Of a stretch of 64,000 nt of DNA, positions 1 through 64,000 are shown piece by piece. The stretch is taken from assembly GCA_025698865.1 (NCBI GenBank), contig JAILWQ010000004.1, forward strand, positions 124,001 to 188,000. Reading direction: 5' to 3'. Position 1 is the first letter of the stretch. Every line of letters starts with the position of its first letter. Under the pieces are notes generated by a model, which saw only the letters and a program-made list of their open reading frames with translations, ran no database searches and was not told the origin of the DNA. The position numbers and the translations under genes were made by a program. The stretch comes from Erythrobacter sp. (GTDB lineage: Bacteria > Pseudomonadota > Alphaproteobacteria > Sphingomonadales > Sphingomonadaceae).

Positions 1-2
1 TC

Positions 3-173
3 ATTGAGGAAGCTGCAAAGTCGCTGCTGAAAAGAAAGGCAGCGCTATGCCGATCTGCGCACAACAACCGAGAGGCCGAGCCAGCATCTGCGCAGATGTC
101 TGCCGCGAGCACCTACTTTAAAGGCGCGAAGGCTATGACACGTGTCCTGCTTACGGACTTTTTTGGGCCTTAA
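3..173 (+). CDS. possible 3' end of an unrecognised gene (partial)
   Basis: A reading frame is open from the window edge to a TAA at 171-173, about 56 codons. The residues are Lys/Ala/Arg-rich and match no family I recognise. No start codon can be judged because the 5' end lies outside the window. It may be chance or a gene remnant. From 174 to 252 I see nothing. Confidence 0.15.
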   Translation: MEEAAKSLLKRKAALCRSAHNNREAEPASAQMSAASTYFKGAKAMTRVLLTDFFGP

Positions 174-252
174 GCAGACTGGCAGATTTCGATGAAATCC
201 AGCAGAAAGCCGCCACTAATCCACCCTGACTACTGAATTGCCGCACTAATCC

Positions 253-818
253 TCAACCGGCGGACCGCAGACGCTGAAGGTCGCTAACTTGGTCGATGTC
301 GGTAAGTTGGCGCTTCTGGGAAGGCGCGATAAGCTTGGCATCTCCCAAATCGAGGCTTCGTGCTCCCCGGTCGCCATCGAGGGTTTCGAGCAGTGGGAAA
401 ACCGAACGCGGGAAAATCGCCGGACATCCTGCAGAGCCATCGTGATAGCGCGTGAAGGCCACGCCTTGCGCTGCAATGAGGCGCTCGAGATGGGCGCGCG
501 ATACGAGCGGCATGTCGGCGAGCATGACAATCACGCGATCGCAATTGACAAGCGCGCGCACTCCTGCAGCGATCGAAGTGCCCATTCCCTGCATTGCGAA
601 CTGGTTTTCGACCCGCACCCACCCCAAGCGGCTGCCAATCGGCTATCCGGTTCGATAACCACGACACGCTCGCTGAAATCGATCGCCTCTGCGGTTCGCG
701 CAGCCCGTTCCCACAGGGGTCGTCCGCGAAATTCGGCCATGAGCTTACCGCCGCCGAACCGCTTCGCCTGGCCCGCAGCAAGCAGGACCGCGCCCGTCCT
801 TGGCTCAGGCGGCGGCAC
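253..818 (-). pseudogene. MocA/MobA-like molybdenum cofactor cytidylyltransferase, frameshifted
   Basis: The last gene of the aldehyde oxidase operon. Two overlapping frames together make one NTP-transferase protein. The first starts with GTG at 818, inside the end of the XdhC-like gene, and has the nucleotide-binding motif LLAAGQAKRFGGGK. The second runs to 253 and has the motif VMLADMPLVS, with DIDQVSDLQRL near the C terminus. The frame changes by one base around 620-635, near the G-rich run of the coding strand, where the first frame ends its homology (RLAAAWG) and the second takes over (GWVRVENQF). The intact family attaches CMP to molybdopterin for xanthine-oxidase-type enzymes. The gene is either truly broken or carries a sequencing error in a homopolymer. 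Confidence 0.75.
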
Positions 819-1659
819 GCATTTGCTCGTAGCGACCGACGATTTGGGACAGTGCCGACAGCGCAAGGTCTCGCGGAGACTTGCAGGCAGGCAAGAGTCC
901 GATCGGGCTTGTCAGTCGCGCGATTTGCTCTTCCGAAACGCCGCGCGCACCGAGCGCCATTGTGCGATCGGAGCGCGCCCGCTCCCCGCCCTGCGCTCCT
1001 ATATAGAAGGCGTCACTCGCCAATGCCTGTTCGAGCAAGGCCAGCTCCCATTCGTGATCGTGAAACAGCAGCAGGCAGGCCGTCCAGGGGTCGTAACGGG
1101 CGTGCCGCGCCACCTGTCCGAGCGTAAGGTCATCCTTCGAGAACGCTTCGACATCGATCTTCATGGCCGAACACAGATTAGCGACAGCCTGAAGTTCCGG
1201 TCCCTCCCCCAAGGCGACGAGTTTCAGGGAAGGGAAATATGTACGGTCCAACCGATGCTTGCCGCCTTCTACCAACAGCCGGGCCGGACGACGCGTGCGG
1301 AGTGCTGCGAGTGCGGAGCGACAGGTCCTTCGCTCAGGTTCCGGGTCAAGCAGGATATCAAGCCCGCCTCCACACGGCGGACGGAAATCGATTCGTGAGG
1401 ACCCGCGTCCATAGCGAACAACCCGCCGTTGCGTGCATTGGGTGATGTCAGTTGCCAGCTGGCTCTCAAGACAGCCATCGGCAAGATCGCCAACGGTCGT
1501 TCCGTCCGGCAAGACCGCCAGTTGCGCTCCGAGGCGGCGCGAAAAGCTGCCCTCGATCCCGACGATGGTGCAAAGCCCCACACCCGGCTGGCACGCGGCT
1601 GCGAGCGCGAGGTGATCTTCGTCGCTTACGGTCTCACTAGTGTAATCGGCCAGCATCAT
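805..1659 (-). CDS. XdhC/PaoD-like molybdenum cofactor insertion and maturation protein
   Basis: A protein of 284 residues of the XdhC/CoxI family. Such proteins bind and protect the sulfurated molybdenum cofactor and pass it to the large subunit of xanthine-oxidase-type enzymes in the cytoplasm. The N-terminal domain shows the family pattern GDLADGCLES (around residues 60-70), and the C-terminal half is Rossmann-like, ending in the conserved ALSALSQIVGR stretch. The ATG at 1659 overlaps the stop of the upstream large subunit as ATGA, which fixes the start. Its place directly after the large subunit matches E. coli paoD. It overlaps the following frameshifted cytidylyltransferase by about 14 bases. 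Confidence 0.85.
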   Translation of the reverse strand: MMLADYTSETVSDEDHLALAAACQPGVGLCTIVGIEGSFSRRLGAQLAVLPDGTTVGDLADGCLESQLATDITQCTQRRVVRYGRGSSRIDFRPPCGGGLDILLDPEPERRTCRSALAALRTRRPARLLVEGGKHRLDRTYFPSLKLVALGEGPELQAVANLCSAMKIDVEAFSKDDLTLGQVARHARYDPWTACLLLFHDHEWELALLEQALASDAFYIGAQGGERARSDRTMALGARGVSEEQIARLTSPIGLLPACKSPRDLALSALSQIVGRYEQMRAAA

Positions 1660-3845
1660 TCGGGCATTGCAGCCAGGACGCGGTCCGGTGTCATCGGGTA
1701 ATCGAACAGCCGAGCCCCGCAGGCGTTGTAGATCGCATTGCCGATGGCTGCCGCACCGCCGCACATGCCAAGTTCGCCGATGCCCTTGGCCTGGATCTGA
1801 CTGGCCGCGCCATCGCGTTCTTCCACCAGAAGAACGTCGAGATCGGGAACGTCGCGATGCACGGGAACGTGATATTCGGCAAGATCGCAGTTGACGAGAT
1901 GGCCGTCGCGCGGATCGAATTCCAGCGCTTCTGTCAGGGCGAGACCTATGCTCCAGGTGATGCCTCCGATGCATTGCGAGCGCGCGGTGCTGGCGTTCAG
2001 CACCCGTCCGAACCCGAACGCGCCCAGCATGCGGTCGACGCGGGTTTCTCCGGTGTAATGATTGACGCGCACCTGGGCGAAGAACGCACCGAAGCCGGCG
2101 GCGGTGAAGTCATCTTCGATAGCGCCCGGCTCGTAATGACCCTCCTGCGAGATATCCTTGCCTTGCAGAAGGTCGGCAAGCGTCTGGCCCGCAGCCGTCC
2201 GGCCATCGGCAAGCTCGAGTCTGTCTTCGCTTGTACCTGCTTTTTCAGCCAGTTCCTCGCGGATCGCGTTGCACGCTATATAGACGGCCGAGCCGATGGA
2301 TGATGCGCCCCAACTGCCGCCCGAGCCGGGGCCGCGCGGATGGCGCGTGTCGCCCAGTTCGACCAGGACCTGGTCCGGCTGCAGGCCGAGCATCTCTCCC
2401 GCAATCTGCGCAAGGATGGTGTAGGTCCCGGTGCCGATATCGGTCATGTCGGTTTCGACCAATGCCGTTCCGTCGGCTTTCAGCGTAACGCGGGCTTTTG
2501 CCTCGGCAATGCTGTGAGATCTCGAAGCGCTGGCCATGCCGGTGCCGATCCACCACTCGCCCTCTCGCCGCTGACGCGGTTTGCGGACGCCCTTTTGCCA
2601 ACCAAAGGCTTCAGCCCCCTGTTTCAGGCATTCGGCAAGCTTATGCGAGGAAAACGGCAGATCCTTCTCCGGATCCCGTTCGGGTATGTTGCGCAGGCGC
2701 AGTTCGACCGGGTCGATGCCGACCTTTTCGGCAAGCACATCCATCGCGCTTTCCAGCGCCGGCATTCCCACCGCTTCTCCCGGTGCGCGCACCGATCCTG
2801 CCGTCATGAGATGGATGCGGGCAACCTTGAGCATCAGTTCCCGATTTTCGCCGCCGTAGATGAAGTGCGACGATTGCAGCGCAGGCTCGGCAAAGGTTTC
2901 TCCGGGAAGATTCGAAACCAGCGCTTCGTGACCGAAGCCGGTGAGCCTGCCTTCGCCGTCGGCAGCAAAACGCAGGCGCTGCGTGGTTTCACTGCGGCGC
3001 ATGACCGTCTGGAACACCTGCTGGCGCGACTGCACGACGCGGACCGGTCGCTCGATCTGTTTCGCCGCCAGCGCGGCTGCGACCACCTCTTCGCTGAGCC
3101 CCAGCTTGGACCCGAAGCCGCCCCCGACAAAGCGGGAAATGAGGCGGATATTGTCCTCCTCCATATCCAGCGCGTCCGCCAGTTCAGTGATGTTGTAATT
3201 GGGCATCTGGAGCGAAGCGTGGACGGTCAGCTTGTCTCCATCCCACTCGGCGATGGCGGCATGCGGTTCCATCGCGGCTGAGGCATGGCCCTTGGTGGTA
3301 ATGGTTACGTCGACGCTGTGCGGCGCTTCGGCCATGGCATGCGCCAGATCGCCCTGGTGCACCGTCTCGTCCTCCTGCTCTTCCGGTTCGACCGCGTGAG
3401 GGTCGAGCGGAGCCGCTGCGTCTTCGCGATATTCCACCTTTAGATGTTTGGCGGCGTCGCGCGCCTGTTCGAAGGTTTCTGCCACCACCAATGCGATCGG
3501 CTGGCCCCAGTAGCAGACCTGCCGCGGCCCCTGCATGGGCGCTTCATTGGCCGTTCCCTGCGCGGCGCGGGTGGACATCTTTTCGTCATCGACCACCGCA
3601 ATCACGCCGGGCATGGACAGGACGCTCGTCCGGTCGATGGAGACAACCTCGCCGCGGGTGATGGTCGAAGTGACCAGCACACCCTCGGCACAACCGTCGA
3701 TGTGGTATTCGGCGGCATAGGGCGCGGTGCCGGTGACTTTGGCCAGTCCCTCCACGCGCGATAGGGACTTGCCCAGCACGCCTTGCTTCATGCCGTCGAG
3801 GCGGTTGGAAGTGTCAGGCTCGTCCTGCTTGAAATAGACCGTCAT
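1656..3845 (-). CDS. aldehyde oxidoreductase molybdenum-binding large subunit (PaoC-like)
   Basis: A protein of 729 residues of the xanthine oxidase family that binds the molybdenum cofactor and oxidises aldehydes to carboxylic acids. An N-terminal a/b hammerhead domain (VTGTAPYAAEYHIDG near residue 40) is followed by the cofactor-binding domain (FVGGGFGSK around 265). The catalytic glutamate lies in GIGELGMCG (Glu691), close to the position of PaoC Glu692. The length matches PaoC. The ATG at 3845 overlaps the stop of the FAD subunit as ATGA, so a longer open frame upstream of it is not coding. It ends in an ATGA overlap with the XdhC-like gene, so all subunits are probably translationally coupled. 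Confidence 0.93.
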   Translation of the reverse strand: MTVYFKQDEPDTSNRLDGMKQGVLGKSLSRVEGLAKVTGTAPYAAEYHIDGCAEGVLVTSTITRGEVVSIDRTSVLSMPGVIAVVDDEKMSTRAAQGTANEAPMQGPRQVCYWGQPIALVVAETFEQARDAAKHLKVEYREDAAAPLDPHAVEPEEQEDETVHQGDLAHAMAEAPHSVDVTITTKGHASAAMEPHAAIAEWDGDKLTVHASLQMPNYNITELADALDMEEDNIRLISRFVGGGFGSKLGLSEEVVAAALAAKQIERPVRVVQSRQQVFQTVMRRSETTQRLRFAADGEGRLTGFGHEALVSNLPGETFAEPALQSSHFIYGGENRELMLKVARIHLMTAGSVRAPGEAVGMPALESAMDVLAEKVGIDPVELRLRNIPERDPEKDLPFSSHKLAECLKQGAEAFGWQKGVRKPRQRREGEWWIGTGMASASRSHSIAEAKARVTLKADGTALVETDMTDIGTGTYTILAQIAGEMLGLQPDQVLVELGDTRHPRGPGSGGSWGASSIGSAVYIACNAIREELAEKAGTSEDRLELADGRTAAGQTLADLLQGKDISQEGHYEPGAIEDDFTAAGFGAFFAQVRVNHYTGETRVDRMLGAFGFGRVLNASTARSQCIGGITWSIGLALTEALEFDPRDGHLVNCDLAEYHVPVHRDVPDLDVLLVEERDGAASQIQAKGIGELGMCGGAAAIGNAIYNACGARLFDYPMTPDRVLAAMPE

Positions 3846-4821
3846 GCTGCGTTCTCCGTCGCTTGTGTCAGAACGGCGCGGAGCGTCCGACGCGTAAGCG
3901 GTATCTTGAAATCGTTCTCGCCATAGCCGCGTGCGTCTTCGAGCAAGAGATCGGCGGCCTTGTCGAACAGCGCTTCCGACGGAGTCTGGCCGATCAGGGC
4001 TTCGCCGACGCGCGGATCGAACCACGGCTTGTGCGCGAGACCGCCAAAGGAGAGATCGGCGCGGGAAAACTTGCCGTCGGTCAGCTCGATTATAGCGGCG
4101 ACGGAAACGAGCGCGAAGGCGTAAGACGAACGCTCGCGCACCTTGCGATAGATTTGCGTCCCGCCGACTGGCGCTTTGAGAACGATGCCGGTGATGACCT
4201 CGCCCGGTTCGAGGACATTCTCGATCCACGGGGTATCGCCCGGGAGCAAGTGGAAGTCGCGCACCGGCACGCTGCGCTCGCCCTTTCCTCCAGCGATGTC
4301 GACCGTGGCATCGAGCGCGCTCAGCGCCACGGCCATGTCGCCCGGATAGGTTGCGATGCATTGCTCGCTCGTGCCCAGGATCGCGTGGAGTTTCGCGATG
4401 CCGCCAATCGCCCCGCAACCGCTGCCCGGTTCGCGCTTGTTGCAGGGCTGGTCGATATTGGTGAAATAGAAGCACCGCGTTCGCTGGCACAGATTGCCGC
4501 CATTGGTGGCCTTGTTGCGCAGCTGCTGCGTCGCTCCGGCCAGGATCGCGCGTGAGAGTACCGGATAGTCGGAACGCACGCGCGAATGAACAGCGGTCTC
4601 TGTATTCGTGGCGAGCGCGCCGAGCCGCAGGCCGCCGTCGTCCGTGTCCTCGATATCCGCAAAGCCCAGCCGGTTGATGTCCGCAAGCTGACCGGGCTTC
4701 TCCACCTGCAGCTTCATCAGGTCGAGCAGATTGGTCCCGCCTGCAATCGCAAGCGTATCTTCGCCTGCGGTCATGTTTGACGCTTCGGCGAGCGAAGGCG
4801 CGCGGGTGTATTGGAACGGCC

Positions 4822-4825
<4 letters not shown>
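3842..4825 (-). CDS. aldehyde oxidoreductase FAD-binding subunit with extra [4Fe-4S] site (PaoB-like)
   Basis: A protein of 327 residues of the molybdopterin-dehydrogenase FAD-binding family, which carries electrons from the iron-sulfur subunit to an acceptor. The FAD motif AGGTNLLDLMK lies near residue 29 and NGGNLCQRTRC near 109. Cys113, Cys118, Cys128 and Cys137 sit in an inserted loop. In PaoB this loop holds an unusual [4Fe-4S] cluster that is absent from ordinary xanthine dehydrogenase FAD domains. The start at 4825 (MRPFQYTRA) overlaps the stop of the 2Fe-2S subunit as ATGA, and the end overlaps the large subunit in the same way. Subunit order and the Cys loop both favour PaoABC over xanthine dehydrogenase. 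Confidence 0.92.
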
Positions 4826-5331
<506 letters not shown>

Positions 5332-5344
5332 GCGCGCCTCCTTT
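5332..5344 (-). promoter_or_regulatory. strong ribosome binding site before a TTG start
   Basis: On the minus strand AAAGGAGG (5337-5344) is followed by CGCGC and then TTG. This fixes the TTG as the start of the 2Fe-2S subunit. Confidence 0.75.
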
Positions 5345-5800
5345 CCCCTAAGAACCGCCGGGCGACCAAAGGTATCCAAAAAACATCTGCTAAAATAGGA
5401 GGCGCCTCGCCAACGATTGGCTGAACCGAATGCGGGATTCTTGGGCAGGAAGATCGGCACCGATGGTTTCATGGCTTCAGGACAGCTCTGAGTAGGGTGC
5501 TCCGCCTAAAATCAGGGCGCATTCCCCACCGATCGACGGGGGCCGTTTGCCGACGGGCAGCTTTTCGACACAAAGGGCAATAGCGGACCTTTCGCTGTCG
5601 GCCCCATGCTGCCTTGCGGGCTAGTACTGCCGAATGACTAGAAAGGGGCCGATTCCAAACTGTCTGCTGATAGGGTCAATTCGGAAAAGCAGCCGTTCGG
5701 CTGCCGCCCCCAGAGCGGACTGTCCGTTCTTATCGACTTTATTGACTATGTCGACATTCGGGGCGGGGGGGCCTAAGTCCTTGTGACGCGTTACCTTTGC
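5345..5800. other. gene-free stretch upstream of the aldehyde oxidase operon
   Basis: Short open frames on both strands show no family resemblance, no good ribosome sites and atypical codon use. The stretch should contain the promoter of the minus-strand operon, but I see no clear operator. I find no RNA gene or insertion sequence. Confidence 0.5.
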
Positions 5801-6577
5801 ATGAGCATACTTCACACGCGACTAGGCCGCAGAAAACCCATCTGCTCGTCCACGGCTTGGGGGGAGCCGTCGGTCCTGGGATACGATCTCGCCTGCCCTC
5901 GCCCAAGCGAGGGAGGTGATTATCCTGGAACTGGCTGGCCACGGGCAAGCTCCCGCACAGGCCAACAGCGGTACGTTCGAAGGGCTGGCGCGGAGCCTGG
6001 ACGATTGGCTCATCCAAGAGAACCTTACAGGGATCGACATGGTCGGCATCCCCTTGGGCGCCGGGCTTGTGCTCGAGATGGCGCGGCGCGGTCGCGCCGG
6101 CTCAGTCGTCGCCCTGGACCCGGGCGGCTTCTGGCAAGGGTGGGAGCGGACGTTCTTCCGGACCACCATAACGGCATCGATTGCACTGGTACGGGCTTTG
6201 CGACCGGCGCTTCCCGCCCTCACGCGAAATGTCACCGGCCGGACTGGATCCATGCCGCAGCTTTCCGCAAGACCTTGGGCGCTCGATCCCGGTTTCGGCT
6301 TGAATGAGCTGCAGTCGTTTGCCGATACGCCTACGTTCGACTCGTTGGCGAAGGACCTTGCCCCTGGCCAGATGCAGGAAGGCCCTGCGACCCGGTCGAC
6401 CCGGGTGGTCGTCGGCCGGGTCACAAGGATCGCCTGTGTCTGCCGCAGCAGGCCAGCCGCGCGGAAGCTGCCTCACCGGAAGCGACAATGCACTGGTTCG
6501 AGCGCAGCGGACACTTCCCTATGTGGGATCGGCCAGATTAAGCGATCCGCGTCATTCTCGATGCCACGGATCGCTAG
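5801..6577 (+). pseudogene. alpha/beta hydrolase, multiply disabled
   Basis: The sequence reads as an alpha/beta hydrolase only if the frame is changed at least three times. It starts with MSILHTRLG at 5801, then LLVHGLGG (oxyanion loop) in another frame near 5840. SWDTISPALAQ leads into IILELAGHG and ALDPGGFWQGWERTFF up to about 6405. GHKDRLCLP and HWFERSGHFPMW (the catalytic His region) follow in a further frame. The nucleophile elbow reads GIPLG where GxSxG is expected, so the catalytic serine is a proline. A TAA at 6539-6541 stands where the family has Glu after the Asp, and the frame continues as AIRVILDAT to a TAG at 6575-6577. This is a clear pseudogene; the original substrate is unknown. 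Confidence 0.82.
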
Positions 6578-7041
6578 GACTCTGGATGATGCTCCGGTAA
6601 GCTGGTTAGTATTCGAAAAGCGCACAGCAGAGCTCGCCTCCGCGCTCACGCCATCTTTTTTGGGTCGGAAGAGGATCTTCAATCCTGGCAGCAGTATCGT
6701 AGAGCATAGACATTCGCCGGATAATCTAGATTTCCGCCCTTCAGTCATCGCTTCCGATGCCGCGAGGTGTGTCAAGCACGCTACCATTGAAGAAGCCTGG
6801 CACCGACATAAGCACTTGCAAGCGATGACAAACTACTGGTGCCATTGCAGGTTGAGAGGACAGTCAATTGTGATAGTGCTGTCAGTCCCATTTCGGCAAC
6901 TCGATCGATGGCATCAAGCAAAGCGTAAAAAACGCCTCGGTCGATCCCAACGCAACGGCCGTCTAACATCTGTCAGACTGGGAACTCCTGGTGTTTGAAA
7001 GGCTTGAAGGGATAACCGAAATCATCGAAAAGGGTTCAAAT
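6578..7041. other. gene-free stretch with no recognisable content
   Basis: This stretch is lower in GC than its surroundings, and stops are frequent in most frames. The open frames present do not resemble known families. The last part must hold the promoter and leader of the alcohol dehydrogenase at 7042. It may be decayed coding DNA. Confidence 0.4.
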
Positions 7042-8223
7042 ATGCGCGCATTAGTCTGGAACGGAACGAACGACATCCGCTGCGAAACGGTCGACGATCC
7101 TCGCATCGAGGATCCCCGGGACTGCATTCTCAAGGTCAGTTCGACCGCGATCTGCGGCTCCGACCTGCATCTGATGGATGGTGTCGTTCCCAAGATGAAA
7201 CAGGGCGATATCCTGGGCCACGAATTCATGGGCGAAGTCGTCGAGGTCGGTGCGGATGTCAAAAGGTTGAAGGTCGGCGACCGGGTGGTGGTGCCCTTCA
7301 CCATATCCTGCGGCGAATGCTGGTTCTGCCAGCGCGAAATGTATTCTCTGTGCGATACGACCAATCGCACCGCGGAAAACGCGCGCGCGGCCATGGGCCA
7401 CGCTCCTGCCGGACTTTTCGGCTATTCCCATCTGACCGGTGGCTATTCCGGCGGTCAGGCAGAATATGTCAGGGTGCCCCACGCCGATGTCGGTCCGATC
7501 AAGCTGGAAAACGACCTGCCGGACGACAAGGTGCTGTTCCTGTCCGACATCTTTCCGACTGGCTGGATGGCGGCGGAAAACGCCATCGGCGATGAAAAGG
7601 GCAAAACCGTTGCGGTGTGGGGAGCAGGACCGGTCGGCCAGTTCGCAGTGCGCAGCGCGTGGATGATGGGAGCGGAACGGGTCATCGTGATCGACCGGGT
7701 GCCTGAAAGGCTGGCACTCGCCGCGAGCTACGGCAAAGCCGAAACCATCGATTACAGCCAGACCGACGTCAAGGAGGCGCTAGACGAGATGACGGGTGGC
7801 CGGGGACCGGATGCAGGCATCGACGCGGTCGGCGCTGAGGCCCACGGGCACGGCGTGCTGGGCGATATCAAGGACAAGGTCGAGCTGCACACCACCGGCA
7901 TGTCCGACCAGCCGTTTGCGCTGCAGGAAATGGTCATGTCGGTGCGCAAGGGCGGGACGCTGTCCGTCCCCGGCGTCTATGCCGATAAGGTGACGTTCCC
8001 GATCGGGCCTTTCATGAACAAGGGGCTCACCATGAAATCGGGACAGACACACATGCAGCGCTATCTCGCGCCGCTGCTTAAGCGGGTGGAAGCCGGTGAG
8101 ATCGACCTTTCGGGCATCATCACCCATCGGGGCGACCTCAAGGACGGGCCCGATTTCTACAAGACCTTCCGCGACAAGGACGATGGCTGCATCAAATGCG
8201 TGATGAAACCGGAGGAGCTATGA
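7042..8223 (+). CDS. zinc-dependent alcohol dehydrogenase, glutathione-independent formaldehyde dehydrogenase-like
   Basis: A protein of 393 residues of the medium-chain dehydrogenase family. Catalytic zinc ligands lie in ICGSDLHL (Cys39) and GHEFMGE (His/Glu near 64-65). The structural zinc lobe has Cys residues in CGECWFCQ and SLC (near 93-107). The NAD-binding motif is GAGPVGQFA near 195. The long insert around [21 protein letters not shown] is typical of FdhA-type and related glutathione-independent enzymes, which oxidise simple aldehydes or alcohols. The start at ATG 7042 gives the normal N terminus MRALVWNG; an upstream in-frame ATG adds residues without homology. The gene stands alone between degraded genes and its real substrate is not known. 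Confidence 0.88.
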
Positions 8224-8302
8224 TTCAGGTACCGGTTATCTGAAACTGAATGAGCTAACCCTCGCGCCAGGGATCGGACGTCTGATCGATCGTGAGTTCG
8301 TC

Positions 8303-8595
8303 TCAATAAGGTCGGCGGGCCGCCGCGGCGTCGGTGCGGTTGTGATCGAGCCAGCGATCGGCGGACATGAGGATGACCGGCTTCTGGTCGTAGAAGCGCA
8401 AGGCCTCTTTCGAAACGTCGGTGATGGTCATCGAATAGCTACGCCCCATTCGTCGCTGTCGCGCTAGATACCGGCGCATACGAGCTTGTCGCCATCGGGG
8501 TGGTCGAACCAGATACGGCCTTTAGCGTCCTTTGGTCCTTCGGCATCGTAAAAGGATGAAACGGGTACCAGGCAGTGGCGGCGAATGGGCAGTAG
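8303..8595 (-). pseudogene. SOS response-associated peptidase (SRAP/YedK-like), 3' fragment
   Basis: Only the C-terminal part of an SRAP family protein remains. These proteins crosslink to abasic sites in single-stranded DNA through an N-terminal cysteine, which is missing here. Recognisable pieces are RRHCLVPVSSFYDAEGPK and AGI, then a TAG at 8464-8466 where Trp is expected in AGIWRDSDEWG. A one-base shift near 8450 follows, and then YSMTITDV, DQKPVIL and a normal-looking end at TGA 8303-8305. The 5' end stops abruptly at about 8595, where the opposite-strand dehydrogenase fragment begins. Confidence 0.65.
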
Positions 8596-9411
8596 GTCAC
8601 GGTAGAGGATGTCGGTACGACCCCCCAAGACATGGCGTTGGTGCGAACACATACGGCCCATGTCGCCGGGTTACCGCTGGAAGCTGATAGCGTCGGCGGC
8701 GATCCATCGCCATGGACCGCACCGGGGGTCTTTCCTTCGATGGAGCTTGCCGCCCACCGAAGGCTGCATCGGCCACTGTCCGACTGCACGATCGCCATTC
8801 GAGGCGTCGGTCACCTTGGCGCCGCACTCGCGCAGATGCTGCATCAGGCAGGGGCGCAGTTGCTGGTGTCCGATGTCAACGCCGCCGCGGCAGCGCGCGT
8901 GGCCATCGCAACCGGCGCCACCGTCGTTGGTGCCGCCCGCATCCTCTCGGCCGAGGCGGACATATTCGCTCCCTGTGCGCTGGGCGGCGTAATCGAAGAA
9001 GTGGCGGCGGGCAAATTGCGGGCGAAGGTCGTTTGCGGGGCTGTCAACAATCAGCTAGCCACTACGGCGGACGGCGACCGTCTTCCCCAGCGCGATATTC
9101 TTTACGCGCCTGACTACGTCGTGAACGCAGGAGGAATCATCAACGTCGCCGCGAAATATCTGGGCTGGCCCCAAGCAGATTCGAACGCACGGGTGAAAGC
9201 GACTGCAGATCGTCTGGCAGGCGTGTTCACCCACGCAGAAACACACGGAGTCGCGCCACACACCGCTGCCGATCAATTGGCTCGGCAGCGGATCGCCAGT
9301 GCCTCGCTGAACTCGCCTGACGAACTCGCTGTCGCTGCGTGGCCGTGGACCGATTTCTTATTCGCGGGGTCGGCTCGCTCGACATGCCTCTGCGTGTGCT
9401 CGACCTCATGA
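8596..9411 (+). pseudogene. Leu/Phe/Val dehydrogenase-like, N-terminally truncated
   Basis: The frame begins after a TAG at 8593-8595 with the family motif EDVGTTPQDM, then AHVAGLP and GGDPSPWTAPGVF. The NAD domain IRGVGHLGAALAQML follows, with IFAPCALGGVI, GAVNNQLA and the late motif YAPDYVVNAGGIINVA. The whole N-terminal substrate-binding domain, including the catalytic lysines, is missing. Homology ends near 9303 and the frame then reads on into unrelated residues to 9411, so the original stop may also be lost. The intact family deaminates branched or aromatic amino acids oxidatively. The fragment cannot be active. Confidence 0.8.
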
Positions 9412-9563
9412 CACTACAGGGTGCAACTGTCTATCGTGCCGTCATCGACAAAGAGGGGGACGATTATTGCGTCTTGGTCGAGGCTTGTGCGCAGCGCCCA
9501 CAGCTGATGGTCGAGAAAATCCGCGGCATGATCCTCGTCAGTTCGGTCGAACACGTCCTCTAG
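9339..9563 (+). CDS. small ACT-domain-like protein, possibly regulatory
   Basis: An open frame of 74 codons starting at GTG 9339 or GTG 9345, overlapping the read-through tail of the dehydrogenase fragment in another frame. The pattern of strand (RFLIRGVG), helix (MPLRVLDLMTLQGA), strand, then YCVLVEACAQRP and SSVEHVL resembles a single ACT domain such as that of the small acetolactate synthase subunit IlvM. No convincing ribosome site is visible and no large subunit lies nearby. It may be a remnant; the assignment is tentative. Confidence 0.4.
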   Translation: MAVDRFLIRGVGSLDMPLRVLDLMTLQGATVYRAVIDKEGDDYCVLVEACAQRPQLMVEKIRGMILVSSVEHVL

Positions 9564-9712
9564 GAAGGCAAGATCATTAGGCGCGACTTCGCGAGCCGGG
9601 AGGGCAGAGCCAGGATTCCGACATGTTCTCGTGTTCAAGGATCAAGACGAACTCCGACGTTTCGCATCTTCCGTCCTGACTTCATCATGCCTGTCCGCCG
9701 TGTACCGAGGGA

Positions 9713-10564
9713 TCATGTATTCGTCTGGTCGGCCGGCACATCACTCGGCAAGTTGGCCGCGCCCGTTTTTTCGGAGCATGCCAAACCTTCAGTGCCAAGA
9801 CCGTAACAGGTCATGGACACTGAACCCATCGAATAGCCGCGCACCAGCGGATCAAGGATTTCGTTGCGGGCAGCCGCCATTCCGGCAAGATAACTCAGCG
9901 GAACGAAATGGTCGGGCGTGGGAACCGCCGCGGCATAATCGGGATGCTCCACAAGGCGCAGCAGATCGCCCGGGTTTTCTGCCAGTTGGCGAACCGCTGC
10001 TTCATCGAAACGCTCTGCCCAGTCGAACGCAAAATCGGGCTGGTTCCAGCGCACGGCTCGGAGGTTGTGAACGACATTTCCGCTAGCGACCACCAGGACG
10101 TCGCGGTCCTGCAAGGCTGCCAGTCTTGCGCCAAGGTCAAGATGATAGCTCAGCGGCTTGAGCGCGTTGATCGAGAGCTGCACCACCGGGATGTCGGCCT
10201 TAGGGTAGAGGTGCGCGAGCACCGACCACGTTCCGTGATCAAGACCCCACTGATCCTGGTCGAGACCCACCCACTCGGGCTTCACCAGCTCAACGATCTC
10301 TTTCGCGAGGTCCGGATCGCCCTGGGCCGGATATTCAAAGTCGAACAGCTCCTGTGGGAATCCGTAGAAATCGTGGATTGTGCGAGGGCGTGCCATGGCC
10401 GTCACCGCCGTAGCACCGAAATACCAATGTGCAGAAACCACGAGGATCGCCTTGGGGCGGGGCAACTCAGGCCCGAATGCCCGCCAGGCCGAGGTGTAGC
10501 CATTGCTCTCGAGCGTGTTCATCGGGCTTCCGTGGCCGATAAAGAGTGCGGGCATCCGATCCAT
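9713..10564 (-). CDS. ygiD: LigB-type extradiol dioxygenase (YgiD/DODA family)
   Basis: A protein of 283 residues, near the usual family length of about 260. Metal and active-site residues are visible: His in IGHGSPMN (residue 10), His in VVSAHWYFG (about 46) and the Asp-His pair in GLDHGTW (about 107-108). The late motif SYLAGMAAARNEILDP is also typical. These enzymes cleave catechol rings such as 4,5-DOPA with iron or zinc in the cytoplasm; the physiological substrate in bacteria is uncertain. The minus-strand ATG at 10564 has AGGAGT seven bases upstream. It is a single gene with no ring-degradation pathway around it. Confidence 0.85.
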   Translation of the reverse strand: MDRMPALFIGHGSPMNTLESNGYTSAWRAFGPELPRPKAILVVSAHWYFGATAVTAMARPRTIHDFYGFPQELFDFEYPAQGDPDLAKEIVELVKPEWVGLDQDQWGLDHGTWSVLAHLYPKADIPVVQLSINALKPLSYHLDLGARLAALQDRDVLVVASGNVVHNLRAVRWNQPDFAFDWAERFDEAAVRQLAENPGDLLRLVEHPDYAAAVPTPDHFVPLSYLAGMAAARNEILDPLVRGYSMGSVSMTCYGLGTEGLACSEKTGAANLPSDVPADQTNT

Positions 10565-10715
10565 AAGAAGACTCCTAGTGGTTCACCTTGCTGCGCGAAG
10601 GCTTGCGAAGTGATACTTCACGCGCCAGTGGCAGGCTCAACAAGTTTAAATTCGGCTTCTACCGCCGATCCTTCTTACGCTCTGTTCCTTCGAGCGATAA
10701 TATCGTCATCTGACG

Positions 10716-11546
10716 CTAAAGCATCTCGAGTGGACGGCGGTGGCGTGGCCGGGGAAATGCCGCGTCGAGTGTCGCAAGCTGAGCGTCGGAAAGAACGATA
10801 TCGGCGGCCGCGCGGTTCTCCCGCACATGTGCGACTGAACTCGCTTTCGGGATGGCGATGAGACCATCTTGCCGCAACGTCCACGAAAGTGCAACCTGCA
10901 CAGGGGTTGCGCCAACCTCGGCTGCAATTTTGTCGAGAGCGGGGTGGGTAGAAAGTCGTCCCTGCTCGACTGGACTATACGCCATAACCGGTATGTTATG
11001 CTCGGCGAGCCACGGCAGCAGGTCCAATTCGGGGCCTCGCCGGACCAAATTGTAGAGGATCTGGTCGGTCACGCAGCCATTCCCGCCCGCAGCGACAAGC
11101 TCTTCCATATCGTCGGTATCGAGATTGCTGACACCCCAGTGTCGGATCTTTCCTGCCGATTTGAGCGCCTCCAATGCCTCCACAGTCTCAGCGAGCGGCA
11201 CCGATCCCCGCCAATGGAGCAGGTAGAGGTCCAGCCGGTCGGTGCCGAGCCGCTTCAGGCTCGCCTCGCACGCACCGGCAAGGCGGGAGCGCGATGCGTT
11301 CTGCGGATATGCCTTGCTGACGAGGAACAACTGGTCGCGAACGCTACCTAGCGCCTCGGATATCAGCGTTTCCGCCGCACCGTCGCCGTACATTTCGGCG
11401 GTATCGACGAGCGTCATGCCCAGTTCGACACCGGCGCGCAGCGCGGCGATCTCATCGGATCGCCGCTCGGTACGCTCACCCATCTTCCAGGTGCCTTGAC
11501 CCATCGAAGGAACCACTTCCCCGCCGGGCAATGTCACGTGTTTCAT
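10716..11546 (-). CDS. aldo/keto reductase
   Basis: A protein of 276 residues with the complete aldo/keto reductase tetrad: Asp and Tyr in DTAEMYGDGAAE (near residue 45), Lys in FLVSKAYP (about 76) and His in YLLHWRG (about 107). The NADPH-binding end includes AIPKASS. It reduces aldehydes or ketones to alcohols. The start ATG at 11546 gives MKHVTLPGGEVVPSMGQG, the usual N terminus; the longer open frame upstream is antisense-like noise. It follows the TetR gene on the same strand by 76 bases, so the two may be co-transcribed. Confidence 0.9.
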   Translation of the reverse strand: MKHVTLPGGEVVPSMGQGTWKMGERTERRSDEIAALRAGVELGMTLVDTAEMYGDGAAETLISEALGSVRDQLFLVSKAYPQNASRSRLAGACEASLKRLGTDRLDLYLLHWRGSVPLAETVEALEALKSAGKIRHWGVSNLDTDDMEELVAAGGNGCVTDQILYNLVRRGPELDLLPWLAEHNIPVMAYSPVEQGRLSTHPALDKIAAEVGATPVQVALSWTLRQDGLIAIPKASSVAHVRENRAAADIVLSDAQLATLDAAFPRPRHRRPLEML

Positions 11547-11622
11547 GTGCTTTCGTCCTGTGAGATGAGTTCGACTGTTCGGTCGCCGGAGGCGCGATTG
11601 GCAGATGACCATGATGTAACGA

Positions 11623-12243
11623 TCATATCGCGGCCGGCCATCGATCGAGTGCCATTTTGGCGATGGAGAGCAGTTCGTTGATCGTAGCGCCGTCGCGCGC
11701 CTGAACGGACATGCCTTCCATGACCGTATTGATGAATTTGCCCAGCACGGCCGGATCGGTGTTGGCCGCAAGCTCGCCCTGCGCGGCGCCGCGTTGCAGA
11801 CGCTCGATCAGGAGGGCCTCCGCCGCGATACGCTTGTCGCGCAGCAGGCATTCGATGTCGGCGGACGCCGGCGAAACGGCTGCCGCTGCCGAATACATGA
11901 AGCAGCCGGCCGGCGTTCCAGGTTCCGAGAATGATGACGCCGCTCGTTCCAGCAGGCCTTTGACGGCATCGTAGGTGGACAGCGCCGGATCGTTGATCGG
12001 TGCATAGAGGTGGACGCTGAACGTTGCGGCGTAGCGCTCGATCACCGCCGCAAACAGCCCCGCCTTGTTGTCAAACGCTGCATAGAGACTGGCGGCGGCG
12101 ACGCCAGTCTCCGCCACCAGATCTGCCATCGATGTCGCTTCGTAGCCGCGCTGCCAGAACAGACGAACCGCCTTGTCGAGCGCAGCGTCAGTGTCGAACA
12201 CACGAGGGCGACCTGCGCGGCGACGGGCTTTCGTCTCTGTCAT
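11623..12243 (-). CDS. TetR/AcrR family transcriptional regulator
   Basis: A protein of 206 residues. The N-terminal helix-turn-helix is clear (ATSMADLVAETGVAAASLYAAF, residues about 36-57), and the C-terminal ligand domain carries PAGCFMYSAA, as in the YxaF/LmrA-like group. It is divergent from the oxidoreductase gene at 12340 across 96 bases that contain two related operator-like sites. It probably represses that gene and itself in response to an electrophile or quinone. The ligand is unknown. Confidence 0.88.
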   Translation of the reverse strand: MTETKARRRAGRPRVFDTDAALDKAVRLFWQRGYEATSMADLVAETGVAAASLYAAFDNKAGLFAAVIERYAATFSVHLYAPINDPALSTYDAVKGLLERAASSFSEPGTPAGCFMYSAAAAVSPASADIECLLRDKRIAAEALLIERLQRGAAQGELAANTDPAVLGKFINTVMEGMSVQARDGATINELLSIAKMALDRWPAAI

Positions 12244-12260
12244 CTCTGGTGCACGATATG

Positions 12261-12320
12261 GAATGATCGATAAATAATATCTTGAAACTGGTGGTTCGCA
12301 CCCTTACAGAACGATCATTC
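12261..12320. promoter_or_regulatory. candidate TetR operators between divergent genes
   Basis: GAATGATCG at 12261-12269 and its exact inverse CGATCATTC at 12312-12320 lie symmetrically in the TetR/oxidoreductase intergenic space. The second site sits in GAACGATCATTC, itself nearly palindromic. The first is next to the TetR start and the second is close to the AAGGAG ribosome site of the oxidoreductase. Binding here would block both genes. The assignment rests only on position and symmetry. Confidence 0.5.
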
Positions 12321-12339
12321 AATAATCAAGGAGCATCCC

Positions 12340-13329
12340 ATGAGCCGCATTGTCCGTATCCACGAATATGGCGACGCCAGCGTCCTCAGGATTGAAGATG
12401 TGGCAGTCCCCGCGCCCGCGGCCGACGAAGTGCAGATCGCGGTGAAGGCGATAGGCATAAACCGCGCCGAGGTGATGTTCCGCAACCATGCCTACCTTCA
12501 GGAAGCCGAGTTCCCGAGCCGCCTTGGCTATGAGGCTGCCGGCACTGTCGTTACGGTCGGCGCGGACGTGACCGGGTTTGCGGAAGGCGAAGCCGTCAGC
12601 GTCATCCCCCCGCTCGATATCGCGCGCTGGGGCACTTATGGCGAGGTCGCCAACGTGCCCGCCCGCCTCGTCGTCAAGCATCCGGCGGCGCTATCGTTCG
12701 AGGAAGCGGCGGCCGTATGGATGCAGTATGTCACCGCCTGGGGTGCGCTGGTGGAGCAGGCGAAACTCGGCGAGGGCGATTTCGTCATCGTCACTGCTGC
12801 CTCAAGCAGCGTCGGCCTTGCTGCCTTCCAGATTGCGCGGATGGTCGGTGCGACGGTAATCGCGACGACGCGTACCGGCGCCAAGCGCCAGGCCCTGATC
12901 GATGCCGGTGCACATCATGTCGTCGCGACCGCGGAAGAGGATCTGGTAGCAAGGGTGATGGAGATAACCGATGGTCAGGGTGCGCGCGTGGTGCTCGATC
13001 CGGTCGGAGGCCCGTCGTTCGAGCCGCTGACCGAGAGCATGGCACGCGGCGGCATCCTGCTCCAATATGGCGCGCTCAGCGGCGAACCGACGCCGTTCCC
13101 GTTGTTCTCCGTGCTGGGCAAGAGCCTCACGCTCAAGGGGTATCTCTACAGCGAGATCGTCTCAGACGATGCCGCCCTCGATCGCGCCAAGACGTTCATC
13201 GTGGCGGGTCTGGAAACGGGCGCGCTCAAGCCGCTGATCGCGCGCACTTTCCCGCTCGACGCCATCCAAGACGCTCACCGCTTCCTCGAATCGAACGATC
13301 AGATCGGCAAGGTCGTCGTTACGGTCTGA
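12340..13329 (+). CDS. zinc-independent quinone oxidoreductase-like medium-chain dehydrogenase
   Basis: A protein of 329 residues of the medium-chain dehydrogenase superfamily, quinone oxidoreductase branch. The N terminus MSRIVRIHEYGDASVL, the motif GINRAEVMFR near 45 and the cofactor-binding stretch VTAASSSVGLAAFQIAR near 155 are typical, and the zinc-binding cysteines of alcohol dehydrogenases are absent. It probably reduces quinones or enones with NADPH. AAGGAG lies upstream of the ATG. It is divergent from, and likely controlled by, the TetR gene. Confidence 0.9.
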   Translation: MSRIVRIHEYGDASVLRIEDVAVPAPAADEVQIAVKAIGINRAEVMFRNHAYLQEAEFPSRLGYEAAGTVVTVGADVTGFAEGEAVSVIPPLDIARWGTYGEVANVPARLVVKHPAALSFEEAAAVWMQYVTAWGALVEQAKLGEGDFVIVTAASSSVGLAAFQIARMVGATVIATTRTGAKRQALIDAGAHHVVATAEEDLVARVMEITDGQGARVVLDPVGGPSFEPLTESMARGGILLQYGALSGEPTPFPLFSVLGKSLTLKGYLYSEIVSDDAALDRAKTFIVAGLETGALKPLIARTFPLDAIQDAHRFLESNDQIGKVVVTV

Positions 13330-13408
13330 CCGGCATACCGGGGAGAGTAAGCGATCGCCGCCCCTTCACCGATAGAGGATCGGACGATCGGCGCCCATGC
13401 CAGTATGA

Positions 13409-14593
<1,185 letters not shown>

Positions 14594-14639
14594 CCCATCG
14601 TTACGAAGCGGCGCGAGGCGCCCGGATCGACAATTCGTC

Positions 14640-14672
14640 CGTCATCATGGCCCGACCCAGGCCATGATGACG
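14640..14672 (+). terminator. hairpin after class III alcohol dehydrogenase copy 1
   Basis: A perfect 13-bp stem (CGTCATCATGGCC with its complement) and a 7-base loop lie 47 bases after the stop. No T-run follows, so it may be an imperfect terminator or an RNA-stabilising hairpin. Confidence 0.5.
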
Positions 14673-14771
14673 CGCGCTCTCGCAAATGGGCAACGCGTCG
14701 CGATGCATTCATCTGCTACCCGACTGTGATGAAACACGGGCCGCACGGGCGTATAGGGCAGGAAGACTGAA

Positions 14772-17432
14772 ATGAAGAGCAAGGATATTCACGCGACGAC
14801 GCCGGCCACCGATCATGGGCATGCGGGGCCGCCCGCTTGCGTGCAGGTTCGCGGCGCGCGCCAGAATAACCTCAAGAATATCGACGTTGATGTACCTCGC
14901 AACGCCTTCGTGGTGTTCACCGGCATATCGGGCTCGGGCAAGTCATCGCTCGCGTTCGGCACCCTCTATGCCGAAGCCCAGCGGCGTTATCTGGAGTCGG
15001 TTGCGCCCTATGCCCGTCGCCTGATCGACCAGGCCGGGGTTCCGGAGGTCGACGCGATCGACGGTTTGCCGCCTGCGGTCGCGTTGCAGCAGCAGCGCGG
15101 CTCGGCCAACGCGCGATCCTCGGTCGGCAGCGTGACTACGCTCTCCAGCCTGGTGCGGATGCTCTATTCGCGCGTCGGCGAATATCCGCGCCATCAACCC
15201 ATGCTCTATGCGGAGGATTTCTCCCCCAACACGGTCGCCGGCGCCTGCCCGACCTGTCACGGCATCGGGCGCGTCTATGACGCGACCGAAGAAACGATGG
15301 TGCCTGACGACAGCCTCACCATTCGCGACCGGGCGATCGCCGCCTGGCCGACCGCCTGGCATGGCCAGAACCTGCGCGATATCCTCGTTTCGCTCGGCTA
15401 TGACGTCGATACGCCGTGGCGCGACCTGCCGAAAAAGGATCGCGACTGGATCCTCTTCACTAAAGAGGCGCCGACGGTGCCGGTCTATGCGGGCCTGACG
15501 CCCGAACAGACGCGGACGGCGCTCAAGGGCGGCATGGAGCCGAGCTACCAGGGCACCTTCACCGGCGCGCGCCGCTATGTGCTGGAAACCTTCGCCAACA
15601 CCAAAAGCGCGCTGATGAAGAAGCGCGTCTCGCAATATATCATCGGACGCGATTGCCCGACCTGCGATGGCAAGCGCCTGAAGCGCGAAGCCCTGTCCGT
15701 GAAGTTCGCGGGCCTCGACATCGCCGAGTTCGGCGACCTGACGGTGTTGAAACTCCGGGACTTGCTCACGCCCGTCGCGCATGGCGAATACGGGGGCGCC
15801 GCGGCGGTCCCGAAGGGCCATGTCCTCGGCAAGGCGGCCCGCGATGCGGCGGTCGAACGGCGAGTCGCGGCAGGAGGTTCGGCGCACAAGGCTGCGCCCG
15901 ACGTGCGCCGCACGCCCAATCTTTCCGATGAAAAGCGGGTCGCCGCCCAACGCCTTGCTTGCGAATTGATCGAACGGCTAGAGCCGCTGATCGATCTTGG
16001 CCTTGGCTATATTTCGCTCGACCGCAGCACGCCGACGCTCTCCTCCGGAGAGCTGCAGCGCTTGCGGCTTGCCACGCAATTGTCGTCACAGCTTTTCGGC
16101 GTGGTCTATGTGCTTGACGAGCCTTCGGCAGGGTTGCACCCGGCAGATGGCGAAGCCTTGCTCACCATCCTCGAGCGTCTCAAGGCGGCGGGCAACTCCC
16201 TGTTCGTCGTCGAACACGATCTCGACGTGATCCGCCGCGCGGAATGGCTCGTCGATGTCGGGCCTGGAGCCGGGGAAAAGGGCGGTGAAGTCCTCTACAG
16301 CGGGCCGATAGAGGGGCTTGCCGACGTCGAGGCTTCGATCACCCGCCGCTACCTGTTCGCAGAGTCGCTCCGCAGTGAGCGCACACCGCGCGACCCCACG
16401 GCATGGCTACGCCTGGAAGGGATCAGGCGTAACAATCTCCATGGTCTCGACGTCGCGTTTCCCATCGGCTGCTTCACCGCTGTCACCGGCGTTTCGGGAT
16501 CGGGCAAATCCAGTCTTGTCAGTCAGGCGCTGCCCGAGCTCGTCACGGAACACCTCGGCGGCTCCCCCGTGGCCGAGGAGGAGGATATCGATCCGCTGCT
16601 CGATGTTGCGCAAAACGACACTGACGGACGCATTGTCGCAGGCATGGAGCATGTTCGCAGGCTGGTGCGGGTCGATCAGAAACCGATCGGTCGCACGCCG
16701 CGCTCGAACCTAGCCACCTACAGCGGCATGTTCGACCATGTGCGACGGATCTTCGCTGATACGCCGCTCGCCCGCCGGCGGCATTACAGCCCGGGAAGGT
16801 TCTCGTTCAACGTCCCGCAAGGCCGCTGCCCTGTGTGCGAGGGCGAGGGATACGTCATCGTGGAGCTGCTGTTCCTGCCGAGCGTTTTTGCCCCGTGCTC
16901 GACCTGTCATGGCTCTCGCTACAACCCTCAAACGCTCGAAGTCGAATGGAACGGGCGCAATATCGCCCAGGTGCTCGAACTGACGGTCGACGATGCGTGC
17001 GATTTCTTCGCTGACGAGAAATCTGTGATGCGCTCCCTCGACGTGTTGCGGGAGATCGGTCTTGGCTATCTGAGGCTCGGTCAGCCGGCGACCGAGCTGT
17101 CTGGCGGGGAGGCGCAGCGCATCAAGCTGGCGACTGAACTGCAACGCGCTCAACGCGGCAACACGATCTACATCCTCGACGAGCCGACTTCGGGGCTTCA
17201 CCCCTCCGATGGCGACCGGCTGATGCAACACCTGCAGGGCCTCGTAGACGCCGGCAACACCGTCGTAGTCGTCGAACATGACATGCGCGCCATCGCCCAG
17301 ACGGACTGGATCATCGACCTGGGACCGGGGGCCGGGGAAGATGGGGGCCGTATCGTTGCCAGTGGCGTCCCTGGCGTCGTTGCGGAAGCGGAAGGCAGTC
17401 TCACCGCCCGCTATCTCAAGGCGGCGCTGTAG
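14772..17432 (+). CDS. UvrA2-like excinuclease ABC subunit A paralog
   Basis: A protein of 886 residues with two ABC ATPase halves. The N-terminal Walker A is [12 protein letters not shown] (near 57). Zinc-finger cysteines appear in [12 protein letters not shown] (near 160) and [12 protein letters not shown] (near 295). Signature motifs are [12 protein letters not shown] (near 430) and [12 protein letters not shown] (near 780). The second Walker A is [10 protein letters not shown] (near 575), with [10 protein letters not shown] and CSTCHG in the second half. It is shorter than housekeeping UvrA (about 950-970 residues) and lacks the UvrB-binding insert, as in class II UvrA proteins linked to DNA damage or antibiotic tolerance. 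The ATG at 14772 has AGGAAG upstream. The gene stands alone. Confidence 0.88.
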
Positions 17433-17589
17433 GTCGTAAATCTGGTCGAAGGCACGTCGATCAGGTGCACCTCAAACCCACGCTGGAATGGATCGATTCT
17501 GGATGCGAGAGCCGGCGAGGTGTCACCGCGGGTTGACGCGGCTCAGGGTTCGAGTGCCCGTGAGGTGGGCCATGTTCGTGTGATACGCG

Positions 17590-17626
17590 GCGTGGCGGAC
17601 GGCCAATCGCTGGCCATCCGCCACGC
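17590..17626. terminator. bidirectional hairpin between convergent genes
   Basis: A 16-bp stem with one mismatch (GCGTGGCGGA, mismatch, GGCCA and complement) and a 5-base loop lies between the uvrA2-like gene and the PfpI gene, which converge. Its position suits a terminator for both. No strong T-run is present. The rest of 17433-17688 holds nothing else I recognise. Confidence 0.6.
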
Positions 17627-17688
17627 TTGCTTTGTGAGGACCTTATCCATGGAGATGGCCCTCACGTGGTTCGTCGAAACGCCCCGTC

Positions 17689-18234
17689 TTAATTCCCTGC
17701 TGCGATTTCCTCGACGAGTTTGGCACAGAAGGCGGGCAAATCATCGGGATCGCGGCTGGTAACAAGGCCGTTGTCGACCACGACTTCCTCATCGGTCCAT
17801 GCACCGCCGGCGTTCTCGATATCGACCTTCAGCGTCGGGTAGGACGTCAAGGTGCGACCCTTGAGCGCGCCCGCCTCGATCAAAGTCCAGGGTGCATGGC
17901 ATATAGCCGCAACAGGTTTTTTCTGATCGAAGAAAGCCCGGATGAAACCGATAGCCTCGTCGCTGCCGCGCAGCTTGTCGGCACCGACAGTCCCTCCGGG
18001 CACAACAAGTCCGTCAAAATCGTCGGCTTGGACCTCGGAAAACGTCTTGTCGATAGTATAGCTGCCGCCCTCGTCAAGATCGCCGTTAACTGTGCGAGCC
18101 TTGCCCGGTTCAAAACTGACCACGGTCACTTTGCCACCAGCGTCCTCGACAGCTTGCTTGGGCTTCGAGAATTCTGGTTCTTCGGTCCCGCGGGGTGCGA
18201 TCAGAATGGCGACTGATTTACCTTCTAAAGTCAT
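17689..18234 (-). CDS. DJ-1/PfpI family protein (type 1 glutamine amidotransferase-like)
   Basis: A protein of 181 residues of the PfpI/YhbO type. The nucleophile elbow is AAICHAPW (Cys near residue 111), preceded by LVVPGGTVG. Family members act as stress proteins, proposed deglycases or glyoxalases. An AGGAGA ribosome site precedes the ATG at 18234. It lies at the end of a minus-strand group of small stress-related genes. Confidence 0.9.
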   Translation of the reverse strand: MTLEGKSVAILIAPRGTEEPEFSKPKQAVEDAGGKVTVVSFEPGKARTVNGDLDEGGSYTIDKTFSEVQADDFDGLVVPGGTVGADKLRGSDEAIGFIRAFFDQKKPVAAICHAPWTLIEAGALKGRTLTSYPTLKVDIENAGGAWTDEEVVVDNGLVTSRDPDDLPAFCAKLVEEIAAGN

Positions 18235-18266
18235 ACTTTATCTCCTATTTCTGTCCAAGATTAAGG

Positions 18267-18335
18267 TCAGGTGCCCGGCTTGAGCACGACCTTCGTCCAA
18301 CCAGCATCGTGCCCGTCGAAATGCTTGAAGGCTCC
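18267..18335 (-). pseudogene. C-terminal fragment of a zinc alcohol dehydrogenase
   Basis: Reading the minus strand towards the TGA at 18267-18269 gives GAFKHFDGHDAGWTKVVLKP plus two residues. This is the typical C terminus of glutathione-independent formaldehyde dehydrogenase-like enzymes. Upstream of it the frame loses resemblance at once. It is a short leftover of a deleted gene between the PfpI and HbpS genes. Confidence 0.55.
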
Positions 18336-18381
18336 CGAGCCCGCCGCCGTCGACTGAGCCGGTGCCGCCGCGCTCCAAGGC

Positions 18382-18801
18382 TCAGCCGTGCGCGAAAGCC
18401 TGCGCCGCCGCCTCGGCCACGGCCTGATCCTGCTTGCCGGTGCCGCCCGACACGCCCACCGCGCCGATCACCGTCCCGCCCTCCTTGATCGGCACGCCCC
18501 CGGCGAAGATCATCACCTTGCCGTCGTTGGAGGCATGGATACCGTAGAAGTCGGCGCCCGGCTGGGCGAGCTTCGCCAGCGCCTTGGTCTCGACGTCGAA
18601 CGCGCGCGCCGTCCACGCCTTGCTTATCGCGATGTCGACGCTGCCGCGCCACGCATCATCCATCCGCGCGAACGCCAGGAGGCAGCCGCCCGCGTCCACC
18701 ACCGCGATGTTCGACGGGCTGCCGATCCGCTCGGCCTCCGCGATCCCCGCATCGATCATCGTCCGCGTGTCGTTCAGGTCGAGTGTCTGGATGGTGCGCA
18801 T
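18382..18801 (-). CDS. HbpS/GlcG-like heme-binding family protein
   Basis: A protein of 139 residues covering a single HbpS/GlcG domain (DUF336): NIAVVDAGGCLLAFARMD near 32, SKAWTARAF near 59, and GGVPIKEGGTVIGAVGVSGGTGKQD near 100. Related proteins bind heme or cobalamin-like cofactors or support glycolate and propanediol use, but the function of stand-alone copies is unclear. No signal peptide is visible, so it is probably cytoplasmic. AAGGAG precedes the ATG at 18801. Confidence 0.85.
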   Translation of the reverse strand: MRTIQTLDLNDTRTMIDAGIAEAERIGSPSNIAVVDAGGCLLAFARMDDAWRGSVDIAISKAWTARAFDVETKALAKLAQPGADFYGIHASNDGKVMIFAGGVPIKEGGTVIGAVGVSGGTGKQDQAVAEAAAQAFAHG

Positions 18802-18907
18802 GGCGTGTCTCCTTGGCCAGTTCGGGGAAAGCTGTTCAGTGCACGCCGCCGCGCGCGGGTCCCCCCCCCGCGGGCGAGAGCGACATGCTAGGGTGCCGAC
18901 CGCTCCG

Positions 18908-19201
18908 CTATTTCGCGGCCAGCAGGGTGAACTTGTGAATCTGCGGCGGTTCGGAAAACAGTTCGTCTGCCTTTTCCATCAGTGCGGCGGCAACCTTGCC
19001 GTCGAGATGGGCCTGGCGATCCTCCTCTGTCTCGAACGTATCGAAGATCGCGTACGCACCGGGACCTTCCTCGATCGCGTACCAAGTCTGAGTGCCCGGC
19101 TCAGCTTGAACGAGCGGCAATGCCGAGGTCAGGAAATCGGCGACATCGCGCTCTTTTCCGGGCTTGGCCTTCAGCGGTACATACAGGGCAAGTTTGGGCA
19201 T
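18908..19201 (-). CDS. ABM-domain monooxygenase-like protein (putative quinol monooxygenase)
   Basis: A protein of 97 residues with one antibiotic-biosynthesis-monooxygenase domain: LYVPLKAKPGKERDVADFL at the start, TWYAIEEGPGAYAIFDTF in the middle, and the family HLDGKVAAALMEKADELF near residue 65. Relatives such as YgiN oxidise quinols without a cofactor. GAGGAGT precedes the ATG. It lies among other small redox genes on the same strand. Confidence 0.85.
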   Translation of the reverse strand: MPKLALYVPLKAKPGKERDVADFLTSALPLVQAEPGTQTWYAIEEGPGAYAIFDTFETEEDRQAHLDGKVAAALMEKADELFSEPPQIHKFTLLAAK

Positions 19202-19312
19202 AAGTGACTCCTCAAGTGAAACGGACAGATATTGTTCGGCAAACTAACGGACGAGCGGGCCGGCACGTTCCCTAAGAGGCGGAGCACACCCGGCCCCGCC
19301 TCCTCGTCGAAA

Positions 19313-20053
19313 TCAGAACTCCTGTGCGGTCGGCCGGATGACGATCGCGTTGATGTCGACGTCATCAGGTTGTTCGACAGCGAACGCGATAGCACGCGCC
19401 ACCGATGCCGTCGGGATGGCCTGCTTGTAGAAGTCGAGCACCGTTTCGGCAGCCGTGCCTGATGTCGTGAACTTCAAATCGCTTTCGACAGCTCCAGGCT
19501 CGATTGACGTGACCCGGACTTTTTCCCCCACCTCGTGGCGCAAGCCTTCGCTGATCGCGCTGACGGCAAACTTGGTGCCGGAGTAGACCGTGCCGCCCGG
19601 TGCGAAGACCTTGATACCCGCAACCGAGCTCAGGTTGATGATGTGACCGCTGCCCTGCTCGAGAAAACCGGGAAGGGCCGCCGCGATGCCGTAGAGCGTA
19701 CCCTTCAGATTGACGTCGATCATCTGATCCCACTCGTCGGTGTTGACCTCGGCCATCGGACGGATCGGCATCAGCCCGGCATTGTTGATCAGCACGTCGA
19801 GGCGACCGAAGTCGGCAATGATTGCGGCGACGACGGACTGGACCGCCGATTTGTCGGTCACGTCCAGCGCGTAGCTACGTGCCGTGCCACCGTTTGCGGC
19901 GATGTCAGCGACGACCTCGTCGAGCCTGTCCTTGCGCCGCGCGGCGATCGCCACCTTCGCGCCGCGTTCCGCGAGAAGACGCGCAGTTTCCGCGCCGATG
20001 CCGCTGCTGCCGCCGGTAATGAGAACGACCTTGCCTTCGATACCCTTTGTCAT
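19313..20053 (-). CDS. short-chain dehydrogenase/reductase
   Basis: A protein of 246 residues with the classical SDR motifs: TGGSSGIG near residue 14, NNAG near 90, catalytic Ser in NLSSVAG (near 143) and YSGTK (Tyr/Lys near 156-160). It resembles YdfG-like NADP-dependent oxidoreductases. AAGGAA precedes the ATG at 20053. It follows the lipoprotein gene of the four-gene operon by 76 bases on the same strand and may be its fifth member. Confidence 0.9.
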   Translation of the reverse strand: MTKGIEGKVVLITGGSSGIGAETARLLAERGAKVAIAARRKDRLDEVVADIAANGGTARSYALDVTDKSAVQSVVAAIIADFGRLDVLINNAGLMPIRPMAEVNTDEWDQMIDVNLKGTLYGIAAALPGFLEQGSGHIINLSSVAGIKVFAPGGTVYSGTKFAVSAISEGLRHEVGEKVRVTSIEPGAVESDLKFTTSGTAAETVLDFYKQAIPTASVARAIAFAVEQPDDVDINAIVIRPTAQEF

Positions 20054-20129
20054 GATTGTATTCCTTCAAGTCAGTTGTTGATTTTTTGCCGGATCGCGGC
20101 CCCGCGCGAGCCTGCCCGGCCTGATGGGA

Positions 20130-21281
20130 TCACTGTGAGCGCAAGAGGACGGGCCCGGCGCCCACCCGGATGCGGAGCAGCTCGTAAGGCTTGCGGCGTA
20201 AATCCCGTCCGCCGTGAAAGCCGGGCTGGCGGTGGAGCTGGTTGACAGTGAAGTAGAGATAGCCGTCGGTGCCGATCGACAGTGTGTCGGGCCAGCTGAT
20301 GCGGGGGTCGCTGACTACCGTCGTCCAGCGATCCTGGTCGAGCACGCGGATCGCGTTGTTCTCGTAATCGCCGGCGAACACGCGGCCCCGGTCGTCTTCG
20401 GCAATCCCGTCCGAGGCGCCTTTGCGCCCCAGGCTGCGTACCGCGCGGGCCAGTTCCTCCTCGGACACCGCGGGGTCACGCAGCATGGCCGTGGGGACCG
20501 CGTGCAGCGTGCGGCCCGACAGTGGACCGTAATACAGCAGGCTGCCGTCGGCGCTAAGCCCGATTGCGTCGCTCGCGATTGTTACCGGCGTCGCGGGTCC
20601 ATCGGCGGGACGGTTCATGAGCACCGCGCCGTCGACAACCGGGGTGAAGCCGGGCTCGGGGTTGGTCGTCGCATGGTTCGACAGGCGCCGGATCGCACGT
20701 CCGCTGGCGATATCGACGACGATGATGCCGCCGATCCCCTCGTTGCTGCTGTCGGTGATGTAGGCGACGCCCTCGGCGCCCTGACGCAGATCGAAGCGCA
20801 CGTCGTTGAGGTAGGTCGTGGGCAGCACCACGCTGGGCGGCAGGACGATCGTCTTCACCACCCGGTCGGTCGCGAGGTCGATTGCCACCAGCTTTGCACC
20901 GCCGGCCTGTGGTTGAGAGAATTTGGGCGCCGCCGTGTCGAGCACCCACAGGCGATTGGCGCCGTCTGCCACCACGCTCTGCACCGAGATGAAATGCCCC
21001 GCCGGGTCGGCCGGATCGGGCCGATTGGTCGCGGCGTCGGGATAGGGCACCGCCTTGCCGTCGACCAGCTCGGCAACCGTGAATGGCGCGTTATCGCCCC
21101 ATTGCGGAAAGTTGACGAAGATGCGCCCGTTGGGTGCGACTGTTACGCCAGTCGGCATCGCTCCATCGAAGGTCGCGACCTGTTCGATCTGGGGCGCGGA
21201 TGCACGATCGCGGGTCGTCGAGCAGGCGGCAAGCGAGAGGGCAGCGCCAGCGGCAAAAAGCAGTTTGACGGAGATTTTCAT
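20130..21281 (-). CDS. lipoprotein with major-royal-jelly-protein-like beta-propeller
   Basis: A protein of 383 residues starting with a lipoprotein signal peptide ending at LSLAACS (Cys20), so probably anchored in the periplasm. The rest fits the MRJP/yellow-like six-bladed propeller: DGAMPTGVTVAPNGRIFVNFPQWGD, RLWVLDTAAP, YLNDVRFD and YITDSS near mid-protein, then GLSADGSLLYYGPLSGR and SDGIAEDDRGRVFAGDYENNAI. Relatives include bacterial lactonase-like or dopachrome-related proteins of unclear function. The ATG at 21281 overlaps the oxidoreductase stop as ATGA and has AAGGAA upstream. It is the last gene of a tight operon. Confidence 0.87.
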   Translation of the reverse strand: MKISVKLLFAAGAALSLAACSTTRDRASAPQIEQVATFDGAMPTGVTVAPNGRIFVNFPQWGDNAPFTVAELVDGKAVPYPDAATNRPDPADPAGHFISVQSVVADGANRLWVLDTAAPKFSQPQAGGAKLVAIDLATDRVVKTIVLPPSVVLPTTYLNDVRFDLRQGAEGVAYITDSSNEGIGGIIVVDIASGRAIRRLSNHATTNPEPGFTPVVDGAVLMNRPADGPATPVTIASDAIGLSADGSLLYYGPLSGRTLHAVPTAMLRDPAVSEEELARAVRSLGRKGASDGIAEDDRGRVFAGDYENNAIRVLDQDRWTTVVSDPRISWPDTLSIGTDGYLYFTVNQLHRQPGFHGGRDLRRKPYELLRIRVGAGPVLLRSQ

Positions 21282-22390
21282 GGGATCATTTCCTTGAGAA
21301 TGCGGCCCGCTTCGTGGGGCTCGGACCGGAGATATTGCGGGGGCGCCTTTACCGATGCGCCAAGCGCGGCGGCGGCGTGCCAGGGCCAGCGCGGATCCCA
21401 CAGCGCAGCGCGGGCTATCGCTATGGCGTCGGCATGCCCGTCTTCGAGGATGCGCTCCGCCTGCTGCGGATCGGTGATCATTCCGACCGCCACGACAGGC
21501 ATGGCGACCGCGTCCTTGACCGTCCGCGCCAGCGGTACCTGATAGCCGGGGCCGACCGGGATCTGCTGGCGCGGGTCGAGCCCGCCGCTGGAAACGTGGA
21601 TCGCCGAACAACCGCGCCGCTCCAGTTCCTGCGCAAACCTTGCGGTTTCTTCCGCTGTCCAGCCGCCTTCAACCCAGTCGGTCCCGGAAACGCGAACGGT
21701 CACCGGGCGGTCGGCCGGAAACGCTTCGCGCACGGCATCGAACACTTCCAGCGGGAACCGCATCCGGTTGCCGAGGCTGCCGCCGTATTCGTCGCCGCGC
21801 CGGTTGGAGATCGGCGAAAGAAACGCGTGAAGCAGATAGCCATGCGCAGCGTGAATCTGGACGGCTTCGATGCCGAGCCTGCCGGCGCGCCGGGCGGCAT
21901 CCGCGAACGCTTCCCGGATGCGGGCAAGCCCTGACTCGTCCAGTTCGACAGGGGGATGGTCGTCCGGAGCAAAGGGAATGGTGCTGGGTGCCACGGTCTG
22001 CCAGCCATTCTCCGTATCGGGGGGAAGCTGCGCTCCGCCGTGCCACGGCTTGGCGCTGCTCGCCTTGCGGCCGGCATGGGCCAGCTGGATGATCAGCGGC
22101 ATGTCCGACCAACGGCGCACACTTTCGAGCACGCTTCGCATCGCCGCTTCGGTACGGTCATCGTACAGGCCGATGTCACCGTAGGTGATGCGCCCTTCGG
22201 GGCTGACCGCGGTCGCCTCTATCGTCAGCGCGCCCGCGCCCGAGAGCGCCAACTGGCCGAGATGCATCTGGTGCCAGTCGGTCATCGCGCCGTCGACTGC
22301 CGAATACTGGCACATCGGCGCGATGACGATGCGGTTGGCGAGCCGCAGCACGCCAACCTCAATCGGTTCGAACAGATGCGCCATCACCAT
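21278..22390 (-). CDS. Old Yellow Enzyme family NADH:flavin oxidoreductase (YqjM-like)
   Basis: A protein of 370 residues. FMN and active-site motifs are [11 protein letters not shown] (near 22), [10 protein letters not shown] (near 101), [15 protein letters not shown] (near 178) and the C-terminal phosphate-binding [12 protein letters not shown]. The Cys in the first motif and the overall pattern are those of the YqjM class of ene-reductases, which reduce enones, quinones and nitro compounds. The start is ATG 22390 or ATG 22384; both overlap the end of the glyoxalase-like gene, so translation is coupled. The pairing of an OYE with a glyoxalase recalls E. coli nemA-gloA. Confidence 0.92.
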
Positions 22391-22839
22391 TCGCCCGTGT
22401 TGGGCATGGAGGCCCAGGGTTCGGCCGGAGCCTTGTGTTCGCCCTTCTGCAGCAGTTCGATCGAGATCCCGTCCGGCGAGCGGACGAACGCCATGTATCC
22501 GTCACGCGGGGGGCGATTGATCGTCACGCCGCCCGCCTGCAGCCGCGCGCACGATTCGTAGATGTCGTCGACCCCGTAGGCGAGGTGGCCGAAGTTGCGG
22601 CCCCCGGTATAAGTCTCGGCAGGGCTGCCGTCCTCGGGCGGCCAGTTGTACGTCAGCTCGACCTCGGCATCGCCTTGCTCGCCGTCGCCGCGGAAATCCT
22701 CATCGGCGGCAAGGTAGATCAGCGTGTAACGCCCGGCTTGGTTCTCCATGCGCCGGGTCTCCTTGAGACCCAGCAGCGTGAAGAAACGGATCGCCGCCTC
22801 GGGATCGGCGACGCGCAGCATGGTGTGGAGATAGCGCAT
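22384..22839 (-). CDS. gloA: VOC family protein, lactoylglutathione lyase-like
   Basis: A protein of 151 residues of the glyoxalase I type: [20 protein letters not shown] at the start (metal ligand His5), a central Glu in [19 protein letters not shown] (His near 87) and [11 protein letters not shown] (Glu near 130). It would convert the methylglyoxal-glutathione adduct to S-lactoylglutathione. It begins two bases after the DJ-1/PfpI stop and overlaps the OYE gene. It is a few residues longer than common GloA (about 135). Confidence 0.87.
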
Positions 22840-22841
22840 GA

Positions 22842-23537
22842 TCAGGCGACCTTGTCCTTGAGGGCTTCCATTACGAGTTCCGCGGTGCGGGTAGCGCTGG
22901 CGGGGTTCTGGCCGGTCACCAGATTGCCGTCGCGCAGGGCGAAGGGGGCAAAATCGGGGCCGCCCTCGTGCTTGCCCCCAAGTTCCTTGAGGCGCGTTTC
23001 GAGCAGGAACGGCACCGCCTGATCGAGGCCGACCGCGCGTTCCTCGCTGTCGGTGAAGCCCGCGACACGGCGGTCAGCCACGAGGGGCGTGCCATCGGCC
23101 TTCTTTGCCGAGACCAGCCCAGCCGGTCCATGGCAGACGGCGGCGACGATCTTGCCTTCGCGGTCGAAGCGTTCGACCAGGCGGGCCAGTTCGTCGCTGC
23201 CGGGGTAATCGAACATGGTGCCGTGGCCGCCGGGCAGGAACAGCGCGTCGTAGCTGGCGGGATCGATGCTTGTGAATACAGGGGTGCTGGCAACCTCGGC
23301 CTTCAGGGCCTCGTCCTTCAGATAGCGTTCGACCGAAGCGTCGTTCTCGCCGTCGGCGTTGACGCTGCGCTGGTCGACGGGGATGGCGCCGCCCTTGATC
23401 GAGGCCAGCGTCACCTCGGCGCCCGCATCGCGGAAGGCATAATACGGGGTGGTAAGTTCCTCGAGCCAGACACCCGTCGGTTCGGTGCCGGGGGTCATGC
23501 GGTCGGCGGAGGTGGTCACCATGAGTATGCGGCTCAT
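22842..23537 (-). CDS. DJ-1/PfpI family protein, Hsp31/glyoxalase III-like
   Basis: A protein of 231 residues from [27 protein letters not shown] (near 95) and [11 protein letters not shown] (nucleophile Cys near 130) mark the DJ-1/PfpI family, and the size and [13 protein letters not shown] motif fit the Hsp31-like glyoxalase III group. I choose the ATG at 23537 because AAAAGGA lies nine bases upstream. The frame, however, stays open to ATGs at 23693 and 23696, and the added part looks like a twin-arginine signal peptide. This is the first gene of the operon with gloA, OYE and the lipoprotein, divergent from a LysR regulator. Confidence 0.88.
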
Positions 23538-23546
23538 CGTCAGTTG

Positions 23547-23553
23547 TCCTTTT
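23547..23553 (-). promoter_or_regulatory. ribosome binding site choosing the short start of the DJ-1/PfpI gene
   Basis: AAAAGGA on the minus strand lies nine bases before ATG 23537. The alternative ATGs at 23693/23696 have no comparable site. Confidence 0.55.
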
Positions 23554-23722
23554 CTAGTGATGTCGGGAACACGAGCAAACGCACCCGCCGGCGCCGCGCC
23601 CGCCACCAGGACAGCGGTGAGGGCTTGGAGCAATTGGCGGCGATTTTGCTTCGATCGTTCCTTTCGGCGGCTTAGATACGCATGGAACGACATCATGAAA
23701 TCCAAAGGGAATGGCGAGCAGC

Positions 23723-23738
23723 CATAAATCTCTTTATG
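23723..23738. promoter_or_regulatory. palindrome in the LysR/DJ-1 intergenic region
   Basis: CATAAA, four bases, TTTATG forms a perfect inverted repeat 9 bases before the LysR start and about 190 bases before the DJ-1/PfpI short start. Its AT-richness and position suit a LysR-type operator or autoregulatory site, although the spacing is one base short of the usual T-N11-A. Confidence 0.4.
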
Positions 23739-23746
23739 GAACCGGA

Positions 23747-24625
23747 ATGTCCCTCCTGCAGTTGCGCACCTTCGTCGAAGTCTACCGCCGTCGTTCATTG
23801 AGCGAAGCGGCACGGGCGATCGGCATCACCCAGCCTGCGGCCTCGCAACACATCGCCTCGCTCGAGGCGCAACTGGGCCGTCCCTTGTTCGATCGACATT
23901 CGCGGGGTGTTCGACCAACAGCGATTGCCGACGATCTCGCAGCTTCGATCGGAAACAGCCTCGACACGGCGGAATCGGCACTGGCCAGCGCGCGGGCCCG
24001 TTCGTCCCGCATTTCGGGCACGGTCCACATCGCCGCGCCTTCCGACCTGCTGGGAGAGATGATCGCGCCCCGACTGGCGCCGCTGCTGGCGGCAGGGCTG
24101 GATCTGCGCCTGCATATCGGCGGGCGCGAGGCGCTCTACGCCATGCTGCTCGAGGACAAGGTGCACCTGGCCGTCACCGCCTCGCAACCCGAAGATCCAC
24201 GGCTGGCCTTTCATGCGCTGGGCGAAGAGCACCTGCGCGCCGTAGCCTCACCCGCCGTGGCGAGCCGGATTGCCGAATTGCCGCTGGCCGACGGGCTCAA
24301 CCGGACGGCCCACCTCGCCTACGATCTCGACCGGCCGCTGCTGCGGACCTGGCTTGAGGCAAACCAGATCGAGCTGACGAACCAGCCCGCCTTGACCGCG
24401 CCCGACCTCAGGGTGCTACGGTCGGGATTGTGCGCGGGCCTCGGCTGGACAGTGCTGCCCGGCTATCTCATCCGCGGAGAACGCGCTGCCTGCACGCTGA
24501 TCGAGATACCCGCGCCGATCACGGTGCCGCGCAACGCTTTCTACCTTGTGTGGGCACGCTCATCGCTGCGACACCCGCGCGTGGCCATGGCTCGGGACGC
24601 CCTGATTGCTGCACTCCGAAGATAA
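23747..24625 (+). CDS. LysR family transcriptional regulator
   Basis: A protein of 292 residues with the N-terminal LysR helix-turn-helix (LRTFVEVYRRRSLSEAARAI then ITQPAASQHIASLE) and a substrate-binding domain starting near IHIAAPSDLLG. The start at ATG 23747 places the HTH at the usual position; an earlier in-frame ATG adds 12 residues. It is divergent from the DJ-1/gloA/OYE/lipoprotein operon and is its likely activator. Its TAA stop at 24623-24625 is in the same frame as the following recombinase fragment, whose homology starts within about ten bases, so the right side of this gene is a rearrangement junction. Confidence 0.9.
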   Translation: MSLLQLRTFVEVYRRRSLSEAARAIGITQPAASQHIASLEAQLGRPLFDRHSRGVRPTAIADDLAASIGNSLDTAESALASARARSSRISGTVHIAAPSDLLGEMIAPRLAPLLAAGLDLRLHIGGREALYAMLLEDKVHLAVTASQPEDPRLAFHALGEEHLRAVASPAVASRIAELPLADGLNRTAHLAYDLDRPLLRTWLEANQIELTNQPALTAPDLRVLRSGLCAGLGWTVLPGYLIRGERAACTLIEIPAPITVPRNAFYLVWARSSLRHPRVAMARDALIAALRR

Positions 24626-25783
24626 TGGTGGCCAGCTGAAGCGCCGACGGTTCGGCTTATCTTTGACCTCGCGGAGCGTGGCCTCGACGGAACCCCGATG
24701 GGAGGCCGTGCTATCGCGGAGTATCTGAATGCGCGTGGCTATACCCGGCGTGGACGGCCGTTCTACAACGCGACCGTCGCCGGCATCCTGAGCCGTCCAC
24801 ATTATCTCGGGCGCTTTGTCGGCAACAAGTTCGACTTCGACGGCAAACTCCTGCCTGAAGAAGAATGGACTTGGGTCGATTGCCTCGCGCTAATCACCCA
24901 AGACCAGTTTGATCGAGTTGCCGCGCTGCGTGCCGAACGGGCACCACGAACTACCGCTCCTCGCATTGTCAACGGTCCGACATTATTAGTTGGCATAGCG
25001 CGTTGCGGTGTGCCTGGGTGCGGTTGCGGCATGACCATCCGCACGGGCAAAGCCGGCCGCTACCGCTACTATTCGTGTCACTCCAGAGTGAACGCAGGCG
25101 CTCTCAGTTGCTCATGTCCGAATGTCCGAGCAGAGAAGCTGGACGAACTGGTCATGTCGCAGCTCGCTCTGCGCATTTTCTCAGACGACCAGCTTGAGCC
25201 TCTATTGCAGAAAGTGCTCGACACCTCGGATGAAGCACGGGAGCGAAAGCAATCTGAGATCGAACAATGCGAAACGAGGCTCGCTGAGGCACGCAAGCGC
25301 CTCGCCAATCTTCATAATGCAATCGAGGCCGGGACCGTATCGACGCGCGATCCTGATATTGCCAGTAGGATTAAGGGTCGCAGGGCTGAGATCGATGGCC
25401 TCACGCAAACGGCAAAGACCCTTCGCCAACAGCTCGACCGCGGGCCCTCGCGTATTACTCCGAACGTAGTAAAGAGGTTCGGACAGATCGTTCGTGAGCG
25501 CATCGTATCGGGTGATAGCCATGCGCGCCAGCAGATCGCGCGTGCGTTCATCAAGCAGGTCCGCGTCGGGCCAAACATCATCATCGAAGGCGAAACCGAA
25601 GCGCTGGCTCATGGCGCTGCCGCGATTGCACGATCAAATGAAAAGGTGCCCACCTTTGACCGGAAATGGTGCGGTCGAGAAGACTCGAACTTCCACGGGC
25701 TTGCGCCCACAACGACCTCAACGTTGCGCGTCTACCAATTCCGCCACGACCGCACACAGTCCGCTTGCGACAGGGGCCGATAA
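24626..25783 (+). pseudogene. large serine recombinase, N-terminally truncated
   Basis: Homology starts just after the LysR stop (TVRLIFDLAERG) and runs through the recombinase domain (NARGYTRRGRPFYNATV, ILSRPHYLGRFVG) and the zinc-ribbon region (CGVPGCGCGM, YYSCHSRVN, SCPNVRAEKLD) to a long coiled coil (about residues 175-265 of the 361-codon frame from ATG 24698). The whole N-terminal resolvase domain with the catalytic serine is missing, so it cannot act. The final 40 codons are antisense to tRNA-Leu, giving the tail CGREDSNFHG that is common in recombinases inserted at tRNA genes. It is the leftover integrase of an island. Confidence 0.83.
25667..25755 (-). tRNA. tRNA-Leu (anticodon GAG)
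   Basis: An 89-base class II tRNA including an encoded CCA. It shows the acceptor pair GTGCGGTC with its complement, the D-loop AATTGGTAGAC, the anticodon stem CAACG/CGTTG around TTGAGGT, a long variable arm and the T-loop GTTCGAGTC. The 3' end overlaps the C-terminal codons of the recombinase fragment, so this tRNA served as the integration site. The tRNA looks intact. Confidence 0.95.
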
Positions 25784-25877
25784 AGGCCGTCCCGCGCTGG
25801 TAGGAGCGCGCCCCTAGCAGCGGTTTTTCGGGCTCGCAAGAACTTAGCGTCGGATTCGACCCCACTTCCTCGCCGCT

Positions 25878-26780
25878 TTATCGGGGCGCCCAGCCGATAT
25901 CGGCGAAGACGGCGGCTTTCGGCACGTCGGTGATCGCCTCATTGATCGTCATCGTCTCGCCGGGAGCGAGCGTTTTCTGCGAGGGCGCCACTTCCCAGCT
26001 GTAGACAATCCGCTCGCGCGCATCGCGCAGCACGATGAGAATCGGCGGCACGTCGCGGCTCTCGCGCGCCTCGTTGGTCACGGTGATCCGCGCGCCGAAG
26101 AATTCGGTGCCGTTGGCGAGCGTGCGCCGCTCCTGTTCCTCGACCGGGAATTCGAGCTTGAGATCGGGCTCGGCCATCGCGAAGAGCGGCCGCTGGATCG
26201 GCACCCAGGCCGGCACGCCGATGAAATTCACCGCCGCGACCGCGCCCAGGCTAAAGACCGCGAACAGCACCGCCGCCCAGGTCCAGATCCGCATCCAGTT
26301 GCGGCGCGGGCGGAACGGGGGCGCGTAGTCGAACTGCGAAGCCTCGTCGGCAAAATCGGGCTCGCGCACCCCGGAAAGGCGGTCGGGCGGCAACTCGCCG
26401 TAAGGCGGATCGGCATTGTCGAAATCGGGGGCGCGGGCGAAATCGGGAGTGCGTTCGTCGGGCGATGCGGTCCGGGTGCCGAACCCGCCCGCTTTCGGCC
26501 GGGGAGCTTCTGCCGATGTGGCAGGCTCTTCCTCATGCGGAAAGGCACCCTGGGCGGAGGCCGTGGGCGGGACATTCTCGACACCCTCGCGCGATTCCTG
26601 CGAAACCGGCGTCGCCGTTGCGGCCGAAGCCGGTTCTTCGGTGATCGGTTCCGCGGCATCGGGGCCGTCCTGGAACCAGCTGTGCTTGCATTTCGCACAA
26701 CGCACCGTGCGCCCTTCCAACCCGATCGCGCTGTCGGGAACGACATAGCGCGTGTTGCAGGCGGGGCAGGCGATAATCAT
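25878..26780 (-). CDS. zinc-ribbon membrane protein (MJ0042 domain with DUF3426-like tail)
   Basis: A protein of 300 residues. The N terminus is an MJ0042-type zinc ribbon (CPACNTRY and CAKCKHSW, Cys pairs near 5-8 and 28-31). A Pro/Ala/Glu-rich linker follows to about residue 155, then one membrane segment (TWAAVLFAVFSLGAVAAVNF, about 168-187) and a periplasmic C-terminal domain with LANGTEFFGARITVTNE as in DUF3426. The function is unknown; such proteins often sit beside ftsEX in sphingomonads. It is divergent from ftsE. Confidence 0.85.
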   Translation of the reverse strand: MIIACPACNTRYVVPDSAIGLEGRTVRCAKCKHSWFQDGPDAAEPITEEPASAATATPVSQESREGVENVPPTASAQGAFPHEEEPATSAEAPRPKAGGFGTRTASPDERTPDFARAPDFDNADPPYGELPPDRLSGVREPDFADEASQFDYAPPFRPRRNWMRIWTWAAVLFAVFSLGAVAAVNFIGVPAWVPIQRPLFAMAEPDLKLEFPVEEQERRTLANGTEFFGARITVTNEARESRDVPPILIVLRDARERIVYSWEVAPSQKTLAPGETMTINEAITDVPKAAVFADIGWAPR

Positions 26781-26930
26781 GTCACTCCCCCGCTTAATGC
26801 GGTGTGCGAATCACGACAAGCGCGCGACGAGTCGACTTGGCCGCGTGGCGCCTTTTTTCCACATGAACGCGGCGCTATAGGCATCCGCGATGCAGATGCG
26901 AACCGCCGAACGGGCCTCGGGGGCCGCGGA

Positions 26931-27662
26931 ATGAACACGGCCGAGAAGGGCGTCGTGCGGTTCGACAATGTCGGCCTGCGCTACGGGACGGATGGCGAGG
27001 TGCTGAGCAACATCGCCTTCACGCTCTATCCCGGGCGCTTCTATTTCCTCACCGGGGCCAGCGGCGCGGGCAAAACCTCGTTGCTCAAGCTGCTGTATCT
27101 CGCCCAGCGTCCGTCGCGCGGCGGGATCAGCATGTTTGGCAGCGACGTGATCACTCTTCCGCGCGAGAGCCTGCCCGCCTTTCGGCGCCGGATCGGCGTG
27201 GTCTTTCAGGATTTCCGCTTGGTTGAGCACCTCTCGGCCTTCGACAATATCGCCCTGCCCCTGCGGGTTTCGGGCGTGCGCGAGGCGGATATTCACCAGC
27301 CGGTCACCGACATGCTCGACTGGGTCGGCCTGTCGCACCGGGCCGAGGCGCGGCCGGCGACCTTGTCGGGCGGGGAACAACAACGCGTCGCCATCGCCCG
27401 CGCGGTGATCGGCCGGCCCGAACTGCTGGTTGCGGACGAGCCGACCGGCAACGTCGATCCCGAGATGGCGCTGAAACTGCTGCGCCTGTTCGAGGCGTTG
27501 AACCGGCTCGGCACGACCGTGGTGGTGGCGACGCACGACGTCCATCTCCTGCGCAAGGTGCCGGATTCGCTGATCATGCGGATCGACAAGGGCAAGCTGT
27601 CCGATCCGACCGGGGCGCTGCGCTATCCCCCCCGTCGCGAATTCGCCGAGATCCCCTCGTGA
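26931..27662 (+). CDS. ftsE: cell division ATP-binding protein FtsE
   Basis: A protein of 243 residues with Walker [10 protein letters not shown] (near 40), Q-loop [11 protein letters not shown], signature [14 protein letters not shown] (near 145) and Walker [11 protein letters not shown]. The FVFQDFRL-type sequence is typical of FtsE. With FtsX it forms an ABC-type complex at the divisome that controls cell-wall hydrolysis. The start at ATG 26931 gives a normal length; the longer open frame upstream is not conserved. It overlaps ftsX as GTGA. Confidence 0.93.
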
Positions 27663-28591
27663 ACCGTCCCCCTGCCCTTGCCCGGGCGATCGAGCGCGGG
27701 CTCGACCCGTTTCGCGGCAAGCATGCCTCGCATCTTCTGCCCAAAACCCGGCTCGGCGGGCCGATCCCCTGGGTCATCGCGATCATGGTCGCGCTCACCG
27801 TGCTGACGGCGGGTGGCGGGCTCGCGCTCGACAATCTGGCCAATCGCGCCCGGGCCGACCTTTCGGGCGGGGTGACGGTCCAGATCGTGGAGGCCGACCC
27901 GCGACTGCGCACGGTGCAGGCGGACCGGGCGGCCGACCTGTTGCGCGCGGCGCCCGGCGTCGCCAGTCTTCGCCGCGTGCCGGAGAGCGAACTCGAAGCG
28001 CTGGTCGAACCCTGGCTGGGCTCCGGGCTCGACGAGGAGATCGTGCCCCTGCCCGCCCTGATCGACGTTCGGCTCGACGGCCCCGCCACCCCGGCCGCAA
28101 TCGGCCGGTTGCGCGCGGCCCTTGCCGGTGCCGCAGCCGAAGCGCGCATTGACGCCCAGTCCGACTGGCTGGGCCCCGTTTTCGACACCGTGTCGGCTCT
28201 GCGCCTGATGTCCTTCGGACTGATAGCGCTGCTGGCCTTCACCGGAGCCGCGGCCGTGTGGCTTGCGGCACGCAATGCGCTCAACGCCAATCGCGACACG
28301 ATCGAGATCGTCCACCTTCTCGGCGGCGACGATGCGCAGATCGCGCGCATCTTCCAGCGCTCGGTGATGGTCGACGCGGCGGTCGGCGGCGTCTGCGGGC
28401 TGGTTCTGGGCGGTGCGGCGATCGCGCTGCTCGGCGCGCAGTTCGCCGCGCTCGAATCGGGCATGGTCGCGCGCGGCGGCCTTGCACCCGCCGACTGGTT
28501 GCTGCTCGCCCTCGTTCCACTGGCGATGATCGGGATTGCCTTGCTCACTGCGCGGATGACGGTAATGGCGAGCCTGAGACGCATGTTGTGA
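27659..28591 (+). CDS. ftsX: cell division protein FtsX
   Basis: A protein of 310 residues starting at GTG within the ftsE stop (GTGA overlap). There is a cytoplasmic N terminus and a first membrane segment (WVIAIMVALTVLTAGGGLAL, about 40-60). A periplasmic domain follows to about 175, then three more membrane segments (LMSFGLIALLAFTGAAAVWLA; the segment near GGVCGLVLGGAAIALLG; and the last near LLLALVPLAMIGIALL). It is the membrane partner of FtsE. It also overlaps the next gene by GTGA. Confidence 0.92.
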   Translation: MNRPPALARAIERGLDPFRGKHASHLLPKTRLGGPIPWVIAIMVALTVLTAGGGLALDNLANRARADLSGGVTVQIVEADPRLRTVQADRAADLLRAAPGVASLRRVPESELEALVEPWLGSGLDEEIVPLPALIDVRLDGPATPAAIGRLRAALAGAAAEARIDAQSDWLGPVFDTVSALRLMSFGLIALLAFTGAAAVWLAARNALNANRDTIEIVHLLGGDDAQIARIFQRSVMVDAAVGGVCGLVLGGAAIALLGAQFAALESGMVARGGLAPADWLLLALVPLAMIGIALLTARMTVMASLRRML

Positions 28592-29136
28592 TTTTTCGCC
28601 TCTTTGCCTTTGTCGTCATGGTCTATGCGCTGGGTTTCCTCGCCTTCGCGGTGACTCTGCCCCAACCGCTGGACGAGACCCGGACCGACGCGATCCTCGT
28701 GCCGACCGGAGGCCCCGGACGCATCCAACGCGGGCTCGAAGTGCTCCGCGCCGATCGCGCGCCCGTCCTGTTCGTGTCCGGCGTCGACCCCGAGGTGACT
28801 GCGGACGAATTCGCCCGTCAGTTCGACGTCACCGCGCGCGAGATGGAGTGCTGCGTCACGCTGGGCAAGCTGGCGGTGGATACGCGCAGCAATGCGGGCG
28901 AGGCGGCGCAGTGGCTGGCGACCAACGATTATCGCGAGGTCCGTCTCGTCACTACGGACTGGCACATGCGCCGCGCCGCCGCCGAGATGCGTCATGCGTT
29001 GCCGGACGATATCGCGCTGGTCGAGGATGCGGTGCCCTCGGACCCCGATTTCGGCCAGCTGTTCCTCGAGTACAACAAGCTGATCGCCGTCGTGATCTCG
29101 CAAGGGTTTCCCGACCTGGGATGGAACGCGCAATGA
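28588..29136 (+). CDS. YdcF/DUF218-family membrane-associated protein
   Basis: A protein of 182 residues starting at a GTG that overlaps the ftsX stop. An N-terminal membrane anchor (LFAFVVMVYALGFLAFAVTL) is followed by a DUF218 domain: DAILVPTGGPGRIQRGLEVL near residue 40, LFVSGVDPEV, the conserved DTRSNAGEAAQWL near 95 and LVTTDWHMRRA near 117. YdcF-like proteins are linked to envelope metabolism; the reaction is not established. The coupling to ftsEX and plsC suggests a role in envelope growth. Confidence 0.87.
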   Translation: MIFRLFAFVVMVYALGFLAFAVTLPQPLDETRTDAILVPTGGPGRIQRGLEVLRADRAPVLFVSGVDPEVTADEFARQFDVTAREMECCVTLGKLAVDTRSNAGEAAQWLATNDYREVRLVTTDWHMRRAAAEMRHALPDDIALVEDAVPSDPDFGQLFLEYNKLIAVVISQGFPDLGWNAQ

Positions 29137-29843
29137 CCTTGCTGCGCAATCTGGCCTTCTACGCCGCCTTCTATCTCGGCACGATCCCGATCACGCTGGC
29201 TGCTCTGGCGCTGCTGCCTTTCAGCCAGCGGCGGTTTCGCGGCGCGGTGGAGGCGTGGAGCGGATACCACCGCTGGTGCGTCGAGCATCTGCTGGGGTGC
29301 CGGGTCCGCATCGAAGGCGTGATGCCGCGCGAACCGGTGCTCTACGCGATCAAGCACGAAAGCTTCTTCGAGGCGATCGATGCGCCCCATCTGTTCGATC
29401 ACCCCGGCGTCTTCGCCAAGGACGAACTGTTCAGGATCTGGGGGTGGGCCCATGCGGGCGCGGCCTATGGCCTGATCAAGGTCGAGCGGAACGCCGGCGC
29501 GCGGGCGCTGATGGGCATGATCCGCGAGGCCAAACGCCTGACCGCCGCCGGACGCCCGCTGGTAATTTTTCCCGAAGGGACGCGCGTTCCGCATCGGGAG
29601 CGACGGCGCCTTCAGGCCGGATTTGCCGGGCTCTACAAGATGCTCGGCTTGGCCGTCGTGCCGGTGGCTGTCGACAGCGGGCCGCCCTATCACCGCGGCC
29701 TGAAGCGGCGCGGCACGATCACCTACCGGTTCGGGGAGCCGATCCCGGCCGGGCTCGATCGGCGCGATGTCGAACTGCGCGTGCTCGACGCGATCAATGC
29801 GCTCAATTCGCCGATAGAGATTCGGCCGACCGGCGAAGAATAG
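29133..29843 (+). CDS. plsC: 1-acyl-sn-glycerol-3-phosphate acyltransferase
   Basis: A protein of 236 residues of the PlsC/LPLAT family, which makes phosphatidic acid at the inner membrane. The catalytic block is [10 protein letters not shown] (an H-x4-E form of the HX4D motif, near residue 70) and the substrate-binding block is FPEGTR (near 147). An N-terminal hydrophobic helix ([22 protein letters not shown]) anchors it. The ATG overlaps the previous stop as ATGA. Its last 41 bases overlap the 3' end of the convergent hisC. Confidence 0.9.
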
Positions 29844-30924
29844 CGGCGATCTCGTCCATCTGCGCGCGGGTGCCAATAGTGATCCGCAGCGCCTGACCCA
29901 GTCCCTGCCCCGGCAGGTGACGCACGGCATAGCCCCCTTCGGCCAGCTCCTCGCGCGCGGTCTCGGCGCTCAGCGCCCCCTCGAACAGGACCAGCAGGAA
30001 ATTCGCCTTGCTCGGCACGGCGCGCAGCCCGTGATTGCCGAGCGCTTCCACCGCTTCGACGAAGCGCGCCAGCTCGGCATCGTTGTGCCGGCGCGACCGC
30101 TCGACGAAATCGGCATCGCCCAGCGCGGCCGCCGCAGCGGCCTGCCCGCTCGCGGTGACGTTGAATGGCCCGCGAATGCGATTGAGCGTGGCGATGATGC
30201 CCGGCGCGCCGGTGCCCCACCCGATCCGCTCGCCGGCGAGCCCGTAGATCTTGGAAAAGGTGCGCGTGACCAGCACGTTGTCGTGCGCCTCGGCCAGCGC
30301 CATGCCGCCGTCATCTTCATCGGGCGCGAGATATTCGGCATAGGCCTGGTCGACCACCAGCAGCACGTTGCGCGGCAGGCCCGAATGCAGTCGCTCCAGC
30401 TCGCTTCGCCCGATATAGGTGCCGGTGGGATTGTTCGGATTGGCGAGGAAGACGACGCGTGTCCGCTCGCTCACCGCGCCCAGCAGGGCATCGACATCGG
30501 CGCCGAAATCCTTGTCCGCCACCTCGACCGGCGTGGCGCCGCAGCGCCTCGTGGCAATCTCGTACACCGCGAAGCTGTAGCGCGAAAAGACGATCTCGTC
30601 GCCCGGCCCGGCATAGCCCTGCGCCGCGAGGTTCAGCAGCTCATCCGATCCGGTCCCGCAGACGATCCGCGCCGGATCGATCCCGTGCTTCGCACCGATC
30701 GCCTCTCTCAGCGCGCGGGCGTCGGGATCGGGATAGCGCGCCGGATCGCGCGGCTCCCCCAGCACGACCAGCGCCTGCGGACTGCACCCCAGCGGGTTTT
30801 CGTTGGCCGAGAGCTTGACCAGTTCCCGCCCGTCCTTCGCCTTCGAGGCTCCGGGGACATAGGCATGGATCGCCTCGATCCAGGGCTTGGGGCGGGGGCC
30901 GGCGGGTGTTTCGTGTTCGCTCAT
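29803..30924 (-). CDS. hisC: histidinol-phosphate aminotransferase
   Basis: A protein of 373 residues of the class II aminotransferase fold. The PLP lysine lies in [16 protein letters not shown] (near 226). Conserved features include LSANENPLG (near 40), [12 protein letters not shown] (near 160), VDQAYAEY (near 190) and the C-terminal [12 protein letters not shown]. It transfers an amino group in histidine synthesis, and the same family also makes Phe or Tyr in some bacteria. The start at ATG 30924 gives [16 protein letters not shown]. It is convergent with plsC (41-base overlap) and divergent from metX (55 bases). Confidence 0.9.
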
Positions 30925-30979
30925 GGGGCCTGCCCTTAGTGATGGACGGCGCGGTTCGACAACGCCTAAGAGCGGCGGC

Positions 30980-32074
30980 GTGACGGGTGACAGCAAAATC
31001 TGCCGGCTTTCGCAGCCCTTGCCGCTCGATGGCGGGAGCGCGCTGATCGATGCCGAGATTGCCTATCAGACCTATGGCGAACTGGCCGCAGATCGCGACA
31101 ATGCGATCCTCGTCTGCCACGCGCTGACCGGCGACCAGTATCTCGCCGACACGCACCCGGTGACCGGCAAGCCCGGCTGGTGGGAGCGCATGGTCGGGCC
31201 GGGCAAGCCGATCGACACCAGCCGCCATTTCGTCGTCTGCGCCAATGTCATCGGCAGCTGCATGGGCTCGTCCGGCCCGGCCAGCATCGCCCCGGACGGG
31301 GCGCCCTATGCGATGCGCTTTCCGGTCATCACGATCCGCGACATGGTGCGCGGGCTCGTCGGCCTGCTCGACGCGCTGGGGATCGAGCGGCTCCACGCGG
31401 TGGTCGGCGGATCGATGGGCGGGATGCAGGCGTTGAGTCTCGCCGCCAACTGGCCCGAACGGGCCGGGCGCGTGCTGGTGATCGCCTCGACCAGCCGCCA
31501 TTCGGCGCAGAACATCGCCTTTCACGAGTTGGGGCGCCAAGCGATCATGGCCGATCCGAACTGGCGGCAGGGCGATTACTACGATTGCGACGCGCAGCCC
31601 GTCGCCGGACTGGCAGTGGCGCGCATGGCCGCCCACGTCACCTATCTCTCCGAGGAAGGGCTGACTGCCAAGTTCGGCCGCAACCTTCAGGATCGCCCGG
31701 AAAAGAGCTTCGGCTTCGACGCGGATTTCCAGGTCGAGAGCTATCTGCGCTATCAGGGCAGCGGCTTCACCAAGCGGTTCGACGCCAACAGTTACCTCTA
31801 TATCACCCGCGCGATGGATTATTTCGATCTTGCCGAGGAACATGGCGGGCGGCTCTCCGATGCCTTTGCCGGGACGGCGGCGCGGTTCTGCCTCGTCAGC
31901 TTCGATTCCGACTGGCTCTACCCGACGTCGGAAAGCCGCCATGTGGTCCATGCGCTGAACGCGGCCGGCGCGCCGGTTAGCTTCGTCGAATTAAGCGCGC
32001 CGCACGGGCACGACAGTTTCCTGCTTGAACACGAAACGCTCGACCGGGTGGTCCGGGGTTTCCTCGATGGCTGA
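30980..32074 (+). CDS. metX: homoserine O-acetyltransferase (or succinyltransferase) MetX
   Basis: A protein of 364 residues of the alpha/beta hydrolase-like MetX family, the first step of methionine synthesis from homoserine. The nucleophile elbow is [12 protein letters not shown] (Ser near 155). Other motifs are [23 protein letters not shown], the Asp region SFDSDWLYP and the His in PHGHDSFL. I take GTG 30980 as start because the first homologous residues follow soon after; ATGs upstream would overlap hisC. It overlaps metW by 8 bases, the usual metXW pair. Confidence 0.9.
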
Positions 32075-32666
32075 GCCGCGCAGCGCCCTGCGCCCCGATC
32101 TGGCAGTGATCGCGGATCACGTCGCGCGCGGAAGCCGCGTGCTCGACATCGGCTGCGGCGACGGTGCGCTGATGGCGGCCTTGCGGGCACACGGCTGCGA
32201 CGTGCGGGGGATCGAGATCGACCCTGACAGTGTCGGGCGCTGTGTAGCCCAAGGGCTCAGCGTGGTGCAGGGCGATGCCGACAATCATCTGGTCGATTAT
32301 CCCGATGGCGGTTTCGACTACGCGGTGCTCAGCCAGACGCTGCAGACGACGGCGCGGCCCGACCGGATGCTGGAGCAGCTTCTGCGGGTCGGGAAGCGCG
32401 CGTTCGTCAGCTTTCCCAATTTCGCCCAGTGGCGCACGCGCGCCGCGCTGATGTTCGGCGGGCGGATGCCGGTTACCCGTGCCCTGCCGGTAAGCTGGTA
32501 TGCGACGGCGAACATCCACCACGTGACCGTCGCCGATTTCCGCGAGCTGGCGCAGGAGAAGGGGGCGCGGATCGAAGGCGAGTGGTTCTTCTCCGGCGAA
32601 CGCAGGATCGCCGCGCGCGGCGCCAATATCCGCGCCGAATTTGCGGTGTTCGAACTGGGTCGTTGA
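32067..32666 (+). CDS. metW: methionine biosynthesis protein MetW
   Basis: A protein of 199 residues with the MetW methyltransferase fold: [15 protein letters not shown] (near 26) and the family-specific block [20 protein letters not shown], then [10 protein letters not shown] and [10 protein letters not shown]. MetW works with MetX in the homoserine acylation step. The start at ATG 32067 lies inside the end of metX. A hairpin follows. Confidence 0.92.
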
Positions 32667-32693
32667 AGCAGGGTTCGCGGCCGCCCCGGATAT

Positions 32694-32732
32694 GAAAAAG
32701 GGGCCGGCACCAGCGGCGTCGTCCCCTCTTTC
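32694..32732. terminator. bidirectional terminator between metW and the OmpA-like gene
   Basis: GAAAAAGGGG and CCCCTCTTTC form a 10-bp stem with one mismatch, A-rich on one side and T-rich on the other, between two convergent genes. A T-run follows on the plus strand (32736-32740). Confidence 0.6.
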
Positions 32733-32756
32733 ACATTTTTGCGAAATGTCGCGGAA

Positions 32757-33260
32757 TTACATCTCGGCGATTTCGATCCGGACACGGCGATTGGCCGGTT
32801 CGCGGACGCCGTTCGCGGTGTCGACATTCTGCGGCGCCTGCCCTTCGGCTTCGGTCTCGATCTCCGCGGCGGGCACGCCCTTGCTCACGAGATACGCCTG
32901 AACTGCCTCAGCACGCTCGCCGGCGAGTTCCTGATTGTATTCGCGGGTCCCGGTGGTGTCGGTGAAGCCGACCAGCGTCATGCCGATGCCCGGCGTGCCT
33001 TCATAGGCGGTGGCGATCCGGTCGAGCTGCTGCTGCGTCGCCGAGGACAGCTCGGCGCTGTCCAGCGCGAAGAACACGCGGTTGGCGTTTTTGTTCGCGA
33101 CGGCCGCCTGCGGATCGCCCATGGCAAGCTCGTCCTGCTCCGAGGTTGCGGGCGCGTCGATCGTGTTTCCTTCGTTCTCGAGCTCGGTTTCGTTGCTGCC
33201 GCAGGCGGCCACGGTGAGCCCGAGGGCGAGGCTGGCAAGTGCGAGTGCGAGTGCACGCAT
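32757..33260 (-). CDS. OmpA family lipoprotein (Pal-like)
   Basis: A protein of 167 residues. A signal peptide ends in a lipobox (LTVAACGSN, Cys near 20). A short acidic linker leads to an OmpA-like peptidoglycan-binding domain (FFALDSAELSSATQQQLDRI, then VGFTDTTGTREYNQELAGERA, then EPANRRVRIEI with the conserved Asn-Arg-Arg). It probably links the outer membrane to the cell wall. No tol genes are near, so it is unlikely to be Pal of the main Tol-Pal cluster. The minus-strand ATG at 33260 has AAAGGA upstream. Confidence 0.88.
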   Translation of the reverse strand: MRALALALASLALGLTVAACGSNETELENEGNTIDAPATSEQDELAMGDPQAAVANKNANRVFFALDSAELSSATQQQLDRIATAYEGTPGIGMTLVGFTDTTGTREYNQELAGERAEAVQAYLVSKGVPAAEIETEAEGQAPQNVDTANGVREPANRRVRIEIAEM

Positions 33261-33357
33261 GATGCAATCCTTTCGGTAATCCAATAATCCAAAGTGACGA
33301 ACGGGAAAGCCGGCGGAATTCGCCGTGCGCCCACATGCCCAAACCCTGCGCGTCGGC

Positions 33358-34206
33358 TCAGGTTCCGAGGCGGTCCGCGTGCCAGCCCACATGCTCGGCC
33401 ATGAAGGTCGAGATGAAATAATAGGAATGGTCGTAGCCGTCCTGCATCCGGATGGTCGGTGTCATCCCCGCCTTGGCGCAGGCCATGGAGAGCGCACCGG
33501 TCTTCAGCTGCTCGTCCAGGAACTGGTCGGCGGTGCCCTGATCGACGAGGATGTGATCGGCCCGCGCTCCGTCCTCGATCAGCGCGACGGCGTCGTATTC
33601 GCGCCAAGCTGCCCGGTCCTCGCCGAGATAGCGGCCGAGCGCCTTTTCGCCCCACGGGACCGAGGACGGCGCCGCGATCGGCGAAAAGGCGCTGATCGAG
33701 CGGAAGCGGCCCGGATTGCGCAGGCCGATGGTCAGCGCGCCAAGGCCGCCCATCGAATGGCCCATGATCGACTGGCGATCGAGGTCCGCCGGAAACGCGC
33801 GCGCCACCAGTCGGGGCAGCTCGTCCTCGACATAGCTGCGCATCCGGAAATGCCGCGACCACGGCTCCTGCGTCGCGTCGAGGTAGAAGCCTGCGCCCTT
33901 GCCGAAATCGTATTCGTCATCGGCGTCGGGCACGTCCTCGCCCCGCGGCGAGGTGTCGGGCGCGACGAAGATCACGCCCCGCTCGGCACAGGCGCGGCGA
34001 TATTCGCCCTTCTCGGTGACATTGGCGTGGGTGCAGGTGAGGCCCGAAAGATACCACAGCACCGGCAGTCTGGCGCCGTCGGCCAGTTCCTCGGCCTGGG
34101 GCGGCAGATAGACCGAAAAGGTCATCTCGGTGCCGGTCGCCTCGGAAGGGTGGGACAGCACGAATTGCTGCCCGCCATAGCTCTTGTTCTGCGATAGATA
34201 GTCCAT
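33358..34206 (-). CDS. fghA: S-formylglutathione hydrolase
   Basis: A protein of 282 residues of the esterase D family, which hydrolyses S-formylglutathione to formate and glutathione. The nucleophile is in MGHSMGGLGAL (Ser near 150). LSGLTCTHANVTEKG (oxyanion region, near 55), VDQGTADQFLDEQLK (Asp region) and GYDHSYYFISTF (His near 261) are conserved. It forms the second enzyme of formaldehyde oxidation with frmA, two genes upstream on the same strand. Confidence 0.93.
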   Translation of the reverse strand: MDYLSQNKSYGGQQFVLSHPSEATGTEMTFSVYLPPQAEELADGARLPVLWYLSGLTCTHANVTEKGEYRRACAERGVIFVAPDTSPRGEDVPDADDEYDFGKGAGFYLDATQEPWSRHFRMRSYVEDELPRLVARAFPADLDRQSIMGHSMGGLGALTIGLRNPGRFRSISAFSPIAAPSSVPWGEKALGRYLGEDRAAWREYDAVALIEDGARADHILVDQGTADQFLDEQLKTGALSMACAKAGMTPTIRMQDGYDHSYYFISTFMAEHVGWHADRLGT

Positions 34207-34275
34207 GCAGCCTGCGCTGCGCAGGTCGCCCGCCGCGGGTCAATATGCCTGCGGCGAGCGGACCGCGTGCCGGGA

Positions 34276-34668
34276 TCAGCCCGGACGGTGGATGCCGCAG
34301 ATCTTGTGCCCGTCGAGATCGCGGAAATAGGACAGGTGGATCGGCCCCATGGTGGTTTCGCGCAGGCCCGGCGGATCCTCGATGCTGGTGCCGCCGGCCG
34401 CGATCGCGACATCGTGCAGTTCCTTGACCTGTTCGGGAGAGGAGCACTTGAAGCCGATGGTCATGCCGTTGGCCGCGGTCGCCGGCTCGCCGTCGATCGG
34501 CTGGCTGAGCGCGAGCGTGTTGCCGTCATGCATGAAGAAGACCCGCTCCGTCCCTCCGGCGGTGGTGTTGTCCATCGATTTGGTCGCGCCGAGAACGGCG
34601 AGGACCTTTTCGTAGAACGCCTTCGACTTCCCGATGTCGTTGGTGCCGATCATGATGTGATTGAACAT
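34276..34668 (-). CDS. VOC family protein in the formaldehyde operon
   Basis: A protein of 130 residues with paired beta-alpha-beta-beta-beta units of the vicinal oxygen chelate fold. MFNHIMIGTNDIGKSKAFYEKV carries a likely His ligand at residue 4, SYFRDLDGHKICG lies near the end, and TIGFKCSSPEQVKELHD is in the middle. It lies between frmA (18 bases upstream) and fghA (69 bases downstream) on the same strand. This suggests a role with glutathione adducts or aldehydes, but the reaction cannot be named. Confidence 0.85.
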   Translation of the reverse strand: MFNHIMIGTNDIGKSKAFYEKVLAVLGATKSMDNTTAGGTERVFFMHDGNTLALSQPIDGEPATAANGMTIGFKCSSPEQVKELHDVAIAAGGTSIEDPPGLRETTMGPIHLSYFRDLDGHKICGIHRPG

Positions 34669-34686
34669 GTGTCTCTCTCCTTTGCG

Positions 34687-35796
<1,110 letters not shown>

Positions 35797-35891
35797 TGGT
35801 CAATTCTCCTTGGACACAACGGGTAGGCAAGCCGTTCCCGCGCCGCAAGGCATTCGGTTGCGGTTCAGCGCGGGAGGGATACAGAGCGCCC

Positions 35892-36272
35892 ATGTTCTCG
35901 CATTTACTGGCCAGTGCCTTCGTTCTGTCTGCCGCCGCGCAGCCCGCGCCTCTCGCATCGGGAGCCGTGGGGGCCGACCTGCCGATCGAGCAGCAGACCG
36001 CCCTTCGCTGCGCGACGGCGATCGCCATCGCCACCGAGCGCCAGCGGGCCGGGACCGCCGGCAGCGAGGACTGGCCCGACCTTCTCGAGAACCAGCGTGG
36101 GCGCGAATTCTTCGTCCGCAGCTTCGCCAGGCTGATCGACGATACGGGCCTGTCGCGCGAGGAGCTTGCCCTGCGGGGGCGGGCGGAGGCCGAAAAGCTC
36201 TCCGCCGATCAAGCGACGTTCGATGCCGTGATGCCCGCCTGCCTGCTCATGATGCGCGCCTCGGGCCTCTAG
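35892..36272 (+). CDS. small exported protein of unknown function
   Basis: A protein of 126 residues starting with a probable signal peptide (MFSHLLASAFVLSAAAQPAP). The mature part has one Cys in TALRCATAIAIATERQRAG and another in MPACLLMM, with a helical region including WPDLLENQRGREFFVRSFARLI. It looks like a small sphingomonad-specific periplasmic protein. No family name is known to me. It is divergent from frmA. Confidence 0.7.
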   Translation: MFSHLLASAFVLSAAAQPAPLASGAVGADLPIEQQTALRCATAIAIATERQRAGTAGSEDWPDLLENQRGREFFVRSFARLIDDTGLSREELALRGRAEAEKLSADQATFDAVMPACLLMMRASGL

Positions 36273-36350
36273 AAACCTGACGGAATGTTTCAGCGGCGGT
36301 TCACTCCACGCGTGCCAGTGTGGCTACGCCGTAGAACAAGGTTGCCGACC

Positions 36351-36818
36351 ATGATTCGCACATTGACCACCCTCGCCGCCGCGCCGTTGCTGGCTGCCGC
36401 CGCGCCTTCCTTCGCGCAGGACATCTATCTCGACGAGCCGCCGCTTGCCGATGAATCGCTCGACCGCATGGGCGACGTCCTGTCTGATCCTGTCCGCCAG
36501 CAGGAACTCGCGACCTCGCTTGCAGTGGTGACCGAGATCCTGCTCGACCTGCCGCTCGCCCCGATCCTCGATCCCCTCGCGCAGGTCGCGGGTCAGGCGA
36601 CCGGAGAGCCGGTCCGCCGGATCGATCCCGACACCACCTTGCGTCGGATCGCGCCCGATGCAGGCCGCGTCTCGGCCGAAATCCAGGACAAGCTGCCCCG
36701 CACCATGCAGGGGATCGGCGCGATGAGCGGAGCGGTCTCCCGGATGATGCCGGCGCTGCGCGACATGGCCGCTCAGCTGCGCGCCGCGATCCCCGAGCAA
36801 CCGGTCGCGGATTATTGA
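36351..36818 (+). CDS. exported protein of unknown function
   Basis: A protein of 155 residues with a signal peptide (cleavage likely after AAAPSFAQD). The mature protein contains LLDLPLAPILDPLAQVAGQ and several short helices, ending in PEQPVADY. It resembles small conserved hypothetical proteins of Sphingomonadales, but I cannot assign a function. The ATG at 36351 begins 78 bases after the preceding small exported gene. Confidence 0.7.
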   Translation: MIRTLTTLAAAPLLAAAAPSFAQDIYLDEPPLADESLDRMGDVLSDPVRQQELATSLAVVTEILLDLPLAPILDPLAQVAGQATGEPVRRIDPDTTLRRIAPDAGRVSAEIQDKLPRTMQGIGAMSGAVSRMMPALRDMAAQLRAAIPEQPVADY

Positions 36819-36893
36819 TCGGCGAGGCCGCCGCGCCCCTTTTCGCGCCAGCTCGTCGCGCATGGTGGATTTTGCCGTCGCAGTGATGCATGA

Positions 36894-37577
36894 ATGCAGC
36901 GACTTATGTGGCAACTCCACCATTTCCCCCTCTGCCCGTTCAGCCGCAAGGTTCGCCTGACTCTCGGCGAGAAGAACGTGCCGTTCGAACTCGTCACCCA
37001 GTTGCCGTGGGAAGGGCGCGACGAATTGTGGCGACTGAACGATGCTGGACGCGTGCCCGTGCTGCACGATCCGGCGCGCAGTATCGCGCTGTGCGACAGC
37101 CGGGCGATCTGCGAATATTTCGAGGAGACCGGCCAGCAGGCCTCGCTGCTCGGCGGATCGGCGCTGGCGCGGGCGGAAATCCGCCGGCTGGTCGCCCTGT
37201 TCGACGAGAATTTCCATGCCGACGTGGTCGGGCCGCTGCTGCACGAAAAGCTCAAGAAGCGGACCGTCTACCGCCAACCGCCGGATTCGCGCGCGCTGCG
37301 CGAGGCGATGAAGCTGGCGCATGGCCATCTCGACTATATCGATTGGCTGGTCGACAATCGCAGCTGGCTGGGCGGCGCGACGATGAGCCTCGCGGACCTG
37401 GCCGCCGCGGCGCAGATTTCGGTCGCCGACTATCTCGGCGGGATCGACTGGTCGGGCCACGAACAGACGCGCAGCTGGTATTCGGTGTTCAAGAGCCGTC
37501 CGAGCTTCCGCCCCCTGCTGTCGGAACGGATGGACGGGATCGCCCCGCCCCGGCACTATGCGCTCGTCGATGCGTAA
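36894..37577 (+). CDS. glutathione S-transferase family protein
   Basis: A protein of 227 residues (223 from the alternative ATG at 36906). The N-terminal thioredoxin-like domain has FPLCPFSRKVRLTLGEK and GRVPVLHD, then the glutathione-site DSRAICEYFEE. The C-terminal helical domain contains the N-capping-like MSLADLAAAAQISVADYLG. The CPFS motif suggests a cysteine-type (beta or omega-like) enzyme. It may conjugate or deglutathionylate electrophiles. No clear ribosome site decides between the two starts. Confidence 0.87.
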   Translation: MQRLMWQLHHFPLCPFSRKVRLTLGEKNVPFELVTQLPWEGRDELWRLNDAGRVPVLHDPARSIALCDSRAICEYFEETGQQASLLGGSALARAEIRRLVALFDENFHADVVGPLLHEKLKKRTVYRQPPDSRALREAMKLAHGHLDYIDWLVDNRSWLGGATMSLADLAAAAQISVADYLGGIDWSGHEQTRSWYSVFKSRPSFRPLLSERMDGIAPPRHYALVDA

Positions 37578-37643
37578 TAGTCTCGTACCGGCAATTGCCG
37601 GCAGGCGGACCCCATGGTGGCCGCGCGAGAACGGAGCCTCACG

Positions 37644-38042
37644 ATGACCGACAAAATGAACCTCACCGACGCCGAATGGCGCGAAAAGCTCACGCCCGAG
37701 CAATACCACGTCCTGCGCGAAAAGGGCACGGAGCGCGCCTTCACCGGCGCATACGACAAGAACAAGCAGGCCGGCGAATATCACTGCGCCGCCTGCGGGC
37801 AGCTCGTCTTCGAAAGCGAGAACAAGTACGACAGCGGTTCGGGCTGGCCCAGCTTCACCGCCCCGGCCGATAGCGAGGCGGTGGAGGAACACCGCGATGC
37901 GAGCCACGGCATGGTCCGCACCGAAGTTGTCTGCGGCAAGTGCGAGAGCCATCTCGGCCATGTCTTCCCCGACGGGCCGGGCGAGAACGGGCTGCGCTAC
38001 TGCATCAATTCCGCCGCGCTCGATTTCGAACCGGAAGACTGA
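37644..38042 (+). CDS. msrB: peptide-methionine (R)-S-oxide reductase
   Basis: A protein of 132 residues. Structural zinc is bound by CAAC (near 46-49) and CGKC (near 95-98). The catalytic region shows [16 protein letters not shown] and RYCINSAAL with the catalytic Cys near residue 119. It repairs oxidised methionine. GGAG precedes the ATG at 37644. A matching msrA lies at 51500, far away. Confidence 0.93.
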
Positions 38043-38161
38043 TCGCCCGCCTTCCGGGACGGGTTTGCACGCGACTATTCACCCCGGGTTACAACTCGCC
38101 TATGCACTGGCCCGGCAAGGGTTATGGATGAGACGAGTTGGCAGGCAAGGACGGTCGCCAG

Positions 38162-40381
38162 ATGACGGGGCGCGGTGATCGCAGGCAGGCTGCCGAGGCG
38201 GCTGCCCGGCGCCAGCGGAACGAAAAAAAACGCGCGCGCAGTGGCTGGCGGCTCTGGCTGCGGCGGCTGTTCATCTGGGGCGGCGCGCTGGCGGTGCTCG
38301 CGATGCTGTTCGTTGGGCTGGCCGTCGCCTTCGCGGCGCGATCGCTGCCTTCCTACTACCAGCTTCAGGCCACCCAGACGGGGCAGACCATCGTCGTGCG
38401 TGCTCGCGATGGCAGCGAGATCGTGGAGCTCGGGCCGAGCTACGGCCAGTGGCTCGATTCCGGCGAGATCCCGCAGGTGATGAAGGACGCGATGGTCGCG
38501 GTCGAGGACCGGCGCTTCTACTCGCATTTCGGTGTCGATCCCGTCCGCCTGACCGGCGCGATCTGGGAAGGGCTGACAGGCGACGATCGCATCGGCGGCA
38601 CCTCGACCATTACCCAGCAGCTCGCCCGCAACGTGTTCCTCAATTCCAACCGCACGCTCGACCGCAAATTGCGCGAGGCGGTGCTGGCGCTGGCCATGGA
38701 GGCGAAGTTCTCGAAGGAGCAGATCCTCGAGCTCTACCTCAACAAGGTCTATTTCGGGGGCGGTGCCTATGGCGTCGATTCCGCCAGCCGGAAGTTCTTC
38801 AGCCACCCCGCCACCGAGCTTTCCACCGCCGAAGCCGCGATCATCGCCGGGCTGGTCAAGGCGCCGAGCCGCTATTCGCCCACCGCCGATGTCGATGCCG
38901 CGGTCGGCCGGGCAAGCGTCGTCCTGCGCCTGATGAAGGAGCAGGGCCGCATTCCGCAGAACGCCACCGTCGATCCGAGCGCGGTGAAGCTGAAGCCCGA
39001 ATCGGGTCAGAATTCGGTGCGCTATTTCACCGACTGGGCGCTGCCGCAGCTCGACCTGCTGCTGCCGGAAACCTTCGAACCGATCGAGGTGTGGACCACG
39101 CTCGACGTCGGAATGCAGCGCGCGGCGACCGCGGCGATCAAGTCGAACACGCCCGATGGCGCGCAGGGCGCTCTCGTCAGCCTCGACCGCGACGGGGCGG
39201 TGCTCGCCCTTGTCGGCGGGACCGATTACGTCGAAACCAATTACAACCGCGCGACCGACGCGATGCGACAGCCGGGTTCCGCCTGGAAGCTGTTCGTCTA
39301 TCTCGCCGCGCTGGAGGCAGGCTACACGCCGGACGACCGGGTGGTCGACGTGCCGGTGACCATCAATGGCTGGAGCCCGCGCAATTCGAGCGGGCGCAAT
39401 GCCGGCGAGATGAGCCTGCGTTCGGCTTTCGCCTTTTCGGTCAACACGATCGCCGCACAGCTCGGCAACGAGGTCGGTTTCGGCACCGTCGCCTCGATGG
39501 CGCGGCGCTTCGGCATCTCCACCCCGATCTCGACCTTCCCGGCCATGGTGCTGGGCAGCAGCGAGGTGCGGCTGATCGACATGACCCGCGCTTTCGCCGC
39601 TGTCAGCGAGAAGGGGAATTCGGTCGAGCCCTACGGCATTCTCAAGGTCACCACCGGAGAGGGCGAGGTGATCTACCAGCACGAACGCGCGCGGCAGGCG
39701 CAGCTGGTGCCGGACTATGTCGCCGCTGGCATGACCGACCTGTTGCAGACCGCCGTCGCCACCGGCACCGGCCGCGCCGCCCAGATCGGCCGCCCGGTGG
39801 CAGGCAAGACCGGGACCACGAGTTCCAACAAGGACGGCTATTTCATCGGCTTCTCCAGCGGCATCACGACAGGCGTGTGGATGGGACGCGACGACAATGC
39901 CCGCGTCGGCGGGTTGCAGGGCGGCACGGCCCCGGCGCGCGCCTTTGCCGCCTACATGCGCTACGCGGTCAAGGATCGCCCGGTCGAACAGTTCGAGACC
40001 GAGCTGCAACTGCCCGAATGGCAGATGGAGCCTGACGACGAGCAGCTTTTCGGCGAACCGGACGATTACTATTTCATCGACGAGCAGGGCAATCTGATCG
40101 AACCCGGACTCGGACAGGGGGGCGAGCGCGGCGGCGAAGGGGGCGTCCCCTTCCCCAGTGAAAGCCAGCGCGGGCCGGGCGACTTCGATCGTCCGCGCGC
40201 GCCCCAGCCGGCCCAGCGCGACCGGGGCGAGGACAATCAGGCAGCCAGCGACGACTTTCTCAATCGCGCCACCGGAGGTGGGGGTGACAATCGCCAGCGC
40301 TCCGCCCCGCCGGGCAGTTCGGCTCCGACGCCGATCCCTCCGGCGCCAAGGGGCCCGTCGCCCCGACCGATCGACTACTAA
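38162..40381 (+). CDS. penicillin-binding protein 1A family, bifunctional transglycosylase/transpeptidase
   Basis: A protein of 739 residues. A basic cytoplasmic start is followed by one membrane segment (IWGGALAVLAMLFVGLAVAFA, near 40-60). The GT51 domain has the catalytic Glu in VAVEDRRFYSHFGVD, TITQQLARN and LYLNKVYFG. The transpeptidase domain has GSAWK (SxxK serine), SVN and GKTGTT. The C-terminal 120 residues are acidic and then Gly/Pro/Arg-rich and look disordered. It builds cell-wall peptidoglycan. The start could also be TTG 38138; I prefer ATG 38162 with AAGGA upstream. A strong terminator follows. Confidence 0.92.
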   Translation: MTGRGDRRQAAEAAARRQRNEKKRARSGWRLWLRRLFIWGGALAVLAMLFVGLAVAFAARSLPSYYQLQATQTGQTIVVRARDGSEIVELGPSYGQWLDSGEIPQVMKDAMVAVEDRRFYSHFGVDPVRLTGAIWEGLTGDDRIGGTSTITQQLARNVFLNSNRTLDRKLREAVLALAMEAKFSKEQILELYLNKVYFGGGAYGVDSASRKFFSHPATELSTAEAAIIAGLVKAPSRYSPTADVDAAVGRASVVLRLMKEQGRIPQNATVDPSAVKLKPESGQNSVRYFTDWALPQLDLLLPETFEPIEVWTTLDVGMQRAATAAIKSNTPDGAQGALVSLDRDGAVLALVGGTDYVETNYNRATDAMRQPGSAWKLFVYLAALEAGYTPDDRVVDVPVTINGWSPRNSSGRNAGEMSLRSAFAFSVNTIAAQLGNEVGFGTVASMARRFGISTPISTFPAMVLGSSEVRLIDMTRAFAAVSEKGNSVEPYGILKVTTGEGEVIYQHERARQAQLVPDYVAAGMTDLLQTAVATGTGRAAQIGRPVAGKTGTTSSNKDGYFIGFSSGITTGVWMGRDDNARVGGLQGGTAPARAFAAYMRYAVKDRPVEQFETELQLPEWQMEPDDEQLFGEPDDYYFIDEQGNLIEPGLGQGGERGGEGGVPFPSESQRGPGDFDRPRAPQPAQRDRGEDNQAASDDFLNRATGGGGDNRQRSAPPGSSAPTPIPPAPRGPSPRPIDY

Positions 40382-40400
40382 GTCTTCATCACCGCCAACA

Positions 40401-40437
40401 AAAAGCCCCCCGCCTCACGATGAAGCGGGGGGCTTTT
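40401..40437. terminator. strong intrinsic terminator, usable in both directions
   Basis: A perfect 13-bp stem (AAAAGCCCCCCGC and complement) with an 11-base loop and T/A runs on both sides lies between the PBP1A gene and the convergent DegP gene. Confidence 0.9.
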
Positions 40438-40456
40438 CTGTCAGCAGGCTGCCAAG

Positions 40457-41995
40457 TCAGCGCATGCGCACGGCGTAATATATCAGAGGCTGACCGCGGC
40501 GCTGCACTCGGAGCAGAACCGCGTCGCGGTTCTCCTCGCGTGCCGTCTGGATGATCCGTTCCAAATCGGCCTGAGTCGCGACGTTGCGGTAATTGGCGCT
40601 GACGATGATGTCACCGCGCTGCAAACCCTTGCGGGCGGCATCCGAGTTACGGTCGACACCGGCAATCGCGAGGCCGCGCGTTTCCGGTCCGACGCCAAGC
40701 TGGCGAGCGATCTGCGGGGTCACCGGCACGACGGCGAGACCGACCCGCTCCTCGATCACGCTGCTACCGTCACCCGGCGTCAGCTCGTCCTGCTCTTCGG
40801 CGTTGGGATCGAACATCTGCTGCTGCTGGAGCAGTTCGTCCTCGCTCGGACGGCGGCCGACAGTGAGATTGACGCGGCGACGCTCGCCCTCGCGCAGCAG
40901 TTCGACCGGAATGGTCGTGCCCGGCGGAATATTGGCTACGAGGAAGGAGAGCGTCTGCTCGTTGGTCACTTCGCGGTTGTTCACCCGGACCACCACGTCG
41001 CCCGGCTGGATACCGGCCTGATCGGCCGCTTCGCCCGGAACGACCGACTGGACGAATTCGCCGCGATTGCGCTGCAGGCCGAGCGAATTGGCGAGATCGT
41101 CGCCAACCTGCTGGATCTGCACGCCGAGATAGCCGCGCTCGATCGTCTCGCCCTGACGCAGCTGTTCGACGATCGGCGCCGCGGTTTCCGCTGGAATGGC
41201 GAAGCCGATGCCGACGCTGCCCCCGCTCGGCGAGAAAATCGCGTTGTTGATGCCGATCACATTGCCCTGCATGTCGAACAGCGGACCGCCCGAATTGCCG
41301 CGATTGATGCTGGCATCGGTCTGGATGTAGCGGTCGTAGGCCCCGCCGCCGGTGTTACGCAGCACGGCGGAAACGATGCCGCTGGTGACGGTTCCGCCAA
41401 GGCCGAAGGGGTTGCCGATCGCGATCACCCAGTCGCCGGTGCGCGCTTCACGCGAATCGCCGAACTTCACGAAGGGGAAGTCCTCGTCGCGGCTGACCTT
41501 GAGCACGGCAAGGTCGCTCGCCGCGTCGTTGCCGACCAGTTCGGCCGGATATTCGGTGCCGTCGGGCAGAGTCACGGTGATCTCTTCCACCGTGCCGCGT
41601 CCGGTCGGGCTGACGACGTGGTTGTTGGTCACGATGTAGCCGTCGGCTGAAATGAAGAAACCCGAGCCGAGCGACTGGCCCTCGCGATATTGCGGCTCCT
41701 GCTGCTGGCCGCGGCGGTGGTTGAACAGCTCCTCGAACGGGGTGCCGGCGAAGGGATTGCCGCCCTGGCTCACCTCGACCCGCTGGCGGGTGGAGATGTT
41801 GACCACCGCCGGCTGCAACTGCGCGGTCAGTTCGGCGAAACTTTCCGGAGCGCCCGCGCGGGGCACCATGCTTGCCATCCGGCTGTCGTCGTTCTGCGCG
41901 ACCTGCGCCCCGGCGGGATAGCCGGTCGCCAGCGAAATCGCGGCCCCGCCAACCAGCAGGGCGCTCGTCAATCCATAGGCATATCGCACGGGCAT
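40457..41995 (-). CDS. Do-family periplasmic serine protease (DegP/MucD-like)
   Basis: A protein of 512 residues with an N-terminal signal peptide. The triad is His126 (TNNHVV), Asp161 (DLAVLKV) and Ser235 (NRGNSGGPL). Two PDZ domains follow (GYLGVQIQQVG near 290 and LAVVPVTPQIARQLG near 420). It degrades or refolds misfolded envelope proteins. It lies 126 bases downstream of hflC on the same strand, an arrangement common in alphaproteobacteria. The gene ends at the shared terminator. Confidence 0.92.
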   Translation of the reverse strand: MPVRYAYGLTSALLVGGAAISLATGYPAGAQVAQNDDSRMASMVPRAGAPESFAELTAQLQPAVVNISTRQRVEVSQGGNPFAGTPFEELFNHRRGQQQEPQYREGQSLGSGFFISADGYIVTNNHVVSPTGRGTVEEITVTLPDGTEYPAELVGNDAASDLAVLKVSRDEDFPFVKFGDSREARTGDWVIAIGNPFGLGGTVTSGIVSAVLRNTGGGAYDRYIQTDASINRGNSGGPLFDMQGNVIGINNAIFSPSGGSVGIGFAIPAETAAPIVEQLRQGETIERGYLGVQIQQVGDDLANSLGLQRNRGEFVQSVVPGEAADQAGIQPGDVVVRVNNREVTNEQTLSFLVANIPPGTTIPVELLREGERRRVNLTVGRRPSEDELLQQQQMFDPNAEEQDELTPGDGSSVIEERVGLAVVPVTPQIARQLGVGPETRGLAIAGVDRNSDAARKGLQRGDIIVSANYRNVATQADLERIIQTAREENRDAVLLRVQRRGQPLIYYAVRMR

Positions 41996-42121
41996 TACCT
42001 TCTCTTACCTAGATCTGTCGTCGGGGCCGCGGATCGCGGCGCCCGTTTCCCAAGGAGAGGTCACTAACCTCTGCAACCGCTGAACGCGGTTTGAACATCG
42101 CGGGTCCCGCTCGACGAACGG

Positions 42122-42967
42122 TCAACGGCCTCCGCGGAACTGCCGCAGATATTCGTTGCTGTCGTCCATGATGATCGAGCTCTGCCCCTCGCCCGATTGG
42201 AAGGTCGTGCGGTAGGACTGCATGGCGCGGTAGAAATCGTAGAACTCCGGATCCTTGCCATAGGCATCGGCATAGATGCGCGCGGCGTCCGCTTCGGATT
42301 CGGCGCGGATGATCTGCGCGTCGCGGCGGCCACCGGCGCGAATCGTCTCGGCCTCTTCCTGCCGGTCCGATTCCATGCGGGTGAAAGCGGCCTGTAGAGG
42401 GGTGCCCTGCGGCAGGTCGGCGCGCTTGATCCGCACGTCGAGCACCTGCGCGCCATATTGCCGCGCCTGGCGATCGAGCGCATCGCGGATGTTGGTCATC
42501 GCCGTGCCGCGTTCGGGCGTCAGCAGGCTGGCGAAGGTTCGCCGCCCCAGCTCCTGACGCAGCACCGAGGTCAGGATCGGCTCGAGCTGGTTGCGCAGCA
42601 GGTCTTCCGAACCCGCACGCTCGACGAACAGCACCGGATCGAAAATACGGAACCGGGCATAGGCGTTCACTTCGAGCCGCTGCTGGTCGTTCGAGAGGAC
42701 AGTTTCGCCCTCCATGTCTAGGTCCTGGATGCGACGGTCGACCATCTGCACCCGCTCGACCAGCGGGATGCGGAAGGCGAGGCCCGCGCCGGTCGAGCCG
42801 TAGGGCTCGTCGGGATCGAAGCGGTTGATCACCCGGTCGGGTTCACCCGTGCGGATGACCACCGCCTGCTGGGTTTCGGGCACGATAACGATCGAACTCA
42901 CCGCCACGAGTGCCAGAACGATCACCGCGATGATCGTCAGCTTGTGGGTCTGCCAGACGTTTTCCAT
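42122..42967 (-). CDS. hflC: HflC, protease FtsH modulator subunit
   Basis: A protein of 281 residues with an N-terminal membrane anchor (LTIIAVIVLALVAVSSIVIV, about 10-29) and a prohibitin/SPFH domain (TQQAVVIRTGEPDRVI, IPLVERVQMVDRRIQDLD). The C-terminal RTTFQSGEGQSSIIMDDSNEYLRQF is the family end. With HflK it forms a membrane cage around FtsH. It starts one base after the hflK stop. Confidence 0.94.
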   Translation of the reverse strand: MENVWQTHKLTIIAVIVLALVAVSSIVIVPETQQAVVIRTGEPDRVINRFDPDEPYGSTGAGLAFRIPLVERVQMVDRRIQDLDMEGETVLSNDQQRLEVNAYARFRIFDPVLFVERAGSEDLLRNQLEPILTSVLRQELGRRTFASLLTPERGTAMTNIRDALDRQARQYGAQVLDVRIKRADLPQGTPLQAAFTRMESDRQEEAETIRAGGRRDAQIIRAESEADAARIYADAYGKDPEFYDFYRAMQSYRTTFQSGEGQSSIIMDDSNEYLRQFRGGR

Positions 42968-42968
42968 C

Positions 42969-44186
42969 CTACTGCCCTCCGTTCGTTGCGCGCGGAGCAG
43001 GGCTGGGAGCGGGCGAGGCGGACGGCTGCTGCGCGCGCCGGCGGATTTCCGGCAGCGGCAGGTAAGGCGTCACGCCGTCGGCCTCGACGATGGTCTTGTC
43101 GGTGTTGGCCAGAACGCTTTCCATGGTTTCGTAATAGAGGCGGCGGCGCGTCACTTCGGGCGCAAGCCGGTATTGCTCGTAGATTTCGTTGAACTCCGCG
43201 GCGGCACCTTGCGCGGCGGCGAGGAGCTGCTGCTCGTAACGGCGCGCCTCGTTCAGATTGCGCTCGCGGTCCTGCCGGGCGGCGAGCACATCGTTGAAAG
43301 CCTCGATCACCTGCTGCGGTGCTTCGGTGCGGGCGATCTCGACACCCTGCACCGCGATCCCTGCGCCATAGGCGTCCAGAATTTCCTGCATCCGCGTCCG
43401 CACCCGGCTCTCGACCTGCTCACGGCCCTCGCCCGACAGCACGCGGTCGAGCTCGGTTTCGGCCACGGCGGCGCGCATCGCAGCCTCGCCGACCTCGCGC
43501 AAAGTATCCTGCGGATCGGCGAGTTCGAAACGGTACTGCACCAGATCCTTGATGTTCCAGCGCACGATGTAGCTCAGATCGACGAGGTTCTGGTCGCCGG
43601 TGAGAATCAGGTTCTCGCCGTCATTGCCGATCGTCTCGGTCCGGATCTCGCTCACCTCCTGCACGTCGACCGTCTGGATCGGCCAGGGCAGGGTAAAGTT
43701 CGTGCCGGGCGACATGGTGTGCGAATATTTGCTGCCGAACCAGGTCACGAGCCCCTGTTCGCGCGGCTGGACGAAGTGGATGCTGGTCAGCACGACCCAG
43801 AGCGCGACCGCCGCGCCGATGATGAGCGGGGCCCAGCTCTTGCCGCCGGCGCGCTGGGGCATGCGGAAATTGGGGCCGCCCGGCCCACCACCGCCGCCGC
43901 CGATGCGGCGCGGACCTTCCGGCCCGCGGTTCTTGAAAATATCCTCGATATTCGTGGTTCGGCGCGGACCGCCGCACGTGCCGGACGAGCCGGAGCCAGG
44001 CGGCAGCCAGGGGTTCTTCGGTCCACCGGAACGCGAGGGCTTGTCGGCCTTGGGCTCGTCTCCGCCCGAACCATCCCCCCGCGAACCATCCGGGGAATCG
44101 CCATCCCCTCCCGAAGGCTTGCCCCAAGGATTCCTGCCGGCCATCGCCAGCCCTACACGTCGTCCGAACCCGTCCAGAATTCTCAT
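42969..44186 (-). CDS. hflK: HflK, protease FtsH modulator subunit
   Basis: A protein of 405 residues. A long Gly/Pro-rich N terminus with repeats such as GGGGGGPGGP (to about 105) precedes a membrane segment (LIIGAAVALWVVLTSI, about 121-136) and the SPFH domain (VTWFGSKYSHTMSPGTNFTLPWP). A Pro/Ala-rich tail follows. The start is ATG 44186, which has GAGGGG close upstream, or the internal ATG 44144 (MAGRNPWGKP). It is the first gene of hflK-hflC, divergent from mrp. Confidence 0.93.
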   Translation of the reverse strand: MRILDGFGRRVGLAMAGRNPWGKPSGGDGDSPDGSRGDGSGGDEPKADKPSRSGGPKNPWLPPGSGSSGTCGGPRRTTNIEDIFKNRGPEGPRRIGGGGGGPGGPNFRMPQRAGGKSWAPLIIGAAVALWVVLTSIHFVQPREQGLVTWFGSKYSHTMSPGTNFTLPWPIQTVDVQEVSEIRTETIGNDGENLILTGDQNLVDLSYIVRWNIKDLVQYRFELADPQDTLREVGEAAMRAAVAETELDRVLSGEGREQVESRVRTRMQEILDAYGAGIAVQGVEIARTEAPQQVIEAFNDVLAARQDRERNLNEARRYEQQLLAAAQGAAAEFNEIYEQYRLAPEVTRRRLYYETMESVLANTDKTIVEADGVTPYLPLPEIRRRAQQPSASPAPSPAPRATNGGQ

Positions 44187-44263
44187 ACCCCTCGTTATAG
44201 GTGTGGTTCGGCGGAATAACAGGGGTTGTGCGCCGCTTTTCGATGCTGCACCCGCGCCAGTCG

Positions 44264-45226
44264 ATGAGCGCTACCGAGATCACCGCCTCCCTGCCCGCCC
44301 CCCTCGCCGCCCGCGTCGTGTCCGCGAGCGTCGGCGAAGGCCGCGCGACAATCGTGCTGGACGTGGCCGGTCTGGACGAGGATGCGCGCGGCGAGGCGGA
44401 GCGGGTGGTGCGGGATACCATCGCCGCTCGTCCCGATATCGAGGATGTCCGCGTGATCCTGACCGCCGAGCGGCGCGCCCGCCGTATCGTGGCGGTCGGT
44501 TCGGGCAAGGGCGGTGTCGGCAAGTCGACGCTGACCGCGAACCTCGCCATCGCGCTGAAGCGGCTCGGCCATGCGGTCGGGCTGGTCGATGCCGACATCT
44601 ACGGCCCCTCGCAGCCGACCATCCTCGGCAATCGGGGGCAGAAACCGGAGGTCTCGGGCAAGAAACTGGTCCCCGTGCCCAACCGCTGGGACGTGCCGGT
44701 GCTCTCGATGGGCCATCTGGTGGAGGAAGGCGCAGCGGTCGCCTGGCGCGGGCCGATGGCGGGCAACGCGCTCACCCAACTGATCGACGCCGAATGGGGC
44801 GAGGTCGATACGCTGCTGGTCGATCTGCCGCCCGGCACCGGCGACGTGCAGCTGACCATGCTCCAGAAGTTCAAGCCTTCGGGCGCGGTGCTGGTCTCGA
44901 CGCCGCAGGACCTTGCCCTGATCGACGCGGCGCGCGCCGGATCGCTGTTCGACCAGGCGGGCGTGCCCGTGATCGGTCTGGTCGAGAACATGTCCGGCTA
45001 TGTCTGCCCGCATTGCGGCGAGGCGTCCGATCCCTTCGGTTCGGGCGGGGTGGAACAGGCCGCCGAGCGGCTCGAACTGCCTTTCCTCGGACGCATCCCG
45101 CTGGCGCTGGGCATTCGCGAAGCGAGCGATGCGGGGACGCCTCCTGCCGCGCAGGGGGGCAACCTCGCCGCTCCGTTCGAGGCGGTCGCCGCCGAGGTTT
45201 CCCGATGGCTCGGCGCAAACGCCTGA
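44264..45226 (+). CDS. Mrp/ApbC-like iron-sulfur cluster carrier ATPase
   Basis: A protein of 320 residues. An N-terminal DUF59-like helper part (to about 70) precedes the P-loop GSGKGGVGKST (near 79). DADIYGPSQPTILG and LLVDLPPGTGDVQLTM are the switch regions. CPHCG (near 250) is the CxxC that binds the cluster. It transfers Fe-S clusters to apoproteins in the cytoplasm. The start at ATG 44264 fits the family; two earlier ATGs in frame add residues without homology. It overlaps the next gene by 22 bases. Confidence 0.92.
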   Translation: MSATEITASLPAPLAARVVSASVGEGRATIVLDVAGLDEDARGEAERVVRDTIAARPDIEDVRVILTAERRARRIVAVGSGKGGVGKSTLTANLAIALKRLGHAVGLVDADIYGPSQPTILGNRGQKPEVSGKKLVPVPNRWDVPVLSMGHLVEEGAAVAWRGPMAGNALTQLIDAEWGEVDTLLVDLPPGTGDVQLTMLQKFKPSGAVLVSTPQDLALIDAARAGSLFDQAGVPVIGLVENMSGYVCPHCGEASDPFGSGGVEQAAERLELPFLGRIPLALGIREASDAGTPPAAQGGNLAAPFEAVAAEVSRWLGANA

Positions 45227-47499
45227 ACGGCCCTGCCCTCTCGCGTCGCAAGCTCCTGACGGGCGCGGCGCTGGGCGGAGGACTGCTCGTTGCCTGGCGG
45301 ATATGGCCTCGCCATTACGACCCGCCGCTGTTGCCCGGCATCGGCGAGTTCGGCTTCGGCGCGTGGCTGACTGTCGCGCGGGATGGTGTGGTGACCGTCG
45401 CCCTGCCCCAGCTCGAAATGGGTCAGGGGGTGAGCACCATCCTGCCCCAGATTGTCGCGATGGAGATGGGGGCCGACTGGCGGCAGGTGGGCGTGATCCC
45501 CGCCCCGCCGAGCGGCGCTCTGCCAAACATCCCTCTGGCCGAGAAATGGAAGCCGCTCTGGGCGAGCCTCCCCGCGATCGCCGATGCGGGCCGGTTCGCG
45601 CGCGATAACCGCTTCGGCGCGACGGCGGACGGCACCACGCTCGCCGCCTACGAGGGGCCGGCGCGCGAAGCCGGAGCCGCTGCGCGGGCAATGCTCTCGA
45701 TGGCGGCGGCCGAGCGCTGGGGCGTCGGCTGGGAGGAATGCGAGGTCGCCGACGGCATGGTCAGCCATGGCCGCAATCGTTCGGGCTTCGGCGCGCTCGC
45801 GGAGAGCGCCGCAGGTTTCGAACCGCCCGACCCGCCGCCGCTGCGGACCGAGCCGCCCGCCGATCTCGACACCGACGCTGCCGATCTGGCGATTGACGGT
45901 GCGGTCACGCGCTACCCCCGGCTCGACCTTCCCGCCAAGGTCGACGGGAGCCTCCTGTTCGCCGGGGACGTGCGCCTGCCGGGCATGGTCCACGCCTCGA
46001 TCCGCCACGGGCCGGTCGGCCTGCCCGAGCTGACCGGCTTCGACGCAGCGGCGGCGGGCGGCGTTGCGGGCCTGATCACTGTCGTAAAGTCGAGGCGCTG
46101 GATCGCCGCGGTGGCCGAAAGCTGGTGGCAGGCCGAACAGGCGCTGGCAGCGATGCGGCCGCGTTTCTCCGGCCCCCGCTCGCTCGATCAGGGCACGATG
46201 CAGCAGCGGATCGACGCCGCCCTCGAATCCGGCGAGGCGGAGCGGATCGCCACGCGCGGCGAGCCCGATTTCTCCGGCCCCGCCCCCCCTTTCGCGCGCC
46301 GCTACGATATCGGCGCGGCGTTCCACAACGCCATCGAGACGGCCAGCGCCACCGCGCATTACGCGAATGGCAGGCTCGAATTGTGGCTTGCCAGCCAGGC
46401 GCCCGAGGCCGCGCGCGAAGCGGCGGCGAAGGCGGTCGACCTCGCGGACAGCGATGTCGTGCTCTATCCCATGGCGGCGGGCGGCAGCTTCGACGCGCGG
46501 CTGGAGCGCCAGCACGCCATCGAGGTCGCGCAGATAGCGCGGGAAGTCGGCCGTCCCGTCCAGCTCATCTGGCCCCGGCGCGAGGAAGCCCTGGCGGTCC
46601 CGCCCCGCACGCCGCTCGCGCTCCAGTTGACCGCGAGGCTCGCCGAAGAGGGCCTGCCCACCGCCTTGCGCATCCGCGCGGCCTGCCCGCCGACGGTGCA
46701 CGAGTTCGGCCATCGTCTGTTCGGTAATCTGACGCCCGAGGCCGCGATCGCAGCGGCTGCGGGCAAGGCCGATCCGCTGGCGCTCGAAGGCGCGATGCCG
46801 CCCTACGGTATTCCGGCGGTCGCGATCGACCATGTGCCGGTCACGCTCGACTTGCCGACGGGCCGGCTGCGCGGCAATGCGCCGGCCTGTACCGCCTTCG
46901 CCACGGAAAGCTTCGTCGACGAGCTGGCGCGCGAGGCGGGGCGCGATCCCTTTCTCTACCGCATGGCGATGCTCGGCGGCGAACGCCGCATGGCCGAGGT
47001 CCTGCGCCTCGCGACCCGCTTCGGCGGATGGGACGGCGGCGCGGAAGGGAGCGGTCAGGGCCTCGCCATGGTCTGCATGAACGGGGTGAGCGAGGACCCA
47101 GAGGATGCGGGCTTCATCGCCTGCGTGGCCGAGGCCCGGCTGGGCACGGGCGGAGTGCAGGTCGAGCGGCTGTCGGCGGTCGTCGACATCGGCCGGATCG
47201 TCAATCTCGACATCGCCCGGCAGCAGATCGAGGGCGGGCTGATCTTCGGCCTGTCGCTCGCCACCGGATCGAGCGCGCAATTCGCCAAGGGCCAGCCCGA
47301 ACCCGCGACGCTGGGCGGGATGAACCTGCCGACGCTCGTCAGCTCGCCGGACATCGCGCTCCAGTTCGTGAAGAGCGACGCGCCGCCTTTCGATCCCGGC
47401 GAACTGGGCGTCGCCGTCGCCCCGCCGGCCATCGCCAACGCGCTTTTTACCGCCACCGGCCGCCGCTTCCGGCGATTGCCGCTGCTGGCGCAAGCATGA
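45205..47499 (+). CDS. Tat-exported molybdenum hydroxylase large subunit, isoquinoline 1-oxidoreductase beta-like, orphan
   Basis: A protein of 764 residues. A twin-arginine signal peptide (SRRKLLTGAALGGG) points to the periplasm. The cofactor domain begins with LEMGQGVSTILPQIVAMEMGADW (near 72), has a hammerhead domain near 240 (LPAKVDGSLLFAGDVRLPGMV) and a late Glu in GELGVAVAPPAIANALF (near 734), the usual site of the catalytic base. Such proteins normally pair with a small [2Fe-2S] subunit (IorA-like) and often a cytochrome c. Neither is encoded nearby. The ATG lies inside the end of mrp, suggesting coupling to Fe-S supply. Confidence 0.87.
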   Translation: MARRKRLNGPALSRRKLLTGAALGGGLLVAWRIWPRHYDPPLLPGIGEFGFGAWLTVARDGVVTVALPQLEMGQGVSTILPQIVAMEMGADWRQVGVIPAPPSGALPNIPLAEKWKPLWASLPAIADAGRFARDNRFGATADGTTLAAYEGPAREAGAAARAMLSMAAAERWGVGWEECEVADGMVSHGRNRSGFGALAESAAGFEPPDPPPLRTEPPADLDTDAADLAIDGAVTRYPRLDLPAKVDGSLLFAGDVRLPGMVHASIRHGPVGLPELTGFDAAAAGGVAGLITVVKSRRWIAAVAESWWQAEQALAAMRPRFSGPRSLDQGTMQQRIDAALESGEAERIATRGEPDFSGPAPPFARRYDIGAAFHNAIETASATAHYANGRLELWLASQAPEAAREAAAKAVDLADSDVVLYPMAAGGSFDARLERQHAIEVAQIAREVGRPVQLIWPRREEALAVPPRTPLALQLTARLAEEGLPTALRIRAACPPTVHEFGHRLFGNLTPEAAIAAAAGKADPLALEGAMPPYGIPAVAIDHVPVTLDLPTGRLRGNAPACTAFATESFVDELAREAGRDPFLYRMAMLGGERRMAEVLRLATRFGGWDGGAEGSGQGLAMVCMNGVSEDPEDAGFIACVAEARLGTGGVQVERLSAVVDIGRIVNLDIARQQIEGGLIFGLSLATGSSAQFAKGQPEPATLGGMNLPTLVSSPDIALQFVKSDAPPFDPGELGVAVAPPAIANALFTATGRRFRRLPLLAQA

Positions 47500-47512
47500 C
47501 GAGGATTTCGCA

Positions 47513-48535
47513 ATGACCTGGCAGGAACAGGCCCTTCCCGGCAACCACCCGGTGGTGACCAGCGGGAAAATCGGCGTGCTGCTCGTCAATCTCGGCACGC
47601 CGGAAGGGCCGGATGCGCGCTCGGTGAAGCGCTATCTCGGCGAATTCCTCTCCGACCGGCGGGTGGTGGAAATCCCCGCCATCGCGTGGCAGCCGATCCT
47701 GCGCGGCATCGTCCTCAACACTCGTCCGAAAAAGAGCGCCGAGGCCTATCGCAAGGTCTGGCGCGCGGACGGATCGCCGCTCGCCGCCATCACCCGCGCG
47801 CAGGCGGACAAGCTCGGCCCGATGCTCGGCGACGGCGTCCAAGTCCGGTGGGCCATGCGCTACGGCGAACCGGCGATCGGCGGCGAATTGCAGGCGCTGA
47901 TGGATGCCGGTTGCGAGCGCATTCTGCTCGCCCCGCTCTATCCGCAATACTGCGCCGCCACGACCGCAACGGTTGTGGACAAGGCTGCGGACAAGCTGCG
48001 GGAAATGCGTTGGCAACCGAGTCTGCGCACGCTTCCGCCCTATCATGACGACCCTGTCTATATCGACGCGCTCGCTGCCGATCTTAGCTCGCAGATCGAT
48101 GCGCTCGACTTCGATCCGGAGGTCCTGCTGCTGAGCTTCCACGGGATGCCGCAGCGCACGCTGGAACTCGGCGATCCCTATCACTGCCATTGCCGCAAGA
48201 CCGCGCGGCTGCTCGGCGCGCGGCTGGCGGATCGGGGCATGGAAATCCGCACCAGCTTCCAGTCCCGCTTCGGCCGCGCGAAATGGCTCGAACCCGCGAC
48301 CGATGCGACGATCGAGGAACTCGCGCGCTCCGGCACGAAGCGCCTCGCCATCGCCGCGCCGGGCTTTTCCGCCGACTGCCTCGAGACGCTGGAGGAGCTC
48401 GCCATTCAGGGCCGCGAGCAGTTTGATGGGGCGGGCGGCGAACGCTTCGCCGCGCTCGCCTGCCTCAATGACGGCCCGGCCGGAATGGCGATGCTGGAGA
48501 CGATCGTGCGGCGCGAACTGGCGGGCTGGATTTAA
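47513..48535 (+). CDS. hemH: ferrochelatase
   Basis: A protein of 340 residues that inserts iron into protoporphyrin in the last step of heme synthesis. Conserved blocks are VLLVNLGTPEGP (near 22), YGEPAIGG, LYPQYCAATTATV, the catalytic His in LLSFHGMPQRTLELGDPYHCHC (near 206) and FQSRFGRAKWLEPAT. The Cys pair in YHCHC may be part of a cluster or may be incidental. It follows the orphan molybdenum hydroxylase by 13 bases, so they may share a transcript. Confidence 0.93.
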   Translation: MTWQEQALPGNHPVVTSGKIGVLLVNLGTPEGPDARSVKRYLGEFLSDRRVVEIPAIAWQPILRGIVLNTRPKKSAEAYRKVWRADGSPLAAITRAQADKLGPMLGDGVQVRWAMRYGEPAIGGELQALMDAGCERILLAPLYPQYCAATTATVVDKAADKLREMRWQPSLRTLPPYHDDPVYIDALAADLSSQIDALDFDPEVLLLSFHGMPQRTLELGDPYHCHCRKTARLLGARLADRGMEIRTSFQSRFGRAKWLEPATDATIEELARSGTKRLAIAAPGFSADCLETLEELAIQGREQFDGAGGERFAALACLNDGPAGMAMLETIVRRELAGWI

Positions 48536-48546
48536 GGGGCCGGCTT

Positions 48547-48564
48547 ACTTACACTGGCGTAAGT
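48547..48564. promoter_or_regulatory. palindromic operator candidate before the P450 gene
   Basis: ACTTAC, six bases, GTAAGT is a perfect inverted repeat 16 bases upstream of the cytochrome P450 start. The core TTACACTGGCGTAA resembles TetR-family operators. No TetR gene lies next to it, so the regulator would act in trans. Confidence 0.5.
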
Positions 48565-48579
48565 TGTCAGGAGCAACCC

Positions 48580-49974
48580 ATGGCCACGCTCTCCGCCCAC
48601 CACTCCGCCGAATTCCAGCCGACCCACTGGGCCGAGCGCCTGCCGCCCAACCAGCTGGACCATATACCCGGCGAAAAGGGCTGGCCCGTCGTCGGCCACA
48701 CTTTCAACCAGCTGAAGGACCCGCACGGCTTCGCCCGGCGGATGTTCGAGACCTACGGCCCGGTCTACAAGGTCCGCACCATGGGCGCCTGGCACGTCGC
48801 GCTGATCGGGGCCGAGGCGAACGAGCTGATGCTGTTCGACCGGGCGAAGATTTTCTCCAGCGATCAGGGATGGAGCCCGGTGCTTCACCGGCTGTTTCCC
48901 GGCGGGCTGATGCTGCTCGACTTCGATCATCACCGCGCCGACCGCCGCGCGCTCTCGATCGCCTTCAAGCCCGGCCCGATGCGCCATTACGCCGACAGCC
49001 TCAATCGCGGCATATCGGAACGGGTGCGCGAATGGGGCGGCACCGGCGGATCGCGCGAGATGCGCTTCTATCCGGCGATCAAGCAGCTGACGCTCGACCT
49101 TGCCGCGGACAGCTTCATCGGCCTCCCCTTCGGCCCCGAGGCGGACCGGATCAACAAAGCCTTCGTCGACATGGTCCAGGCCTCGATCGCGCCGATCCGC
49201 AAGCCCCTGCCCTTCACGCAGATGAAGAAGGGCGTCGACGGACGTGCCTTCCTGGTCGACTATTTCACCCGCGAGACGCTGCGCCGTAGAGAAAGGGGCG
49301 GCGGGCAAGACATGTTCAGCCAGTTCGCCACCGCCGAGTTCGACGATGGCAGCCTGATGGCGGTCGAGGCGGTCGTCGACCACATGAACTTCCTGATGAT
49401 GGCGGCGCACGACACGATCACCTCGAGCGCCACCTCGCTCGTCTATCTGCTGGCAAAGAACCCGCACTGGCAGGACCGTTTGCGCGAGGAACTGCGCGCG
49501 ATCACCGGGGGCAGCGGCGAACTGTCATACGACGATCTCGGCCGGCCGGAACTCACCGAGATGGCGTTCAAGGAAGCACTGCGGATGATCCCGCCCGTGC
49601 CGAGCATTCCGCGCCGGGCGCTGCGCAGCTTCGAATATGCCGGCTACACCATCCCCGCCGGAGCCTCGGTGGGCATCAACCCGCACCTCGTCCATCACAT
49701 GGAGGAACACTGGTCCGAGCCCGATCGCTTCGATCCCGAGCGGTTCACCGCGGACAAGGTGAAGGCGCGGCACAAATACGCCTGGGTCCCCTTCGGCGGA
49801 GGCGCGCATATGTGCCTCGGCCTCCACTTCGCCTACATGCAGATCAAGGTGCTGATGGCGCAGTTGCTGACCCGCTACCGGATCGAGGTGGAGCGGGGTT
49901 ACGATCCCGACTGGCAGGCCTGGCCGATCCCGCAGCCCACGGACGGGCTGGTGATCACTCTCCGTCCGCTCTGA
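48580..49974 (+). CDS. cytochrome P450
   Basis: A protein of 464 residues. The I-helix oxygen-binding motif reads MAAHDTITS (near 275, with His where Gly is usual in AGxDT). The ExxR is in FKEALRMIPP (near 332), and the heme thiolate is in FGGGAHMCLGLHFA (Cys412). There is no membrane anchor, so it is a soluble bacterial class. It resembles the CYP families with a CYP51-like N terminus (PGEKGWPVVGHTFNQLKDP). The substrate is unknown. GGAG precedes the ATG and a palindrome lies just upstream. No ferredoxin or reductase gene is nearby. Confidence 0.92.
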   Translation: MATLSAHHSAEFQPTHWAERLPPNQLDHIPGEKGWPVVGHTFNQLKDPHGFARRMFETYGPVYKVRTMGAWHVALIGAEANELMLFDRAKIFSSDQGWSPVLHRLFPGGLMLLDFDHHRADRRALSIAFKPGPMRHYADSLNRGISERVREWGGTGGSREMRFYPAIKQLTLDLAADSFIGLPFGPEADRINKAFVDMVQASIAPIRKPLPFTQMKKGVDGRAFLVDYFTRETLRRRERGGGQDMFSQFATAEFDDGSLMAVEAVVDHMNFLMMAAHDTITSSATSLVYLLAKNPHWQDRLREELRAITGGSGELSYDDLGRPELTEMAFKEALRMIPPVPSIPRRALRSFEYAGYTIPAGASVGINPHLVHHMEEHWSEPDRFDPERFTADKVKARHKYAWVPFGGGAHMCLGLHFAYMQIKVLMAQLLTRYRIEVERGYDPDWQAWPIPQPTDGLVITLRPL

Positions 49975-49990
49975 TCGGCGGATCGACGGG

Positions 49991-50149
49991 TCAACTGAAG
50001 TCGATCGCGATGCCGTCCTTGACCCAGTCGCCGTAGCGGGTGGGGCTCAGCGCTTCCTCGTTCGGGCAGGGCCTGGGTTCGGGCGGGGGGTTGTTGCTCC
50101 AGTGAGCCGGCTTCTCGAAGCCTTCGGGTCGTTTTGTCGCGCGTTCCAT
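49991..50149 (-). CDS. DUF1674 / succinate dehydrogenase assembly factor 4 family protein
   Basis: A short gene of 52 codons with the start ATG at 50149. The C-terminal SPTRYGDWVKDGIAIDF is the DUF1674 signature seen in SdhAF4, which protects flavinated SdhA before complex assembly. The N-terminal part is Lys/Pro-rich (KRPEGFEKPAHWSNNPPP). The sdh genes are not in the window. It is divergent from rsmB, 54 bases away. Confidence 0.87.
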   Translation of the reverse strand: MERATKRPEGFEKPAHWSNNPPPEPRPCPNEEALSPTRYGDWVKDGIAIDFS

Positions 50150-50203
50150 ATGGCGGAAATGCGCGCACTGGCGCCCGGTTTCAATGGCGGGTAGGGGCTT
50201 TCG

Positions 50204-51451
50204 ATGCCCACCCCTTCAGGATTCCACGCGCGCCGCGCCGCCCTGCGGATGCTCGATGCCGTGCTGCGGCGGGGCGAGACGCTCGATCAGGCGCTCGGCG
50301 GCGCGACGCAGGACGTGCGCAAGCCCGAGGATCGGGCGCTGGCCCGCGCGATCGCGAACGAGACCCTGCGCTGGCTGGTCGATCTCGACGCCCTGATCGA
50401 TTCCGCCACGGCGAAGCCTCTGCCCCCCGATGCCAAGCCGCGCATGGTGCTGCGGCTGATGCTCGCGCAGTGGTTGCGGCTCGACACGCCGCCCCATGCG
50501 GTGGTCGCGACCGGCCTGCCGCTGCTCGCCGGTGGTCCGCGGCGGCTGGCGCACGGGGTCTTCGCCACGCTGACCAAGCGCGAGGCGGGCCTGCCCGATC
50601 AGCCGAGCCTGCCGGCCGAGGTCGCCGCGCGCTGGCAGGAGAGGGCACCCGAAATCGCGCGGGGCCTCGCCGAACCGCCGCCGCTCGACCTAACGCTGCG
50701 CGATCCCGCACGGACCGCGCACTGGGCGAGCCGGCTCGGCGGCGAGAGCCTGCTGCCGGGGCATCTGCGCCTGCCGCGCGGATCAGCCGTCGAAAAGCTC
50801 GAAGGCTTCGCCGAAGGGGAATGGTGGGTTCAGGATCTCGCCGCCTCCCTGCCGGCGCGGCTGCTCGGGAATGGGGAGGGGCGCAACGCGCTCGACCTGT
50901 GCGCCGCTCCGGGGGGCAAGACGCTTCAGCTGGCGGCAGCGGGGTGGAAGGTCACCGCGCTCGACATGTCGAAGCGGCGGCTCGATCTCCTCAAGGCCAA
51001 TCTCAAGCGCACAGGCCTCGCCGCGAGCACAGTCCGCGCCGACGCGCTGAAATGGGAGCCGCGCCACAGTTTCGACGCGATCCTGATCGACGCGCCCTGC
51101 ACCGCCACCGGCACGGCGCGGCGCCATCCCGACGTGCTCCACCGCATCCATCCGCGGCAGATCGCGGAAATGGCGGAATTGCAGACGGCTCTGCTGGAAC
51201 GGGCCAAAGACTGGCTGAAGCCAGGCGGCACGCTGGTCTACGCGGTCTGCTCGCTGGAGCACGAGGAAGGCGAAGAGCGCGCAGTGGAAATGGATGTGCC
51301 GCTCGCCCCGATCCTCGACGCGGAGCTGCCCGAAACCCTCGCCCCGACGTCGGAAGGCTGGCTGCGCACCGATCCCGGAATGCTCCCGGACCATGGCGGT
51401 CTCGACGGTTTCTTCGTCGCCCGCTGGCGCGCGCCCTCGGACTTCAGGTAA
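50204..51451 (+). CDS. rsmB: 16S rRNA (cytosine-C5) methyltransferase RsmB-like
   Basis: A protein of 415 residues. The N-terminal NusB-like helical domain (ARRAALRMLDAVLRRGETL, RALARAIANETLRW) is followed by a methyltransferase domain: WWVQDLAASLPARLL, DLCAAPGGKTLQL (SAM site near 230), DAPCTATGTARRHPD (first Cys near 302) and VYAVCSLEHEEGE (second, catalytic Cys near 350). It methylates C967 of 16S rRNA in E. coli numbering. The housekeeping gene fmt or def is not adjacent here. Confidence 0.9.
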   Translation: MPTPSGFHARRAALRMLDAVLRRGETLDQALGGATQDVRKPEDRALARAIANETLRWLVDLDALIDSATAKPLPPDAKPRMVLRLMLAQWLRLDTPPHAVVATGLPLLAGGPRRLAHGVFATLTKREAGLPDQPSLPAEVAARWQERAPEIARGLAEPPPLDLTLRDPARTAHWASRLGGESLLPGHLRLPRGSAVEKLEGFAEGEWWVQDLAASLPARLLGNGEGRNALDLCAAPGGKTLQLAAAGWKVTALDMSKRRLDLLKANLKRTGLAASTVRADALKWEPRHSFDAILIDAPCTATGTARRHPDVLHRIHPRQIAEMAELQTALLERAKDWLKPGGTLVYAVCSLEHEEGEERAVEMDVPLAPILDAELPETLAPTSEGWLRTDPGMLPDHGGLDGFFVARWRAPSDFR

Positions 51452-51499
51452 GCCGTCTTGCAGCGGCAGTGCCCGATGCACCGCCGCCGCGAAGGATGG

Positions 51500-52039
51500 T
51501 CAGGCGCCCGCCTTGAGGTGCTTCTGGAAGCTCTTGCGCAGCTTCATCAGCTTGGGCGGAATGGTCGCCTGGCAGTAGGGATTGCGCTGGCCCTCGCCCT
51601 CCCAGTATTCCTGATGGTAATCCTCGGCCGGATACCAGGTGCCGTTCTCGATCGTGGTCACGGCCTCCTCGCCCGCATGGTCCGCGTTCCAGCGCTCGAT
51701 CGCGGCTTTGGCCTCGTCCGCTTGCCCCTCGAGCGGGAAGATCGCGCTGCGATACTGCGTGCCGACATCGTTGCCCTGCCGGTTGAGCTGGGTCGGATCG
51801 TGCGTGCCCATGAACACGTCGAGCAGGTCGCCGAGCGCGATTTCCTGCGGATCGAACTCGACCTTCACCGCCTCGGCATGGCCGGTCGTGCCGCTGCACA
51901 CCTGCTTGTAGGTCGGATCGGGGGCATCGCCGCCAATATAGCCGCTCTCGACGCTCTTCACGCCCACGACATCGTTCATCACCGCTTCGGTGCACCAGAA
52001 GCATCCGCCCGCCATGATCGCGGTCTGGGTATCGGCCAT
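51500..52039 (-). CDS. msrA: peptide-methionine (S)-S-oxide reductase
   Basis: A protein of 179 residues with the catalytic motif GGCFWCTEA (Cys near 13-16), GYIGGDAPDPTYKQVCSGTTGHAEAV and DPTQLNRQGNDVGTQYRS. It reduces the S epimer of methionine sulfoxide. The start at ATG 52039 has AAAAGGAG upstream; the longer frame is not conserved. It is divergent from the exported methyltransferase-like gene. Confidence 0.93.
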   Translation of the reverse strand: MADTQTAIMAGGCFWCTEAVMNDVVGVKSVESGYIGGDAPDPTYKQVCSGTTGHAEAVKVEFDPQEIALGDLLDVFMGTHDPTQLNRQGNDVGTQYRSAIFPLEGQADEAKAAIERWNADHAGEEAVTTIENGTWYPAEDYHQEYWEGEGQRNPYCQATIPPKLMKLRKSFQKHLKAGA

Positions 52040-52145
52040 TCTCGTATCTCCTTTTCGCGAAGGCGAGATAGGAACGCGGGTCCTGCTTGTCATGGGGCAA
52101 ACGCGCGGGCAGAAGATCGGCCGACCTATCAGGGGAGAGAATTCG

Positions 52146-53003
52146 ATGCGTCACCTGCTCGCCGCCTGCGCCCTCGCCGCGCTCGCCACGCCCGTTCTGG
52201 CACAGGACACCGCCCGCCCGGCAGCCGCGAACGCGATGCAGGAGAGCGGGGCCGACCACGCCGCGCTCAGGCAGGCGCTGGCGATGGAGAACCGGGCGGA
52301 GGATTGCGCGCGCGACCAGTATCGCCATCCTTTCGAGACGCTCGATTTCTTCGAGGTCCGGCCGGGCATGACCGTGGTCGACTACATGCCGGCGAGCGGC
52401 TGGTATACTCGCGTGCTCGTGCCCTATCTCGGCGAACGGGGAAGGTATGTCAGCATGACGCCCAACCCCGCGGCCGCCGACAGCGAGCGCTTCGCCACCT
52501 ATTTCGGCGGCCTTCCCGACGCCTTCGCCAAGACCGCCGCCGACATCTCGGGCGAGCCTGGCGACAGGGGCGCACCGGTCTCGATCCATGCTTCGCAGGA
52601 CATGCCCGAAGACCTGACCGGACAGGTCGACCGGGTCCTCGTCTTCCGCGAGATGCACAATCTGCTGCGTTCGGGCGTGATGTACAACGAGCTGATGAAG
52701 ATGCGCAGCCTGCTCAAGGATGACGGAATGCTCGGCATCGTCCAGCACCGCGCCAAGGCGGACGCGCCGGGCGACTACACCACCGGCGCCAACGGCTATC
52801 TGCGTCAGGAAGACGTGATCGCTCTGGTCGAGGCGCATGGTTTCGAGCTGGTCGGCATGAGCGATGTGAACGCCAATCCGCGCGACACCGCCGATCACGA
52901 GGGCGGCGTCTGGCAGATGCCTCCGAGCTGGGGCGGCAAGAAGCCCGAGCTTCGCGATATCGGCGAATCCGATCGTATGACCCTGCTGTTCCGCAAGCGC
53001 TGA
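52146..53003 (+). CDS. exported protein with class I methyltransferase-like fold (COG4798 type)
   Basis: A protein of 285 residues. The first 19 residues (MRHLLAACALAALATPVLA) form a clean signal peptide. The mature protein keeps a methyltransferase-like core: RPGMTVVDYMPASGWYTRVLVPYLGERG (in the position of the SAM-binding loop), VDRVLVFREMHNLL, and LLKDDGMLGIVQHRA. The glycine-rich SAM loop is degenerate (DYMPASGWY). Since SAM is not expected in the periplasm, the reaction is unclear. A GGGGAGAG ribosome site precedes ATG 52146. Confidence 0.8.
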   Translation: MRHLLAACALAALATPVLAQDTARPAAANAMQESGADHAALRQALAMENRAEDCARDQYRHPFETLDFFEVRPGMTVVDYMPASGWYTRVLVPYLGERGRYVSMTPNPAAADSERFATYFGGLPDAFAKTAADISGEPGDRGAPVSIHASQDMPEDLTGQVDRVLVFREMHNLLRSGVMYNELMKMRSLLKDDGMLGIVQHRAKADAPGDYTTGANGYLRQEDVIALVEAHGFELVGMSDVNANPRDTADHEGGVWQMPPSWGGKKPELRDIGESDRMTLLFRKR

Positions 53004-53055
53004 TGCCATGAGAGCCGGTGGACTTCGCGCCGCCGGCTTCATACATGCGTCGGCG

Positions 53056-53931
53056 ATGAAGGAACTCACTCTCGCCGTTCTGCAATTGCCGCTCGCCCGC
53101 GAAGAGGAGGCGGCGAATATCGCTGCCGTGGCCGAGCTTGTCGCCGAAGCGGCGGGACGCGGCGCGCAGCTGGTGCTTCCGCCCGAACTGTTCGCCGGCG
53201 AATATTTCTGCCGCGTCGAGGACGAGGCGCTGTTCGCCCGCGCCCGGCCGACCGCCGAGCATCCCTCCGTCCTCGCCATGCAGGAACTGGCGGCGAAGCA
53301 CGCCGTGGCCATTCCGACCAGCTTCTTCGAGCGCGACGGGCATCACTATTACAACACGCTCGCGATGATCGGCCCCGATGGCGGCCTCATGGGCACCTAC
53401 CGCAAGAGCCACATTCCCGACGGACCGGGCTACGAGGAAAAATACTATTTCCGCCCCGGGAACGACGGCTTCAAGGTGTGGGACGTGCCCTGCACCGGCG
53501 GCACGGCGCAGGTCGGCGTCGGCATCTGCTGGGACCAGTGGTATCCCGAATGCGCGCGGGTCATGGCGCTCAAAGGGGCGGAGGTGCTGCTCTACCCGAC
53601 CGCGATCGGATCAGAGCCCTACGACGCGGATCTCGACACCAGCCGTATGTGGCGCCGCGCGATGATCGGCCATGCCGTCTCGAATTGCATGCCCGTCGCC
53701 GCCGCCAACCGCATCGGGCACGAAGGCACGCAGGACGCAGGCAACAGCTTCTACGGCCACAGCTTCATCAGCGACGAATGGGGCGATCTGGTGGCCGAGG
53801 TGGGGGCGAGCGAGGAAGGCGTGCTGATCGCGACGCTCGATCTCGAACGCGCCGCGAAACATCGGGCCGGCATGGGCTTCTTCCGTGACCGCCGGCCGCA
53901 GCTCTACACCCGCATCTGCGAGGACATCTGA
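53056..53931 (+). CDS. aguB: N-carbamoylputrescine amidase
   Basis: A protein of 291 residues of the nitrilase superfamily. The triad is Glu in VLPPELFAGEYF (near 42), Lys in YRKSHIPDGPGYEEKYYF (near 118) and Cys in GVGICWDQWYPE (near 157). The motifs and length match AguB, which makes putrescine from N-carbamoylputrescine. The partner agmatine deiminase (aguA) is not in the window. The start at ATG 53056 gives MKELTLAVLQLPL. It is followed five bases later by folK. Confidence 0.9.
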   Translation: MKELTLAVLQLPLAREEEAANIAAVAELVAEAAGRGAQLVLPPELFAGEYFCRVEDEALFARARPTAEHPSVLAMQELAAKHAVAIPTSFFERDGHHYYNTLAMIGPDGGLMGTYRKSHIPDGPGYEEKYYFRPGNDGFKVWDVPCTGGTAQVGVGICWDQWYPECARVMALKGAEVLLYPTAIGSEPYDADLDTSRMWRRAMIGHAVSNCMPVAAANRIGHEGTQDAGNSFYGHSFISDEWGDLVAEVGASEEGVLIATLDLERAAKHRAGMGFFRDRRPQLYTRICEDI

Positions 53932-53936
53932 CCGGC

Positions 53937-54458
53937 TTGGCGGGAACGCAGCGCTATCTCGCGGCGCTGGGGTCGAACATGCGACTGCCCGGCGTGGGCG
54001 GCCCCCGGCATGTCCTCGATGAGGCGATCCGGCGTATCGAGGACAGCGGGGCCAGGGTCGAAAAACGGTCCCGGACCATCTCGTCGCGCCCGATCGGTCC
54101 TTCGAGCCGGACCTACGCCAACGGCGCGGCGCAGATTGCATCGCCGCTCGATCCACCCCGGTTCCTCGCCCTGCTTCAGGGCATCGAGCGTGATCTCGGC
54201 CGGACGCGCCGGGGCGCCCCGTGGCGCGCCCGCACGATCGACCTCGATATCGTGTTGTGGGGTGGCGGCACATGGCACAGCGACCGCCTCATCATCCCCC
54301 ATCCACGCTTCCGCGAGCGCCTCTTCGTGCTCTCTCCATCAGCCGAAATCGCCCCCCACTGGCGCGATCCCGACAGCAATCTGACCACACGCCAGCTCTT
54401 TGCCCGCTTGACCCGCTCCCACCCGCTGCCTAGGTGCGCGCCGTGGTCGGGCCCTTAG
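53937..54458 (+). CDS. folK: 2-amino-4-hydroxy-6-hydroxymethyldihydropteridine diphosphokinase
   Basis: A protein of 173 residues starting at TTG 53937 directly after aguB. HPPK motifs are YLAALGSNM (near 8), RTYANGAAQI, LLQGIERDLGRTRRGAPWRARTIDLDIVLWG (the metal-binding Asp pair near 100) and IIPHPRFRERLFVL. It pyrophosphorylates the pterin in folate synthesis. Its 3' end overlaps the first ten bases of tRNA-Lys. Confidence 0.88.
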   Translation: MAGTQRYLAALGSNMRLPGVGGPRHVLDEAIRRIEDSGARVEKRSRTISSRPIGPSSRTYANGAAQIASPLDPPRFLALLQGIERDLGRTRRGAPWRARTIDLDIVLWGGGTWHSDRLIIPHPRFRERLFVLSPSAEIAPHWRDPDSNLTTRQLFARLTRSHPLPRCAPWSGP

Positions 54459-54524
54459 CTCAGTCGGTAGAGCAACTGACTTTTAATCAGTAGGTCGCTG
54501 GTTCGAACCCAGCAGGGCTCACCA
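54449..54524 (+). tRNA. tRNA-Lys (anticodon TTT)
   Basis: A 76-base tRNA with encoded CCA: acceptor GGGCCCT with AGGGCTC, D-loop AGCTCAGTCGGTAGAGC, anticodon loop CTTTTAA and T-loop GTTCGAACC. From position 26 to the 3' end it is repeated at 58476-58526 as an attachment site. The tRNA itself is complete on the left side of the element. Confidence 0.97.
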
Positions 54525-54526
54525 CT
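54474..54526 (+). repeat. attL, 53-bp direct repeat
   Basis: Begins with AACTGACTTTTAATCAG inside the anticodon arm of tRNA-Lys and ends two bases after the CCA. It is identical to 58476-58528. The flanking bases differ on both sides, which defines the limits. Confidence 0.93.
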
Positions 54527-54585
54527 ATAATTTCAGTAACTTAGCAGCGAATTTAGTGGTGTTGGCCGGGCGGCTCAAATCCGCC

Positions 54586-54722
54586 AAGGTAACATCAAGG
54601 TAACGGTTCGCTGAGTTATCCGGCCCATATGGTTTCGGCTGGACCGGACCCCGATCCGATGAGGGGGTGGGGGGGGTGTCCGACGATCGAGCCGATCGAT
54701 TCGTTACCGCCCGCGTTACCTT
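54586..54722. repeat. AAGGTAAC sites near attL (candidate arm-type integrase sites)
   Basis: AAGGTAAC occurs at 54586-54593 and 54597-54604 as a direct pair, and inverted as GTTACCTT at 54715-54722, with a partial GTTACC at 54703-54708. The same octamer recurs near attR. The rest of 54527-54777 holds no gene. Confidence 0.6.
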
Positions 54723-54777
54723 GACGCGCCCACGATCGCGCAAGCCATTGAAAGCGCAGGTCAATCAGCCTTGCCGC

Positions 54778-55212
54778 TCACTGATCCTCAATCAGTGTTC
54801 CGGTCTCAAGGCCAATCTGCCGAACCAACCGGGTCACGTCCGTTGCCGCTTGCTTGGCCACGTTTGCGTTCTCGAACAGTTGCCGCATAGCAGCTTCAAC
54901 ATCCTCGCATTCGCGCATCGTCCATATTAGACCCAACGGAATTGCAGGGTGAATCACAAGGTGCACCGCACCTCGGCCATCCTCTTCCTTCACCGTCAAT
55001 TCTGTGGCCGTTCGATCATATCGTAGAGCGTGGACTGGTTGGACAGCACTGGACCGCAATAGTTCGTTCAATCGCTTTTGCCCGCCGATCTCGGCTCGAT
55101 ACTGCGTTTGCGACACACGGCGCACGAAGGGCGCGAATGGAAAAATCCCAGGGGCCAACGTGAGGACGTGCGCGGGTTCGGCAACGTAAAAGGCGATCGA
55201 GCTTGCCAACAT
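54778..55212 (-). CDS. unknown protein of the tRNA-Lys element
   Basis: A protein of 144 residues with GGGAG seven bases before ATG 55212. The N terminus (MLASSIAFYVAEPAHVLTLA) is mildly hydrophobic but no clear signal peptide. The middle shows RVSQTQYRAEIGGQKRLNELL, and the C terminus is helical and acidic (RECEDVEAAMRQLFENANVA). I recognise no family. It is the last gene of the element operon, nearest attL, where cargo genes often lie. Confidence 0.65.
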   Translation of the reverse strand: MLASSIAFYVAEPAHVLTLAPGIFPFAPFVRRVSQTQYRAEIGGQKRLNELLRSSAVQPVHALRYDRTATELTVKEEDGRGAVHLVIHPAIPLGLIWTMRECEDVEAAMRQLFENANVAKQAATDVTRLVRQIGLETGTLIEDQ

Positions 55213-55269
55213 GTCAGTTCTCCCTTGTTCGCCCCAACGCTTCCAACCGACGATTGATTGAAACGCGGC

Positions 55270-55782
55270 TCATTTTTTGAGCGTTGCAATTAGCGTTTCG
55301 AGTTCATCGACCGATGCGCGCAGTTCTTTCAGTTCGCTTGCATCGAGCGCGGCCTTCATGCCTTGTGTTAGACGCGCAAATTCAGACGGACTAATTTCAC
55401 CACTCGTTGCCGCTTCGATCAAATCGTATGGGCTAGACGTTGCATCGAGTTCGATCGGTCGACCATCGCGCGGCAAAGTCATATCCAGCACGTATCGAAT
55501 TGCCGGGAAACTTTGTTGAGCGATTAGCACGCGCAATCCATCGATTGCATCGCCTGCTAACGCTTGAACGCTCGCAACAGCTTCGCGTGACTGTTTGTTG
55601 CGGCTTCCTGGCTTTCGACCGCCGAAACCAGGCAGGATGCGTCCGGTTTTCGGATCGCGGCCTTCCGGCGGAATCCACGGCGTTTCTTCGACCGGTGCGG
55701 TGGGCCGCGATACGCTAGCGCCAGCACGGCCAGCAGGCGGCGGCGGTGCGGGCGGATTAGGACGTTGCGATTGCTCGGTCAC
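55270..55782 (-). CDS. DUF5681-like protein of the tRNA-Lys element
   Basis: A protein of 170 residues. A Pro-rich N terminus leads to the block FGGRKPGSRNKQSR (near 60), which is characteristic of DUF5681 and similar phage-associated small proteins. The C-terminal third is helical (LKELRASVDELETLIATLKK), possibly a coiled coil. The GTG start at 55782 overlaps the stop of the primase-like stump as GTGA. A longer open frame upstream is antisense to nothing known and overlaps the primase gene, so I do not use it. It may be DNA-binding or terminase-small-subunit-like; this is uncertain. Confidence 0.7.
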   Translation of the reverse strand: MTEQSQRPNPPAPPPPAGRAGASVSRPTAPVEETPWIPPEGRDPKTGRILPGFGGRKPGSRNKQSREAVASVQALAGDAIDGLRVLIAQQSFPAIRYVLDMTLPRDGRPIELDATSSPYDLIEAATSGEISPSEFARLTQGMKAALDASELKELRASVDELETLIATLKK

Positions 55783-56204
55783 GATGCCACTCGCCGCGTA
55801 GGGAGCCCGTGTCGCTCCGCCGGTGCCAGCGGACGGGACGTAGGGCACAGGACGCGCCAGCGCGGCGCTTCGGGCCGATGCGAAGGTGTTGTGAGGACCA
55901 CGCCGCACAATCCGGCGTCCACCAGCTGCGCAGCCGCTACAGCGGGATGGACCTCGCCAGCGTCATAGTCCGCCTCGATGCCGTAAATCATTTCGATCGT
56001 GTCATTGGACCGATGATCGCCGGTAAAGCCCGCCAGCTTGATTAACGGCAGGCTCTCTTTGATCGGTGCCACTGGTGCGCTCGATTTCAGCCAGTCGACC
56101 AGTTCGGGCCATGTCGTCTCGCGGCGTGTGCCGGTCGCTTTGTTGGCGCGCTCGAACATCGTCAGCGTGATCGGTTGCGGCGAACCGCGCGATTGAGTAT
56201 CCAT
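55779..56204 (-). CDS. primase/replication-like protein, C-terminally truncated
   Basis: A protein of 141 residues from ATG 56204. It matches only the N-terminal part of large phage-type primase or VapE-like proteins: LTMFERANKATGTRR, WLKSSAPVAPIKESLPLIKLAGF, YGIEADYDAGEVHPAVAAAQLVDAGL and TPSHRPEAPRWRVLCPTSRPL. Homology stops near 55805 and the frame ends at 55779. A full-length relative would be several hundred residues, so most of the protein has been deleted, or the stump now has a separate role. It is coupled to the DUF5681-like gene. Confidence 0.65.
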   Translation of the reverse strand: MDTQSRGSPQPITLTMFERANKATGTRRETTWPELVDWLKSSAPVAPIKESLPLIKLAGFTGDHRSNDTIEMIYGIEADYDAGEVHPAVAAAQLVDAGLCGVVLTTPSHRPEAPRWRVLCPTSRPLAPAERHGLPTRRVAS

Positions 56205-56273
56205 TAGCAATTCCGATCGAAGGCCCCGCGTGCCAGTCGCATGGATCACGCGGGGCCATTTTCTTTGTGGACG

Positions 56274-56495
56274 TTAGGCGTCCGCAGTTTCGCGGTTCGG
56301 CGCGGGCGGTGCCTCAGTCGACCGGGATTCCCACCACTGACGGATTTCGTCGGCGCGCCAATAACGGCGGCGGTTGACGTATTTGGGCTGTGGAAATCCC
56401 GCGCGGTCATCGCGGGACCAGCGATGCAGCGTCATATCCGATACATTGCCGCAGGCTTCGCGCACGGCGCGGCTGGTCATCATCGCTTGGGTCAT
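56274..56495 (-). CDS. AlpA-family excisionase/regulator
   Basis: A protein of 73 residues with a MerR/AlpA-type winged helix: VREACGNVSDMTLHRWSRDD then GFPQPKYVNRRRYWRADEIRQWW. Such proteins act as recombination directionality factors or transcription activators for nearby integrases. The ATG at 56495 is preceded by GGAAGGTGG. It lies between the primase stump and the unknown gene upstream. Confidence 0.85.
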   Translation of the reverse strand: MTQAMMTSRAVREACGNVSDMTLHRWSRDDRAGFPQPKYVNRRRYWRADEIRQWWESRSTEAPPAPNRETADA

Positions 56496-56599
56496 GTTGC
56501 CACCTTCCATGTTGTAACAGTTGGTGACGGGGTATTAATCACATGATCGCGCGGAATGCCAAAGGATGCAGGTCGGTATATTCGACCGAATTAAATGGA

Positions 56600-57004
56600 C
56601 TAATAGTCGGTCGCGCAGGTCGATTTTATGTCCTTACGACGCCGCTCCGCATAGACAGGGTACGCTTCCTCAAACGCGTGAATTTCCGCCACCCATCCTA
56701 GAACGGTTGAACGCTCAACTTCAAATAGGTCCTTAAGATCGGCAAGAACCGAATCAGATTTTTCGCCCGCTTCAACCCGCTCCAGATAGAAAACAGCTAT
56801 CCAATTTTGCATTTGTTTCGGATGTTTTGCGCGCTTACCCGGTATTCGTTTCAGCGATCCTTCCACAAGTAACGCCAGTAGTTCTCGCATATCCGAATTA
56901 AACGCCTGATTGGACCGCAGCATATTGGCCAACGCGCCCCCATGCTTTACCCCCTTTGCAGCAGCAAACACGGCATCGCGAAACGCGGTGTCATATCCCG
57001 ACAT
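56600..57004 (-). CDS. unknown protein of the tRNA-Lys element, coupled to the integrase
   Basis: A protein of 134 residues from ATG 57004 (or GTG 57007, making a GTGA overlap with the integrase stop). It is helical and basic: KRIPGKRAKHPKQMQNWIAVFYLERV in the middle and VLADLKDLFEVERSTVLGWVAEIHAF, which could form a helix-turn-helix. I know no family name. Its coupling to the integrase hints at a role in controlling integration or excision. Confidence 0.65.
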   Translation of the reverse strand: MSGYDTAFRDAVFAAAKGVKHGGALANMLRSNQAFNSDMRELLALLVEGSLKRIPGKRAKHPKQMQNWIAVFYLERVEAGEKSDSVLADLKDLFEVERSTVLGWVAEIHAFEEAYPVYAERRRKDIKSTCATDY

Positions 57005-58317
57005 CACGCCGCCTCCCGCGCATCGGACGGGTCATCGAGCACTGCTAGATATTCGGACCACGCAAGTTCATCGGACTGGATCGCGGCATTGAATGCGGCT
57101 CGTTCGCGCAGCCGCAGGCGATCATAGGCGAGCCGCCGCGTATCGATCGCAATCACGTCAACGATGAAGCGCCCCCATACCTCCGCCGCCAGTTCCATTT
57201 CGTCGCGGTACTGGTGCCGGTTATAGACGCCTGCCACGCCAGCCCGCGCACCTGTCCGATGGTTCAGCAACGCTTCGACCGTAGCGGGTTGCTGCCCCAG
57301 CGCGATCAGACCCGTTGTGGCGGTCCGCCGAATGTCATGGATGCGCCAAGGCTCATTGAAGCCTAGCGCCCTGTCCATTCGCGCCTTCGCCTTGTGGTGG
57401 CCTGCATAGACTGCTTCGCCTGTCGTGGTGAAAACCAGCCCCTTTTTGCCGATGCGCGTCACCTTCGCGAGTTCGGCAATGGCGGGCTTGGATAGCGGCA
57501 CGACATGCCGGTCCCCGTTCTTCGCTCGGTCGCTCGGTATCGTCCATTCCGCCCGATTGAGGTCTAATTCGGCATCGGTCATGCCGGTGACTTCGGAACG
57601 CCGCTGAGCGGTCAGGATCAATAACCGGATGATCGGCCCGAACGGTTGCGCTGTTACGCCCGCTTCGTGCCATAGCGCGGCCAGTTCAGACGATGACAGC
57701 ACCCGGTCACGCTCTCGCTCATCGGCAACCTTCGGATAGCCCGCATAAGGAGATTGCGCGACAAGCCGCTGATCCGGTTCCGCTGCCCATTTGAAGAACC
57801 TCGCCAATGTCGAATGCACCCGGTTCGCCATCGTGCGCGCTCCGGCGTTGGCGAGGTCCGTCACCACCTTGCGCGCATTATCGCCGCTCACTGCCGCAAT
57901 GGGACCTTCACCGATCGCTGGCAGGATGTAGGAATCGAATTGGCGCTGGACCTCATCCGCCGCGCGGTTGCGTTCCTGAGCGCGGCGGGCCTTCATGAAG
58001 CGTTCGGATGCGGAGCGCACTGTTAGCGCCGCTTTGTCCGCTTCGACCTTGGCGCGGCTGGACGGATCATCGCCATCGTCCACGCGGGCCATTATGGCGC
58101 GCGCCGCCTTTCGAGCATCGGCAAGCTTCATTCGATCGATCGGACCCAGCGACTTTTTCCGCTGTTTGCCCGCCGCGTTGCGATAGCGGACTGCCCAACT
58201 TTTCGCACCGGATGGATAGACCACCAGGACCAAGCCGCCTTCACCGTCCGACTCTTCGTATTGCGCGTCGCGAGCCTTCGCGCTCTCGACCAGCTTGACC
58301 GTCAATCTCCCCGCCAT
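57004..58317 (-). CDS. int: tyrosine-type integrase
   Basis: A protein of 437 residues. The N-terminal DUF4102-like arm-binding domain (RLTVKLVESAKARDAQY, SWAVRYRNAAGKQRKKSLG) is followed by a core-binding SAM-like region and the catalytic domain: Arg in LTAQRRSEVTGM (near 240), HDIRRTATTGL (His-x-x-Arg near 330) and the nucleophile Tyr in GVAGVYNRHQY (near 370). It integrates the element into the 3' part of tRNA-Lys. The gene reads away from attR, next to AAGGTAAC repeats that also flank attL. Confidence 0.93.
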   Translation of the reverse strand: MAGRLTVKLVESAKARDAQYEESDGEGGLVLVVYPSGAKSWAVRYRNAAGKQRKKSLGPIDRMKLADARKAARAIMARVDDGDDPSSRAKVEADKAALTVRSASERFMKARRAQERNRAADEVQRQFDSYILPAIGEGPIAAVSGDNARKVVTDLANAGARTMANRVHSTLARFFKWAAEPDQRLVAQSPYAGYPKVADERERDRVLSSSELAALWHEAGVTAQPFGPIIRLLILTAQRRSEVTGMTDAELDLNRAEWTIPSDRAKNGDRHVVPLSKPAIAELAKVTRIGKKGLVFTTTGEAVYAGHHKAKARMDRALGFNEPWRIHDIRRTATTGLIALGQQPATVEALLNHRTGARAGVAGVYNRHQYRDEMELAAEVWGRFIVDVIAIDTRRLAYDRLRLRERAAFNAAIQSDELAWSEYLAVLDDPSDAREAA

Positions 58318-58326
58318 ATCGCCTCC

Positions 58327-58394
58327 AAGGTAACACCCACGGTAACAGATTGGCCGCGTCTGGCACTGTTACCTTGCGTGGATAACATTACCTC
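58327..58394. repeat. AAGGTAAC sites near attR and upstream of int
   Basis: AAGGTAAC at 58327-58334, GGTAAC at 58341-58346, inverted GTTACCTT at 58368-58375 and a degenerate ATTACCTC at 58387-58394. They lie between int and attR and match the repeats near attL. They are probably integrase arm sites that overlap the int promoter. Confidence 0.6.
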
Positions 58395-58475
58395 ACATTG
58401 CGCGAAAACGTTGGAATTGCAAGGTATATGAGCGATCGGGATGCACTGACATGGACCCCCATGTTATAACCCAAG

Positions 58476-58528
58476 AACTGACTTTTAATCAGTAGGTCGC
58501 TGGTTCGAACCCAGCAGGGCTCACCACT
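58476..58528 (+). repeat. attR, 53-bp direct repeat (partial tRNA-Lys copy)
   Basis: An exact copy of 54474-54526. It contains the anticodon arm to CCA of tRNA-Lys but no acceptor 5' strand or D arm, so it is not a second tRNA gene. It lies 76 bases from the end of ydeP. Confidence 0.93.
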
Positions 58529-58604
58529 TTCCTCTACGCCTCCCGCGCCAGCCGAAGCGCGATGCTGACTGCCAGGTCATGCGGCAGAGCAACACATTCT
58601 CCCC

Positions 58605-60902
58605 TTAAACTTTCACAATCCGCACGGGGACGCCCTTGCTGGCGGGGGTTTGCGACAGTTCCTCGTGATACCATAGCGGCACCAGCGGGTTGAGCTCCGG
58701 GAAATAGCCGGCCAGCGTTCCGGCCGGAAGGTCGTAGGGCACGATCTCCAGGCCGCGCACGCGGCGTTCGGGTTCGTCGGCGTGTGCCTCGTCCGCATCG
58801 GTTACCAAGTCCACGCGCTCTCCTTCGGCGAGGCCGGCGGCGCGGATGTCTTCGGGGCGCATGAGCACGATCATCCGGCTGCCGGAGAGCCCGCGCAGGC
58901 GGTCTTGGTGGCCGTAGACGGTGGTGTTGAACTGGTCGTTCGAGCGCAGGGTGACGAGGTGATAGCGCTCTGCCGCATCGCCGATCCCGCAGGCGTTGAG
59001 CGTGGTCGGGTCGGTGAATTCCGCCTTGCCGCTGTCGGTCTTCCAGATGCGTTCGCGTGCCGCGTTCCCGCGATAGAAGCCGCCCGCGGTGTTCATCCGG
59101 GCGTTCATGTCGTGGAATTCGTCGGGATAGGTGGCAGCGATGCAGTCGCGTATGCGCGAATAGTCCGCCTGCCATTCGTCCCAGGTGAGCTTGGGATGGC
59201 CGTCCCGAAGCGTCGCCTTGGCGAGGCCGCAGACGATCGCCGTCTCGCTTTTCAGCTGCGGGCCGGCGGGGGTGCGATAGGCGCGGCTGCCGTAGATGTG
59301 GCTGAAGCTGTCCTCGATGCTGACCCACTGGTTGCCGCTGGCCTGCGCGTCTTCCTCGGCGCGGACGAGGCAGGGAAGGATCCAGCTCGACTTGCCCGGC
59401 AGGCAGTGCGTGGTGTTGAGCCGGGTGGCGACATGGACCGTCAGTTCCATCTCCTGCCACGCCGCGTGCACGCGTTCGTGATCGGGCACTGCGTTGGCGA
59501 GATTGCCGCCGAGCCCGATGAAGCCCTTGTTCGATCCGTCCAGCACGCCTTCGAGGAAGGCGACCGTGTTGTGGCCGTCCTCCTCTGGCGTTTCGAGGCC
59601 GAACAGCTCGCGGTATTTCTCGACCGGAGCGAGCTCGGTCTTCTCGGTGATGCCGACGGTGCGCTGGCCCTGCACGTTGGAATGGCCGCGAATGGGCGAG
59701 CAGCCCGCGCCCTTGCGCCCGATATTGCCGCGCAGCAGCAAGAGGTTGACCAGCATCCCGATCGACTGCGAGCCGTGGACATGCTGGGTGAGGCCCATGC
59801 CATAGATGCCCATGACGTTGTCGGCCTCGGCATAATATTCGCCTGCGACCTCCATCTCGGCCCGGCTGAGGCCGCTGGCGCGTTCGAGATCGGCCCAGTC
59901 GGTCGCTTCCAGCGTGGCGGTGAACGCATCGAAACCGGTCGTATGCTGTTCGAGAAACGCGCGGTCGAGAATGTCGGGAAGGCCGGCCTCGCGCGCCTCG
60001 CGGTCGCGCTCGATCACGCGCTTGCACACGCCCATCAGCGCGGCGAGATCGCCGCCGGGGCGGACCTGGCAATACATGTGGTCGATCCGGGTCGGCGCGC
60101 CCACGGTCATCTGCACCGGGTTCTGGGGGTCGACGAATTCTCGAAGACCCTTTTCCTTCAAAGGGTTGAAGACGATGATCTTGCAGCCGCGCTGCACGGC
60201 GGCTTTCAGCGTATGGAGAATGCGCGGCGAGTTGGTGCCGGGGTTCTGGCCCATGTAGAAGATCACTTCGACATGGTCGAAATCGTCCATCTGGCATGTG
60301 CCCACCGATGAGCCGATGACCTTCTTGAGGCCGACCGAGGTGGTCTCGTGGCACATGTTCGAACTGTCGGGCAGGTTGTTGTGCCCATAGGCGCGGGCGA
60401 ACAGCGCGTAGAGATAGGACGGCTCCAGCGCGGCCTTGCCACTTGCGTAGAAAGTGGTCGATTTCGGGTCCAATTCGCGCAGTTTCGCGCCTATTTGTGC
60501 AAAAGCCTGGTCCCACGGTACGGCTTCGTAGCGATCGGTCGCGGCATCGTAGCGCATCGGTTCGGTCAGCCGGCCGAGTTTCTCCAGCGCGTAGTCGCCC
60601 ATGCCGCGCAATTCGGAGACGGTGTGGCGGGCGACGACATCGGGCGTGCAGCGATCGCGGGTGAGGTCCCACAAGGTCGCCTTGGCGCCGTTCTCGCAGA
60701 ATTCGAAGGCGTGCGGGTCTTCCGGCTTGGTCCAGGCGCAGGAGGAACACATGTAGCCGCCCGGCTTGTTCTGGTCCTTCAGAGTCAGCAGCGCGCCCGG
60801 CGGGGCCTTGGCGTTCAGTTCGACGCGGGTGATGCCTTCGAGCGAGCCCCATCCGCCCACTGCGCCGTCATATTCCTTCGGGGTGGGCAGATCGTCAGAC
60901 AT
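58605..60902 (-). CDS. ydeP: FdhF/YdeP-family molybdopterin oxidoreductase
   Basis: A protein of 765 residues of the DMSO reductase family. An N-terminal Fe-S region has Cys52, Cys55 and Cys69 (GGYMCSSCAW, FEFCENGAK). SSNMCHETTSVGL holds a likely molybdenum-ligand Cys184 at the place of Sec/Cys in formate dehydrogenase H. YGMGLTQHVHG and RGHSNVQGQRTVG are cofactor-binding blocks, and the C-terminal domain ends in VPVRIVKV. YdeP in E. coli is linked to acid resistance; its substrate is unknown. No Tat signal is seen, so it is cytoplasmic. The start at ATG 60902 gives MSDDLPTPKEYDG. It is the last gene of fdhD-mobA-ydeP. Confidence 0.92.
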   Translation of the reverse strand: MSDDLPTPKEYDGAVGGWGSLEGITRVELNAKAPPGALLTLKDQNKPGGYMCSSCAWTKPEDPHAFEFCENGAKATLWDLTRDRCTPDVVARHTVSELRGMGDYALEKLGRLTEPMRYDAATDRYEAVPWDQAFAQIGAKLRELDPKSTTFYASGKAALEPSYLYALFARAYGHNNLPDSSNMCHETTSVGLKKVIGSSVGTCQMDDFDHVEVIFYMGQNPGTNSPRILHTLKAAVQRGCKIIVFNPLKEKGLREFVDPQNPVQMTVGAPTRIDHMYCQVRPGGDLAALMGVCKRVIERDREAREAGLPDILDRAFLEQHTTGFDAFTATLEATDWADLERASGLSRAEMEVAGEYYAEADNVMGIYGMGLTQHVHGSQSIGMLVNLLLLRGNIGRKGAGCSPIRGHSNVQGQRTVGITEKTELAPVEKYRELFGLETPEEDGHNTVAFLEGVLDGSNKGFIGLGGNLANAVPDHERVHAAWQEMELTVHVATRLNTTHCLPGKSSWILPCLVRAEEDAQASGNQWVSIEDSFSHIYGSRAYRTPAGPQLKSETAIVCGLAKATLRDGHPKLTWDEWQADYSRIRDCIAATYPDEFHDMNARMNTAGGFYRGNAARERIWKTDSGKAEFTDPTTLNACGIGDAAERYHLVTLRSNDQFNTTVYGHQDRLRGLSGSRMIVLMRPEDIRAAGLAEGERVDLVTDADEAHADEPERRVRGLEIVPYDLPAGTLAGYFPELNPLVPLWYHEELSQTPASKGVPVRIVKV

Positions 60903-60962
60903 CGTCCGGTCCTTTGCTGTTGCGGCGCCAGTTTTCGAACGCGCGTGCCCTGCCAACGTGCC

Positions 60963-61469
60963 TCACCGGGCGAAATGCGCAAGGTCTTCCGGCGTGTTGA
61001 TGTTGGCGAGAGGGGCTCGAAGGGCGACCGGGCGGGCCGAGCAGGCGCGCGCGAAGGCGTGCATCGAACGCTTGCCCGTCCCTTGCAGAATCGTCTCGAT
61101 CAGAGGGAGATCGGCGGTGCGCCATCGCCCGACCACCGGCTGATCGACGACGAAGGCGGGTCCGGGGCCGAGCTGCCCCGCGAGATCCGGCGGCAGGTCG
61201 GGAATGTCGACGGCGCTGGTCAGGACCTCCCCGAAACCCTCGTCCCGCGCGTGGCGCAGCGCTCCGGCGAGACCGCCCAGCGGACCCAGCCCGGCGCGCG
61301 GCCAGTCCTCCACCGCATCGCGGCCAACGATGCAGACCGCGTCGCATTGCGGGGCGAGCGCCGCGCACACACGGTCGAGCAGGCTGCCGCCCTCCAGCAT
61401 CGCCAGCGCCTTGTCGCTGCCGAAGCGCGAGGACATTCCCCCCGCCAGCACGGCGCCGAGCAGCCTCAT
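60963..61469 (-). CDS. mobA: molybdenum cofactor guanylyltransferase
   Basis: A protein of 168 residues, somewhat short for MobA (about 190). The nucleotide-binding block is LGAVLAGGMSSRFGSDKA (residues 4-21). GLGPLGGLAGAL (near 60), TSAVDIPDLP and INTPEDLA complete the pattern. It makes the guanine dinucleotide form of the cofactor that DMSO-reductase-type enzymes such as YdeP need. The ATG overlaps the fdhD stop as ATGA. Confidence 0.87.
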   Translation of the reverse strand: MRLLGAVLAGGMSSRFGSDKALAMLEGGSLLDRVCAALAPQCDAVCIVGRDAVEDWPRAGLGPLGGLAGALRHARDEGFGEVLTSAVDIPDLPPDLAGQLGPGPAFVVDQPVVGRWRTADLPLIETILQGTGKRSMHAFARACSARPVALRAPLANINTPEDLAHFAR

Positions 61470-62269
61470 GCCGAAAACAGGCCGTGGGGATCGTTCATCA
61501 CCAGCCCGCCATCCGCCCGCGCCAGCGAGACGAGCGTCAACCCGGCCTCCTGCGCCCGCTCGACCGCCAGATCGCTCGCGGCCGAAATGGTGACCAGGGC
61601 CGGAGCGCCGGCGCGCACGGTCTTCTCGACCAGTTCGCAGGAGCAGCGGGCCGAGAGCAGGACGAAGCCCTGCCCCGCCGCGATCCCCTCGCGCAGCATA
61701 TGGCCCACGAGCTTGTCGAGCGCATTGTGCCGCCCGACATCCTCGCGCGCGGCGACGATTTTCCCGTCCGAATCGCAGAATGCGGCCGCGTGCATCGCGC
61801 CTGTTTCCCGCCCCATCGGCTGACGGTCGCGAAGCGCGGCGAGCGCTGCCTCGATCGCCTCTGCCGAGATCTGCGGCCGGGTATCGAGCCGCGGCAGGGG
61901 GCGCAGCACCTCCTCGATCGTGTCCAGCCCGCACAGGCCGCAGCTTCCCTCGACCAGCCGCAGCCGCACGCGTTCGCGCAGCGGGGCGGCGCGGCTTTCG
62001 GGCAATTCGATCCTGACGATCGCCCCCCGATCGAGCTCCGCGATGTCCATCGAGACGATTTCGCGCGCGCTCTCCACCAGTCCTTCCGACGCGGTGAAGC
62101 CGACCGCGAAATCCTCGAGGTCTTGGGGGGTGCCGAGCATCACCGCATAGCCGAGGCCGTTATATTCGAAGGCGATCGGGCGTTCCTGCGCCAGAAAGCC
62201 GGGCGGCTCGCGCCCTTCGCTCTCGCCCCAGGCGATACGGGAACGGGGAGTGGGGCGGCGGGGCGGCAT
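61466..62269 (-). CDS. fdhD: FdhD, sulfurtransferase for molybdoenzyme activation
   Basis: A protein of 267 residues. The Cys pair in GSCGLCGL (Cys110 and Cys113) is the sulfur-transfer site. VGFTASEGLV (near 56), AAAFCDSDGKIVAAREDVGRHNALDKLVG and LLSARCSCELVEK are family blocks. FdhD moves sulfur to the molybdenum cofactor of formate dehydrogenase-type enzymes. Its partner here is very likely YdeP. The start at ATG 62269 fits; the longer open frame upstream is not coding. Confidence 0.92.
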   Translation of the reverse strand: MPPRRPTPRSRIAWGESEGREPPGFLAQERPIAFEYNGLGYAVMLGTPQDLEDFAVGFTASEGLVESAREIVSMDIAELDRGAIVRIELPESRAAPLRERVRLRLVEGSCGLCGLDTIEEVLRPLPRLDTRPQISAEAIEAALAALRDRQPMGRETGAMHAAAFCDSDGKIVAAREDVGRHNALDKLVGHMLREGIAAGQGFVLLSARCSCELVEKTVRAGAPALVTISAASDLAVERAQEAGLTLVSLARADGGLVMNDPHGLFSA

Positions 62270-62456
62270 TGCCACCCTTGGTAACGCCGGGCGAGCGCGG
62301 GACAAGGGGTCGCGGGTACGGCGGCACGGGCCTGCCCCGGTGCATCGCAAGGCTGGCGGGTGATCTTGCGTAATCTGCCGATATTTGAACCGATTGCCGC
62401 GGATCCTCGCGCTATCCGCTTTATAGATCGCGCGATGTGCGATAGGGGCTGCGGCC

Positions 62457-63590
62457 ATGGCGATTTCGACTCTCCGCGCTTTCGCCGCTTCCTGCACGCT
62501 TGCGCTGACGATCGCCGTGGCAGGCTGCTCGGGAGAGGAGGCGGAGCCCGAGCAGACAGCCGTGCCGGTGGTCGCGCAGGATGTGTCCGTCCTGCCGGAA
62601 ACGCTGGAGATCGAAGCCATCGGAACCGCGCGAGCGGCGACCTCGGCGGAGATCTTCGCGCAGAGCGCCGGGCTGGTGAATTCGGTGCTCTTCACCGCCG
62701 GCGATTTCGTGCGCGAGGGCCAGCCTCTCCTGCGGCTCGATGCGCGTCAGGAACGCCTCGCGGTCGATGCCGCGGAGGTTTCGGTGCGCGAGGCCGACCA
62801 GCTGCTCGGCCGCTATCGCCGGATCGAGGACACCGGCGCCATCTCCGAGAGCCAGATCGAGGCGGGCGAAACCGCGCTGGCTTCGGCGCGCGTCTCGCTG
62901 CGTCAGGCGCAGGAGGAGCTGGCCGACCGGACGGTGAAAGCGCCCTTTTCCGGCCATGTCGGCCTGACCGAGATCGATCCGGGCGACCGGGTCAACGATT
63001 CCACCCCGATCACCCGCATCGACCAGCGCGGCACCCTGTTCGTCGATTTCCCCGCGCCCGAAGCCGTGTTCAGCAATCTGCGCCCCGGCCAGGTGATCGC
63101 GGTCCGGCCCTTTTCCGACCCCTCCCGCACCATCGACGCGCGGGTGGTGACAACCGACAGCCGCATCGCGCAGGACAGCCGCGATTTCATCGTGCGCGCC
63201 TCGATCCCCAATGCCGACGACCGGCTGCGCCCCGGCATGAGCTTCCGCGTGGTCTTCTCCCGCGCGGGCGAGAGCCGACCGGTCGTGCCCGAACAGGCGA
63301 TCGTGTGGGGCGGGGAAGGATCGCACATCTTCGTCGTGCGCGCTGGCAAGGCGGTGCGCGTGCCGGTGACCATCACCGCGCGGCGCGAGGGGCGGGTTTT
63401 CGTGGACGGCGCCGTGCGGGCCGATGACCGGGTGATCGTCGAAGGCGTCCAGAAGGTCCGCGACGGGCAGGACATCCGCCTCGTCCGCCCCCGCAACAGC
63501 CAACCCCAGCGCGTGCGGGTCGAAGGCTCCGGGCAGAGCGAGCGCGCGAGCGGGAACGACAGCGGAGCCGGGACCGGCAATGGCCGATAA
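62457..63590 (+). CDS. RND efflux periplasmic adaptor (membrane fusion protein) lipoprotein
   Basis: A protein of 377 residues with a lipoprotein signal ending in IAVAGCSGE (Cys near 24). The order of a barrel-sandwich half (ATSAEIFAQSAGLVNSVLFTAGDFVREGQPLLRLD), a helical hairpin (about 105-165) and a second half (TVKAPFSGHVGLTEIDPGDRV) is that of HlyD/MdtA-like adaptors. VPEQAIVWGGEGSHIFVV is the membrane-proximal part. It joins the RND pump at 63580 to an outer membrane channel. It is divergent from fdhD across 187 bases. Confidence 0.92.
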   Translation: MAISTLRAFAASCTLALTIAVAGCSGEEAEPEQTAVPVVAQDVSVLPETLEIEAIGTARAATSAEIFAQSAGLVNSVLFTAGDFVREGQPLLRLDARQERLAVDAAEVSVREADQLLGRYRRIEDTGAISESQIEAGETALASARVSLRQAQEELADRTVKAPFSGHVGLTEIDPGDRVNDSTPITRIDQRGTLFVDFPAPEAVFSNLRPGQVIAVRPFSDPSRTIDARVVTTDSRIAQDSRDFIVRASIPNADDRLRPGMSFRVVFSRAGESRPVVPEQAIVWGGEGSHIFVVRAGKAVRVPVTITARREGRVFVDGAVRADDRVIVEGVQKVRDGQDIRLVRPRNSQPQRVRVEGSGQSERASGNDSGAGTGNGR

Positions 63591-64000
63591 GCAGGACCTG
63601 CCGATGCTGGCGGTCAAGCGGCCGCTGCTGATCGGTGTCCTCAATCTGCTCATCGTCATCGCCGGGATCGCCGCCCTGCTCGGCGTCGAGGTGCGCGAAC
63701 TGCCCAATGTCGATCGCCCGATCGTCTCGGTCACCGCCAACCTGCCGGGCGCCGCGCCTGAGACGATGGATTCGGAGGTGACAAGCCTGCTGGAAAATGC
63801 GGTGGCGCGCGTGTCGGGCGTGCGCCAGATCCGGTCCTCGAGCGAGGAAAACAATTCCCGCATCCGGATCGAGTTCAATCCCGGCGTCGATCTCGACACC
63901 GCCGCATCGGACGTGCGCGAGGCGGTCAGCCGCGCGACCCGCGAACTGCCCGACCGGGTCGAACAGGTCACCGTGGTCAAGGCCGATCAGGACGCGCAGC
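63580..64000 (+). CDS. RND efflux pump inner-membrane permease, 5' part
   Basis: The first 140 codons of an AcrB/MdtB-like pump; the gene runs off the window. The ATG overlaps the adaptor stop by 11 bases. A first membrane helix (LLIGVLNLLIVIAGIAALLG) is followed by the porter domain with RELPNVDRPIVSVTANLPGAAPETMDSEVTSLLE split by its usual motifs and VSGVRQIRSSSEENNSRI. A full protein would be about 1030 residues. Confidence 0.92.
   Translation, partial: MADKQDLPMLAVKRPLLIGVLNLLIVIAGIAALLGVEVRELPNVDRPIVSVTANLPGAAPETMDSEVTSLLENAVARVSGVRQIRSSSEENNSRIRIEFNPGVDLDTAASDVREAVSRATRELPDRVEQVTVVKADQDAQ

Follow-up and report, generated by a model that had tools for sequence, protein, structure and literature searches.

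We found that the 64 kb stretch of Erythrobacter DNA analysed here (the window) carries a real mobile-type element of 4 kb, inserted at a tRNA-Lys gene. It is probably an internally deleted, mosaic integrative island of the phage-satellite type. Its copying enzyme, a primase, is cut short, so in all likelihood this is a familiar kind of virus-parasitising element in shrunken form. As such it documents island shrinkage, with the replication end lost and the recombination module seemingly complete, and it points to a set of tRNA-Lys islands in one bacterial family, some of which carry capsid genes. Our literature search returned no paper pairing Sphingomonadales with a phage satellite, or Sphingomonas with a phage-inducible chromosomal island.

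Ends, target site and occurrence in the genus

The element is bounded by direct repeats of 53 bp (54474-54526 and 58476-58528) that are identical at 53 of 53 positions and lie 4,002 bp apart from start to start, which bears out the original prediction of perfect repeats at tRNA-Lys. The left copy falls in tRNA-Lys(TTT), and the right copy is a sub-threshold tRNA fragment (Rfam 26.1 bits vs a gathering threshold of 29). The six ORFs, all on the minus strand, run in the order int, an int-overlapping gene, alpA, primase and two others; no phage-specific gene was found within the element itself. Its features are as follows.

54449..54524, plus strand: tRNA-Lys(TTT), the integration target, intact at the left end (ARAGORN; Rfam 75.5 bits)
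54474..54526, plus strand: attL core repeat, 53 bp, within the 3' part of tRNA-Lys
54585..54604, plus strand: two arm-type sites (CAAGGTAAC) with a spacing of 11 bp, some 60 bp away from the core
54703..54723, minus strand: second GGTAAC arm-type pair, inverted, in the left arm
54778..55212, minus strand: p144, an orphan ORF with AAGGGAG upstream and a weak coding signal
55270..55782, minus strand: p212 gene, probably starting at the GTG at 55782 (170 aa), homologues in islands L089 and L090
55779..56204, minus strand: truncated primase, about 137 N-terminal codons plus 4 junction codons (homology to L090)
56274..56510, minus strand: AlpA/excisionase-like regulator, 78 aa (PHROG DNA-binding/excisionase families)
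56600..57004, minus strand: p134, the int-overlapping gene, 1-nt overlap with the int stop
57004..58317, minus strand: tyrosine integrase, 437 aa, apparently intact (Pfam domains, aligned catalytic residues)
58326..58376, no strand assigned: right-arm sites, two direct (12 bp apart) and one inverted
58476..58528, plus strand: attR core repeat

The general marks of a tRNA-targeting integrative element are all present: a terminal tyrosine integrase, direct repeats that restore the 3' end of the tRNA, and an unoccupied site elsewhere. The last of these lies in the genome of a sister species (G249), where the att site matches at 52 of 52 positions and occurs once in the 37 kb examined; of its two flanks, only the left one is colinear with the window. 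In a survey of 60 genomes of the genus, the source genome included, the other 59 lack the element and yield at most fragments of 26-69 bp (8 such matches, spread over 7 genomes, with E about 1e-3), so that there is no sign of recent spread in the genus. An arrangement that would speak against the original prediction, with these genes at their place but no att repeats around them, was seen neither in these 59 genomes nor in G249, with its unoccupied site and its colinearity on the left flank only. We also count the difference in GC fraction (0.59 vs 0.65) in favour of a satellite-type island.

The recombination module and its relatives

The integration module resembles the one in islands of 10-12.5 kb that occupy tRNA-Lys elsewhere in the family, in other genera; several of these islands have capsid genes. 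Four islands (L051-L054) encode a related integrase and AlpA, and three of the four carry capsid genes. L054 encodes a portal, prohead protease, capsid, HNH protein, TerL, AAA protein and AlpA, with its small terminase (TerS) and connector left without assignment by Pfam; L051 and L053 match its portal, protease, capsid, HNH, TerL and the gene in the connector place by tblastn. ARAGORN found tRNA-Lys in L053 and L054, and L051 has a 19-nt tRNA-like repeat only.

The integrase of the window is apparently full-length, as predicted: Arm-DNA-bind_3, Phage_int_M and Phage_integrase all score above their Pfam cut-offs, and the catalytic residues, picked by eye, align with those of five relatives. 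It is 35-39% identical to the integrases of L051-L054 and of a further locus, L056. A clade shared with L051-L054, which we had assumed, found no backing in a tree of 20 integrases, where the window protein sits on a long branch, grouped with L056/L055 at weak support (0.65) and apart from L051-L054. Kinship with the capsid-gene islands therefore lacks phylogenetic support, and the tree does not resolve the nearest kin of the window integrase. A scan of genome contigs, which reaches close relatives only, returned one weak relative.

Seven GGTAAC arm sites flank the element, compared with a mean of 0.19 and a maximum of 3 in 2000 shuffles, and the 64 kb window contains five copies of CAAGGTAAC, every one of them in the two arms (409 bp). 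The layout of the left +,+ pair and the right +,+,- triplet recurs in 4/4 of the islands L051-L054 with spacings within 1 bp, the site sequence there being mostly TGGGGTAAC rather than CAAGGTAAC. The left arm of L056 has the pair AAGGTATC/AGGTAAC, 12 bp apart, and its right-arm layout differs from that of the window element; no such arm sites were found in L033. The layout offers a handle for finding further islands and for testing integrase specificity.

The regulator that had been called an AlpA-like excisionase does match PHROG DNA-binding/excisionase families (E 6.5e-6 to 6e-4), with a match to Pfam HTH_17 that lies below the cut-off. It is 48-50% identical to the AlpA proteins of L051, L052 and L054, and 33% to that of L053. 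A PADLOC match to mad1 (E 2.7e-4) was discounted.

Between alpA and int lies p134, which overlaps int by 1 nt at 57004; the overlap of the corresponding genes is 1 nt in L051-L054 and 8 nt in L056. The C-terminal half of p134 resembles the int-overlapping gene of L056, with a score reached by none of 2000 shuffles. Against the other int-overlapping genes, the score was reached by 1165 (L051), 93 (L052), 32 (L053) and 158 (L054) of 2000 shuffles each, and a comparison with a profile of these four was unconvincing. The protein is predicted to be helical with a putative helix-turn-helix (model pLDDT 70). Foldseek with this model found nothing in PDB or BFVD at E<=0.001, and no relatives were found in viral contigs; matches to a designed PPR protein, its best in PDB (E 7.5e-4 over 34 residues), and to G050 (E 0.003, 28% over 61 residues) were discounted. 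The PICMI115 satellite has a gene in the same slot that is required for excision, according to the available text of PMC10803314, and by this analogy p134 is a candidate excision partner.

The recombination module (core, arm sites, int, p134 and alpA) thus looks complete from its sequence. The likeliest course is that integrase would bind the core and the arm sites, with AlpA serving as directionality factor and p134 perhaps assisting; recombination of attL with attR would then release a circle of 4.0 kb and restore the tRNA-Lys site.

The truncated primase and the remaining genes

The original prediction spoke of an integrase/AlpA/primase layout; the primase ORF at 55779-56204 is an N-terminal fragment only, comprising the first approximately 137 codons of a protein of 652-816 aa. 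It is 49% identical to residues 13-140 of the 652-aa protein of L090, with nothing beyond at E<=0.1, and the AAA/DUF3987 part seen in the relatives L090 and L077 is missing from the element. The N-terminus has 17 relatives in IMG/VR, where homology ends at window residue 137 in 13 loci and at 131-134 in the other 4; the two of these viral contigs that were scanned carry capsid, protease and portal genes. No relatives were found in plasmids, and the source genome has one match only, the fragment itself. A frameshift in place of a deletion was ruled out because the later parts of the primase are missing in all frames.

Compared with L090, its nearest relative, about 3.4 kb is missing, namely the last approximately 510 primase codons and the next two genes; neither the L090 primase past residue 140 nor its 243- and 73-aa genes have a match in the element at E<=0.1. 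No intact parent was found, and L090 lies near tRNA-Ser with a more distant integrase, so we infer a deletion whose size is an estimate. The prediction of a minimal or reduced satellite-like element agrees with these data, the reduction consisting of the primase end at about codon 137 and the loss of the genes before p212.

L090 and L089 are islands that lie close to tRNA-Ser and come from a single other genus of this family. Both resemble the element in having a p212 homologue, and L090 also in its primase N-terminus; L090 differs in having a full primase and the 243- and 73-aa genes ahead of p212. In both, the integrase is more distant (about 27-31%), AlpA has no match and the tRNA is a different one. 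In L089 the p212 homologue stands alongside an unrelated primase. No att repeats were found for either island. The element would then be a mosaic, its integration module akin to that of the tRNA-Lys islands and its replication end akin to that of an L090-type island.

The 212-aa ORF at 55270-55908 overlaps the primase ORF in another frame; since only about 55270-55665 is backed by homology, the GTG at 55782 is the likelier start. Over about 130 residues p212 is 51% identical to its homologue in L089 and 38% to that in L090 (E 4e-34 and 4e-18). Because these homologues occupy the same place in a conserved gene run of two related islands, p212 is probably not cargo. No relatives were found in viral contigs, plasmids or phages, and the best PDB match has E 0.42. 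In PHROG, the L090 homologue matches families of unknown function (E 0.0018 and 0.0038; window protein 0.089). That p212 is a small terminase, an idea from its place and size, was unsupported, and we dropped it.

This leaves p144 as the sole remaining cargo candidate, and it is possibly no gene. No confident homologue was found; the best PDB match has E 0.29, the AlphaFold model is unusable (pLDDT 38), and matches in G461 (E 0.006, 30% over 71 residues) and NCBIfam (E 0.0065, 16.7 bits vs a cut-off of 70) were discounted. A codon-usage caller missed p212 altogether, and of p144 it selected no more than the last 46 codons. When the 1,747-bp cargo segment was Markov-shuffled 500 times, 385 of the copies contained an ORF of at least 144 aa, so ORF length by itself is no evidence here. 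As expected from the original prediction, the 134- and 144-residue proteins match no Pfam, PHROGs or PADLOC family at E<=1. Its suggestion that the unknown genes are the payload is weakly supported: p144 is still a candidate, but p212 has homologues in a conserved gene run and p134 fills the int-overlapping slot. Short weak matches (E 0.002-0.02) of p134 and p144 to L033, of the primase to L056 and of p144 to L089 were dropped.

Known satellites and alternative readings

P4-like satellites carry signature genes such as psu, delta and sid; none had a match at E<=1 among the six element proteins (Pfam, PHROGs). Phage-inducible chromosomal minimalist islands (PICMI) of Vibrionaceae are recognised, in the available text of PMC10803314, by int, alpA and prim together, insert next to fis, and have a helper phage that drives induction and concatemer packaging; in 21/35 subfamilies the gene between int and alpA overlaps int by 1, 4 or 13 nt. 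As far as that text describes them, the element resembles PICMI in its order (int, int-overlapping gene, alpA, (gene), prim, unknowns), its roughly six genes, its lack of capsid genes and its 1-nt overlap, a length reported there. It differs in that prim is an N-terminal fragment, the site is tRNA-Lys instead of fis, and its length is 4.05 kb, compared with 6.1 kb for PICMI115, which its authors call the smallest satellite with characterised activity (PMC10803314). The capsid-forming PICIs (cf-PICIs), in the available text of PMC10690885 and PMC11389934, encode capsid, protease, portal, connector, terminase and HNH proteins of their own. L051, L053 and L054 fit most of this list, the small terminase not being identified, and share with the element a related integrase and AlpA, the arm-site layout and an int-overlapping gene. 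In the element itself, however, Pfam and PHROGs reveal no gene for a capsid, portal, protease, HNH protein or terminase, and tblastn with the L054 proteins finds none of them there at E<=0.1.

An unlikely reading, if the best of the alternatives, is that the element is a complete, streamlined satellite of 4 kb working size that never needed its own primase, relying on helper or host replication, and in which the primase fragment, or its coupling to p212, serves a use. The seemingly intact recombination module and arm sites are consistent with this, as are the coding signal that the fragment retains and the overlap of the primase stop with the p212 start (GTGA), as in translational coupling. 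Against it stand the abrupt stop of primase homology, the occurrence in 1/60 genus genomes, and the finding that PICMI115 without prim has a reduced copy number and transfer too low to detect (available text of PMC10803314).

It is also improbable that the element is a common kind of genomic island that sits at a tRNA and encodes integrase and AlpA, with no kinship to phage satellites. AlpA-type regulators and tRNA integrases occur in other islands too, the element has no capsid, terminase or capsid-remodelling gene, and the integrase tree gives no tie to the capsid-gene islands. However, AlpA, the int overlap and the arm-site layout are common to islands of which three have capsid genes, and the two scanned viral contigs with the primase N-terminus carry structural genes.

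On the preferred reading of an internally deleted satellite-type island, the element can probably excise and integrate, judging by its gene content, and probably cannot replicate alone. A circle without primase would not amplify itself, so the island would be inherited mainly with the chromosome, or move only if a helper or another satellite provided replication and packaging. If the truncated element does still excise and move, the minimum satellite gene set would be narrowed. It is quite doubtful that the element is a working 4.0 kb satellite without primase that borrows replication from a helper or from full-size satellites, the integration/excision module, p212 and p144 sufficing and the lenders sharing its tRNA and arm-site layout; it would then be a satellite of satellites, smaller than PICMI115.

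A chance repeat, misassembly or overcalled ORFs is highly improbable: this base composition readily yields ORFs as long as these, but the 53/53 repeat at the tRNA 3' end, the unoccupied att site of G249, an arm-site count far beyond that of the shuffles and the homologues of int, alpA, prim and p212 all argue against it.

The element and its attachment site

We consider it likely that the element of ~4 kb is a reduced phage satellite of a known kind, which integrated in tRNA-Lys and was internally deleted and mosaic in its makeup. Its boundaries are as follows.

54449-54524, tRNA-Lys(ttt)
54474-54526, left copy of a 53-bp direct repeat, inside tRNA-Lys(ttt)
58476-58528, right copy of the repeat, a tRNA tail scoring below the Rfam threshold

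The perfect repeats at tRNA-Lys that had been noted are present: the two copies are identical, start 4,002 bp apart, and the left one lies within the tRNA gene. All six ORFs between them (int, p134, alpA, a primase fragment, p212 and p144) are on the minus strand. GC content between the repeats is 0.59 vs 0.65 in the whole window, and the element region is the lowest-GC stretch of the window (3,949-bp windows, 250-bp steps).

A folK/tRNA query matched all 60 genus genomes, our own included, although G204 and G247 matched weakly. When the element was the query, with five candidates scored per genome, matches were found in 8 of the 60; only the own genome gave a full-length match, and the other seven held only 26-69-bp fragments of the element (E ~1e-3). 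The left flank of the sister genome, G249, is colinear with the window up to the core at 88-90% identity, and a single core copy (52/52), an unoccupied attachment site, was found within the 37 kb examined. The right flank differs: the own-genome block 58618-68057 is inverted there, so the right-hand junction is not comparable. Four further genomes have a second copy of the core: at a distance of 13.8 kb in G246, 14.3 kb in G226 and 50 kb in G217, each time within one contig, and on a different contig in G218. This makes the site look like a hot spot.

The inverted 9.4 kb block begins with a molybdopterin oxidoreductase and ends with an efflux-type outer-membrane gene; apart from the oxidoreductase, its genes were named by eye. 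Its right end (~68057 in window numbering) lies past the window and was read from locus L063. One breakpoint of the inversion in G249 is within ~90 bp of tRNA-Lys, and beyond the block the neighbours also differ between the two genomes.

Integrase and arm sites

The tyrosine integrase, originally described as full, indeed has arm-binding, central and catalytic domains, and its putative catalytic residues, picked by eye, match those of five relatives. Counting our own, 13 of the 249 genomes of the family have a relative at E<=1e-60, and larger stretches were examined for 7 of the 12 others; genes in these were called with a simple codon-usage caller written for this analysis. The best match in the phage collection is 36% identical. 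Exact 45-48-nt repeats at tRNA-Lys enclose 10.7-10.9 kb in the islands L053, L054 and L056. L052 and L051 have a 19-nt tRNA-like repeat in common, with copies 10.0 and 12.5 kb apart, respectively; L052 has tRNA-Lys, and in L051 no tRNA was called. No tRNA-derived repeat was found in the stretches examined of L055 and L058. By tblastn, an AlpA relative (33-50%) was found in L051-L054 and none in L055, L056 or L058. The gene after int overlaps int by 1 nt in the window and L051-L054, and by 8 nt in L056. Elsewhere in the own genome (G000), C37:13951-16127 holds a tandem pair of tyrosine recombinase matches (L007, L008).

In a FastTree phylogeny of 20 integrases (the window protein and 19 relatives, with L056 entered as L047 and L054 as L044), the window integrase forms a long branch adjoining L056 and L055 with weak support (0.65). 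The L051-L054 integrases form a separate branch (0.998) and those of L089 and L090, islands near tRNA-Ser, another (0.998). This placement does not bear out a common clade of the window integrase with the capsid-gene islands. It makes the reading as an internally deleted satellite slightly less likely, and slightly favours two alternatives: a complete satellite streamlined to this size, and an ordinary genomic island at a tRNA gene.

The word CAAGGTAAC has five copies in the 64 kb window, all inside the two arms, and seven GGTAAC cores fall in 409 bp (2000 Markov shuffles: mean 0.19, maximum 3). In L051-L054 the arm word is mostly (T)GGGGTAAC. The window and L051-L054 have a common layout, with two direct sites on the left and two direct plus one inverted on the right, spaced 11 / 12 / 27 in the window vs 12 / 11 / 26 in L051-L054; the window's left arm has an additional inverted pair beyond this layout. 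In the window and in L052-L054, 58-62 bp separate the left pair from the core. The left pair of L056, AAGGTATC and AGGTAAC, 12 bp apart, is nearer to the window's word than is the L051-L054 word, and its right arm differs from the window layout. In L055, several AGGTAAC/AGGTATC sites lie on the upstream side of int, and a search for arm-type sites in L033 found none.

A truncated primase and its neighbours

The ORF at 55779-56204 aligns with the N-terminal part of much longer proteins, including a 652-aa protein of L090 (49% over 128 residues) and a 737-codon frame in G124. Among 25 pattern matches in IMG/VR, 17 loci match the fragment, the match stopping at element residue 137 in 13 and at 131-134 in four. 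Seven of the eight loci with listed genes match it, in proteins of 652-816 aa; L089 is the sole exception. No part of the L090 primase past residue 140 was found in the element. In L090 two genes, of 243 aa and then 73 aa, separate the primase from the p212 homologue. The interval between primase codon 140 and the region of p212 homology measures ~3.5 kb there vs ~0.13 kb in the element, from which we estimate a loss of 3.4 kb. The reduction proposed in the original prediction can thus be specified as a primase cut to its N-terminus and an estimated 3.4 kb lost relative to L090. Both viral contigs scanned among the 17, L077 and L070, have genes for a capsid, a protease and a portal; L077 additionally has HNH and TerL, and L070 an integrase.

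That prediction also held that the unknown genes may be the payload. For p212 this was not borne out. It has homologues in L089 (51%) and L090 (38%), so that with our own genome it occurs in three of the 296 genomes of the order. In both islands it is preceded by two genes, one of 241-243 aa and one of 72-73 aa, and followed by one of 99-111 aa. Each of these three neighbour pairs is related (0/500 shuffles reach the score), and the two primases are unrelated to each other (98/500). Given this conserved gene run, p212 probably belongs to an island module rather than to the cargo. The payload idea could still apply to p144, which is either a cargo candidate or not a gene at all. It shows a weak coding signal, located in its last third, and a ribosome-binding-like stretch lies upstream; searches of 198 genomes of the family and 355 of the order (overlapping sets) gave no confident relative outside the own genome.

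According to PMC10803314, the iolg of PICMI115 overlaps int and is needed for excision; p134 likewise overlaps int. The C-terminal half of p134 resembles the int-overlapping gene of L056. The predicted structure of p134 is helical, and residues 83-114 plausibly form a helix-turn-helix; structure searches with it gave no match in PDB or BFVD (E<=0.001).

On the far side of the L090 integrase, a protein encoded at 18697-19797 resembles by eye a type I restriction specificity subunit, so that this island may be larger than seen and carry defence genes.

Capsid-gene islands and a possible helper

L054 encodes a portal, a prohead protease, a capsid of HK97 type, HNH, the large terminase subunit, an AAA_25 protein and AlpA; L051 and L053 both have matches to the portal, protease, capsid, HNH and TerL genes of L054 and to its gene at the connector place. 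These gene sets fit most of the description of capsid-forming PICIs in PMC10690885, with no small terminase identified. The three islands, from other genera of the family, span 10.7-12.5 kb (L054 5503-16200, L053 5266-16249, L051 4103-16611). The AAA region of L090 is matched by L051, L053 and L052, and L052 matches this region only, not the L054 capsid set. L052 (5908-15935) has an integrase, AlpA and arm sites like those of L051-L054, no match to their capsid genes, and genes of 491, 227 and 115 aa. The replication gene region of L051 appears split; a 449-aa protein encoded within it (11796-13145) resembles by eye an IS1380-type transposase.

The element is predicted to excise from tRNA-Lys, to replicate no longer by itself and to rely on a helper. 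Two capsid genes of HK97 type lie on other contigs of the own genome, which therefore likely harbours a phage, a satellite or a gene transfer agent.
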